Source of the DNA: Planctomycetia bacterium
Lineage (GTDB): Bacteria > Planctomycetota > Planctomycetia > Planctomycetales > Planctomycetaceae
DNA length: 44,475 nt
Reading direction: 5' to 3'
NCBI GenBank assembly: GCA_016200145.1
Contig: JACQFH010000037.1
Span: 1 to 44,475 of the forward strand
The position numbers and the translations under genes were made by a program. The notes below the pieces were generated by a model. The model saw only the letters and a program-made list of their open reading frames with translations. It was not told where the DNA came from and ran no database searches. This document shows positions 1 to 44,475 of this stretch, in pieces; within the stretch, counting starts at the first letter, position 1; each line of letters begins with the position of its first letter.

Positions 1-515
1 CGCTCGGATCCCACCGCATACACCGGCACAATACTGGTGTGGTGCAACTGCGCCGCCGCCTGCGCTTCGTTGCGGAACCTCTGCAACTGGCGGGAATCGA
101 AGGTCGCCACAAATGACATGACTTTCAGCGCGACGCGCCGGCCGAGCGACAATTGCTCGGCTTCGTAGACGATCCCCATTCCGCCGCGTCCGATCTCGCG
201 GAGAATGCGGAAATCGCCCAGCAAGCCGGCCCCTCCGGGAATCGGCAGGTCTCCGCCCGGGAACGCGGGCGCCGCGGGGCGGGGCGGCGGCTCGGTCTGC
301 AGTGCTTTGTGGACAAGTTCCAGCCCGTCGAGGCAATCGCGGATCTCTGTGGAAAGTTCGGGGTAGCGATTGATGAAAGCGTCGCGATCGGGAATCTGGC
401 CCGTTTCAAGCTTTTCCAGGTAGTCGCGAACGGTGCTCACGATCCGCGGATCGTCGGGATCGAAATCGGCTCCGCCGCGAGAACGCGTCTGAGTCGAATC
501 CTGGCTGGCAGCCAT
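1..515 (-). CDS. Serine/threonine protein kinase, N-terminal part (runs off the window)
   Basis: The frame is open from an ATG at 515 to the window edge, giving about 171 residues of a larger kinase. Residues 1-85 form a planctomycete-style leader that precedes the kinase fold. The kinase domain begins near residue 97. It shows the glycine-rich loop GRGGMG at residues 109-114 and the VALKVM strand with the ATP-binding lysine at 131. The catalytic HRD and DFG motifs would lie beyond the edge. The start is 8 nt after the stop of the sigma factor gene, so the two are almost certainly cotranscribed. ECF sigma factor/kinase pairs of this kind are common in planctomycetes and are thought to link phosphorylation to transcription. 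The substrate is unknown. Membrane anchors and sensor domains, usual at the C-terminus, cannot be seen here. Confidence 0.93.
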   Translation of the reverse strand, partial: MAASQDSTQTRSRGGADFDPDDPRIVSTVRDYLEKLETGQIPDRDAFINRYPELSTEIRDCLDGLELVHKALQTEPPPRPAAPAFPGGDLPIPGGAGLLGDFRILREIGRGGMGIVYEAEQLSLGRRVALKVMSFVATFDSRQLQRFRNEAQAAAQLHHTSIVPVYAVGSE

Positions 516-523
516 GGAAGCCT

Positions 524-1135
524 CTATTTCTTTCCGAACAACTGCCGCAGCCGGGCGAGGCCGCGGACCCACAGCTTTTCGACGCTGTCGAGGGTCTTAT
601 CCATGCGACCTGCGACTTCAGGAAAAGTCAAGCCTTCCAGATGTCGCAGGACGATGACGTCGCGGTAGTCTTCGGGAAGCTTCGACAAGGCGTCGGCCAG
701 CAGCACCGCCTGCTCGCGTCCCGAGGCCAACTGGCTGGGCGAGCTGCACTCGGCCATCAGCCCGCCGTCCAGGAGCTGCGACGACTGATCGAGCTGGGCA
801 GCCAGGTCTTGCTCGAGGCGCACGTCGCGGCCCTGCGTTCCCACGTAATGCCGCACCAGGTTGGCGACGCGCGCCGCCAGAATCTGTCGCATCCAGTTCA
901 GGAACTGCCGCTCATTGGTTCCCTCGAAGCGTGCAAAATTCCGATGGGCTTCGAGAAACGTCTCCTGGACCAGGTCGGATGCGTCGACTTTCCCCTGCAG
1001 GCGGCGCCCAATTTCCACGCGGGCCAAGAGACCCAGATAGCTGCGGTAGAGCTCGAGCAATGCGCCTAAACTCGCCTCGCGACCCGACTTGGCCTGGCAC
1101 AGCAGTTCTTCTGGGTTTCCTGCGGCGGGGGGCAT
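524..1135 (-). CDS. ECF-type RNA polymerase sigma factor (sigma-70 family)
   Basis: This 203-residue protein has the two-domain layout of ECF sigma factors. Region 2 lies at about residues 25-115 and includes the core-binding DLVQETFLEA helix. Region 4 lies at about residues 145-197 and includes LPEDYRDVIVLRHLEGLTF followed by the helix-turn-helix. It should direct core RNA polymerase to a small set of promoters. It lies directly upstream of a Ser/Thr kinase with an 8-nt gap. In planctomycetes such pairs usually replace the classic sigma/anti-sigma pair. No anti-sigma factor is visible. The N-terminus (MPPAAGNPEELL) is short and the length is typical for the family. Target genes cannot be deduced from the sequence. 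Confidence 0.92.
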   Translation of the reverse strand: MPPAAGNPEELLCQAKSGREASLGALLELYRSYLGLLARVEIGRRLQGKVDASDLVQETFLEAHRNFARFEGTNERQFLNWMRQILAARVANLVRHYVGTQGRDVRLEQDLAAQLDQSSQLLDGGLMAECSSPSQLASGREQAVLLADALSKLPEDYRDVIVLRHLEGLTFPEVAGRMDKTLDSVEKLWVRGLARLRQLFGKK

Positions 1136-1288
1136 GCTTGTCTGAGAATCCTACATCTTAAGTCACTATGAAACGCTTAAAACCGCCGCGCCGGCGCGAC
1201 CATTCTTTGGATTGTTGAGTGGCCGAGTGTTCACTGGTCGGCGATGTTCACACCGCGGACCCGATTCGCAAAAATGGACGCGGTCACG

Positions 1289-1321
1289 CACTCCCTCGCT
1301 AGCGCTTCGGGTTGGTGTGTC
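1289..1321. repeat. Short planctomycete-type dispersed repeat containing GCTAGCGC
   Basis: The segment around CTCGCTAGCGCTTCGGGTT resembles a short interspersed element I recall from many planctomycete genomes; no second copy is visible in this window. It covers the last codons and the TAG stop of the NPCBM-domain gene. The family assignment rests on memory and is not proven here. Confidence 0.4.
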
Positions 1322-3329
1322 GTTCGAACTCGGCCCCGTCCCAGACGACCTGCGTGGCACCCGCCAGGGGGACCAGCCGCAGCCCGATTTGCACGTCGCG
1401 CCCGGCAAATGCCGACAGATTGATCGCGATCGGCGCCTGCCTTTGTTCGTCAATTATTTCAGCCAGCGGAAATTTGGCAATTTCCCGGCCGTTGACGACA
1501 ACATCGAGGCGGCAGGCTCCGCCCGCCGCGCCGGTGCGGCGCATCCGCACGATCCAGTTTACGGGGCCCGAACTGGGGACCTTCAGCTTGCGCTGCATCG
1601 TCACGGGAAAGCCGGGCAGCATCCAGGACCGCCGGAAAGTGGGGTAGGGCCGTGAGGCCGCATCGAACCAGGTGACCGGTCGCCATTCGCGTCCCTGGGT
1701 CCCGTCGATTGTCCAGTCTGCGAGCGAAGGATCCGACGCGAGAAGGACCGCGGCCACGCTGGCCGTCCATGCTTCGCGCTTTAGCTCGATCACGGGCTCG
1801 AGCCAGTCGCAGAAGTCGCGAATGTCGAAGAGGTCGGAATGCGAATCGCCGCCGGCGTTTACCGAATCGGCGACGAGACGCAACCGCCTTGCCGCCGCGC
1901 CGGTCGGCAACTCGACGCGGATCGACGCTGGATCGCGTGCCGTTCCGGTCAGGATTTCCGTTTCGGCCAACACCGCCGGCAACCCCGTCGCGCCGCGTTC
2001 GGGAACACATTCGACTCGGCCCCGGGCGCAGCCGCCCAGTCCTGCCGCGCGGTCGAGCCCGAAGGACGTCGTCAATTTCGTCGCCGCGGGGGACAGGGGA
2101 AACTCCAAGGCGTGTTCGCCACAGGTTCCGAGGCCCCAGGCAAACTCCCCGCCGCCGCTCACGAGCGGCCCGCCTGTGGCGCTGCGATCCCGTGACCAGC
2201 AGGCCATGATTCGCGAGAAGATCGGCCGATGGTTGCAGCCCGACGGCTCGATCGCGCTGAGTGGTACCTCACAGGCCGGTGAGACCACGTACTGCCGGAT
2301 TCCCGCGCGCCGCAGGCACAGAACGTCTTCGCTCCAGGCCGGCTGCACGAGTTGTAGAGAGTCGTCCGAGGCCGGCTGCATCGAGTGATTCCACACGCGG
2401 AATCGCGCGAGTGACGTGGTCACTCGCATCCCGGTTGCTGCGGTGATTCTGACGAGCGGAACCTGCAGATCGGGTGAGAGGGCCGCGGTCTCGTGGGCGT
2501 GCAGCTCCCACCAGTCGGCCTGCGGAAAGTGCAGTTCTTCCAGTTCGTCCCAGCCGACGGTGACCACCTTGCTTTCCGTCAACAGCCGAATGCCGTCGGG
2601 TTGAATTCGCAAGCGCTCGAATGCCAGCCGGTTCCCGTCGCGGCCGAAGGCGGTGCCCGGTTGGAATATGGCACGCGCCGGGTGCGTCCAGACCAGCCGG
2701 CGCACCCATTCGCTGCGAATTCGCACGGAATCGCGCGGCTGAGCGCCCGGCAGATCGACCAGATCGCCGGGCCGGACCAGCAGCACGCTCCCGCCGGCAG
2801 AATTCTCGACGACCGCGCAGCCAATCGCGCGGCCGGGAAAGACATCTCCCTGAATGAACTCGACGAACGGTCCCTCCGCCGATCGGTGCGGAATTGAAAG
2901 GTTGCGGATCGTGCGGACCAGGGCCGGGCCCGAAAACAGCGTTCGGCCTCCGATGGCGGCTGAGCGCCCGTCATCGGTCCAGCGATCAATCGTGGCTGCA
3001 AGTTGCCTGGTGCCATCGGGCCAGACCGCCTCAATTTGCGCTGGTGCATCGGCAGCAAGAGCCGCGGTCACGTGCAGGGCATGAACTGCCGCCGCCAGGG
3101 CGATGATCAGAATCGTCGCCAGGCGGGGATGGACTCGGGACGCTTTCGGTTTTCGCGTCAGACATAGAGCAGCCCCGGCAGGGGCGACATAATTTAGCCA
3201 GTGGCGCCAGCCACTGGTAATTGAGAAGTCAGAGGTGAGCCCCGGCACGGGTGGCATCGTCGGGCGAAATTGATTCACGATTGGGAGAAATCCTTGCCGT
3301 TGCGTTTGTTTTTCAACAGGACTCCACAA
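1299..3329 (-). CDS. Exported NPCBM/NEW2-like domain protein of unknown function
   Basis: The open frame is 676 residues, but the first 60 or so are probably untranslated because that stretch lies in intergenic repeats. The convincing protein begins just before a signal-like hydrophobic segment at residues 70-92 (ATILIIALAAAVHALHVTAA, then a possible AxA cleavage site). A later ATG at 3257 is the best alternative start, and a non-ATG start nearer the signal is possible. Residues about 100-370 contain beta-rich sequence without a recognised motif. Residues about 390-520 resemble the NPCBM/NEW2 fold, a carbohydrate-binding beta-sandwich (GGGEFAWGLGTCGEHALEF). The C-terminus is a further beta-sandwich-like segment. 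The last residues (HTNPKR) and the stop come from a dispersed repeat. It is likely periplasmic or surface located and may bind glycans. It lies 147 nt downstream of the WD40 gene on the same strand. Confidence 0.72.
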   Translation of the reverse strand: MWSPVEKQTQRQGFLPIVNQFRPTMPPVPGLTSDFSITSGWRHWLNYVAPAGAALCLTRKPKASRVHPRLATILIIALAAAVHALHVTAALAADAPAQIEAVWPDGTRQLAATIDRWTDDGRSAAIGGRTLFSGPALVRTIRNLSIPHRSAEGPFVEFIQGDVFPGRAIGCAVVENSAGGSVLLVRPGDLVDLPGAQPRDSVRIRSEWVRRLVWTHPARAIFQPGTAFGRDGNRLAFERLRIQPDGIRLLTESKVVTVGWDELEELHFPQADWWELHAHETAALSPDLQVPLVRITAATGMRVTTSLARFRVWNHSMQPASDDSLQLVQPAWSEDVLCLRRAGIRQYVVSPACEVPLSAIEPSGCNHRPIFSRIMACWSRDRSATGGPLVSGGGEFAWGLGTCGEHALEFPLSPAATKLTTSFGLDRAAGLGGCARGRVECVPERGATGLPAVLAETEILTGTARDPASIRVELPTGAAARRLRLVADSVNAGGDSHSDLFDIRDFCDWLEPVIELKREAWTASVAAVLLASDPSLADWTIDGTQGREWRPVTWFDAASRPYPTFRRSWMLPGFPVTMQRKLKVPSSGPVNWIVRMRRTGAAGGACRLDVVVNGREIAKFPLAEIIDEQRQAPIAINLSAFAGRDVQIGLRLVPLAGATQVVWDGAEFERHTNPKR
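3171..3217. repeat. Composite dispersed repeat, copy 1 (modules A and B)
   Basis: Module A, AGCCCCGGCAGGGGCGACAT, begins at 3171. Module B occupies 3197-3217 and is a near-palindrome built from CCAGTGGC and GCCACTGG. Both modules recur as reverse complements at 3340-3360 and 3382-3402. They lie in the 147-nt gap and the untranslated-looking 5' part of the NPCBM gene, consistent with REP-like intergenic elements. Confidence 0.75.
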
Positions 3330-3339
3330 TTCCGAAAAC

Positions 3340-3402
3340 TATGTCGCCCCTGCCGGGGCTTTTGCATGTCTTGCACGGTTCCCAGTGGCTGGCGCCACTG
3401 GC
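3340..3402. repeat. Composite dispersed repeat, copy 2 (inverted modules)
   Basis: The reverse complement of module A lies at 3340-3360 and that of module B at 3382-3402, both exact over 21 bases against the copies at 3171-3191 and 3197-3217. Each module is inverted in place, so module order is not that of a simple inverted duplication. Module B can fold into a hairpin by itself. The element lies between the WD40 gene stop (3477) and the start of the NPCBM gene, where it could act as a transcript-end hairpin. Confidence 0.75.
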
Positions 3403-3476
3403 TACGACGATGCCGCTGCTCCGCAGCTCGCTGTACGATTTGATAACGCAACGACAAGATCGTTTCGTACTTCCGT

Positions 3477-6473
3477 CTATTTGGTTAGCGGAATGATGGG
3501 GATCAGCGGCGACCTTCCCACGTTGGGCCGCCAGCGATTTCCCGACAGTTCGCCGACGCGTTGCCTGACGTAGATTTCGAGATCAGACAGCGAAACACCC
3601 GGCGGGCCGGCGGGTGCAGCAGCGCCGCCCAGGCCTTCCGCCAGCGCCTGAGCGAACCAGCCGATCGAGCCGGCGGGCGCGGAATCCCGCGTCGCAGCCG
3701 TGCCGGAATTTGCCGAAATCACCGCTACTCCCTGATCGGTCCCGACGAGGTCTCGCAGCAGGTCGTCGATGGCGGCCCCGGCCGACTGGCTGTGGCTTTC
3801 GCTTCCGAGGCAGACGGTGCGCGCTGACTGCGGAGCGGCCCGTGTCGCGCGCCAGTCGGCCCACAGCATCAACCGCCCCCGAATCCCGGCCAGACGCGTT
3901 TTCAGCTCGTTGGCGGTGAGCCCGCCGCTGGCAGAGTCTGCCTCGACTGGCAGAAGCGTCACAGTGCCCTGCTCGTCCGCGGCGGCCTGAGCCGCGAAGT
4001 AGACGACGGCTGCATCGCCTGCCGTCGCGTGCGAGGCCACCCATTCGAGTCCTTCGCGAATGCCGGTCAGCGTCGCCTGCGCCCCTGTCACGAGTTTCAC
4101 CTGAACTCGCCCGTACGCCGCACCGGCGCGAGCCTGCAGCGCCCCGGCGACGTGCGCGGCGTCACGTCCGAAAGAATCCATTCCGGATTCTCCTCCCGAT
4201 GCGCTTGCGTCGATTGCCAGCACATACAGCGCCGGCGATTCCAGAGGCGCCGCACCGTCGATCGTGACATCGAGCGGCGCAGTCAGATCGTAACTGCCGG
4301 CTGTTTCGCCGCGGACGACAATCTGGTGTCGGCCCGGCGGCAAGTGCAACGCAAAACGTTCGATCGCGGCCAGCTCGCCGGATTGCGCGGCGACGCGCCG
4401 CGCCTCAAACGGCCTGCCGTTCACCAGAACGCGCATTGCGGCAATCGGTTCGTCGCTTCGCGACCTGGCGGTCGCCGTGATTTGCAGCGGAGACGACACG
4501 GGCTGGTCCAAAGCCGTCGCCGGCTGGGAAATCGCAACGTCTGGCGGGGGCGCCGGAGACACCACTGTCGGGCGATCATCGCGCCGCGAATTTGCCGTCG
4601 CCAGCGCCTGCCGGACCGACCGCGATTCGAGCAGGCCGCGCACCACGTCGGGCCGGTAATGCATGGCGTGAAACCGCGAGGCGGGAAAGAATTCACCGAG
4701 CTGGTCGGGCCCCTGGTTGACGTGCCAGCCCATCAGCGATTCTCCCCCGACCGACGCGGCGTAATAGCCCTGCGGCGTCCAGGCGATCCATTCATTCCCT
4801 GCGAAGTACAGGCTTAGCAGGTGCTCGTACGTCTCGACGTTCCAGACTTGCAGCGTGTGATCGATCGACCCGCTCAAGAGGTAACGCTGGCTGACGGAAG
4901 GAGCCACCGTGAGCACCGCGTCGGAATGCCCGGGGAGCGCATGAATTCCCTTGCCGGATTCGGCATTGAACACATACAGCCCGTAATCGCAGCCTACGAC
5001 GGCGCGTCGGCCGGCCAGCAGCGTGCGGCAACGAATTTTCGCGTCCGCATTCGGAATCTGAAACTCCGAGACGATGTCACCATTGAGCCTCACCGTCGCC
5101 ACGCGTTCCCTGGTCCTTTGGATCTCGTATCCCGCGGACCGGCTGACGGCCTGCTGAAAAGAATGGTCGGGAGCCGGCCCGAAGTTCAGCGTCGAGAGGC
5201 AGAACGATTGTGTGAGGTCGCAGTGCCCCTTGAGTCCGCCGTTGCCACACCGGTGCGCCCATCCGATGGCGCTGTCGTCGCGCGACCACCCGGCCGCGCT
5301 GACGGGGCCTCCGCGCGCCGTCATTCTCTTTTTCACGGCGCCGGTGGCGGCGTCCCAGACGACGATATCACCCCCGAATCCGACGGTGACGGCCGACTGG
5401 CCGTCGGGCAGAAACATGCCATCGAGGGCGTTGCGCTGCTGCCCGAGAAAACGGGACTGCTCTTGTCCCGTGCGGAAGTTGACGACGGCCGAGCCCTGCT
5501 CCGAACTGTGCCGGCCGCCCCAGCCGTACAGCAGGCGCAACGAATCCGGGGAAAAGCTGACGTAGTCGATGTGCTCGGTCGCCGGGGGCCACGCCTGCCG
5601 CAGGGCGCCGTCGGATTCCCACAAGCGGACCGATCGATCGGAGCATCCCGTGGCGAGCGTGCGCCCATCCGGGCTCCAGGCGATCGCCAGCGCGCTTTTC
5701 GGGTGCGCCATGACGCTGCGCGCTGTTCCTGAGGCGAGGTCCCAGATTCGTGCGGTGCGGTCCCACGAGGCGCTCGCCAGCGACTTGCCATCGGGGCTCC
5801 AGCAGACCTCAACGACGCTGTCGGTGTGACCGGCGAGCACACGCGCCGAACCGGTCGACACATCGAACAGGCGCACGTTGGCGTCGTAGCACGACGTCGC
5901 CAGCAGGCTGCCGTCAGGAGAAAACGCTACGCTGCGGATCGGCGAGGGATGGCCGCCCAGGGATTTGACGACTCGCCCTGCGACAGGGTCGATCAGCAAC
6001 ACTGCGTGGTCCCGCGGACCGCGCAGGGCCGATTCACCCCCAACTGCCAGATACTTGCCGTCGGCCGACAGCGACGCCGCATGCAGGCGCCCGGCGTTCC
6101 CCCGATCGATCGGCGGGCGCAGCACCCGTGTCGGCTCGCCGGTCGCCAGGTCCCAGAAGCGGATCGACTTATCGTGCGAAACGGTGATCAGCTCATTCCG
6201 GTAGGGCCAGTACAAAACGCGGTTGATCCAGCCGGTGTGGCCGCCGGCGTCGACGACCAGGATCGGCGACGGCTGCGACGCATCCGGTTCCGCGCCCGCG
6301 GATGGATGGACGTACGTGCAGAACAGGGCCAGGCTGACAAACAGCACGACACCCAGCCTCGACGGGGCTGTCGTCCGCAGATCACGGGTGCCTGCGACTG
6401 ACATTCGCGACGTGAAATGCCAAACAGCCAGTCGGAATGTGTCGGTTATTCCGCCTGTATCCAATTTGCTCAT
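3477..6473 (-). CDS. WD40-repeat protein with a degenerate caspase-like (C14) C-terminal domain
   Basis: This 998-residue protein starts with a signal-like segment (SRLGVVLFVSLALFCTYVHPSAGA). The better start is probably Met24 at 6404. Residues about 75-590 hold eight or more WD40 blades with clear SPDGxxLA and WD endings, likely forming one or two propellers. A linker and a beta-rich segment (about 640-750) follow. The C-terminal region (about 755-990) has the order of a caspase/metacaspase p20 fold: LYVLAIDAS, a region with DAAHVAGAL, then VVYFAAQ and LMLWADWRA. Family members normally read YFSGHG and LDxCHSG at the last two places. Here His is replaced (Gln829 region) and no Cys occurs near Asp873-Trp874, so peptidase activity is unlikely. 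The protein is probably an exported or membrane-associated scaffold. Confidence 0.85.
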   Translation of the reverse strand: MSKLDTGGITDTFRLAVWHFTSRMSVAGTRDLRTTAPSRLGVVLFVSLALFCTYVHPSAGAEPDASQPSPILVVDAGGHTGWINRVLYWPYRNELITVSHDKSIRFWDLATGEPTRVLRPPIDRGNAGRLHAASLSADGKYLAVGGESALRGPRDHAVLLIDPVAGRVVKSLGGHPSPIRSVAFSPDGSLLATSCYDANVRLFDVSTGSARVLAGHTDSVVEVCWSPDGKSLASASWDRTARIWDLASGTARSVMAHPKSALAIAWSPDGRTLATGCSDRSVRLWESDGALRQAWPPATEHIDYVSFSPDSLRLLYGWGGRHSSEQGSAVVNFRTGQEQSRFLGQQRNALDGMFLPDGQSAVTVGFGGDIVVWDAATGAVKKRMTARGGPVSAAGWSRDDSAIGWAHRCGNGGLKGHCDLTQSFCLSTLNFGPAPDHSFQQAVSRSAGYEIQRTRERVATVRLNGDIVSEFQIPNADAKIRCRTLLAGRRAVVGCDYGLYVFNAESGKGIHALPGHSDAVLTVAPSVSQRYLLSGSIDHTLQVWNVETYEHLLSLYFAGNEWIAWTPQGYYAASVGGESLMGWHVNQGPDQLGEFFPASRFHAMHYRPDVVRGLLESRSVRQALATANSRRDDRPTVVSPAPPPDVAISQPATALDQPVSSPLQITATARSRSDEPIAAMRVLVNGRPFEARRVAAQSGELAAIERFALHLPPGRHQIVVRGETAGSYDLTAPLDVTIDGAAPLESPALYVLAIDASASGGESGMDSFGRDAAHVAGALQARAGAAYGRVQVKLVTGAQATLTGIREGLEWVASHATAGDAAVVYFAAQAAADEQGTVTLLPVEADSASGGLTANELKTRLAGIRGRLMLWADWRATRAAPQSARTVCLGSESHSQSAGAAIDDLLRDLVGTDQGVAVISANSGTAATRDSAPAGSIGWFAQALAEGLGGAAAPAGPPGVSLSDLEIYVRQRVGELSGNRWRPNVGRSPLIPIIPLTK

Positions 6474-6699
6474 AAACGGGGGTTTTCCCTCCCGATAGGG
6501 TTGTCGGATCGCTGCCGTTCTGGCTTTGTCATCGGATGCCAGGGGCCGCGCGGCCCGCGAATTCCGGAGATTTCGGCGAGCCCCCGAGATGCGCCGCCGG
6601 CTTTGCGGTACGGATCAAAGCGAACGAAATCGACCACATGACATGGAACCACGCCGGCGGACCGTCGAAATACTGCGTCGTGGGCGCCGGGGCTGCCGC

Positions 6700-7666
6700 A
6701 TGAAAATCTCGTACGTCGCATCATGCTACTCTCCGTTCCTGAACGGCGTGTCGTTCGCCGTGCATCGTCGCAGCAAGTGGCTGCCGCGACGCGGTCACGA
6801 AGTGCAGCTCTTCCGGCCGCAGGCTGACTCTCAGTTCCCCGATGAGGTTTGCGGCGCGATATGCCCTGTCGCGACGAGCTGGCGGCATTCGGCGGGTTCC
6901 GCGACGTCGCCTATCCGGTGCGGCCGCATCCGCTGTGCCGGACTTACCCCGTCCCGCTGAGCTTTCGGTACTGGAACGTCGACGAACACCTGGAATCGTT
7001 TCAGCCCGACCTGATCCTGATCGAGGACCTGGCCAGCCTGGTGGGCCTGACCTCGGTCTTCGTGGGGGGATACTGCATGTTCATTGGCGCCGACTTCGCG
7101 CGCCGCAACGGGGTTCCTTCGATCACGCTGATTGAAACCGACTTCCTGGACTATGGCGCGACGTATTTCGGATCGTGGACGATGCGGCTCGTGCGGCCGA
7201 TTCTGGCGGCGCTCATCCACCGCATGAGCAGCTCTTACGATCTGCACCTGATGCTGACGCAGGAATTCGTCGCACGTCACGAGGCCGTGCGGATGGTCCG
7301 TGGAAAGGTCCTGCACTTTCATGGAGTCGATACGTCGGAATTCACTCCGGCGAACGTGCGGTTCGACTCGATTCCCGGCGATCAGCGCCCGACGCCGCTG
7401 GTCGCGGCCGCCGCAGGAGGGCATCTCGATCAACTGGTTCCCGATCGGAATGGATTGTTTTCGCGTCCGCACGATCCGGCGGACCTCGCCGCGCAGGTTC
7501 TGGTGCTGCTAACCGACCCTCGCGCCTGGCGCGAATCACAGCCCAATGCCACGATTCGATGCGGCACCTGGACTGGAACGTCTGCGGCGAGCGACTGGAG
7601 GGCGAGATGTTCCGCCTGATTGCCGAACGCCGCGGCGCCCCCGCACCATTTGCCCGCAGCGCGTGA
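6700..7666 (+). pseudogene. Group 4-type glycosyltransferase, frameshifted and internally deleted
   Basis: Translation from ATG 6700 begins like a GT-B glycosyltransferase (MKISYVASCYSPFLNGVSF, then HEVQLFRPQ). The homologous reading moves to another frame near 6845, where RRDMPCRDELAAFGGFRDVA continues to about 7530. It moves again near 7540 to the frame encoding MRHLDWNVCGERLEGEMF and ends at 7666. Near 7395-7405 the protein jumps from the linker after the acceptor-binding half directly to the C-terminal AAGGHLDQLVPDRNGLF segment. Most of the nucleotide-sugar-binding half is therefore missing, roughly 100 or more residues by comparison with the usual family length. Two frameshifts plus a deletion make a functional enzyme unlikely. 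The original role would have been sugar transfer to a lipid or polysaccharide. Confidence 0.82.
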
Positions 7667-7667
7667 A

Positions 7668-7719
7668 ACTCGTTCCCATGCTCCGCGTGGGAACGCCGTA
7701 CCTTCGAGGCTCTGCCTCG
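7668..7719. repeat. Dispersed repeat with two hairpins at the end of the glycosyltransferase pseudogene
   Basis: GTTCCCA at 7672-7678 pairs with TGGGAAC at 7688-7694, and GAGGC at 7706-7710 pairs with GCCTC at 7714-7718. The pattern resembles a GTTCCCA...CCGCGTGGGAAC element that I recall as widespread in planctomycetes and other bacteria. It fills the gap between the convergent ends of the pseudogene and the next minus-strand gene, and could act as a bidirectional transcript end although no T-tract follows. Confidence 0.5.
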
Positions 7720-7748
7720 CTCCTACGCTGCGCTAGTTCCGGGGGGCG

Positions 7749-9299
7749 TTAGACTTTGAACAGTTCCTTCGCCTGGGTGTAGCCGGGGGCGGGGGTGCCG
7801 TATTCGCTGGCGGAGACGCGGGCCAGCGCGGCGATCTGGCGCCAGCGGAATGCGGGTCGCATCACCGAGAACTCTTCGCTCACAGTCCGATAGTACTTCT
7901 CGGCGTGCAGCGCGCCATCTTCGCTCGTGGCGTAGCGCAACAGCCGGTCGAAGATCAGGCGCGGCGATCCGCCCGATTCCGCGTACCGCGTGGCAATTGC
8001 GCAGGCGCGGAACTGCTCCCGCGCCCGGATCGCCCGATCCAGTTCGCTGAGCAACACCTCGGGACTGGTCGTCGTGATCTCGGCCAATTGCTCGGGCAGC
8101 GGGTACGGTTCCGGATTCGATCGGCCCGCCTGGCCGGCGGTGTGGAACGCGCCCACGATCAGACTGGCGGCGACGTTTCGCGGATTGCTGGCGCGGGCGA
8201 TGTTCCGCCAGGCATTGGCCGAGTCGGAGGCATGCACGCCCACCGAGTCGCCGTGGCAACTGCCGGTGATCTTGTCCCCCTGCACCTGGTCGGGCCGGCG
8301 GCCCGGGTCGTGCAGCACGAGCCGGTTGGCGGCCAGCGACAGGGCTTCGCCGATCGACTCGGGCGAGAACCCTTCAGCCAGCGCCGCGGCGACCGCGTCG
8401 GCGGCGCGCTCACGCGTCGCGCTGTAGACGATCTTGCTGAGGTCGTCGATCCAGGCGTCTTCGGCCTCGCGCTTTCCAATCGGCTTGCTGAGCAGCTTGT
8501 ACTGGTCGAACAATTGCGGAAGCAATTGCCGGATCGCCGAAGTCGGCTGGTTTTTGCCGATATAACTCTGCTCGATCTTCAGGCAATAGCGCAGCGACTG
8601 CCGCAACAGCGTGTGGGCATAATCTTCGCCCGCCACGTCGCGCATCGACCAGGCCCGCCACGACAACACGACGCGGTGCACGTCGACCTCGTCCTGCACC
8701 TCGTACTGCAGGTGCTGATAGGCTTCGCCCGCCGGGCCCTTCATCATCGCCGCGAAGGCCCCTTCGGCCGCCTGCGTGTCCCCCTTCCGCGTCAGCTCCT
8801 GGAGTAATTCGCCACCCTGCCGATTGGCGGGCAGGGCGGCCGCTTCGACCGGGTGCAGGACTTCGCTCTTCACGCCGCCGACGGCCTGGATTCGCGCGGC
8901 ATTGCGATAGAGGACCTTGAACACCGGCAGCGGGCGCAGAGACTCGGGGAGCTCGCGCGCCATTTCGAACGCGGGGGCCAGCGCCATGAAGGTGTGGAAG
9001 CCGATGTAATCTTCGCCGCCGAAGCTGCGGGCATTGGCCAGGGCGCCGGCCGCGACCAGGGTTCGCAGATCGGTCCCGCCACGATACCGCTCGGCCAACT
9101 GGGGGAGCAGTTTTTCGGGATCGGTATCCTGCATCAACGAGACGAGCGATTCGAGCGCGCCGAAGTTGAGCCGGCCCGGGGCGTCAAACGCCTGGGCCGA
9201 TGACAGCCCCATATCGGTCGCCAAAGCCGATCCCACGCTCGCGACCAGCATGCCGCGCCCCACGTCTGCCAGAAATTCACGTCGGCTGCGAAGACTCAT
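7749..9299 (-). CDS. Tat-exported protein of unknown function
   Basis: The 516-residue protein opens with a twin-arginine signal (SRREFLADVGRGM, then a hydrophobic stretch ending at SAQA), so it should be exported folded, often with a cofactor. The rest is largely alpha-helical. It includes several His-rich positions: DYIGFHTFMALAP near residue 100, VDVHRVVLSWRAW near 205, and GSCHGDSVGVHASDSANAW near 345. Their spacing could suit a metal or heme site, but I cannot assign a family with certainty. It lies 257 nt downstream of a DUF1501 gene on the same strand, and may belong to the same exported PSD1/DUF1501 group. The gene is intact and its start is supported by the signal peptide. Confidence 0.8.
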   Translation of the reverse strand: MSLRSRREFLADVGRGMLVASVGSALATDMGLSSAQAFDAPGRLNFGALESLVSLMQDTDPEKLLPQLAERYRGGTDLRTLVAAGALANARSFGGEDYIGFHTFMALAPAFEMARELPESLRPLPVFKVLYRNAARIQAVGGVKSEVLHPVEAAALPANRQGGELLQELTRKGDTQAAEGAFAAMMKGPAGEAYQHLQYEVQDEVDVHRVVLSWRAWSMRDVAGEDYAHTLLRQSLRYCLKIEQSYIGKNQPTSAIRQLLPQLFDQYKLLSKPIGKREAEDAWIDDLSKIVYSATRERAADAVAAALAEGFSPESIGEALSLAANRLVLHDPGRRPDQVQGDKITGSCHGDSVGVHASDSANAWRNIARASNPRNVAASLIVGAFHTAGQAGRSNPEPYPLPEQLAEITTTSPEVLLSELDRAIRAREQFRACAIATRYAESGGSPRLIFDRLLRYATSEDGALHAEKYYRTVSEEFSVMRPAFRWRQIAALARVSASEYGTPAPGYTQAKELFKV

Positions 9300-9488
9300 G
9301 GCGTCTCCTTATGAAGAAACTCGGCCCCGCAGGGCCCGGGCGAGTGTGGAAGGGTTGTATCGAAGCCCCGATTGACGAGGTTACCACGGAATCGGCGGCT
9401 ACGACAGCCTTATAGTAAATAACGGGGGGGCGTTACACGGGGGAGAAAATGCGGGGTTCGGAGTGCGGTCTGTGGGTGCGAGTGTGAA

Positions 9489-9536
9489 GTGAACTTGCCG
9501 TGCGAATCGGAGTTGGCGCGTGCTTGCCTCTTTGCG
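9489..9536. repeat. Imperfect intergenic repeat, copy 1
   Basis: This segment shares GCCGTGC, AGTTG and the 12-mer TGCTTGCCTCTT, in the same order and with nearly the same spacing, with 14125-14172. Each copy lies just after the stop codon of a minus-strand gene (9557 here, 14192 for the other), so it may be linked to transcript ends. Confidence 0.4.
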
Positions 9537-9556
9537 TTCACCGGCCGTTTGAATCC

Positions 9557-10984
9557 TCATGCGAGCAAGTCGTGAATCACGTTTCCATGGACATCGGTTA
9601 ACCGGAAATCCCGGCCGCTATGGCGGTAGGTCAGGCGCGTGTGATCGAGGCCCATGAGGTGCAGGATCGTGGCGTGGAGGTCGTGAACGTGGACGCCGTC
9701 CCTGGCCACGCGAATGCCGTATTCGTCCGTCTCGCCATGCACGACGCCACGTTTGACTCCACCACCGGCGAGCCACGAGGAAAAGGCCCAGTTGTGATGC
9801 TCGCGCCCCTTCGCCTCCGCGGTGTTGTTGAACGGCGTCCGGCCGAACTCGGTCGTCCACACGACCAGCGTTTCGTCGAGCAAACCTCGCGACTTCAGAT
9901 CCTTCAGCAGGGCTGCAATTGGTTGATCGACGTTCCTGGCCAGACGGGCGTGATCCAGCATGTCGCCGTGCGAATCCCAGTTTCCCGATGAACCGGTGTC
10001 AATCAGTTCGATGAACCGCACACCCCGTTCGACCAGCCGACGGGCCATCAGGCACTGCCAGGCGAAGCCGGCGGAACTGCCGCGCGGCAACCCGTAGAGC
10101 TGCAACGTCGCGTCAGTTTCCGTCGTCAGATCGAACGCATCGGGCACGGCCATCTGCATGCCAAACGCGGTTTCAAACGTATTGATCCGCGCGGCCAGGT
10201 GGGGATCGTCGCCGCGTCCCGCCAGATGTTTCCGGTTCCTCTTCGCGAGGGCGGCCAGTTCTTTTTCCTGCTGGGGCCGGCCGACTCGCGGCGCGACATT
10301 GGCGATGGGCTCAGCCCCGGGCGCCACGAGTGTTCCCTGATGGGCGCCGGGTAGAAAGTCGCTGGCATAGACCTGCGTGCCGGCGTAGGTCTGCGCCGGA
10401 GCGATCGTCACAAACGACGGCAGGTTGCGGTTCTCGGTCCCCAGACCGTAGCTGATCCAGGCGCCCAGGCTGGGCCGCGCGAAGGCGAACGATCCGGTGT
10501 GCATTCCCAGTGTCGCGTTGTAATGATTCGAGTGATCGGTGTGCATCGAGCGAATCAGCGCGATGTCATCGACACAGCCCGCGACGTGCGGAAAGAGCGC
10601 GCTGACCTCGGTTCCGCATTCGCCGTGTTTTTGAAACTCCCACTGTGGCCTTTTGAGAAAGATCCGTTCGTAGCCCGGCCGGTTTCTGATCTCGGGATGG
10701 TCGAGTTTGACTTCCTTGCCGACGTCCTGGTAAAGGCGGGGCTTGTGGTCGAACGTATCGACCTGCGACACGCCACCCGTCATGAACAGAAAGATCACTT
10801 GCCTGGCCGTCGGATGAAAATGACTTTTCTTCGCGGCCAGCGAATCATTCACCCTGCCGGGCACCGAGTCGTCCGCCAGCAACTCCTGCAGGATGCCGGG
10901 CATCAGCAGCGATCCCGCCACGGCCGACCGCAGGACATGGCGCCTGGAGACCCGATCCATCGAAGATTCTTGTTGTTCGCACAT
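9557..10984 (-). CDS. DUF1501 domain protein with Tat signal
   Basis: The 475-residue protein has a Tat-like leader (VSRRHVLRSAVAGSLLMPG) and then the DUF1501 fold, which is distantly related to the alkaline phosphatase/sulfatase superfamily. Family landmarks are FLFMTGGVSQVDTFDHKP near residue 65, SMHTDHSNHYNATLGMHTG near 145, RGVRFIELIDTGS near 320 and VVWTTEFGRTPF near 375. The biochemical role is not established. The gene starts 38 nt after the stop of the cytochrome/PSD1 gene, the usual planctomycete pairing. An AGGA motif 8 nt before the ATG at 10984 supports this start; Met9 is an alternative that would still leave the Tat motif intact. Confidence 0.92.
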   Translation of the reverse strand: MCEQQESSMDRVSRRHVLRSAVAGSLLMPGILQELLADDSVPGRVNDSLAAKKSHFHPTARQVIFLFMTGGVSQVDTFDHKPRLYQDVGKEVKLDHPEIRNRPGYERIFLKRPQWEFQKHGECGTEVSALFPHVAGCVDDIALIRSMHTDHSNHYNATLGMHTGSFAFARPSLGAWISYGLGTENRNLPSFVTIAPAQTYAGTQVYASDFLPGAHQGTLVAPGAEPIANVAPRVGRPQQEKELAALAKRNRKHLAGRGDDPHLAARINTFETAFGMQMAVPDAFDLTTETDATLQLYGLPRGSSAGFAWQCLMARRLVERGVRFIELIDTGSSGNWDSHGDMLDHARLARNVDQPIAALLKDLKSRGLLDETLVVWTTEFGRTPFNNTAEAKGREHHNWAFSSWLAGGGVKRGVVHGETDEYGIRVARDGVHVHDLHATILHLMGLDHTRLTYRHSGRDFRLTDVHGNVIHDLLA

Positions 10985-11022
10985 GATTGCGATTCCTCAT
11001 TCTCCAATCGGATGCGAGGCGA

Positions 11023-13986
11023 TCAGTCCACAAAGAGAAACTCGTTGCTGCTCAGCAGCACCCGGCAAAACGCGGGCCAGGGATTGTCCTGGAGAAATTC
11101 GACGGCGTCGGCGAACTCGTCTTCGGTGGGCGGGCGTCCGAACAGGATCCGGTGGACGAGTTCCACTTTGTCCGGATTTGTCAGTGCCGTCGCCAGTCGG
11201 GCCGCCAGCTTCTCAGCGCTGGCGTGCAGGAATGGATCGTTAAGGAAGAACAGCGCCTGCGTCGGCACGATGGTCACGTCGCGCACAGGCGTGCTGGCGT
11301 TCGGATCGGGGCCGTCAAACAGGGAAAAGAACCGCGTACGCCGGTTTCGCTTCTGCATCACATAGACCGACCGTTTGAGCGTGTCGTATTCGGCCGCGAA
11401 CGGGGCGTGTTGAGTGAAATTCCACGAGGATTCCGGCGGGAAGGGATGGGCCTCGCCGGGAAGCGGGTCGAGTTGGCCGCTGACCAGCAGCAGCGCATCG
11501 CGCAGTTCCTCGGCCGTCAGACGCCGTCGCGGAAATCCGACGTAGAGTTCCGGTGGACCGGCGGCCCCCGACGTCGAAGACATCTGGTACGTTTCACTCA
11601 ACATGATCCGCCGATGCAGCGACTTCACATTCCAGCCGCTGCGAATGAATCCCGTGGCGAGATGGTCCAGCAATTCCGGGTGCGTCGGTGGAGAACCGCG
11701 TGAGCCGAAATCGTTCGGTGTTGTCACCAGCCCGCGACCGAAGTGTCCCTGCCAGACCCGGTTCACGAAGACGCGGGCCGTCAGCGGATTCGTCGGGCTC
11801 GACAACCACGACGCCAGTTCCCGGCGACCGCTCCGCTGGCCGTCCTGCAGCGTCTGTCCGCCAAGGATGTCGAGGAACTTGCGGGGAATCTCATCGCCGA
11901 GGTTGGTCGGCTCTCCCCGCTTATGCAGGCGCGTGTTCTTCGGTTCGCCCTCAACCACCGCGTACCCGATCGGGACAGCCAGTTGCGGGGCCAGATCGGC
12001 TCGTTGCTGCTTTGCCGCTTGCAAGGCCCGATGCTGCTCGGCCGCCTTCGCGATGGCACTCGCAAAGTTCACCGCCGGCTCAGTCGCCGATGCCTCGGCG
12101 GCTGGCGCATGAAACTGTTCCAGGTTCCAGCCGACACCGTCTCCGCCCGGATGAGCATCCGCGATTCGTCCCGAGATTTTCACCGAGCCATCGAATGGAC
12201 AGGCCCATGCCACCGCGACCGGGCCGTCCGGGCCGGGATGCATGAAGAACGATCGCGCCGGTAATGTCGTCCAGACACTGACCGGCTCCTTCGACGTGTT
12301 GACGAAGATCGACGGCGTATCACCGTTGCGCCACGCTTTCAGTTCCCGCTTGCCGTCGATCGCGTCGAGACTTTCCGGCAGAAAGGCAAAGCCCTCGCGG
12401 ACGTCGAAGAAGCCCCACGTTGCCGGGTTTCCGTGGCGATCCGCATGCGGATTCCCGGCCGTGAAGTCGTTCAGCAGATCGGAGACATTCCATTGCCGCT
12501 GCCGGTCGCCGACTTCGGTGATCGCGAACTCGACAAGGGTTGTATCGGCACCGTGATTGGCTCGCGGCGTGATCGACAACTGAATCACATCGCCCTTTTT
12601 GACGGGGATTTCCGCCGTTGATGAGTTGTCGTCTTTCAGTTCCGCGGCGAGAGGCGCCGCGCTGCCGTCGTTAATGACGCCGGTTGACAGGACCGTGACT
12701 TTCTTTGTCGCCAGCTCCTTGAGTTTCCGCGCGGAACCAGCGATGTCGCCGGACAATTGCCGGATCGAGGCGTCCAGTGCGGCTGCCCGCTCCAGGACGG
12801 GTTTGATCGAACGGGCAAACTCATCCGGCGGCAACAGCGGGACCAGGTCCCGCGGTTGCTGTTTCGGTTCGCAGCCGGGAAACGCGAACTTCGTGCTTTC
12901 GAAGATGCCATACAGTCCGTAGTAATCGCGGTCCGAGATCGGGTCGAACTTATGGTCGTGGCAGCGGGCACACGCGATCGTCAATCCGAGCACCGACTTG
13001 CCCAGCGTGTCAATCGTGTCTTCCAGGGTGAGATGCATGTCCTTGTCGATGTCGTGTCCAAACCGGCGGGCGATGGCGAGATATCCCGTTGCAATCACCC
13101 GATCGGCGTAGTTCTCGACAGCCCCTTCGGCAGCGAGCAGGTCTCCGGCGATCTGCTCGCGCAGGAAGTCATCGAATGGCTCGTTGTCGTTGAACGCCTT
13201 GATGACCCAGTTGCGATAACGCCATGCGTGCGGCAGTGGATGGTCGGAGTTCTCGCCCGCCGTGTCGGCATAGCGCACCAGGTCCAGCCAGTGCCGCCCC
13301 CACTGCTCGCCATAGTGCATTGAATTGAGCAACCGGTCGACGACTGCTTCGAAGGCGTTCGATGAATTGTCGTTTTCAAAAGCCCGGACGTCATCCTGTG
13401 CCGGCGGCAGTCCTGTCAGATCAAAGGTTGCCCGGCGAATGAGCATGCGCTTGTCAGCGAGACGAGCCGGTGACACGCGAGCGGCTTCCTGCTTCGCGCG
13501 GATGAAATAGTCGATGCTGTCTTTTGTCCCGTCTGTGCCTTGAATTTCCGGCAGCGGGAAATCGCGGATCGGCTGGAACGCCCAGTGTGTGGCAACTTCG
13601 AACTGGGCGGTCTTCGCCGGCCAGATGGCTCCGCCTTTGACCCACGCGACGAATGAGGCGACCTGGTCAGGTCGCAGTGCTTTGTCCTTCTCGGGTGGCA
13701 TCGCCAAAACATCTTCATGTCGCTGAATCGCCCGGATCAACCGGCTCTCTTCGGGCTTCCCCGGCATGATCGCCGGACCAGATTCGCCACCCTTCAGCAG
13801 GGCGTCACGCGAATCAACCCTGAGCATCGCCGACGACTTCAACCCGCCATGGCAGCGCAGGCACGTGTTGACAAGAACCGGCCGGATCCTGGTCTCAAAC
13901 AAATCATCCTGTTCATCCGCACCAACTGGGCGATTGCTGAAAGCCAGCAGACGCAACAGCAGGAGACAGATCATCATTCGTTTCAT
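11023..13986 (-). CDS. Planctomycete cytochrome c / DUF1549 / DUF1553 (PSD1) protein
   Basis: From ATG 13986 the protein has 987 residues. The frame extends further upstream, but this start gives a proper signal peptide (MKRMMICLLLLRLLAFS). Domains in order: a PSCyt1-type heme domain with CLRCH near residue 40; DUF1549, including a second CARCH motif in ACARCHDHKFDPI near 350; a middle beta-rich insert at about 440-640, of possible carbohydrate-binding type; and DUF1553 at about 690-970, ending in the typical SSNEFLFVD. It is predicted to be a periplasmic or membrane-associated c-type cytochrome. Members of the family are abundant in planctomycetes and have been linked to carbohydrate use, but their activity is unproven. 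A DUF1501 gene follows after 38 nt. Confidence 0.93.
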   Translation of the reverse strand: MKRMMICLLLLRLLAFSNRPVGADEQDDLFETRIRPVLVNTCLRCHGGLKSSAMLRVDSRDALLKGGESGPAIMPGKPEESRLIRAIQRHEDVLAMPPEKDKALRPDQVASFVAWVKGGAIWPAKTAQFEVATHWAFQPIRDFPLPEIQGTDGTKDSIDYFIRAKQEAARVSPARLADKRMLIRRATFDLTGLPPAQDDVRAFENDNSSNAFEAVVDRLLNSMHYGEQWGRHWLDLVRYADTAGENSDHPLPHAWRYRNWVIKAFNDNEPFDDFLREQIAGDLLAAEGAVENYADRVIATGYLAIARRFGHDIDKDMHLTLEDTIDTLGKSVLGLTIACARCHDHKFDPISDRDYYGLYGIFESTKFAFPGCEPKQQPRDLVPLLPPDEFARSIKPVLERAAALDASIRQLSGDIAGSARKLKELATKKVTVLSTGVINDGSAAPLAAELKDDNSSTAEIPVKKGDVIQLSITPRANHGADTTLVEFAITEVGDRQRQWNVSDLLNDFTAGNPHADRHGNPATWGFFDVREGFAFLPESLDAIDGKRELKAWRNGDTPSIFVNTSKEPVSVWTTLPARSFFMHPGPDGPVAVAWACPFDGSVKISGRIADAHPGGDGVGWNLEQFHAPAAEASATEPAVNFASAIAKAAEQHRALQAAKQQRADLAPQLAVPIGYAVVEGEPKNTRLHKRGEPTNLGDEIPRKFLDILGGQTLQDGQRSGRRELASWLSSPTNPLTARVFVNRVWQGHFGRGLVTTPNDFGSRGSPPTHPELLDHLATGFIRSGWNVKSLHRRIMLSETYQMSSTSGAAGPPELYVGFPRRRLTAEELRDALLLVSGQLDPLPGEAHPFPPESSWNFTQHAPFAAEYDTLKRSVYVMQKRNRRTRFFSLFDGPDPNASTPVRDVTIVPTQALFFLNDPFLHASAEKLAARLATALTNPDKVELVHRILFGRPPTEDEFADAVEFLQDNPWPAFCRVLLSSNEFLFVD

Positions 13987-14124
13987 GTCTGACACTCGGC
14001 GTTTTGAAGACTCAATCGGAGGCGCGGGCGGGTTACAGCAGTATATCTTGTGAGTCGGCCGGCGGGACATGGCTGTGGATTTCTGGCGGGGTGAATCGCC
14101 GGGAATCGACCGCATGCGTGCTCG

Positions 14125-14172
14125 GTGAGCTGGCCGTGCAGTTGAGAGTTGCCGTTGCTTGCCTCTTCGCGA
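14125..14172. repeat. Imperfect intergenic repeat, copy 2
   Basis: Partner of 9489-9536; the best conserved block is TGCTTGCCTCTT followed by one variable base and GCG. It lies between the start of the cytochrome/PSD1 gene and the stop of the DUF1559 gene. Confidence 0.4.
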
Positions 14173-14191
14173 TACGTTGCGCGAGGCCGGC

Positions 14192-15037
14192 TTAGAAGGC
14201 GTCGACGTTTTCACCGCCGGCGACGGTGATCAACGCACGGCGGATGGCGTCCGACGTCTTTTCTGAAATGAATCGGACGCTCCCGTCGCACAACGCCGCG
14301 TGCATCCCTCCCGCGTGATGCAGCTTCGATTCCGGCTTGAGACTGATCACCAGCGATTCGTCGGCATCGTGAGGTGACATCCAGGGGACGGACAGGTCAG
14401 CCGGGACCTCGATCACCATCAGGGTATTGGACGTCCCGTCTTTGATCTCGGAGAGCGGCCTGGGTTCGGTGAGGCGCAGGCAGGCGTTCGGTCCCACGCT
14501 GGCCAGGTACGTGGTGTGATTCCGCGCAGACGTATCAGAAGGGCAATGATAGGGGGGGACCGGGGTGCCCAAGGCTTCGGCATTGGCCGGGTCGTCCCAC
14601 GGTTTTGACAGATCGATCGAGTTGTACAGCGGTTCCTGATCGAGAAACGGAAGGATCAGCGTCCGCCAACTGTGCAGGGGCTTGCCGTCGGCATCGACTG
14701 TGTAAGCCGGAGGCAAAGCACCGTAGCGTTCTGCATAGTTGTGCAACGCAATTCCGATCTGTCGGAGGTTGTTCTTGCATTGCGAGCGGCGGGCGGGCTC
14801 GCGGCCTCTGTGCACGGATGGCAACAGCAACGCGACCAGGACGGCGCCAATCCCCATTACGGCGACGATTGTGAAGCAGCCGACCGGTGCTTTCGTCGGC
14901 GGTGGGCTGACAGCGAGAGTTTCGCCGCAGGCCGGGCACTTGCGTGATGCGAGCGCGATCGACGCGCCGCACATCGGGCACGGCTTTTGGCCAGGAATGG
15001 CGGGTGGCCCGGTCGCGCTGTTTCCGTGGTCGGTCAT
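14192..15037 (-). CDS. DUF1559 prepilin-like protein with N-terminal zinc ribbon
   Basis: The 281-residue protein starts with a zinc ribbon of the CPMC...CPAC type at about residues 20-38. One transmembrane helix follows near residues 52-72 ([19 protein letters not shown]). The rest is a DUF1559 domain with [20 protein letters not shown] near 90 and the C-terminal H-x9-DG signature ([17 protein letters not shown]) near 245. Most DUF1559 proteins carry a prepilin-type N-methylation leader; here it is replaced by the zinc ribbon plus a plain helix. The protein is probably membrane anchored. DUF1559 proteins are greatly expanded in planctomycetes and their role is unknown. It follows the methyltransferase gene after 37 nt and may be its distal operon partner. 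Confidence 0.88.
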
Positions 15038-15074
15038 GCTGTGATTGTACCGGCGGCGATTGAATGAAAGCCAA

Positions 15075-15902
15075 TTATGCCTGCGCGGTGACGCGGTAGA
15101 TGCCCCAGACGGCGGGGACGTTGGCGAGGGAGAGCTCTCGCAGGCGGCGCTTCTGGTCGTCGATTTCGGCGGCGGTCATGATGCCGAGCTTGAGGTACCT
15201 TTCGCGGATCTCGTCGTAATAGAGGTGAAGGTTTTCGATTACCGTTTCGTCGGTCGGGCATTCGGTGGCGTGCCTCGTGACGTTGCGGTAGCCGGCCGCT
15301 TCGAGGGCCCAGGCCAGCGTGGCCCCCACGGCCGGCGACAGGCCGCTGGCCGAGTAGAACCGGCTGATCCCTTCGGCCCACAGGCGCAAAACGGCCAACT
15401 CGGGACGGCCGGCGGCTTCCAGGACCGCGAGACGGCCAAGCAGCGCGCGGAACTCAGGCTCGACGAACCCCACGCGCGTGCCCGGCTGCAATGCCGATTT
15501 GAGCCGGCCCAGCCACGACTCGGCCAGCGGGATGTGATGGACGACGGTCCGCCCCACGACGACGTCGGCCCCGTCGAGCCACGGTCCCGGGTGCGACACG
15601 TCCGCCACAACGGGCTCGAACCGGGCTTCGCCCTGCCCGGCCAGATTCTGCCGCGCCTGATCGAGCAGCCCCGGCGAATAATCGACGCCGACCAGCACGC
15701 CGCCTTGACCCAGTCGCTTGAAGACGCGGCGGCTGAATCCCCCGGCCCCCGGGCCGATTTCGACGACGCGGTCGTCGGGCTGAATTTGCAGGTCGTCAAG
15801 GAGCGCTTCGGAGACGTCGGCGAACTGCGCATCCTGAATCGCGAGCCGGCGGGCAGCGTCGGTGGATTGACCGAGAACGTACTCTTTGGAAACAGACGTC
15901 AT
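15075..15902 (-). CDS. Class I SAM-dependent methyltransferase
   Basis: The 275-residue protein carries the SAM-binding motif [13 protein letters not shown] near residue 47 and an acidic second strand ([15 protein letters not shown]). The motif II/III region contains [15 protein letters not shown] near 113. No signal peptide is seen, so the enzyme should be cytosolic. The substrate is not evident; UbiE-like and general Methyltransf_11/25-type folds fit equally well. The ATG at 15902 is 10 nt after the stop of the APH/P-loop gene, so cotranscription is likely. Confidence 0.87.
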
Positions 15903-15912
15903 CGCGCGGGCC

Positions 15913-17520
15913 TTACGAAGGGGGGGAGATTATTTGGGCGAGGCCCGCATCGTGAAGGACGCTGATGGCGCGGGTGAGCGCGGTGGCGGGCGGGCCGGCG
16001 GCGGGGATGGGGCGGGTGAGGCGCAGTTCGGCGTCACGCGGAGGGTTCCAGCGCTGGACGGCGTGTACGTAGACCGACCAGTCGGCATCGGAGGCGTCGC
16101 CGCGGCGGGTTGCCAGCCGGGAGCGGACCGTCGTCTCGTCCGCCTCGCACACCAGGAACAGCGCGGGCATTCCTGAGCGCAGTGCCATCTCGAAGAACGG
16201 CCGGCGGCGCGGTTCTTCGAGGAATGTCGCGTCGACAATCACCCGCTGGCCGTCGAACAGCAGGCTTTCGGCGCGGCGCAGGCACTCGACGTAGGTGCGG
16301 TCGGTTGATTCCCGCGTGTAGAGCCCCTTGCCGAATTCGTCCCGGGCGGGGGCGTCGGGAGCCAGGCCGGCCAGTTCCTTCCGCACCACGTCGGAGCGCA
16401 GCACCTGAAAACCAGCGGATGACGCCAGGTTCGCGGCCAGCGTCGACTTGCCCGTTCCGGGCAGGCCGCCAACGAGCACGAGGCACGCGCGCTTTCCCGG
16501 CTCTTCGAGCGCATTGAGCGCCAGCAGCCAGTGCCCGCGGGCGCGCACCAGGGCCTTGTCGCGCGCCGCTTGCGGAATTTCCGGCTCGGCCAGTTGCAGG
16601 CCATCCACCTTGCCTCGCACTGCCGCGCGATAAGAGAGGTACAGTGGTAACAGCCGGCGTCCTTCATCGTCGGCCGAGGCGGCGAGATAGGCATGAGTGA
16701 AGGCCGCCGACAGGTCGCGGCGACCGTGAAATTCCAGGTCCATCGCCAGGAAAGCCATGTCGGCGACCGGATCGGTATAGCGGAACCGCTCGTTGAATTC
16801 GATGCAGTCGACGATGACCAGGTCGGCCGGCGGGGTTTCCTGCGGAAACAGGTAGACGTGGTCGAGGTGCAGGTCGCCGTGCGTGTCGCAGGTGACGCCG
16901 CCAGCACTCCGCGCGTCGATGAGCGGCTGCAAGTCTCGCAAGGCGGCTTCGGTGAGAGCCGTCAAACGCGATCGCACGGCAGAGCTGATCGTGCGGCCGG
17001 TCATCGGTTCCGCCACGGCGAAATTCTCGAGAATGTTGCGGGCCACGACCTCGCAGCGGCCAAACGACGCGATGTGTTCGCTGCGCGCCGCGGCTTTGTG
17101 AAACTGCGCCAGGCGCACGGCCAGGCGCGCGACGTCATTGGGGCCGATCTCATTCCGCAGCACGCGCTGCTCGAGGGTGGCCGCTTCGGGAAGTCGCCGC
17201 ATCTTGACGGCCCAGTCGATCGTCTCCCCCGCGCCTTCGAACGCGGCGCGACCTTCCGAGCACGTCACGGGGACGACCCCCAGATACACGTCGGGGGCCA
17301 GCCGGCGATTCAGCCGCACTTCTTCGTCGCAGAAATGCCGCCTGCGCTCCAGCGTGCTGAAGTCGAGAAACGACAGCTTGACGGGCTTTTTCACCTTGTA
17401 GGCGAAATCTCCCGCCAGGAAGACCGCCGAGATGTGCGTCTGGCAGACCTCGATCTCAGTCGTGGCAAACGGATAGGCCGACGGCTCAGAGAGGCCCGCA
17501 ATCAGCGATGAAATCTGCAT
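15913..17520 (-). CDS. Fusion of APH-like kinase domain and AAA/P-loop kinase
   Basis: From ATG 17520 the protein has 535 residues. The N-terminal half (about 1-320) resembles the aminoglycoside phosphotransferase-type kinase fold. It has a VKKPVKLSFLDFS strand, the catalytic loop THGDLHLDHVYL near residue 215 and an IVDCIEFN metal site near 235. The C-terminal half (about 345-520) is a P-loop kinase (AAA_33 type) with Walker A GGLPGTGKST near 350 and a VIVDATFL strand. This two-kinase architecture is known in many bacteria but its substrate is not established. Signal and membrane segments are absent. The gene starts 13 nt after the oxidoreductase stop and ends 10 nt before the methyltransferase start, so it is central to this operon. 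Confidence 0.88.
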   Translation of the reverse strand: MQISSLIAGLSEPSAYPFATTEIEVCQTHISAVFLAGDFAYKVKKPVKLSFLDFSTLERRRHFCDEEVRLNRRLAPDVYLGVVPVTCSEGRAAFEGAGETIDWAVKMRRLPEAATLEQRVLRNEIGPNDVARLAVRLAQFHKAAARSEHIASFGRCEVVARNILENFAVAEPMTGRTISSAVRSRLTALTEAALRDLQPLIDARSAGGVTCDTHGDLHLDHVYLFPQETPPADLVIVDCIEFNERFRYTDPVADMAFLAMDLEFHGRRDLSAAFTHAYLAASADDEGRRLLPLYLSYRAAVRGKVDGLQLAEPEIPQAARDKALVRARGHWLLALNALEEPGKRACLVLVGGLPGTGKSTLAANLASSAGFQVLRSDVVRKELAGLAPDAPARDEFGKGLYTRESTDRTYVECLRRAESLLFDGQRVIVDATFLEEPRRRPFFEMALRSGMPALFLVCEADETTVRSRLATRRGDASDADWSVYVHAVQRWNPPRDAELRLTRPIPAAGPPATALTRAISVLHDAGLAQIISPPS

Positions 17521-17533
17521 AACGGCTGGCGGG

Positions 17534-18703
17534 TCATTCGCTTCCGGTCCACGGCGGGCGGGCCGTTTTCGGCACGGTATCGTCGAGCTTGGCGCGCACC
17601 AGTCGCCGCGCGTCTTCGGCGAGCTTCGACCACAGCGTGGCGCGGCCGGAGAAAACGCTGACGAGGTTCTGCACGCGCGGCACGTGCCGGGCATGGTCGA
17701 TGACGGCCGGCCAGATGGCTCCCCCCGTTTCGATCTGATCGAAGCGCAGGGCCTGGATCATTGTGCCGGACCACGTCTGCAGCGAACGTGAACTGGCAGC
17801 CACGTCGGGAAAGATTTCGTGAATCCTGCTCCGCAGACGTTCGACCTGTTTCGCATCGGGCCGGTCGTCGGGAGTGCTGACGCGCTCCCAATGGGCCGTG
17901 CCGAACACCGAGGCCGGCGGGTGAGGAATGTGGTTTAAGCCGTCGGCATCGGGAATGCAGAACGGCAGAAGGCCAATGTGCGGTTCGACGGCGGCCAAGT
18001 GTGCTTTCAGCGGCGCCAGCTCGAACTCCTGCTGGCTGCCGGGGCGCTGTTCGAGAAATTCACGACACATGGAAAAGCCGCTGCTCCCCGAGGCGAGAAT
18101 CACGAGCTGCGCCGCCACTTCTTCTCCCGATGACGTCACGACGCCGGCGACGCGTTCATTCTCGATGGGCAGACATTTCGCAGGCGTGGCGGTGCGGATC
18201 TCGACACCGGCGTTCTGCGCCGCGGCGGCCAGGTGCGTGAGCAGAATGTCCTGGCGAATGGCGCGGTCGGGCAATTGGTACGCGTGCTGGATCCGGGCGC
18301 GGTCGATCCCGGGGAGCGCGGCGCAGACCGGGTCGATGGGCAGCTCCTTCCAGGGGATGCCGGCGGCCGTCCAGGCGTCGGTCCACGATTTGACGAGCGT
18401 CTCCGGACGACTGAAGAGGTACGCCATCGCAGCGACTTGCGGCTCGACACACTCCGGGCAGAAACGCAACGTCGATTCGAGCGACTCGTGGCAGACGCGC
18501 GCGTAGGCGGGTGCGTCGAGGGCGAACAGCGCTCCGCTGTGCAGCCATCCCTGATTGCGGGTCGATGCCGCGCTCCCCAGCTCAGACGACTCGAACAGCG
18601 TCACCGCGAAACCGGCCTGGGCGAGTCGCGCGGCGGTCGCCAGGCCGGCGATGCCTCCCCCCACGATTACGATTCGGCGAGCCGTCGCCGCGCCAGCGCT
18701 CAT
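17534..18703 (-). CDS. FAD-dependent oxidoreductase (DAO-type)
   Basis: From ATG 18703 the protein has 389 residues. The dinucleotide-binding signature GGGIAGLATAARLAQAGF begins at about residue 13, followed by a conserved STRNQGWLHSG segment near 50. These place it in the DAO/glycine oxidase-like flavoprotein group. It should oxidise a C-N or C-O bond in a small molecule, but the substrate cannot be told. The open frame continues 118 codons upstream, but those residues look non-coding and the chosen start puts the Rossmann motif at the N-terminus as usual. It heads a tight operon with the APH/P-loop fusion and the methyltransferase. Confidence 0.88.
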   Translation of the reverse strand: MSAGAATARRIVIVGGGIAGLATAARLAQAGFAVTLFESSELGSAASTRNQGWLHSGALFALDAPAYARVCHESLESTLRFCPECVEPQVAAMAYLFSRPETLVKSWTDAWTAAGIPWKELPIDPVCAALPGIDRARIQHAYQLPDRAIRQDILLTHLAAAAQNAGVEIRTATPAKCLPIENERVAGVVTSSGEEVAAQLVILASGSSGFSMCREFLEQRPGSQQEFELAPLKAHLAAVEPHIGLLPFCIPDADGLNHIPHPPASVFGTAHWERVSTPDDRPDAKQVERLRSRIHEIFPDVAASSRSLQTWSGTMIQALRFDQIETGGAIWPAVIDHARHVPRVQNLVSVFSGRATLWSKLAEDARRLVRAKLDDTVPKTARPPWTGSE

Positions 18704-19108
18704 GGCATGCGTCCCGGGGTTTCCGTTCGTGTGCTGCAACTTCGGACCATCATACGTGGAGGCTGGCGAATTGAATATGGCAGTTGTTTGATCCAACACC
18801 CGGCACCGTTCCTGCGTAGTAATTTTGGAACGATCCCAGGGAGTTGAAGAGGGAGCTTCGGACCGGACTCGACCATCCGGGCGCATGCATTTCGGGTCTT
18901 GACAGGGAAGGTCGGTCGTGTTGAGCGCTTGATTCGGAGGCGGCCTCGTGCCCGAGGGCGAAGTTCGCAAATCCGAGGTGACGAGGCGCGTTCGCGAGTG
19001 AGTTGGGAACCCGCCCACCGCATCCTGCAAACGGGGAACCACGATTCGCACGCACACGAGGCCGGGGGTCCGGAGGACAATCGACGAGTGAGGGGCCGCG
19101 GATTGTGC
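18704..19108. other. Intergenic stretch without a recognised gene
   Basis: Divergent region between the oxidoreductase and the heat-shock leader. Short open frames on both strands have no recognisable protein character. The minus-strand operon promoter must lie here, but I see no clear -35/-10 pair. Confidence 0.5.
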
Positions 19109-19137
19109 TTGACAACATGATCCGGGCAGAGTAGATA
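19109..19137 (+). promoter_or_regulatory. Housekeeping-type promoter upstream of the heat-shock gene leader
   Basis: A perfect TTGACA at 19109-19114 is followed by a 17-nt spacer and TAGATA at 19132-19137. The -35 is consensus and the -10 is moderate (3 of 6). The transcript would start near 19144, about 190 nt before the small heat-shock gene. No CIRCE element is visible. Confidence 0.5.
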
Positions 19138-19188
19138 TGTCAGTGTTGCGGCGTGCCCATGGCGGGTGCGCCCGATCTGGCTACGATG

Positions 19189-19223
19189 GCCTTCGGCACC
19201 ACGCGGGTGTTGAGGGCTTTTTT
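19189..19223 (+). terminator. Intrinsic terminator 1 in the heat-shock leader
   Basis: GCCTTCGGCACC (19189-19200) pairs with GGTGTTGAGGGC (19206-19217) around the 5-nt loop ACGCG, a 12-bp stem with three G-U pairs. Six T residues follow at 19218-19223. It would end a transcript of about 75-80 nt from the promoter at 19109. Confidence 0.65.
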
Positions 19224-19236
19224 ATTGGGCTATGAC

Positions 19237-19278
19237 AGCCCCGGCCGTGCATCACCGCACGCGACCGGGGCTTTTTTT
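19237..19278 (+). terminator. Intrinsic terminator 2 in the heat-shock leader
   Basis: AGCCCCGG (19237-19244) pairs with CCGGGGCT (19265-19272), with an inner CGTGC/GCACG stem (19246-19250 with 19257-19261) around ATCACC. Seven T residues, the last base of the stem included, follow to 19278. An upstream GGGCT at 19227-19231 could pair with AGCCC at 19237-19241 and so compete with this stem, which would allow attenuation control. Confidence 0.75.
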
Positions 19279-19334
19279 CGTATTGCGTGCGGTTTGTGCC
19301 GCCAGGCACGGGATTTTTCGAAAGGAGCACGATC

Positions 19335-19805
19335 ATGTCCACTGCAATCTCCAATCCCGGAAGTCGCCAGGTGAAACCTCTGTTCCGGCCGTTTGAAATG
19401 CTGCGCCAGGAATTCGACGACCTGTTCGGCCGTCTTGCCACTGACTGGGACGGCAAATGGATGACCAGCGAATTCAAGGCGGCGTGCGACCTGTCGGAAA
19501 CGGCTGACGCGTTCCAGCTTCGGATGGATGTGCCGGGGATCAAGCCCGAAGACATCACCGTTCAGGTGACGGGCGAGACCGTCCACGTCTCGGGTGAACG
19601 CAAAGACGAGAAGGAAGAGAAAGGGAAGACCTTTCATCGCGTCGAACGCCGCATCGGGAAGTTCGCTGAAACCGTCGTTCTCCCCAGCCCGGTCAATGAC
19701 GAAAAAGTCCAGGCCGAGTTCCACGACGGGGTGCTGACGATCACGCTCCCCAAGACCGAGGCGAGCAAGACCCGCACGGTCAAAGTGAAGGCGAATGGCA
19801 AGTGA
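19335..19805 (+). CDS. Small heat-shock protein (Hsp20 / alpha-crystallin family)
   Basis: The start at 19335 has an AAGGAG ribosome-binding site about 8 nt upstream; the frame extends 16 codons further but without such a site. The 156-residue protein has an N-terminal arm with FRPFEMLRQEFDDLFGRL, an alpha-crystallin domain at about 55-140 with the DVPGIKPEDITVQV strand, and the hallmark GVLTITLPK near 139. No C-terminal IxI motif is obvious. It should act as an ATP-independent holdase chaperone in the cytosol. It heads a stress gene cluster and is preceded by a promoter and two intrinsic terminators, which suggests control by read-through or a second promoter close to the gene. Confidence 0.95.
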   Translation: MSTAISNPGSRQVKPLFRPFEMLRQEFDDLFGRLATDWDGKWMTSEFKAACDLSETADAFQLRMDVPGIKPEDITVQVTGETVHVSGERKDEKEEKGKTFHRVERRIGKFAETVVLPSPVNDEKVQAEFHDGVLTITLPKTEASKTRTVKVKANGK

Positions 19806-19826
19806 TGGGAACGGCAGAGTAGTGCA

Positions 19827-19859
19827 CGGCGGCCTCTCGCCAGCGTGGGGAGGCCGCCG
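19827..19859 (+). other. Strong hairpin after the small heat-shock gene
   Basis: CGGCGGCCTC (19827-19836) and GAGGCCGCCG (19850-19859) form a perfect 10-bp stem with a 13-nt loop. No T-tract follows, so it may stabilise the mRNA end or mark a processing site rather than terminate. Confidence 0.5.
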
Positions 19860-19919
19860 CGAGCGGCACGCTGACTCGCGGGGAATCAATCGATCACGCC
19901 ACGTTGGGAATCGCCGACC

Positions 19920-20249
19920 ATGACTTTTGCCACATCGGGACTCCACAACCTCGATCGCGTCTTCACGGTCAGCCGCGAGGAACGCAACGATTTGCAGCAC
20001 ATTCAAGAAGTCGTAGCGGGTCAGTCGCCGATCGGCGAGAATTCTGCGGTCGCCGATGTGCGGCGCGCCTTGCAGGCGACGGGCTATCTGCCGCTACGGA
20101 ACCTCGAAATCGAGTTTCGCGGCAGCTTTATCTGGCTCCGCGGCGTTGTGCCGAGTTATCATTTGAAGCAGATGGCGCAATCGACCGTGCAAAAGGTTGC
20201 GGGTGTCGAGCGCGTCGTTAACGCCGCTCAAGTGGTCGTCAGCCGCTAG
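19920..20249 (+). CDS. BON-domain protein
   Basis: The 109-residue protein has a BON-like region at about 40-108. It shows the typical order: VADVRRALQATGY helix, IEFRGSFIWLRGVVPSYH beta segment, helix and a final VERVVNAAQVVV strand. BON domains bind phospholipid or other ligands and occur in envelope stress proteins such as OsmY. Here there is no signal peptide, so it is probably cytoplasmic. It follows Hsp20 after 114 nt that contain a strong hairpin, and lies within a stress-gene cluster. Confidence 0.78.
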   Translation: MTFATSGLHNLDRVFTVSREERNDLQHIQEVVAGQSPIGENSAVADVRRALQATGYLPLRNLEIEFRGSFIWLRGVVPSYHLKQMAQSTVQKVAGVERVVNAAQVVVSR

Positions 20250-20338
20250 ACAGGCCTTGGCCTGCGACACGCGAGCACGGTTTTGCGGAAGGGCGTTGCG
20301 TCGAATGTGCGCACCCGTGACATGACGGAGGGTTTGAA

Positions 20339-20572
20339 ATGGCCGGCGAAATGAACGACACCGAACTGTTGCGAGAAGCCTGGGCCGCGATGGATTCGGC
20401 CATCGTCGAGTTGATCCGCTTCCATAAAGAAAACATGCCGGTGTTCCCGGGCCAGCCCGGACATGACGAATGGGAGAGGTGCGGCTGCGAAGTGGCCACC
20501 ACGGTCCGCGATATGAAAGCCGTCGAGCGGAAGCTGTACCTCGAGCTGGAACAGCGGGGAGTCTTTGCCTGA
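20339..20572 (+). CDS. Small conserved-looking protein in the stress cluster, function unknown
   Basis: A GGAGG site lies 6 nt before the ATG, which supports translation of this 77-residue acidic protein. It is predicted mostly helical (LLREAWAAMDSAIVELIRFH and VRDMKAVERKLYLELEQ) with a short loop containing PGHDEWERCGC. I recognise no family. Its stop lies 14 nt before the universal stress protein gene, so the two are probably cotranscribed and the protein may serve in the same stress response. Confidence 0.7.
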   Translation: MAGEMNDTELLREAWAAMDSAIVELIRFHKENMPVFPGQPGHDEWERCGCEVATTVRDMKAVERKLYLELEQRGVFA

Positions 20573-20586
20573 AAGGGAGGGATGCC

Positions 20587-21039
20587 ATGATTGCGATCAA
20601 GAAAATCCTGTTCGGAACCGATTTCAGCGAATGCGCCAAAGCGGCGCAGGACTACGCCGCGCAGTTTGCCGAACAGTTTCACGCCGAGCTGCACCTGCTG
20701 CACGTGCTTCCCGACGTGGCGATGATGATGCCCGATCCGGGCACGGCGCTGTCGCTGCCGCAGAATTACATGCTCGACATCAAGAACGAGGCAGAGCGTT
20801 CGCTCGGCAAGCTGCTGCCCGATGCCGCCAAGGCGGGGGTCACAATTGTCCGCAGCGTGCGGATGGGCAATCCGTTCGTCGAGATTGTGAAATATGCCGA
20901 GGAAACGGGGATCGACCTGATCGTGGTGGGGACGCATGGGCGCGGTGCGCTGATGCACGTGCTGATGGGAAGTATTGCCGAGAAGGTCGTTCGCAAGTCC
21001 CCCTGCCCCGTGCTGACGGTCCGACCGCACGGAAAATGA
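20587..21039 (+). CDS. Universal stress protein (UspA family)
   Basis: The ATG at 20587 has an upstream AGGGAGGG site. The 150-residue protein has the single-domain USP fold: IKKILFGTDFSECAKAA at the N-terminus, LHLLHVLPDV near 40, and the nucleotide-binding signature VVGTHGRGALMHVLMGS near 115-131, followed by CPVLTVRP at the end. The GxxG...GS pattern fits ATP-binding USP members. It is a cytosolic stress protein and the last gene of the cluster with Hsp20 and the BON protein. Confidence 0.95.
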   Translation: MIAIKKILFGTDFSECAKAAQDYAAQFAEQFHAELHLLHVLPDVAMMMPDPGTALSLPQNYMLDIKNEAERSLGKLLPDAAKAGVTIVRSVRMGNPFVEIVKYAEETGIDLIVVGTHGRGALMHVLMGSIAEKVVRKSPCPVLTVRPHGK

Positions 21040-21220
21040 TGCGGAACGCAGCCCGCGACCCAGATTATCTGGAAGAGACGATCAATTGAGATTTCGGGGG
21101 TGCCGCCGCAGGCGTCGGTGCGCGAAATACGCCGCCAACCGCCATAGCAATCCGGTCAACGTATCGGTATCTTTGGATGATTGTCCGGCATGAACCTGAT
21201 CTCTGCGGAGGCGGCGAGTA

Positions 21221-23683
21221 ATGCGGCGGTATCGACAGTTTCAACTCGTCGCCGCTACGGTTCTGGCCCTCTCTTCCGCCAGCTATGCGGAAGAATCAGC
21301 ACGCACCCCCCAGGCGCCTGAGTCGCCGGTCTCCATCGTGGGTCTGACTGTCGAACCGGTGGAAATCGTCCTGCACGCGGCGAGCCGGCAGCAACAACTG
21401 CTGGTCACGGCAAAACGGGCCGACGGAAAACTGTTCGACGTGACCCGTCAGGCCGAGATCAAACTCGACGGCGATGCCATTGCGAAGCTGTCTGGAACGA
21501 CGCTTGTCGGTCAGCGCGATGGACTCGCGGTACTAACCGTATCGGCAGGTGGTCAGTCGGTTCAGAAGGAAGTCCGCGTGCTGGGATTCGACCGTTATCC
21601 GCCGGTGCATTTCGCGCTCGATATCGTTCCGGTCCTTTCAAAACTGGGGTGCAACAGCGGCGGATGTCATGGCAAGGCCAGTGGTCAGAACGGGTTCAAG
21701 CTGTCGGTTTTCGGATTCGATCCCGTGGCCGACTACGATGCGATCGTCAAGCAGGCCCGGGGACGCCGGGTGTTTCCGTCGAGCCCGATCCGCAGCCTGA
21801 TTCTGGCAAAGCCTTCGGGCGGCGTGCCGCATGGGGGCGGAGTCCGGCTGGCCAGGGATTCACTCGACTATCAGCTCTTTGCAGAGTGGGTCGATCAGGG
21901 TATGCCGGTCGGCGATGAGTCGGCGGCCCGCCTGACAGGTCTCCGCGTCAGTCCGCAGGAGCGGGAACTGGCGCCAGGAGGACAGCAGCAGATCCTGGCG
22001 ACCGCACTTTATTCCGATGGCAGCCAGAGGGACGTTTCCTCGGCCGCGCTCTATTCCGGAAATGCCCCCCAGGTCGCGGAAGTCGATGCACGGGGGTTGA
22101 TCCGCTGCGGACAGGCCCCTGGCGAAGCGGCCGTCACAGTCAATTACATGGGTCAGGTCGCAGCCGTTCAGGTTCAATCGCCACGCACCGGCGGACCGAG
22201 CCCCTATCCCGAGTTGCCCGTGCAGAACGAGATCGATTCGCTCGTCTGGGCGAAGCTGCGGAAGATGGGCCTGGTCCCCTCGGAGCTGGCGGATGATGCG
22301 GCGTTTTTGAGGCGGTCGACGCTCGATTGTCTGGGGACGCTGCCGACGCCGTCGGAAGTCCGCGCGTTTCTCGCCGACACAACGATTGACAAGCGCGCGA
22401 AATGGATCGACCGGCTTCTGGCACGCGATGAGTATGCCGACTACTGGACCTTGAAGTGGGCCGACATCCTGCTCGTCGACCGGGAAAAGCTGGGAGAACG
22501 CGGGGCGTTCGAACTGCACCGCTGGCTGCGCCAGCAGTTTGCCGCCAACCGCCCTTACGACCAATGGGTCCGCGAGCTGATCACGGCGGCCGGGGATTCG
22601 AGCAAGTCGGGACCGGTGAATTTCTACCGCGCGGCAGACACTCCCGATGCGCTGGCCCGATCGGTCAGCCAGGCGTTTCTGGGAGTCCGCGTGGAATGCG
22701 CCCAGTGCCACCATCACCCCTTCGAGAAATGGTCACAGGAGGATTACTACAGTTTCGCCGGGTTCTTCAATGGCCTGGAACGCAAACCCATCGCAAAAGA
22801 CCGGATGCTCGTGTTCCATGCCGGCTATCGCGAGATGCCCATTCCGGACAGCAGCGTGAAAGTCAGTGCGCGGGGCCTCGATGCGCCGGTCTCGCCGCGG
22901 CTGACCGCGGCCGATCCTCGCGTCGTCCTGGCCGAGTGGATGACGTCGCCCGACAACCCCTGGTTCGCGCGCCTGGTGGTGAATCGCCTGTGGAAGCACT
23001 ACCTCGGCCGGGGTTTGGTCGAGGCCGAAGACGATCTCCGTTCGACGAACCCGCCGACGAATCCTGTCTTGCTCGATGATCTGGCGCGGCGCCTGGTGGA
23101 ATCGAAATTCGACCTCAAGGCCGTGATGCGGCTGATCATGAACAGCCGCACGTACCAGTTGTCGAGCCGGCACACAGAGAACAACCACGACGACGAACAG
23201 AATTTCTCGTCTTATAATGTGAAGCGACTGCCGGCAGAGCCGTTGCTGGACGCGATCAGTTCGGTGACCGGGGTTCCCGAGCTATTTCCCGGCCGGCCGT
23301 CGGGAACGCCGGCCATCGCGCTGTGGGATAACCGGCTGCCCTCGTATTTTCTCGAGATTTTCGGCCGCCCCGAGCGGACGAGTCCCTGCGAGTGCGCCCG
23401 CTCAAGCGATCCGACAATGACTCAGGTTTTGCACCTGATGAATGCCCCCGAGGTGGAGGCGAAGGTTGCTCATCCATCGGGAAAAGTGGCCGGCCTGATC
23501 GAATCGGGGGCTACTGAAGAGCAAATCGTCGAGGAACTGTGCCTGGCGGCGATCGGCCGCTATCCCACGCCGCAGCACAAAGCCGCGGCCCGCAGCCTGT
23601 TTGCCTCATCCTCGCCGCGGGAAGCGGCCGAGGATTTTCTATGGACGCTTCTCAATTCGTATGACTTCCTGTTTATCAAGTAG
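21221..23683 (+). CDS. PSD1 protein (DUF1549/DUF1553) with Ig-like domains and a CX4CH motif
   Basis: The 820-residue protein has a signal peptide (LVAATVLALSSASYAEE). A bacterial Ig-like domain at about 35-125 is followed by a cytochrome-like stretch with GCNSGGCHGKASGQNGFK near 145, in which the heme-type motif is CX4CH as in other members of this subgroup. A second Ig-like (Big_2) segment spans about 240-325. DUF1549 spans about 335-540, with a CAQCHHHPFEKW motif, and DUF1553 about 560-815. It is predicted to be exported and to bind heme. It is the first gene of a three-gene operon with a DUF1501 and a PPC-domain protein. Confidence 0.92.
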   Translation: MRRYRQFQLVAATVLALSSASYAEESARTPQAPESPVSIVGLTVEPVEIVLHAASRQQQLLVTAKRADGKLFDVTRQAEIKLDGDAIAKLSGTTLVGQRDGLAVLTVSAGGQSVQKEVRVLGFDRYPPVHFALDIVPVLSKLGCNSGGCHGKASGQNGFKLSVFGFDPVADYDAIVKQARGRRVFPSSPIRSLILAKPSGGVPHGGGVRLARDSLDYQLFAEWVDQGMPVGDESAARLTGLRVSPQERELAPGGQQQILATALYSDGSQRDVSSAALYSGNAPQVAEVDARGLIRCGQAPGEAAVTVNYMGQVAAVQVQSPRTGGPSPYPELPVQNEIDSLVWAKLRKMGLVPSELADDAAFLRRSTLDCLGTLPTPSEVRAFLADTTIDKRAKWIDRLLARDEYADYWTLKWADILLVDREKLGERGAFELHRWLRQQFAANRPYDQWVRELITAAGDSSKSGPVNFYRAADTPDALARSVSQAFLGVRVECAQCHHHPFEKWSQEDYYSFAGFFNGLERKPIAKDRMLVFHAGYREMPIPDSSVKVSARGLDAPVSPRLTAADPRVVLAEWMTSPDNPWFARLVVNRLWKHYLGRGLVEAEDDLRSTNPPTNPVLLDDLARRLVESKFDLKAVMRLIMNSRTYQLSSRHTENNHDDEQNFSSYNVKRLPAEPLLDAISSVTGVPELFPGRPSGTPAIALWDNRLPSYFLEIFGRPERTSPCECARSSDPTMTQVLHLMNAPEVEAKVAHPSGKVAGLIESGATEEQIVEELCLAAIGRYPTPQHKAAARSLFASSSPREAAEDFLWTLLNSYDFLFIK

Positions 23684-23699
23684 AAGGAGTCTCACATTG
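23684..23699 (+). promoter_or_regulatory. Ribosome-binding site that fixes a TTG start for the DUF1501 gene
   Basis: AAGGAG at 23684-23689 directly follows the previous stop and lies 7 nt before TTG at 23697-23699. No in-frame ATG is available between the two genes; earlier ATGs would lie inside the upstream gene. Confidence 0.75.
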
Positions 23700-25034
23700 T
23701 CTCCCGCCTACTGTGATGGAATCGATCGCCGGGCCTTTCTGCGCGTCGGGTCACTGGCCGGGTTGAGCCTGGCCGAAATCCTGCGGCTGCAGTCGGCCCG
23801 CGCTGCGGATCCTCCCGCCCGGCCGGCGCCGCCGAAGAAAGACATCAACTGCATCTTTGTGTTCCTGATCGGCGGGATGGCCCACCAGGACCTGTGGGAC
23901 CCCAAGCCCGACTCGCCTGCCGAGATTCGCGGCGACTTTTCGCCGATCAAAACGGCAGTCCCTGGTCTCTTCGTTTCGGACATTCTGCCGCATGTCTCCG
24001 GGGTGACAGACAGCCTGGCCATTCTGCGGGGGCTCACGCACGGCGATCCGGACCACACTGCCGGTTACCACGTGATGATGACGGGGGCCCATCCGGGGTT
24101 TGGCGGCAGTTTCAACCGCAACAAGCACGACAACAACGTGCATCCCTCGCTGGGGTCAATGGTCGCCAAAGTCGGCGGTGGGAACGGTTCACTGCCGCCG
24201 TACATTTCGGTGCCCAATTTTCTGAACAGCGGCGGCCCTGCGTTTCTGGGGGCGAGCTGCGCGCCGTTCGTGATCGAGTCGGATCCTGCGTCTCCTGAAT
24301 TCTCGGTCCGCGACATCGTGCTCCCCGAGGGAGTGGCCAGCGACCGCAGCGTCCGACGCCAGCAGGCGCTGCGTGAAGTGAACCGTCTGGAACGCGAGGC
24401 CGAGCGGATCAGCAAGACGGTGCAGTCCGCCGACATCTTTCAGGAGAAGGCTTACAACCTGATGACGTCGCAGCGCGCCAAGGAAGCCTTCGATATCACG
24501 CGAGAAAGCGAGGCCACCCGGCAGGCCTATGGCATGACAAGCCTCGGTCAATGCTGCCTGCTGGGACGGCGCTTGGTCGAAGCCGGCTGCCGGTTCGTGT
24601 CGGTCGAAAACGGACACTGGGACACACACCGCAAGAATACGATGAGCCTGCGGGAGCTGCTCGTCCCCAGTCTCGACCGCGGACTGGCGGCGCTGGTCAC
24701 CGACCTCAAACAGCGCGGGCTATTCGACTCGACCCTGGTCGTCGTGACCACCGAGTTTGGAAGGACTCCACGGATCAACCAGATGGCCGGGCGCGACCAC
24801 TGGCCACAGGCGTTTTCGATCGTCATGGCGGGGGCCGGTCTGAAGGCCGGGCATGTGATCGGCGCCACCGACTCGCAGGCCGCCTACGTGACAGATCGGC
24901 CGGTGACGCCTCCCGACATGGCCGCCACGGTTCTCAAGATCCTGGGGATCGATCCCGAGATCGTCGTGCAGACACCGGCCGGCCGGCCCGTGCAACTGGC
25001 CGGCGGCGGCAAACCTGTTTTCGAGCTGTTCTAA
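23697..25034 (+). CDS. DUF1501 domain protein with Tat signal
   Basis: With the TTG start the protein has 445 residues and its Tat-like leader begins at once (GIDRRAFLRVGSLAGLSLAEI). DUF1501 landmarks are CIFVFLIGGMAHQDLWDPKP near 60, TGAHPGFGGSFNRNKHDNNV near 130, GCRFVSVENGHWDTH near 300 and VVVTTEFGRTPRIN near 345. The fold is distantly related to alkaline phosphatases and sulfatases, and its activity is unknown. It follows the PSD1 gene by 13 nt and precedes the PPC-domain gene by 18 nt. The open frame extends into the preceding gene, but that part overlaps coding sequence and lacks a start signal. Confidence 0.92.
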   Translation: MSPAYCDGIDRRAFLRVGSLAGLSLAEILRLQSARAADPPARPAPPKKDINCIFVFLIGGMAHQDLWDPKPDSPAEIRGDFSPIKTAVPGLFVSDILPHVSGVTDSLAILRGLTHGDPDHTAGYHVMMTGAHPGFGGSFNRNKHDNNVHPSLGSMVAKVGGGNGSLPPYISVPNFLNSGGPAFLGASCAPFVIESDPASPEFSVRDIVLPEGVASDRSVRRQQALREVNRLEREAERISKTVQSADIFQEKAYNLMTSQRAKEAFDITRESEATRQAYGMTSLGQCCLLGRRLVEAGCRFVSVENGHWDTHRKNTMSLRELLVPSLDRGLAALVTDLKQRGLFDSTLVVVTTEFGRTPRINQMAGRDHWPQAFSIVMAGAGLKAGHVIGATDSQAAYVTDRPVTPPDMAATVLKILGIDPEIVVQTPAGRPVQLAGGGKPVFELF

Positions 25035-25052
25035 CAGGTTTTCCTGAAGGGG

Positions 25053-27440
25053 ATGGCGTTGATTCACCGTTCATGTCATCGGTTCGCAGCCATGGTTGCA
25101 GGGCTGGCCTGCCTGGCGTCGCCCTGCGCGGCTCAACAGGTTCCCACCGAGCCCACCAGCACGCATATCTTTCCGGCCGGCGGGCGTCGCGGGACGGTTG
25201 TTCCTGTCCGCGTCGGCGGAGAATTCCTGCCGCCTTACACGCGCTTCCGCCTGTTCGGCGAAGGCGTCTCTGCACCCCCGGAGCTCGTCGAGAGGGCCAC
25301 GGGGAACTATGAGCCGTCGCCGCGCCGCAAGCCGGGTGGCAGCCCGATCACGTATCCGCGAGAGTGGAAGTCGGAGATCGCAATTGCCGCCGACGCGCCG
25401 CCCGGGCAGAAGCTGTGGCGAACGTCTTCGGCGGGGGGTGGCGCCGGCGGCCGGCCGTTCATCGTGGGAGACCTGCCGGAGTTCATCGAAACCGAATCGA
25501 ATTCGGTTCCCGATCGGGCCGAGCGGGTGCAGCTTCCGGTTACGATCAACGGGCAGATTGCCGGCGAACGCGATCTCGATTATTTCCGGTTTGAAGCCGC
25601 CGCAGGCGACGTCGTTTCGATCGATGTCGTCGCCGCCCGGCTCGGTTCGCCGCTCGATCCGGTCGTTGAAATCCAGGATCTTCACGGACGCCGGCAGACG
25701 GTGGAAGAAATCCGCGTCGGCAGCGATCCCGTGATCGCGTTTCGCGTGCCGGCGTCCGGCGAGTACCGGCTCCTCATTTCCAATCTTAACTTTCATGGCG
25801 GCCCGCATTTCGTCTACCGGGCCACGATTTCGACGGCGCCGTATGTGTTGTTTGCCTTTCCGCCGGGGGGCCGGCTGGGTCAATCGAGCGAGATCGAGCT
25901 GTTTTCGCTCGACGGGAACAGGGCCCTGCGAAGCGTGAAGGAATCGATCCAATTTTCCGCCGGCGCCTCGGGGGAATTCCTCCTGAACACTGCGACACCC
26001 ACGGCGAATGTCGTCACGCTGGACGCGACCGATCAGCCTGTCGCACTTGAAACCGAGCCGAACGATACGTCCGCCACGGCCACCAGCACGACCTGGCCGG
26101 GGGTGTCCTACGGCCGCCTGTCATCGGGCGACGACACCGACTGGTTTGCGGTGACCGCAGGGAAGGATCAGGCCCTGACGGTGGAATGTCTGCCGTTGCC
26201 GCGGGGCTCAGGGTCGCTTCCCGTAATCTCAATCTGCGACGCCGGGGGTGCGACGCTGGCACAAGCCAGCACTGCGGCTCTGCTGCCAAAGCCCTGCCGC
26301 CTGGAATGGCGCGCCCCGGCCGAAGGAAGATACTTCGTCCGCGTGCAGGACGTCCGGCGGGAAGGGACTGTCGCTGCCTATCGCCTGGCGATCCGATCGA
26401 CGCGACCGGATTTCTCGCTCGCGGCCGCTGCCGATATCGCCAACGTCGTACAGGGGGCCCGCGGTGAGCTCGAGTTGCGGGTCGATCGGCAGGGTGGGCT
26501 GGCGGGACCGATTGATCTGGCGATCGAAGGTCTGCCGGAAGGCGTCCGCTTCGAACCTGCGCAGATTCCTGCCGGCCAGGAAGTCGTGAAGTTGGCGTTC
26601 GTCGCGATCGACGAGACGCGTCCGGGCGACGCGATCCTGAAAATCACGGCGTCGGCAAAAGCCGGGGAAGAAACGATTTCACGAGTTGCCAGCGCGGCCC
26701 ATCTGGGGCGCGACGTGGAAGGAGTTTCGCTCGGGGCGCCGTCGATCGATCACGTGCAGCTCACCGTGCGTCACAAACAGGTCTTTCGACTGTTCTGCAA
26801 CGAGGCCTATCAGTATGCGAACCGGGGAACGATCTACCCCTATCAGATGGAGGTCGAGCGGCTGAACGGATTCGACGGACCCATCCAGTTGGAGATGGGT
26901 GACCGGCAGATCATGGACCTGGACGGGGTCGAGATCGTGAACTCCACTTTCCCGGCCGGCACCTCGCAGCTCATGCTGCCCCTATACATGCCCGAGACGA
27001 TGCACATCAACGTGCAGCCGCACTCGAATATCTATGCCCAGGGCTTCGTCGTCTTCCAGGACAAATGGGGCCAGCGGCAGTCGATGCTGCAGGTGTCGGA
27101 AATGCGCTGCATGATCCGGCCGCTGCCGACAGTCGCCCGATTGCGGACCCGCGAGAAGTCGATTTCAATCAAGGCCGGTGAATCGCGCACGTGCGTCGTG
27201 CAGCTCGACCGGACGAGCAATTTCGGCGGAGCGATGCGGGTGGAGCTCGCTGCGCCGCCCGCTCACCTGCACATGGACCCGGTCGTCATCCCGGCTGACC
27301 AGTCGGTCGCCGTCGTCACGATCGCTGCCGACTCGGAGTTGCGGCAGTTGCCCGCGCAAATCAAATTGCGCGGTGCCGGCGGTCTGCCGCGAGACGTCAC
27401 CGTCGTCAGCGAAGTCATTCTGCCGGTGACGGCGGAATAA
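25053..27440 (+). CDS. Exported protein with pre-peptidase C-terminal (PPC) domains
   Basis: The 795-residue protein starts with a signal peptide (FAAMVAGLACLASPCAAQ). Residues about 165-265 and 330-450 each look like PPC beta-sandwiches: DLDYFRFEAAAGDVVSIDV then GEYRLLISNLNFHGG, and ETEPNDTSATA, DDTDWFAVTAGKDQALTV, EGRYFVRVQDV. The remainder is further beta-sandwich material with no catalytic motif I can see. PPC domains usually accompany secreted peptidases, but here they appear without one, as in many planctomycete PSD1 operons. It may bind extracellular polymers for the PSD1 and DUF1501 partners. Confidence 0.87.
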   Translation: MALIHRSCHRFAAMVAGLACLASPCAAQQVPTEPTSTHIFPAGGRRGTVVPVRVGGEFLPPYTRFRLFGEGVSAPPELVERATGNYEPSPRRKPGGSPITYPREWKSEIAIAADAPPGQKLWRTSSAGGGAGGRPFIVGDLPEFIETESNSVPDRAERVQLPVTINGQIAGERDLDYFRFEAAAGDVVSIDVVAARLGSPLDPVVEIQDLHGRRQTVEEIRVGSDPVIAFRVPASGEYRLLISNLNFHGGPHFVYRATISTAPYVLFAFPPGGRLGQSSEIELFSLDGNRALRSVKESIQFSAGASGEFLLNTATPTANVVTLDATDQPVALETEPNDTSATATSTTWPGVSYGRLSSGDDTDWFAVTAGKDQALTVECLPLPRGSGSLPVISICDAGGATLAQASTAALLPKPCRLEWRAPAEGRYFVRVQDVRREGTVAAYRLAIRSTRPDFSLAAAADIANVVQGARGELELRVDRQGGLAGPIDLAIEGLPEGVRFEPAQIPAGQEVVKLAFVAIDETRPGDAILKITASAKAGEETISRVASAAHLGRDVEGVSLGAPSIDHVQLTVRHKQVFRLFCNEAYQYANRGTIYPYQMEVERLNGFDGPIQLEMGDRQIMDLDGVEIVNSTFPAGTSQLMLPLYMPETMHINVQPHSNIYAQGFVVFQDKWGQRQSMLQVSEMRCMIRPLPTVARLRTREKSISIKAGESRTCVVQLDRTSNFGGAMRVELAAPPAHLHMDPVVIPADQSVAVVTIAADSELRQLPAQIKLRGAGGLPRDVTVVSEVILPVTAE

Positions 27441-27447
27441 CAGGAAG

Positions 27448-27520
27448 CGCACCGCGCAGGAGTCGAACCTGCAACCCTCAGCTTCGTAGGCTGATGCTCT
27501 ATCCATTGAGCTAGCGGTGC
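27448..27520 (-). tRNA. tRNA-Arg (anticodon ACG)
   Basis: On the minus strand the sequence folds as a complete cloverleaf. The acceptor stem GCACCGC pairs with GCGGTGC, the D arm has GCTC/GAGC, the anticodon stem TCAGC/GCTGA holds loop CTACGAA with anticodon ACG, and the T arm GCAGG/CCTGC holds TTCGACT. The discriminator base is G and CCA is not encoded. It reads CGN arginine codons after wobble deamination. Confidence 0.96.
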
Positions 27521-27531
27521 GTGGATTCCAC

Positions 27532-27559
27532 AGTTTAGCAGAATCGCCAGAGGTCGCAA
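27532..27559 (-). promoter_or_regulatory. Probable promoter of tRNA-Arg
   Basis: On the minus strand TTGCGA (27559-27554) is followed by a 16-nt spacer and TAAACT (27537-27532), preceded by TGC as an extended -10. Each hexamer matches 4 of 6 consensus bases. The start point would fall just before the tRNA 5' end. Confidence 0.4.
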
Positions 27560-27621
27560 GCGGGGTTGTGTGGCCGATGCGCGTGACGGCCCGTCGCCGG
27601 CAAATCGCCCGGTTGGCATGG

Positions 27622-30017
27622 TCATGCTTCCAGCAGCATCCGCATCAGATTCGGAACACCGTGCCCCTGGTGATACTGATCACGGGCAATATCGGTGCAG
27701 GTGCGTGTCAGCAGCTCTTTGACCTCGTCGGGGCGACCGATGTATTCGCGGCGCACCGACAGAAACGCGGCCAACAGACCGGAGACGTGCGGACAAGCCA
27801 TGCTGGTCCCGCTGTCTTCGCGATAGGCGGCAAAGCTCTTGCCTTTCCGCTGCGGATTGTAATTCGAGTTGCAGGACGTAATCCGCTCGCCCGGTGCGAC
27901 GACGTCGGGCTTTTTTCGCCCGTCGGCAGTCGGGCCCCGAGATGAGAAATAGGAGACACCGTAAAAGTGGGGCTTGTCCGTGTGCACCGAACCGACGGCA
28001 ATGCACTCTTCGAGATTTGCAGGATCGCCGATCGAGAGGGACGTATTCAGTTCGACGGCGCCGTCGGCGGTCGAGACTTCGATCTGGCCTTCGTTGCCCG
28101 CGGCAACGCAGACCAACACTCCTCGCTGCCAGAGGTCGCGCAGCTCCTTGCAGATCGGCGAATAGCCGCAGCCATACACGGTCGCGTCGAATGGCCCCCC
28201 CCAGGCTCAGGTTCACTCCGTGAATCGCAGTGCACGGCTCGTTTTCGTTGCGGCGCAGAATATCGTCGATGGCTTTGATGATCCACGCGTCTTCACCTTC
28301 GCCATTGTCGTCGAGTACCTTGTAGACGATCAATTTGGCGCGGGGGGCGAGGCCCAGGTAGCGAGGATGACCCCCGCCTCCTGCCCGGCGATGATTCCTG
28401 AAACGTGCGTTCCGTGACCGTCGGCACCCTGACGCTTCGAATTAGTGATGGGGACAGGCTTCGATGAACTCGTGGTGCAGTCGTACACGGCTTCGACCGT
28501 CGCTCCGAAGCCCTGATCGCTGAAATGGGGATGATCCGACCGACAACCGGTGTCCAGGACCGCCCATCGGATTCCGCGACCATTGGCGGTGTAGCTTTCC
28601 CTCGCCGCATCGACGCTAAGGGGACCATGCGACCGCACCAGGAGCTTTCGCTTCTTGGCGCTTCGCCAGACCGCATAGACGTGGAAGTCGTGCGGTCGTG
28701 TTCCGAGTTCCTGGATTTCGGGCGGCGTGAGGTGCGCGGCGACGTACTTGCGCAACGTCTGAATGCCGGCTGCCTCGACAGCGTCCTTGAGATCGCTCCC
28801 CTTGTGGTGTTTGAGCACCAATGCGCGAACATCCTCGGCAACGCGATTGACGCGCCCTTCGAGCGTCTTCAGCGCTCCGGGCTGTTCCGCTTCGCGGGCC
28901 TCCAGTTCGGCGCGGGTTTCGTCGACGGCCTCGTACCGCGGCTCAAGCACTTCGACCAGCACGGGATGACGCTGCGCCGGTGCGGCAAACCGTTCGGCGA
29001 CGTCGCGAGCCACCACAAACCGCCCGGCCGAATCGAATCGTATGGCATGATGAACGACTTTGCGCACCTCGAGATTCGACAGGTAACCCGTCGCGTCGTG
29101 CGGGTTGACTCCTTGCAGATCACGCAAGCTGCGATTCAGGACAAGGTGATCGCGAATGGCGACGCGGTTACGGGCGGCATAGTCGTTGGCCTGGCCGTGG
29201 TCGAGCGCTACGGGATCGAGCGGGTCCGAAAAATTCTGCCAGTCGCTGACGCCCGGCGGAACCTTGAGATCGAAGTGACCGGCCCGCAATCTGTCTTGCA
29301 CTTCCTGCAAGCCCAGAGGTGAACCAAGAGTCACGAACAAGAGGGCTTCGGCCCGTTTGTTCAGCTCGAGCTCGGTGAGTACCTCGAATGCCGCGACCGT
29401 TCCCTGACTGTGCGACACGAGAATAAACGGCTCGCCGCCCGAAGGAAGCTGGTCGATCAAGCGTTGCTTGATTCGTTGTCGCACCGTCGGATCGAAAAAA
29501 TAGGCGGCCGAGTCGGCCACGAAGAACCGCATGAAAGCGCGGGCAATCGGGTCCCGCAGAAATTGCGGGAGCGGCAGTAACTTCTTCTGGAAGGCCCGCG
29601 CGTCGGGCATCGGAAAGCCCCCCCCCCCAGCGATTCGAACAATCGCTCGAAATATTCGCGCGCGTCGGAATCGTTCGGATCGACCCCCGCCCGACGGAGC
29701 ACGGCTTTCGCCGAATCCACGGTGCTCCGGGCGCTCGCCTGGTGGATCGATTCGGCCAGCGACACCTGTGGATTGTGCAGGATATCGGCCCAATAGGCCA
29801 TGCGGGTTTCTTCGCCCATGTTTTTGCCGAACAGCGCGAGATCCCACTCCCCCTTCAACGATTCGGCCGAAGGTTTGGGACCGACGCTGTGAATGTAGAC
29901 GACGATCCGATTGTCGGCAGGCTCGCGGCTCACGGCCGCGGCGCGCCTTTGCGTCGACGTCTTATGACGACGGCCGCGTCCGGCGGCGGTCGTTCGTTGA
30001 TGCCGTCGCTTGGCCAT
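27622..30017 (-). pseudogene. Alpha/beta-hydrolase fused to subtilase (S8), three frameshifts
   Basis: Reading from ATG 30017, one protein of about 797 residues is spread over changing frames. A basic leader (MAKRRHQRTTAAGRGRRHK) is followed by an alpha/beta-hydrolase-like domain with IVVYIHSVG and the nucleophile elbow VSHSQGTVAA (Ser codon 29407-29409). A spacer contains a coiled region (about residues 290-400). An S8 domain comes last with the Asp site AVLDTGCRSDHPHF, the His site DGHGTHVSGIIAG, the oxyanion Asn in VAAGNEGQ and the Ser site SGTSMACPHVSG, so the triad is intact. Frame changes occur at the C11 run 29618-29628, near the C5 run 28371-28375 and at the C8 run 28195-28202. Each needs only a one-base change. 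No signal peptide is seen, so the protein is probably cytoplasmic. It is last in a minus-strand cassette. It may be a real pseudogene, a slippage-switched gene or a sequencing error. Confidence 0.8.
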
Positions 30018-30118
30018 GATTTATGCCTCACAAGTTTCCGAAATCTGTACGACGTCTGCCGCGATCGACTGGCACACTGTCGTGAACTCATTCGCGTTCG
30101 ACAACATCGCCGCCGACT

Positions 30119-31396
30119 TCATAAGATGTCTCCCGCGCTGATCACGGAGGCCGACGCGTCGATTTCGTCGGCCGGCACGCCTTCTTTCCAGTCGAGATCG
30201 AAAACGTCGCGATAGTAACCCGAGATATTGACCGACCGCACGAGCACTCCCGCCTCACGCGCGCGCAAGACCGAATTTTCGCTCCAGTTGGTCGAACTCA
30301 CGACGACCGCCTCGTCGTCGACAATCACGCCCTTGTTATGGCAATGCGTGAACGGCTTTGGATTCAGAGCCTTGAGTGAATCGAGCATCCCGGCCGCCTT
30401 GAGCGTCTTTTTCGTGCCTTCCCAGCCCGAGGCAAACGTCGCGCTGGTGATGATCCGCAAATCGAGCTTTTTGAATTTTGATTTTCGATCGGCAATGATT
30501 TCGAGCAGGTCGCGGATCCCCTTGCCCGCGAGAATGTACTGCTGCTGCAGCAGAACGCTTTTTTCAGCCGATTGCAGCAGAGCTTTCACTTCTTTCAGGT
30601 AATTGTCGGGCGAGACGATGGGCGTAACCGAGCCGCCCGGCGCAGCGACGTTCTTCATGCCAAACAACTTGCCCGGCGGTTGGACCGCCGCCGCGACGAG
30701 CATGTCGTCGAACTCGAGATCGGCGCTGCTCGCGGCGGCGCCGGCACTGGCGGGAATATTGAAGTCGGCGTCGAACAGCGTGGTAAACCACTGGGCGATG
30801 TCCTTGTCGTCGAAGCGGATGAACCACTCGCGATTTCCCTTTTTGAATTTGCCGGCCGTGTCGATTTCAGGCACTGAGCTCTTCGCCCAGTTCGCGCTCT
30901 CGACGACGACAATCGAGTCGTCGATGACAAGAAACTTCTGATGGCAAACCGTGAAGACGGCGCGGTCGTCTCTCGACGGGGCGGCCTTCACGTTCTTCGC
31001 CGAAGCGACCGTCTTCAGCGCGGCCAATTCGGCGGGGCCTCCGGAATTGCCGTCGTACATTGCACGGATCTTCACCTTGCGCTTGTTGGCGGCTGCCAGA
31101 AGGGCAATCAGGTACGGCGCACTCAGATCGTAAATGTAAATCAGAAGAGTTTTTGTGGCCTGGTCGATGGCCTGCTTCAGGAACAGGTACGAGCTGTCGG
31201 GGCTCACCGCGCAGGTGGCGCTGGACATTGGAAAAGTTTTGAACGAAAGCGTTGGCATCCGCGAGGGATCAAAGCGTCCGACGGTGAGCTGCAGCGAATC
31301 TTCGATCCCGCGGCAGAATTTCGCGGCGGCTGCGAATTCTTTGCTCGAAATGCGAGGGCGTTTGGTTACGTGAATGCTCATTGACGTGGGATGCAA
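30119..31396 (-). CDS. Phospholipase D-type protein with two HKD motifs
   Basis: The 425-residue protein has both catalytic HKD motifs of the PLD superfamily: HQKFLVIDD (His152, Lys154, Asp159) and HNKGVIVDD (His353, Lys355, Asp360). Each is followed by the expected N residue of SANW or STNW. Members cleave or transfer phosphodiester bonds in phospholipids or in DNA/RNA. Sequence alone does not tell which applies here. No signal peptide or membrane helix is present, which fits a cytosolic nuclease or lipase. Met6 at 31381 is an equally likely start. The gene begins 16 nt after the propeptide-like gene and lies 101 nt before the hydrolase-subtilase gene. Confidence 0.9.
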   Translation of the reverse strand: MHPTSMSIHVTKRPRISSKEFAAAAKFCRGIEDSLQLTVGRFDPSRMPTLSFKTFPMSSATCAVSPDSSYLFLKQAIDQATKTLLIYIYDLSAPYLIALLAAANKRKVKIRAMYDGNSGGPAELAALKTVASAKNVKAAPSRDDRAVFTVCHQKFLVIDDSIVVVESANWAKSSVPEIDTAGKFKKGNREWFIRFDDKDIAQWFTTLFDADFNIPASAGAAASSADLEFDDMLVAAAVQPPGKLFGMKNVAAPGGSVTPIVSPDNYLKEVKALLQSAEKSVLLQQQYILAGKGIRDLLEIIADRKSKFKKLDLRIITSATFASGWEGTKKTLKAAGMLDSLKALNPKPFTHCHNKGVIVDDEAVVVSSTNWSENSVLRAREAGVLVRSVNISGYYRDVFDLDWKEGVPADEIDASASVISAGDIL

Positions 31397-31412
31397 GTTG
31401 AGGCTCGACCAG

Positions 31413-31859
31413 TCACTTCTGCGATCGCCGGGTGCCTTTCGACTTCAATTGAACGACGCGCTTTCGGACAGGACGGATCAGCATGTCCTCCGACGACACC
31501 TCCGGCAGCCGGCAGGCGACCTCTTCGTGTTTCTCGAGCGACTCGACCAGTTCCGGCGATCCCGACACCGAAAACGAATCGATATTCGGATAGATCTTTA
31601 CGTCTTGCGACTTCGCGCCACTTTCCGACTCGGCTTTCTCGACGATCCTGCGAACCACCTTGCGGATCGTTTCCGGACTTCGCGGGGCCCTGCCCGCAGG
31701 CGATCGGAGCGTAAACTTGGCTTTCACCGGATTGTTCGCCGAGGCTTTCTTCCGGCCCTGGCTGCGTCTGGTTTCGCCGGCTGACTTCTTCGACGCGTTG
31801 CGTTTCCTGACCATGAGGACCTTTCCGCGCCTGGCGACGACGCAGTCGTTCGGCGTCAT
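31413..31859 (-). CDS. Small basic protein resembling a free-standing subtilisin propeptide
   Basis: The 148-residue protein has a very basic first half (MVRKRNASKK, TRRSQGRKKAS). Its C-terminal half looks like the I9/subtilisin-propeptide fold, with IYPNIDSFSVSGSPELVESL, then LEKHEEVACRLPE and LIRPVRKRV. The same pattern (VYPNLG, LLKHPDVKAV, SLIKP) occurs in the propeptide of the adjacent subtilase, so the two are probably homologous. Free-standing propeptides of this fold act as intramolecular chaperones or as tight protease inhibitors in trans. The ATG overlaps the subtilase stop as ATGA, so translation is coupled. It lacks a signal peptide. The assignment is by eye and has not been confirmed by a profile search. 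Confidence 0.65.
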   Translation of the reverse strand: MTPNDCVVARRGKVLMVRKRNASKKSAGETRRSQGRKKASANNPVKAKFTLRSPAGRAPRSPETIRKVVRRIVEKAESESGAKSQDVKIYPNIDSFSVSGSPELVESLEKHEEVACRLPEVSSEDMLIRPVRKRVVQLKSKGTRRSQK

Positions 31860-33190
31860 GATGACATTCGCTTCGTCTTCGTCGACCGCTTCCTGGCGGT
31901 CGAATTCTTCCGCACAGCCTGTTTCTTCACCGCCGGCGCCGTTGTTTTGCCGGCCGTCGCCGACTTGCCTTGCAATATCGCCAGAGCCTTAACCGCATCG
32001 GGCACTCCGCGATTGGCGCGAGCGACGGTCATCGTCTTCGGCAAAGTGCACGACTTGAGGATGGCGTTCTCGATCTCGTCGACGGTGGCGCTCGGCTTGG
32101 CCTCCCACAGCAGGGCTGCCAGGCCGGCGATGTGGGGCGTCGCCATCGAGGAGCCGTCCATTTTAGCAAAGCCTCCGTTCGGAATGGACGAAAGGATGCC
32201 CACACCCGGCGCGACGAAGTCAGGAACTCGCCGCTTGACAGGACGCAGCAAGGACTGGCTCGAAGAAAAACCGGCCACTTCATCGTTGTTGTCGCAGGCG
32301 CCGACCGACAAGACAATTTCGTAGTTGCCCGGTGAACGACTCGTTCCGGGACCTTCATTCCCAACGGCAATGACCGGCAGCACGCCGCGGTTTCGCACGG
32401 CCTGCATCAGCGCGACGAAATCTTCATGGTATCCGCGCAGTCCGAGCGACATGCTGAGCACCTTCACCTTTTGCCCGATCACCCAATCCAATCCTTCGAG
32501 AATGCGGGCCACGACGTCGCCACCCTCGATCACCATGGTGCTGGCCAGCCTGGCTCCGGGAGCGATTCCGAATTCGCTTCCTTTGACTTCTCGTCCCACA
32601 ATTGTGCCGGCAGTGTGCGTTCCGTGCTCGTCGCTGTCGTGTGGTTTCGCACCAGGCTTTCGATTTCCGTCCAGGTCGATCTCCACGAATGATGCGACTG
32701 CGCCCTTGAGCGCCGGATGCCTGGCATCGACGCCGGTATCGAGATGCCCGACAAGTACTCCTTTACCTGTAATGTCTTTGGCCCACAATTCATTTGCGCG
32801 AAGCCGCTTAATGCCCCAACTCACATCCTTTGTCGCCTTGGCCGCGGCAACCTTGTTCGGCTTGATGAGACTGATTTGTGGCGTGCCGTTGACCGCTTTC
32901 ACGTCCGGATGTTTGAGCAGCGCCTTGTAGCCCCGCTCATCCACCGTGCCGAGCACCACGCCCAGGTTTGGATAGACACGGTACGGTCTCTGCGGCCGGC
33001 GCCGTCGTCCGAGCGACATTGCGACGGCGCCGCGGTGACTTTCCATCGACGAACGAAAATGCTTGACGACGTCGCTGACAGCGGCATGACTGGCAGTCAA
33101 CGCAACGCTGTCTCCGGGCGCAACATTCTTGAGGGTGACAATGACATCGGTGACTCCGAAGTCTCTCAGCGCCAATTTGACGGACGCCAT
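31856..33190 (-). CDS. Intracellular subtilisin-like serine protease (S8) with propeptide
   Basis: The 444-residue protein has a propeptide of about 120 residues with VYPNLGVVLGTVDERGYKAL near 72. The peptidase domain follows, with a complete catalytic set: Asp151 in GHLDTGVDARHPA, His189 in DEHGTHTAGT, oxyanion Asn278 in VGNEGPG and Ser348 in DGSSMATPHIAG. A Lys/Arg-rich tail of about 35 residues ends the protein. There is no signal peptide, so it resembles intracellular subtilases rather than secreted ones. GGAGG lies 9 nt before the ATG. It is the first gene of the cassette and overlaps the propeptide-like gene by 4 nt. An AT-rich palindrome is found about 75 nt upstream of the start. Confidence 0.93.
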   Translation of the reverse strand: MASVKLALRDFGVTDVIVTLKNVAPGDSVALTASHAAVSDVVKHFRSSMESHRGAVAMSLGRRRRPQRPYRVYPNLGVVLGTVDERGYKALLKHPDVKAVNGTPQISLIKPNKVAAAKATKDVSWGIKRLRANELWAKDITGKGVLVGHLDTGVDARHPALKGAVASFVEIDLDGNRKPGAKPHDSDEHGTHTAGTIVGREVKGSEFGIAPGARLASTMVIEGGDVVARILEGLDWVIGQKVKVLSMSLGLRGYHEDFVALMQAVRNRGVLPVIAVGNEGPGTSRSPGNYEIVLSVGACDNNDEVAGFSSSQSLLRPVKRRVPDFVAPGVGILSSIPNGGFAKMDGSSMATPHIAGLAALLWEAKPSATVDEIENAILKSCTLPKTMTVARANRGVPDAVKALAILQGKSATAGKTTAPAVKKQAVRKNSTARKRSTKTKRMSS

Positions 33191-33264
33191 AATATAATGC
33201 CTCCGTGGTTGCGGACACGAATAACAATCTACTATGCGCCCCGATTACGGCACTCACGGCGGGC

Positions 33265-33281
33265 ATATACAATTCGTATAT
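33265..33281. promoter_or_regulatory. AT-rich palindrome upstream of the subtilase cassette
   Basis: ATATAC-AATTC-GTATAT is a perfect 6+6 inverted repeat with a 5-bp centre, located about 75 nt before the start of the first cassette gene. It lies in an unusually AT-rich stretch for this GC-rich DNA. Its size and position suit a repressor operator. No regulator gene is present in the window. Confidence 0.4.
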
Positions 33282-33367
33282 ACGGCCTAATAGACAAGTG
33301 CAAGCGACGGGCCGAACTGGCATAGTTAGAAGCAATCATTTCCTTTGTTGTCGGCTGCTCATGATGC

Positions 33368-33391
33368 GGTGCTCATTCCTAACTGAGCATC
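33368..33391. other. Hairpin in the cassette upstream region
   Basis: GGTGCTCA (33368-33375) and TGAGCATC (33384-33391) pair over 8 bases with one wobble and an 8-nt loop. No T-tract follows. The rest of 33191-33567 holds no gene I can support. Confidence 0.3.
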
Positions 33392-33567
33392 GCCCGGCGT
33401 CGGAGCCTTGCCGCTGGCCGCGGAGCAAGTTGGAAACCTGCTTTACGGAGGGGTTCCATCAATGAAGGGGCGATTCGCTTTCGCCGGGCGGGAGGGCGCG
33501 TTAGCATCTTGCGGATCGAAAGTTCCGGTCGTACTCATTCGGCCTGTTCCACTCCCGGAGACGTCTC

Positions 33568-34119
33568 ATGCTCGTTTCTCTTGGTTCGCTTGTGCTGCCG
33601 ATCGTTCTCTCGGCGGTGGCCCTGTTTTTTGCCAGCTTCCTGTCGTGGATGGTGTTGCAACTGCATAAGGGGGACTGGAAGAAGATCGATCGCGAAGACG
33701 AGTTTCTGGCGGCGGCGGGGCAGTGCCATCTGGCCGAGGGGAGCTACATGTTTCCCGGCTGCAAATCAAACGCCGACATGCAGAGCGAAGACTACAAAAA
33801 GAAGTACGAGGCCGGGCCGCGAGGCGTGATGACGATTCTGCCCAAGGTCAACATGGGTCAGAACCTGGGGCTCACGTTCGCCTACTTCCTCATTGTCTCG
33901 ACGTTATTGGGATACCTGGCGTCGATCTCGATCTCGCCAGGGGCCGAGTTCATGGGCGTATTCCGGTTCGTGTCGACGGCGGCGCTGATGACATTCCTCG
34001 CGGCGATCGTGCAGCACGCGATCTGGTTTCGCAACCGGATCGTGGGGCACGTGGTCGAATCGCTGGCATACGCGGCCATCACGGCGGCGATCTTCGCGGC
34101 GCTCTGGCCCGCGAAGTAG
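33568..34119 (+). CDS. Small integral membrane protein of unknown function
   Basis: The 183-residue protein has four predicted membrane helices: about residues 7-30 (LVLPIVLSAVALFFASFLSW), 100-122 (GLTFAYFLIVSTLLGYLASI), 130-148 (FRFVSTAALMTFLAAIV) and 160-180 (SLAYAAITAAIFAALWPA). The soluble loop between helices 1 and 2 contains two Cys (AAGQCHLAEGSYMFPGCKS), a possible disulfide or metal site. I recognise no family. It is a single gene, convergent with the orphan PSD1 gene. Confidence 0.8.
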   Translation: MLVSLGSLVLPIVLSAVALFFASFLSWMVLQLHKGDWKKIDREDEFLAAAGQCHLAEGSYMFPGCKSNADMQSEDYKKKYEAGPRGVMTILPKVNMGQNLGLTFAYFLIVSTLLGYLASISISPGAEFMGVFRFVSTAALMTFLAAIVQHAIWFRNRIVGHVVESLAYAAITAAIFAALWPAK

Positions 34120-34145
34120 GCAACATCGTTTAACCGCGACCCGAG

Positions 34146-36458
34146 TCAATCCACGTAGATGAACTCGTTGGCGTTCAAGAGCGCGTGGCAGAAGTCGGTG
34201 ATTGCGGCGGCCAGGGGCGGGTCGAGGAACTTCGGGAAGTTCCGCGGCAGGAGCAGCGGCCGGGCGGGATTCCGTTCCAGCGCGATCAGCGACTGCTGCC
34301 GCAGAATGAAGCCCTCGGCGGCGGCAACTTCGTCGTCGGTGGCGCTGCGGCCGAACGCCGCTTCATAGCCTGAGCGAATCAGCCGGGGCAATTCGCCGCG
34401 GGGGTTGTCTGACAGCAGCCTCCCTGCGAATGTCTGGGCAAACTCCAGCACGAGCTCGCTGTTGAGCAGCATCAGGGCCTGCGGCGCGACGGTCGTCTGC
34501 GAGCGTCGGGCGCAGCTTTCATGCATGTCGGGGAGGTCGAACGCTTCCAGCATGGGATAGGGCAGGTTCCGTTTGGCGTGGATGTACACCGATCGGCGCA
34601 CGCGCTCGGCGGGGATCGTCGTCGCCTTCCACGCCTCGCGCTTACTGAAATCGGGAGGCAGCTCCGGAAAGACGCTGGGACCGTGGATCGACGTTTCGAG
34701 CCGGCCGGCGACGGCCAGGAACGAGTCGCGGATGCTCTCGGCGGTGAGTCGATGGCGATCGAAGTGCCAGTACAACCGGTTGCCGGGGTCGACCTCGCGC
34801 CCGCGCGGAGGCGCGATGCCTGGCCCTTCGCGATCGGTCGCCTGGCGGTAGGCGGTCGACAGCAGCAGCAGCCGGTGCAACGACTTGATGCGCCACCCGA
34901 GGGGATAGTCGGCAGGCGAATTCCTGGGATCGTCGCCGGCGGCCGTGGCGACGAAATTCGACGCGAGCCAGTCGAGCAGCTCGGGGTGCGACGGCGGCGC
35001 GGTCTGCGAGCCGAAATCGTTGGCGTTCTCGACCAGGCCGCGTCCGAAATGTCCCTGCCAGACGCGGTTGACGATCACGCGCGGGGTGAGGGGGTTCGAC
35101 GGATCAGCCAGCCAGCGGGCAAGGGCCGTGCGGCGGCCCGACGTTTGGCTGTGCGGCGCATCAACTCGGGCGTCGCTGCCCCCCGTCGGAAACAGAACCG
35201 AGAGAAACCCCGGAGCGACTTCTTCGAGCGGCTTGTCGTACGACCCGGCGGCGAGGCGATGCGTCGGCGGTGGCACAGCCGCCAGCTCGCTGACGATCAT
35301 GCCGGTTTCTTCGGCAGGCGGCTGCGGTTTCTGGCGATCCCATTCTTTCAATTGCCGGCGGAGCTCAGACCGACGCCGCTTCTGCTCGTCGGTGAGGTGA
35401 GAGGAGACAACCTCCTCTTTGATCTCCATCTGCCGTTCCGACCAGAACGCAATCTGCCGCTGGTAGGTGGTACGGTTTTCGGGATCGGTGTCGACGGCGG
35501 CAAGCACGACGGCGGGAAACTTCATGCGGCGGTCGCCGGCGGCTTTGACCCGCGCGTCGTATTCGAGTTGGTGCAATTCGTCGCGCAGCGCCGCCGTGGC
35601 GGCGCGCCAGCCGGCCAGTTGTTCGCGGTACGCGGCCAGTGCGGCGGGTTTCCCGACCGGCGAGCGGTCGTTGCGAACGATTCCGGAGAAAAAGGCCTGC
35701 AAGCGGTAGAAGTCGACCTGCGGCAGCGGGTCGAACTTGTGATCGTGGCACTGGGCGCAGCCGATCGACGCGGCCAGGAACACCGATCCGATGTTGGCCG
35801 TCAGGTCGTTGAGCGCGTCCTGCCGCGCCAGGAGGATGTTCGAGGCATTGCTTTCGTCGGGCCAGAGCAGCGTGTACCCTGTGGCCAGGACGGCGCTGGC
35901 GTCATCGGGAAAGAGCTCGTCGCCGGCAATCTGCTCCAGGACAAAACGGTCGTAGGGCGTGTCGGCGTTGAAGGCGCGAATCACGTAATCGCGATACTTC
36001 CACGAAAGGGGGCGCAGCGGGTCCGCATTGTAGCCAGCCGTTTCGGCATAGCGCACGACGTCGAGCCAGTACCGGCCCCAGTGCTCGCCATAATGCGGGC
36101 TGGCCAGCAGTCGATCGATCAGCCGCTCGTAGGCGTCGGCGGAAGCATCAGCCAGGAACGCGGCCACCTCTTCGGGAGTCGGCGGCAGCCCCAGAAGATC
36201 GAAGGTGGCGCGGCGAATGAGCTCAGTCTTGGTCGCGGGGGGAGAGAACGAGAGCCCCGCCTCTTCGAGCGGCGACAGCACGAACGCATCGACCGGGTTC
36301 CGCACGAGCGCCGATTCGCGAACAGTTGGAACTGAAGGTCGCCGCACGGGCCGATAGGCCCAGTGTCTGTTGACGGTCGTCGTCTCAGCCTTATCACCGG
36401 CGCCGGCGGACGCTGCAACGGCACAGCACAGGACAGCGAAGGTCAATGTGCGGATCAT
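34146..36458 (-). CDS. PSD1 protein (DUF1549/DUF1553) without cytochrome N-domain
   Basis: From ATG 36458 the protein has 770 residues. This start gives a signal peptide (MIRTLTFAVLCCAVAASAGA); the open frame continues 79 codons upstream without coding character. DUF1549 spans about residues 50-260 with the motif GCAQCHDHKFDPLPQ near 228. A charged helical insert (about 290-400) and DUF1553 (about 435-760) follow, the latter ending LLNANEFIYVD. Unlike the other two PSD1 proteins here it lacks a leading cytochrome or Ig domain, and no DUF1501 partner lies downstream. It is probably exported. Confidence 0.92.
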   Translation of the reverse strand: MIRTLTFAVLCCAVAASAGAGDKAETTTVNRHWAYRPVRRPSVPTVRESALVRNPVDAFVLSPLEEAGLSFSPPATKTELIRRATFDLLGLPPTPEEVAAFLADASADAYERLIDRLLASPHYGEHWGRYWLDVVRYAETAGYNADPLRPLSWKYRDYVIRAFNADTPYDRFVLEQIAGDELFPDDASAVLATGYTLLWPDESNASNILLARQDALNDLTANIGSVFLAASIGCAQCHDHKFDPLPQVDFYRLQAFFSGIVRNDRSPVGKPAALAAYREQLAGWRAATAALRDELHQLEYDARVKAAGDRRMKFPAVVLAAVDTDPENRTTYQRQIAFWSERQMEIKEEVVSSHLTDEQKRRRSELRRQLKEWDRQKPQPPAEETGMIVSELAAVPPPTHRLAAGSYDKPLEEVAPGFLSVLFPTGGSDARVDAPHSQTSGRRTALARWLADPSNPLTPRVIVNRVWQGHFGRGLVENANDFGSQTAPPSHPELLDWLASNFVATAAGDDPRNSPADYPLGWRIKSLHRLLLLSTAYRQATDREGPGIAPPRGREVDPGNRLYWHFDRHRLTAESIRDSFLAVAGRLETSIHGPSVFPELPPDFSKREAWKATTIPAERVRRSVYIHAKRNLPYPMLEAFDLPDMHESCARRSQTTVAPQALMLLNSELVLEFAQTFAGRLLSDNPRGELPRLIRSGYEAAFGRSATDDEVAAAEGFILRQQSLIALERNPARPLLLPRNFPKFLDPPLAAAITDFCHALLNANEFIYVD

Positions 36459-37156
36459 GCGGAGGGACGCAGGCAATCGAGGCGATGCTGGATTGTCGAG
36501 AACCGGGTTCACACGGAGTCTGATTATAACCGCCCACCGGAGAGGACGCGACAGGTCGGTGGGGTGCAGCCGCAATTGGTCACTTGCGCTGGAGCATCCA
36601 GATCGCATCAGGCATGGTGCCGCGTTCAATTGCAAATCTCTCTCGAGCGTCGAACGCTGCGATTCCATACCACCAGACCCAAAGACCGTCAGCACCGAGG
36701 CATGAATACCACTGGAGGAAACTGACGACGACGTGCGCGTTCCGTGGCATCGCGAACATTTACGTCAGGGGGCGATCGAACTGATCGACGCGGCGCTTGT
36801 GGGTCCGTGGGATTTGACTACACGTGAGACTCCAACAAACCGGTCCAAAGCTCGTCCATGCGCCCATCATACCCCAGGTAAAGCGGGGGCAGGAAACGCC
36901 CAACATCGAACATTATGACGTAGACTTGAATCAGAAGCTTTGTCGCCGACGCAGTTTTGCAGGTCACCCGGCCCGGATTTGCTTGTATACGTCCGTTCAT
37001 TCCACGAGTCGTTTGCTTCGAAGATTTCCGCCCTACCCGGGAAAACGGGGCGCTGTCCAGATTTTTTGAGCAACTTTCGTCCGGTCGAGTCGATAATTTC
37101 CTGGATTGGCCTTACAATCGTCCCAGCGGGCGATTTCGGCGGGGGGGGATTTTTTG
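36459..37156. other. Large intergenic region with no supported gene
   Basis: The 698-nt divergent region between the orphan PSD1 and the sedolisin genes contains only short, low-quality frames. A G8 run (37141-37148) lies just before the sedolisin start and may serve as its ribosome-binding region. I see no convincing RNA gene or repeat. Confidence 0.5.
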
Positions 37157-40100
37157 ATGAGAATCCGGAGCTGGATTCGCGCCGCGGCATCGCGCGCCAA
37201 GGCACCTGCATCAAAGCGGCGAACGCAGAAACGCATCGCCACGATTTCCATCGTCGCAGCGGAAATCGAATCGCTTGAGGTGCGAGTCGTGCTCTCGACC
37301 GGCACGACGGGGGCGTTCACCGTCGGCAGCCTGGTCCGCCACGACGGCGGCCAGGAGGGGTTCAATCCGCAGGGGACGGCAGGTCCCCGAGGTTACACGC
37401 CGGCGCAGATCCGGCATGCCTACGGGTTCGACCAGATCACCTTTGGCGGCATTCCGGGCGACGGCGCGGGAACGACGATCGCGATCGTCAATGCGTATGA
37501 CGATCCAAATATCGCGAACGACCTGCACCAGTTCGACCTGGCGTACGGTCTTCCCGATCCGCCGAGCTTCATCAAGATCAATCAGAATGGCAGCACGACC
37601 AATCTGCCCGCCCCGGACGCCGGCTGGATCACCGAGATCGCGCTCGACGTAGAATGGGCGCACGCCATCGCGCCGAAGGCCAACATTGTGCTCGTCGAAT
37701 CCACCACCAGCAGCTACTCCGACATGTATACGGCCGTCAACACGGCCCGGAATTATCCGGGCGTGAGCGTCGTGTCGATGAGCTGGGGGAGCTCGGAGTA
37801 CTCCAGCGAGCGGTTCGACGACAGGACGTTTACAACACCCAACGGGCATGGGGGAGTCACGTTCGTCACGGCTTCGGGTGACGACGGAGCGCCGACGTCA
37901 TATCCTTCGGCCTCGCCGAACGTTTTGAGCGTGGGAGGAACCACGCTGCGGCTCGATTCCAGCGGCAACTGGACCAGCGAGTCAGGCTGGAGCGGCAGCG
38001 GCGGAGGCGTCAGTCGCTATGAAAGCCAGCCTTCGTACCAGAAAGGCGTCGTCACCCAGAGCACGACGTATCGCGCCGATCCCGACGTGGCGTACGACTC
38101 GGATCCCAGCACGGGGTTCGGGGTTTACGATTCCTACAACAACGGCACGGCCACGCCCTGGGGGCAATGGGGTGGGACGAGTGACGCGGCACCGCAGTGG
38201 TCGGCCCTGATCGCCATCGCGAACCAGGGGCGTGCACTGTCTGGCAAAGGCGCGCTCGACGGCGTCAGCCAGACGCTGCCGATGCTGTATTCGATGTCAT
38301 CGAGCAACTTCCGCGACATCACAACCGGCGGCAGCACCGGCTCTCCGGCCTATTCGGCCACCGCCGGTTACGATCTCGTCACCGGGCGGGGCAGTCCCTA
38401 TGCGAACCTCGTGGTCCGCGACCTGGTCGGGTTGCCTCCCGGGCCGACGCTGACGTCGATCGCGACGCTGGGGACGGCTTACCCGCAAACGCCGTTCGGA
38501 ATCACCTACGCGACGCTGCTGGGCGCGTCGAACGCCGCCACATCGAACGGGCAGCCGGTGCAGTTCCGGGTGAACAGCCTGCAGAATGGCACGCTGTCGA
38601 TCGTGCACAATTTCACAACGACGGCGGTCGTCGCCAGCCCGACGAGCGGCACACTGTTTGGTGCAGGTGACACGCTGATCTGGACAGGCCCGGCAGGGCT
38701 GACGGGAAGCGCCGTGAGCGCTTTCTCGGTGACGGCGTTCGACGGAACGTCGAATTCGGCGTCGGCAGTGACCGTCAAAATCAATGTCTCTGCGCTGGGG
38801 ACGCAATTCAGTCTGTCGGGGGCGTGGACTGTCGTCAGCTCGTCGGGCGCAACGCTGGGACTGGGCAGCATCACCCAGACCGGCGGTAACCTGTCGCTGG
38901 TCAACGTCGGCGGCGCGACAGCTTCGGCGCAATACACGGCGCTCGACCAGATCACCTCCACAAATCTCGACGGGTCAGGCACCGTCGTCGGGCAAATCGA
39001 CACGACGACGTCTGACCAGGGACGCATCACATGGTCGAACGGAACGACATGGCTGAGAATTTCGCTGGGGGGCCAGTACGCCGTGACCACTCCCGGCAGC
39101 AGCACTGTGGCGCTGGGCTCGATCACGCAGAACGGCACGTCCCTGACCTTCGCCAACGGCGCCAGTTCCTTCGCTGCGACCATCACGAACCCCACTCAGA
39201 TGAATGTGACGGGGCAGGCCGGGGGCGCGACGTTCGGCGACGGCCAGATCGTGTTCGCCGGTAGCGGCCAGGTCTGGAAGAAGCTCGACCTCGCCACCGA
39301 TTACACGAATCCGTCGGGGGCGGCCACCCGCGTGATCCAGAACGGTACAACGTCGGTGGTCTTCGTCAATAAATTTGGTGGCACGTCTCCCGGGTACTGG
39401 ATCAACGCCACGCAGCTCTTCGCCACCGGTTGGAATCAGACGGTGACGACGTCCGCGGGCGCCTTGATCTGGCAAGACGGCACGGTCTGGAACGAGAACG
39501 TCGTGCTGAACGGCGTTGTCGATGGGGCCGGGGCCGCCACGATCACGGCCAGGTCGGCGCGCGTCGTCGTGAATGACTACGTCAACGGCGCCGGATTGCC
39601 CGTGCACCTGGTGCTCACAGGAACTTCTTCTCTGCTGTTCATCGACAGCCTGGGGCACATGGCGGCGGGCGCCTGGACAAGCCCGACGCAGGCTGCGTCG
39701 AATGATTATCCGGGCGACGTGGCAACGCTCAACGGCAGCATCATCGTCTGGTCGAGCGGCGTCGTCTGGACGCCGGTGAGCACCACGTCGGCACCCGTGA
39801 CGGTGACCGATTACACGAATCAGGTCGGCGTTCCCGTACACGCGATCACGAATTCAACGTCAGACATTGCATTCGTTGACGGCCAGGGTCGGCTGGCGGT
39901 GGGCCAATGGCTGAGCGCCACGCAGGCCGCGGCCGATGCCTACCCGGGCGACAAAGCGACATTCGGCTCGAATCTGGTCGTGTGGGACGACGGCGCCGTG
40001 TGGACGAAGGCAACGAGTGTGCCGTTCGTCATGACGTTTACCGATGCCAACGGGAACCAGTCGCACGTGAAGTTCCTCAACCAGACGACGCTGATCGGGC

Positions 40101-40234
40101 TCGACGGCGCTCTGCAGGGGGCCACCGGCACGCGCCAGAACGGCAAGATCACCTGGTCGAACGGCAGCGCCTGGAGCCGATTCGACTTCAACGCCCTCAA
40201 TGCCCTGTTCCAGATGGCCGCCGGGTATCCCTGA
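37157..40234 (+). CDS. Secreted sedolisin-type peptidase (S53) with C-terminal beta repeats
   Basis: From ATG 37157 the protein has 1025 residues; the frame also has an upstream ATG at 37106. The N-terminus carries the planctomycete secretion-type motif ESLEVRVVLS near residue 36. The S53 domain (about 60-430) has the complete sedolisin set: Glu160 and Asp164 in ITEIALDVEWA, Asp242 in ASGDDGA and Ser342 in GGTSDAAP. The C-terminal 570 residues are beta-rich and low in charge. They include an Ig-like segment (about 440-550) and repeats ending in IVWSSGVVWT-like strands, with at least three long copies beginning DYTN or DYVN (about 715-955). Such tails usually bind the cell surface or a polymer. 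It should be an acid-active extracellular endopeptidase. The G8 run before the start may vary in length. Confidence 0.9.
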   Translation: MRIRSWIRAAASRAKAPASKRRTQKRIATISIVAAEIESLEVRVVLSTGTTGAFTVGSLVRHDGGQEGFNPQGTAGPRGYTPAQIRHAYGFDQITFGGIPGDGAGTTIAIVNAYDDPNIANDLHQFDLAYGLPDPPSFIKINQNGSTTNLPAPDAGWITEIALDVEWAHAIAPKANIVLVESTTSSYSDMYTAVNTARNYPGVSVVSMSWGSSEYSSERFDDRTFTTPNGHGGVTFVTASGDDGAPTSYPSASPNVLSVGGTTLRLDSSGNWTSESGWSGSGGGVSRYESQPSYQKGVVTQSTTYRADPDVAYDSDPSTGFGVYDSYNNGTATPWGQWGGTSDAAPQWSALIAIANQGRALSGKGALDGVSQTLPMLYSMSSSNFRDITTGGSTGSPAYSATAGYDLVTGRGSPYANLVVRDLVGLPPGPTLTSIATLGTAYPQTPFGITYATLLGASNAATSNGQPVQFRVNSLQNGTLSIVHNFTTTAVVASPTSGTLFGAGDTLIWTGPAGLTGSAVSAFSVTAFDGTSNSASAVTVKINVSALGTQFSLSGAWTVVSSSGATLGLGSITQTGGNLSLVNVGGATASAQYTALDQITSTNLDGSGTVVGQIDTTTSDQGRITWSNGTTWLRISLGGQYAVTTPGSSTVALGSITQNGTSLTFANGASSFAATITNPTQMNVTGQAGGATFGDGQIVFAGSGQVWKKLDLATDYTNPSGAATRVIQNGTTSVVFVNKFGGTSPGYWINATQLFATGWNQTVTTSAGALIWQDGTVWNENVVLNGVVDGAGAATITARSARVVVNDYVNGAGLPVHLVLTGTSSLLFIDSLGHMAAGAWTSPTQAASNDYPGDVATLNGSIIVWSSGVVWTPVSTTSAPVTVTDYTNQVGVPVHAITNSTSDIAFVDGQGRLAVGQWLSATQAAADAYPGDKATFGSNLVVWDDGAVWTKATSVPFVMTFTDANGNQSHVKFLNQTTLIGLDGALQGATGTRQNGKITWSNGSAWSRFDFNALNALFQMAAGYP

Positions 40235-40343
40235 TACTAACCGCAGCGCAAGCGAGGCAGTGCGTCAACTCGTCCTTGCTTGCGGGAATGGTGCCATTCG
40301 CGTCCGGATCGCCTTTTCAGGCCGGCGCGACGAGGTCGAGCGA

Positions 40344-41456
40344 TCACTTGTCAGCGGCTTTGGCGACGGCTTCGGCAACGGCTCGTTCGAGCTCGGCGTC
40401 GTCGGCAGGGTCGCGCTGCAGGATCTTGCCTTGCGCGTCGATCAGAATGACCGTTGGAAAATCGGAAATGTTCCAGCGGGAAACGATGGGCCCGTCGTCG
40501 CCGTCGGAGAATGAGGGCCAGGTCATTTTCTGCTCTTTCATCACGGCGGCCGCCTTTTTCTTCTGATCTCCACAATTGACGCCGACGACGGTGAACGGCC
40601 GGCCGGAAAATTTTTCCATCAGCATCCGCTCGAACGGGACTTTGGCCATGCAAGGTTGGCACCAGGTTCCCCAGAAGACGAGCAACACGACTTTGCCCCG
40701 AAAACCGCTGAGCTTGAGGGGCTTGCCCGCCACGTCGTCGCCGGCCAGCTCGGGAATCATTTTCCCGGGGCGCAAATTCTGAATCTCGAAGATTGCGCCC
40801 GCGGCGAGCTGTTTGAGGGTCTTCTCTTCGTCGTCGGGCTGAATGTCGCCGTACTCTTTGCGGACGCGCTCGAGCAGCGATTCGATCGCCCCTTGCCGTT
40901 TGGCGTCGTCGGTTCCGCCGAGTCGCTTCGCGCGTCTCCGCGCCAGATGATACAACCCGAGACCGCGGATTTCGCGGGTTTCCCCTTTTTCACCCAGCCG
41001 CTCCAGCAGCGATTCGGCCCGTTCCGATGGACACGCCGCGAGGACGGGAAACGCCGTTTTCAGCCGCGGCGATTTGACGTGGTGTTTTTCGAACAGCGCG
41101 AGGGCCTCGTCGAGCACGGCGAGCGCATCGGGCGCGTCGAGGTTTTCGACGATCCAGACCAGTGCGTCGAACGACGTGCCGTCGGCCGGCGCTTCTTTGA
41201 CCAGCGCCAGGATCTGCTTGCCGAAATCCAGGTCCGAGGGTTTTTTCTTTTCGGCCGTGGCCCGTTCAGCGTCGGTTTTCGCGCTTTCCAGCGATTTGAA
41301 ATAGGCCGTGTATTGCTTTTCAAATTCCCCGGTAATGGCCAGGAAGCGGCCGCCGCGGCTTTGTTTCTGAAATACGTTTTCAGCCGCTCCGAGACGACCC
41401 GTCAGGGCGACCGCTGTCGCCAGCAGGCTGAACATTATTGTGGGCAGATGTGTCAT
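40344..41456 (-). CDS. TlpA-like thioredoxin-fold protein, exported
   Basis: The 370-residue protein begins with a signal peptide (IMFSLLATAVALTGRLGA). Residues about 30-225 are helical and charged, without a recognised domain. The C-terminal part (about 230-365) is a TlpA/AhpC-type thioredoxin domain with the active site FWGTWCQPCMA (Cys266 and Cys269) and the cis-proline segment FPTVILIDAQGKI near 340. It should act as a periplasmic thiol-disulfide reductase, for example in cytochrome c maturation or in repair of exported proteins. The gene is convergent with the sedolisin gene. Confidence 0.92.
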   Translation of the reverse strand: MTHLPTIMFSLLATAVALTGRLGAAENVFQKQSRGGRFLAITGEFEKQYTAYFKSLESAKTDAERATAEKKKPSDLDFGKQILALVKEAPADGTSFDALVWIVENLDAPDALAVLDEALALFEKHHVKSPRLKTAFPVLAACPSERAESLLERLGEKGETREIRGLGLYHLARRRAKRLGGTDDAKRQGAIESLLERVRKEYGDIQPDDEEKTLKQLAAGAIFEIQNLRPGKMIPELAGDDVAGKPLKLSGFRGKVVLLVFWGTWCQPCMAKVPFERMLMEKFSGRPFTVVGVNCGDQKKKAAAVMKEQKMTWPSFSDGDDGPIVSRWNISDFPTVILIDAQGKILQRDPADDAELERAVAEAVAKAADK

Positions 41457-41650
41457 ACGGGGCGTCTCACAAAAAGGTCAATCATTCGTGCATTGTCACG
41501 CGACCGCGGCGTATGTTTTTCAATACAATTCCAGGGCGAGGTTGTCCAGATTTGTCTTGCCCGCTGTATCCGAACTCGCCAGAGTTCGGGAAAACGCCGG
41601 TAACGGGGAGGACAAGTGCGGAATAGGAACCTTTCAAGGATCGTTGTCCC

Positions 41651-42271
41651 ATGTATGTACCCGCCGCGTTTGCCCAGACCGATCTGCCGACGCTCTACGA
41701 CTTCATGGAACGGCACTCCTTCGCCCTGTTTGTGACAGACGTTGGCGGAGCTCCGTACGCGACGCACCTGCCGTTTCTGCTCGATCGATCGGCGGGCCCG
41801 CAGGGGACGCTCGTGGGCCACGTCGCCCGCGCCAACCCGCAGTGGACCGAGGCGGCCGGGCAGACGGCACTGGCGATTTTCTCGGGGCCGCACGCCTACG
41901 TTTCGCCGTCTTGGTACGAGGCTGAGAACGTCGTCCCGACGTGGAACTACATCGCCGTCCACGTTTACGGCCGCGTGCAGGTGATTGAAGACGCCGATCG
42001 CCTGCTGGCGATTGTCGGAACGATGGTAACAGAATACGAACAAGCGCTGCCGCACCCGTGGGCGGTGGGCGACCGGAATACGTTTATCGACCGCATGCTG
42101 TCGCAGATCGTGGGTTTTCGGATCGAGATCGAGCGGATCGAAGGCAAGTGGAAGCTGAACCAGAACCACCCCCCCGATCGCCGCGAAAAGGTGATGTGCA
42201 GGCTTCGCGAAATCGGCGGCGAGAATGCCGAAGGAATCGCGCGAGCAATGGAAGACAATCGCGGTCGGTGA
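41651..42271 (+). CDS. PaiB-like FMN-binding protein
   Basis: The 206-residue protein matches the PaiB family in order and length: MYVPAAFAQTDLPTLYDFM at the start, FALFVTDVGGAPYATHLPFLL near 25, GHVARANPQW near 55, SPSWYEAENVVPTWNYIAVHVYG near 85, and a C-terminal KLNQNHPPDRREKVM segment. The fold is a split beta-barrel that binds FMN. In Bacillus PaiB is described as a repressor-like negative regulator, but many homologues lack a known DNA target, so a regulatory role here is only a possibility. The gene is cytosolic and convergent with the transglutaminase gene, with a 10-nt gap. Confidence 0.92.
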   Translation: MYVPAAFAQTDLPTLYDFMERHSFALFVTDVGGAPYATHLPFLLDRSAGPQGTLVGHVARANPQWTEAAGQTALAIFSGPHAYVSPSWYEAENVVPTWNYIAVHVYGRVQVIEDADRLLAIVGTMVTEYEQALPHPWAVGDRNTFIDRMLSQIVGFRIEIERIEGKWKLNQNHPPDRREKVMCRLREIGGENAEGIARAMEDNRGR

Positions 42272-42281
42272 TTTGACAGAA

Positions 42282-43769
42282 CTACTCGTATTTCACGTCC
42301 CGGACTTCGATTTTCATTTTGCTGAGCGCGGCCACCAGCGGCAAAAACGACATGATGGGGGACACGTCTCCGTCGGAGGAAAAGCTCGAATCGCCGAACT
42401 TTATGTGGTCGGCGGCGATGCCTCCGCGCCCCAGCGTGGCATCCAGCGGGACCCACTTCCCGCGCACGTAGACTTCGGTCCACATGTGCCCGCCGAAGCT
42501 CGCCAGGCTGGGGACGTACACGAGCCCCACGGCGACGCGCGACGGAATGCCGCGGGCCCGGCACATCGCAGCCAGCAGCACGGCGTGCTCGGTACAGTCT
42601 CCGGAGAGGTCCTTGGCGACTTCGGCGGCCGAGGCCAGCAGCGTCGAGAAATTCTTCTGCTTCAGGTTCTCGGCAACCCACTTCTCCATGAGCTGCGACT
42701 GTTTCCAGGGTTCGCTCTCGTCCTTGACGGCGTCAGCCGCGTGCTTGCGCACCCGATTGTCGTCGCTCTGAATGTACTCGTTGGGCGCGAGGAACTCGCG
42801 CCCGGGATTCTGGGGCGCGCCGGCGGGGGCTTCCTCGGGGGGCGCAATGGCCGTGACGGTGAGATCGACCGCGTAGTCGCTGACCCTCTCCACCTGCTGC
42901 GTCGGCCCCGTGCTGAGCGCTTTGGCCGGGTCTTCGCCGGTAATGCTGACGCGGTACACGGCGCGGCGCGTTTCGGCGGACCTGTCGATTTTGCCGGCCT
43001 TCACCAGCGTCGCGAACGCCATGTCGACTTCTTCCCCCGTCAGCGCCTTGAGGGCTTCGTCTTTCGTGACTGTGTAAGTGGCCATGTTCGCAAAGCTGAC
43101 GATCGACTTCAGCGCGACTCCCTTTTCGTCGAGGAACTCGGTCGCCGTAATCAGCGGCGCCACGCTCTGCGAAATCGCGACCGCCAGCAATTTCCTGGAT
43201 TTGCCGCCCAAGAGCGGCACATCTTCGATGGCGCCGGCCGTCAGCGTGACGGTGCTGCGTTTTCCGAACTGGGGGTCGAATGTCTCGAGGACTCGTTTGT
43301 CGCCGGGCTTCAGCGGGTTTTCACGCAACAGCCGATCCTGGTAGGCCGGCGACTTGACCGACCGGTCCCACTTCATTTCCTTCGTCGTCGGCTTGCCGTT
43401 CGTTTCGGTTGTCAGAAACAGCTTGTCCCCTTCGACACGGCCGCTGCTGCGCAAGGGGGCGGCGGGAGGGTTCTGCATTTCAAAGCGAAACGCCAGGAGT
43501 TCCCCCTCGGGCGTCTCTTCGGAATGCGTGATGGCCTTCGTTTTCACCGATTGCTTGAAGCGGGCGATTGTCATGTTCATTTCGCTGTCGGTCATGACCA
43601 CCTCGCGCCCGTCGCGCTTGAGGCGTCCTGACGACGAACGGGCATAACCCACTCGCGATTTTCCAATGTACACGACCTGCCACGACTCCTCGAAATCCTC
43701 CAGCTCGGCGGCCGACGCGTGGGCCGCCGGGCTGGAGGATTTCGAGGAGTCGTGGCAGGTCGTGTACAT
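42282..43769 (-). CDS. Transglutaminase-like protein with disrupted 5' end
   Basis: The C-terminal domain carries the transglutaminase/protease-like triad: Cys392 in SGDCTEHAVLLAA, His428 in GGHMWTEVYVRGKW and Asp443 in VPLDAT (numbers from ATG 43769). The region before it is a long beta-rich domain, starting at about ESWQVVYIGKSRVGYARSS. The open frame extends to an ATG at 43916, but everything upstream of about 43720 is the reverse complement of the gene's own 5' part. The original start, probably with a signal peptide, is therefore missing. Related planctomycete proteins are secreted and cleave or cross-link peptides. This copy may be unexpressed, truncated or expressed from an internal start. 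Confidence 0.75.
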   Translation of the reverse strand: MYTTCHDSSKSSSPAAHASAAELEDFEESWQVVYIGKSRVGYARSSSGRLKRDGREVVMTDSEMNMTIARFKQSVKTKAITHSEETPEGELLAFRFEMQNPPAAPLRSSGRVEGDKLFLTTETNGKPTTKEMKWDRSVKSPAYQDRLLRENPLKPGDKRVLETFDPQFGKRSTVTLTAGAIEDVPLLGGKSRKLLAVAISQSVAPLITATEFLDEKGVALKSIVSFANMATYTVTKDEALKALTGEEVDMAFATLVKAGKIDRSAETRRAVYRVSITGEDPAKALSTGPTQQVERVSDYAVDLTVTAIAPPEEAPAGAPQNPGREFLAPNEYIQSDDNRVRKHAADAVKDESEPWKQSQLMEKWVAENLKQKNFSTLLASAAEVAKDLSGDCTEHAVLLAAMCRARGIPSRVAVGLVYVPSLASFGGHMWTEVYVRGKWVPLDATLGRGGIAADHIKFGDSSFSSDGDVSPIMSFLPLVAALSKMKIEVRDVKYE

Positions 43770-43818
43770 TGGAAAATCGCGAGTGGGTGATGCCCGTTCG
43801 TCGTCAGGTCGCCTCAAG
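43617..43818. repeat. 202-bp near-perfect palindrome over the transglutaminase 5' end
   Basis: The arms 43617-43713 and 43722-43818 (97 bp each) are reverse complements with three mismatches. The 8-nt centre GACGCGTG contains the palindrome ACGCGT, so the centre of symmetry is at 43717/43718. On the plus strand the right arm encodes the same protein segment as the gene does on the minus strand and ends at a TAA soon afterwards. Beyond the arms the sequences differ completely. Confidence 0.92.
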
Positions 43819-44475
43819 CCATCGGAATCATAAGTGCTTGCCCGTTGAAACGCCACGGCGCGGCAGGTCCCAACTGGACGGCGAATGAAGCTTGGAAACC
43901 GGGTAATGCACCACATATTCCGGGCGACCGGACCTGGTAATTCCGGGGGTCAGACAGAGCTTCTGAATATTTATAGAGTGAATAATGACCCATGAAATCT
44001 GAAAATGCTTCCCCCGGCGGCGCGCTCCGTATCTGCCGGGCGCACGGTGACTTGCGGCGAGCCGGAACGCGAAACGTGGCGACGCCCCGACTGACGCTCC
44101 CGCGCGTTTTTTTCCAAAAAAACGGGCGCAACAATTTTCATGGCAAGCAGTTGCGGATTATTCATCTGCAAAAAAGCGACTTTCACAAAACGGCCACTTT
44201 GACACGCGAATGCGCTGGGAATGCGCGCTTTCAGGGGCGGTTTGGGGTCATTTGAGGGCCCTGATCGTGAATAATCGGCGCCAAAATGGCATTCCTGCGC
44301 AAATTCTGGTGCGCGGGGCGCGGCGGCCGGTCTCGATCCGGGACACGCGCGGAGCAAGCTCCGCGGCTGAACGGGCGTGTGTCTGAACGCAGTGCCGCAA
44401 CGATTCGCGGCTCAGCGTTCTGCACACTGCTTCAGGAATTATTCGACCGACCACGGAATCGGGTCAATGGGGCAG
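43819..44475. other. Terminal region without a gene; hairpin and TTATTCAC sites
   Basis: No frame here has protein character. GTTTTTTT (44106-44113) and AAAAAAAC (44116-44123) form a perfect AT hairpin of unusual base composition. The 8-mer TTATTCAC occurs on the minus strand at 43978-43985 and 44267-44274, and TTATTCAT on the plus strand at 44158-44165. These resemble DnaA boxes or regulator sites. GTAATTCCGGGGGTCAGAC near 43937 looks like a short dispersed repeat. Confidence 0.4.

What the first reader, a model, noticed from the sequence alone, without database searches (positions are those of the whole stretch)
27622..33190. Uncharacterised four-gene subtilase / propeptide-like / PLD / hydrolase-subtilase cassette
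Four minus-strand genes are packed together: an S8 protease without signal peptide, a 148-aa protein that looks like a free-standing S8 propeptide and overlaps the protease by 4 nt, a two-HKD PLD-type protein 16 nt further on, and an alpha/beta-hydrolase-S8 fusion. All lack signal peptides, and three of them have strongly basic tails that could bind nucleic acid. By established knowledge, protease-plus-nuclease/lipase pairings in compact cassettes are typical of conflict or programmed-death systems (for example the PLD-type DrmC of DISARM). I do not recognise this set as described. One model, which is inference: the protease is held inactive by the trans-acting propeptide until a trigger frees it to activate the PLD or hydrolase effector.
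Basis: partly seen in the sequence, partly recalled or inferred. Interest (0 to 1): 0.85.

Follow-up and report, generated by a model that had tools for sequence, protein, structure and literature searches.

The report
Protease, propeptide partner and PLD cassette
A planctomycete bacterium carries a small operon in which an internal protein-cutting enzyme sits next to a separate protein resembling that enzyme's own safety cap and next to a phospholipase D-like enzyme; the protease-plus-cap pair recurs in unrelated bacteria, so this looks like a restrained self-destruct or defence module that has not been described in this form.

Summary
The cassette is real, with one correction. The S8 protease, the 148-aa protein and the two-HKD PLD protein are intact minus-strand genes. 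The hydrolase-S8 gene is not one ORF: three frameshifts at C/G runs (C11 at 29618, near 28371-28375, C8 at 28195) break it, although an intact 791-aa fusion exists in another planctomycete. The exact four-gene set was found nowhere else, but its parts recur. (1) All six S8 genes found at 49% identity or more, in four planctomycete and two alphaproteobacterial genomes, lie beside a homologue of the small protein, once convergently. That protein resembles the S8's own N-terminal propeptide-like domain. (2) PLD relatives are nearly absent from planctomycetes but occur on rhizobial plasmids, where 12 of 12 loci have a protease beside or fused to the PLD. (3) The hydrolase has relatives in a rhizobial operon holding a trypsin-NucA nuclease fusion. 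Best reading: a compact planctomycete variant of the multi-peptidase/nuclease conflict systems (Kaur et al. 2020, 'System 3'), with PLD replacing NucA and the subtilase restrained by a trans-acting propeptide. The restraint is supported by sequence and synteny only; what the protease activates is inferred. It is not DISARM.

The parts
31856..33190 (-). S8 subtilase, 444 aa, no evident signal peptide; N-terminal propeptide-like domain ending ..SLIKP (about residues 70-112), catalytic domain 142-381, basic C-terminal tail
   Evidence: Pfam PF00082 167 bits; 49-55% identical to five relatives over their aligned length; phmmer aligns residues 73-378 to a subtilisin E entry (3whi)
31413..31859 (-). 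148-aa propeptide-like partner, overlapping the S8 gene by 4 nt
   Evidence: Leave-one-out profile finds it at E=1.3e-18; homologue adjacent to the S8 in 6 of 6 S8-family loci; resembles the S8 N-terminal domain; beta-alpha-beta-beta-alpha-beta model, pLDDT 65
30119..31396 (-). Two-HKD PLD-family protein, 425 aa (TTG start; ATG alternative at 31381)
   Evidence: PLDc_2 115.7 bits, cut-off 27; 46% identical to a Bradyrhizobium plasmid protein; both HKD motifs invariant in the nine aligned proteins
27622..30017 (-). alpha/beta-hydrolase-S8 fusion gene, broken by three frameshifts in this assembly
   Evidence: Pieces found by the ORF listing, S8 matches in two pieces; about 43% identical to the intact 791-aa fusion of G205; hydrolase part related to rhizobial plasmid hydrolases
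29618..29628 (.). C11 tract (G11 on the coding strand), longest homopolymer of the window; first frameshift
   Evidence: frame change between pieces
28371..28375 (.). C5 run (G5 on the coding strand); approximate site of the second frameshift
   Evidence: sequence and frames
28195..28202 (.). C8 tract; third frameshift, returning to the reading frame used before the second
27447..27520 (-). tRNA-Arg(acg) about 100 nt downstream of the cassette (possible insertion site, not shown)
   Evidence: ARAGORN

Best explanation
The cassette is a compact, horizontally assembled, multi-hydrolase conflict (defence or programmed-death) module. The cytosolic subtilase carries its own N-terminal propeptide-like domain. 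A second, free-standing domain of that kind, the 148-aa protein, is encoded in a gene that overlaps the protease gene and binds the active site as a trans-acting cap, as an antitoxin restrains a toxin. Removal or degradation of the cap on an unknown trigger would free the protease, which would then cleave and activate, or act alongside, the PLD enzyme (nuclease or phospholipase) and the hydrolase-S8 protein to dismantle the cell. Shown here by sequence: the gene arrangement, intact S8 triad and two HKD motifs, propeptide-like nature of the small protein, conserved adjacency of S8 and small protein, recurring protease-PLD linkage, shared components with the trypsin-NucA operons. Inferred: inhibition, trigger, cleavage of PLD or hydrolase, and biological outcome.
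For: S8+small adjacency in 6 of 6 S8-family members: window, G139, G138 convergent, G354, Azospirillum, Rhizobium TH2. Left-out planctomycete members of the small family are recovered at 1.6e-8 to 6e-23 (window 1.3e-18); the Azospirillum member at 1.4e-7 from planctomycete sequences alone. Small protein versus the S8's own propeptide-like domain: E 1.4e-4, score 30.4 against a shuffle maximum of 18.5, with a shared terminal LI(R/K)P motif. PLD with protease at 12 of 12 rhizobial loci: S8 in L005, L006, L007, L009, L010, L032, L072, L076; trypsin-like in L008 and fused in L011, L012, L074. S8 - 84/85-aa - PLD order in L009, L010, L032, L076. Hydrolase homologue in an operon with a trypsin-Endonuclease_NS fusion, CHAT and S8 (L033). 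Stand-alone propeptide-like proteins are known inhibitors of subtilases, one of them encoded beside subtilase genes (PMC6993865).
Against: No experiment. PLD is absent next to the S8+small pair in every other planctomycete found and in Azospirillum, so the pair can work without it. In the rhizobial S8-85aa-PLD triples the S8 is a different lineage, and their 85-aa proteins are not detectably related to P0002 or to their own S8's prodomain (11 of 200 shuffles score as high). Pfam Inhibitor_I9 does not match the small protein. The fourth gene may be non-functional. No sensor gene and no other defence gene was recognised among the window proteins scanned.
Confidence: 0.5

Rival explanations
1. 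The S8 and the small protein are a stand-alone regulated protease and its inhibitor or folding helper, like Myxococcus PopC with PopD, doing proteolytic signalling or stress proteolysis; PLD and hydrolase-S8 are unrelated neighbours brought together by chance in one genome.
For: The pair occurs without PLD in G138, G139, G354 and Azospirillum. [quoted passage not shown]
Against: Tight packing with PLD here (16 nt). In Rhizobium TH2 the same pair lies about 8 kb from an S8-84aa-PLD triple with CHAT and GAF/PAS proteins between. PLD relatives lie beside or fused to proteases in 12 of 12 rhizobial loci.
Confidence: 0.25
2. The small protein is mainly a trans-acting folding chaperone for the S8 rather than an inhibitor that must be removed.
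For: Subtilisin propeptides help the catalytic domain fold and then act as tight inhibitors (stated in PMC6993865). Adjacency and gene overlap fit either role.
Against: The S8 already carries its own N-terminal propeptide-like domain, so a second copy is unnecessary for folding alone.
Confidence: 0.12
3. It is a diverged DISARM-like or other catalogued anti-phage system.
For: PLD matches DrmC models weakly (45.9 bits PADLOC, 59.4 bits NCBIfam) and the S8 proteins match PADLOC 'subtilase' (102.9 bits for P0001).
Against: NCBIfam DrmC cut-off is 133 bits; IteS 12.9 and 23.9 bits against a cut-off of 900; no DISARM core protein among the flanking window proteins scanned.
Confidence: 0.05
4. The cassette is decaying: the hydrolase-S8 gene is a pseudogene and the locus is a remnant.
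For: Three frameshifts in one 2.4-kb gene; the flanking genes scanned are long open frames.
Against: All breaks lie at homopolymer runs, and sequence between the second and third breaks still reads as conserved S8 in the shifted frame, which fits sequencing error or very recent loss. The other three genes are intact with conserved active sites.
Confidence: 0.08

Closest known systems
NucA-peptidase conflict systems ('System 3' of Kaur et al. 2020, eLife, PMC7159879)
   Same: Several peptidases (trypsin-like, S8) with a nuclease-type effector, proposed proteolytic cascade, mostly alphaproteobacteria; a hydrolase homologue of the fourth gene sits in such an operon (L033, trypsin fused to Endonuclease_NS)
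   Different: The window has no NucA and no trypsin among the proteins scanned; PLD takes the effector place; text searches of the paper found no 'PLD' and no 'propeptide'
Stand-alone subtilase propeptide inhibitors (SUB1-ProM, TgMIC5, Pleurotus, yeast and Arabidopsis examples; PMC6993865)
   Same: Small independent protein with the propeptide fold; SUB1-ProM gene lies beside subtilase genes
   Different: Those named in the paper are eukaryotic; here bacterial, gene overlapping its protease gene, next to a PLD enzyme; inhibition untested
PopC-PopD of Myxococcus xanthus (PMC6434023)
   Same: Subtilisin-like protease of similar size without a recognised signal peptide, held in a complex with a partner protein that is degraded on starvation
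   Different: PopD's fold and relation to P0002 could not be tested; PopC acts outside the cell
DISARM DrmC / NucT / PLD nucleases
   Same: HKD-motif PLD superfamily
   Different: Scores far below family cut-offs; two HKD motifs in one 425-aa chain; DISARM partners not found among window proteins scanned

Membership tests
S8 subtilases | Catalytic Asp, His, Ser motifs and Pfam Peptidase_S8 above cut-off | tested here: met
   167.3 bits against 21.8; motifs conserved in six family members
PLD superfamily | HxKxxxxD motifs; Pfam PLDc_2 above cut-off | tested here: met
   115.7 bits against 27; two motifs
Subtilase propeptide / Inhibitor_I9 | Match to the Pfam Inhibitor_I9 profile | tested here: not met
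   No match; so described as propeptide-like, not filed as an I9 member
Subtilase propeptide / Inhibitor_I9 | Propeptide (ferredoxin-like) fold | tested here: inconclusive
   beta-alpha-beta-beta-alpha-beta order at pLDDT 65; best structural matches are generic ferredoxin-like folds at Z 7.5 or less; profile similarity to the partner S8's own N-terminal domain
Subtilase propeptide / Inhibitor_I9 | Inhibits a subtilase | not testable with these tools
   needs biochemistry
NucA-peptidase conflict system (System 3) | NucA-type endonuclease | tested here: not met
   None among the cassette and 18 further window proteins scanned
NucA-peptidase conflict system (System 3) | Trypsin-like peptidase | tested here: not met
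   None among those proteins
NucA-peptidase conflict system (System 3) | Shared components with bona fide members | tested here: met
   Hydrolase relative at E 3e-14 in operon L033 with trypsin-Endonuclease_NS fusion and S8; PLD relatives fused to trypsin domains
DISARM | DrmC model above cut-off | tested here: not met
   59.4 bits against 133
DISARM | DrmA/DrmB/methylase partners nearby | tested here: not met
   No such family among flanking window proteins scanned with Pfam and PADLOC
ietAS | IetS/IteS protease model above cut-off | tested here: not met
   12.9 and 23.9 bits against 900

The most novel reading that the evidence does not exclude
A new class of protease-based toxin-antitoxin-like conflict system: a cytosolic bacterial subtilase whose own type of propeptide exists a second time as a separate guard protein, with interchangeable lytic partners (PLD, hydrolase-S8, and in relatives GDSL esterase, amidase, murein endopeptidase, NucA, patatin, CHAT), spread between planctomycetes and plasmid-bearing rhizobia.
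Probability: 0.35. Interest if true: 0.82.

Novelty: new variant of a known kind. Interest (0 to 1): 0.62.

Why it matters
The stand-alone subtilase propeptides named in the paper consulted are eukaryotic. A genetically linked bacterial family would give a simple, testable way for cells to keep a cytosolic protease off, and would widen the proteolysis-driven conflict systems to a PLD effector. It also shows how self-contained modules (protease plus cap, PLD plus protease, hydrolase plus protease) are recombined between distant soil and plant-associated bacteria.

Tried and rejected
Searches for the PLD in 59, 392 and 382 sampled planctomycete genomes (overlapping samples) found a close, full-length match only in this genome. 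Two genome-contig scans and one viral-contig scan returned nothing, probably because the peptide patterns chosen were poor; no PLD match in phages. Insertion at the tRNA-Arg: no convincing flanking direct repeat, and in relatives the two flanking genes were not found together, so no empty site could be shown. AlphaFold of the S8 without an alignment failed (pLDDT 34). Foldseek/VIA on the small-protein model gave only generic ferredoxin-like folds; no subtilisin propeptide was listed among the rows shown, which excludes nothing. The idea that the rhizobial 84/85-aa proteins are also propeptide copies was suggested by eye but not supported by profile comparison. DISARM and ietAS membership rejected. 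PopD could not be compared for want of its sequence.
Full report
What is there. The window is a contig (G000:C62) of a planctomycete assembly of 8.28 Mb in 742 contigs; its flanks carry planctomycete DUF1501, DUF1549/DUF1553 and DUF1559 genes. On the minus strand, in order of transcription: an S8 subtilase (31856-33190), a 148-aa protein overlapping it by 4 nt (31413-31859), a two-HKD PLD-family protein 16 nt further on (30119-31396), then, after 101 nt, a region coding for an alpha/beta-hydrolase fused to a second S8 domain (27622-30017). A tRNA-Arg follows at 27447-27520. G+C falls to about 0.58-0.59 over 30-34 kb against about 0.61-0.67 in the other 2-kb steps.

Correction to the observation. 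The fourth gene is not open. Its reading frame changes three times, at a G11 run (29618-29628), near a G5 run (28371-28375) and at a G8 run (28195-28202) on the coding strand. The architecture itself is real: genome G205, in another planctomycete family, has an intact 791-aa hydrolase-S8 fusion about 43% identical to the window's pieces. Between the second and third breaks the shifted frame still reads KVLDDNGEGEDAWIIKAIDDI against KVLGDDGSGRDSWVIKALDDV in G205, so the gene is either misread at homopolymers or only just broken. A phase-variable G11 tract is possible but untested.

The S8 and its small partner. The S8 has an N-terminal domain that phmmer aligns to a subtilisin E entry (3whi, residues 73-378) and an intact triad. 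Relatives at 49-55% identity (alignment) were found in planctomycetes G139 and G138 and G354, in Azospirillum lipoferum plasmid AZO_p2 and in Rhizobium sp. TH2 plasmid pTH2a. In all six, counting the window, a P0002-like gene is adjacent: downstream and co-oriented in the window, G139, G354, Azospirillum and TH2, and convergent in G138. The small protein evolves fast (18-30% identity), but the family holds: profiles built without a given planctomycete member recover it at 1.6e-8 to 6e-23 (window 1.3e-18), and planctomycete sequences alone find the Azospirillum member at 1.4e-7. One further planctomycete, G152, has the small gene without an S8 beside it. In a sample of 392 planctomycete genomes the small family was found in five, so the pair is rare and patchy.

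Is it a propeptide? Profile comparison of the planctomycete small proteins with the S8 family's own N-terminal domain gives E 1.4e-4 and score 30.4, while 200 column shuffles reach at most 18.5. The matched part runs from V[YF]PNL to the same LI(R/K)P motif that ends the S8 propeptide-like domain. The single-sequence AlphaFold model has strand-helix-strand-strand-helix-strand order at mean pLDDT 65. Structure searches find only generic ferredoxin-like folds, and Pfam Inhibitor_I9 does not match. I therefore call it propeptide-like. Known stand-alone propeptides likewise lack significant sequence similarity (PMC6993865).

The PLD. Among sampled planctomycetes a close, full-length relative was found only in this genome. 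Fourteen plasmid records hold relatives, led by Bradyrhizobium at 46%. Twelve are rhizobial in the broad sense, and all twelve have a protease beside or fused to the PLD: S8 in L005, L006, L007, L009, L010, L032, L072 and L076; a trypsin-like protein in L008; trypsin fusions in L011, L012 and L074. The other two are a Sphingobium gene between IS21 elements and a weak Mycobacterium avium match next to a ligD gene. In L009, L010, L076 and L032 the order is S8, an 84/85-aa protein, PLD. Those small proteins look propeptide-like by eye, but the profile test does not support it (11 of 200 shuffles score as high), so this is a parallel arrangement, not proof of the same one. Neighbouring genes encode CHAT, caspase, patatin, DUF2252, metallopeptidase and redox proteins.

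Link to a described system. Kaur et al. 2020 (PMC7159879) describe alphaproteobacterial 'System 3': NucA endonuclease with several peptidases, sometimes S8, proposed to fire through a proteolytic cascade. Sinorhizobium locus L033 carries such a trypsin-Endonuclease_NS fusion together with a hydrolase related to the window's fourth gene (E 3e-14), CHAT and S8 proteins. In TH2 the P0001-type S8 domain ends a 1651-aa protein with GDSL esterase, amidase and murein endopeptidase domains, about 8 kb from the S8-84aa-PLD triple. The window cassette therefore shares parts with this network but lacks its defining NucA and trypsin. It works like it; it is not a member by definition. Text searches of that paper found no 'PLD' and no 'propeptide'.

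Mechanism. Most likely the small protein caps the protease in trans; loss of the cap frees it to act on the cell and probably to activate the PLD and hydrolase partners. The cap step rests on synteny and sequence similarity; everything downstream, including the trigger and whether the PLD cuts nucleic acid or lipid, is inference. Precedents: stand-alone eukaryotic propeptides inhibit subtilases (PMC6993865), and Myxococcus PopC is held in a complex with PopD, which is degraded on starvation (PMC6434023).

Verdict. An unusual combination of real, recurring modules, and a new variant of a known kind. The firmest new point is the S8 plus propeptide-like partner conserved across two phyla. The weakest is a functional unit of all four genes, which was seen only once and has a broken fourth gene.

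Noticed in passing
window 29618-29628: C11 tract, by far the longest homopolymer in the window, inside the hydrolase-S8 gene; sequencing error, recent decay or a phase-variable switch.
   Followed up: partly
L031 8995-10711: In Azospirillum lipoferum the S8+small pair sits between the periplasmic nitrate reductase and nitrous oxide reductase gene clusters of plasmid AZO_p2.
   Followed up: no
L032 20365-25656: Rhizobium TH2 protein of 1651 aa joins GDSL esterase, amidase, murein endopeptidase and S8 domains, followed by the small propeptide-like gene.
   Followed up: partly
L047 (G152:C28:48309-48653): A P0002-like small gene without a detectable S8 neighbour within the 13 kb held.
   Followed up: partly
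L005-L012, L034: Rhizobial plasmid loci mix CHAT, caspase, patatin, DUF2252, LodA/GoxA oxidase, RoxA-like cytochrome c, M12/M48 peptidases with PLD and proteases: a larger multi-hydrolase network that I did not find described.
   Followed up: partly
L034-L036: A hydrolase gene followed directly by a trypsin-like gene is conserved on Rhizobium and Agrobacterium plasmids, matching the hydrolase-protease fusion of the window.
   Followed up: partly
L009 6611-9520: In Agrobacterium leguminum plasmid p4 the S8-85aa-PLD triple lies directly beside the repABC replication genes.
   Followed up: no
L073 6623-8011: Sphingobium PLD relative lies between IS21 elements.
   Followed up: no
window 42282-43916 and 40344-41456: Transglutaminase-core protein and redoxin gene to the right of the cassette, apparently unrelated.
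   Followed up: no
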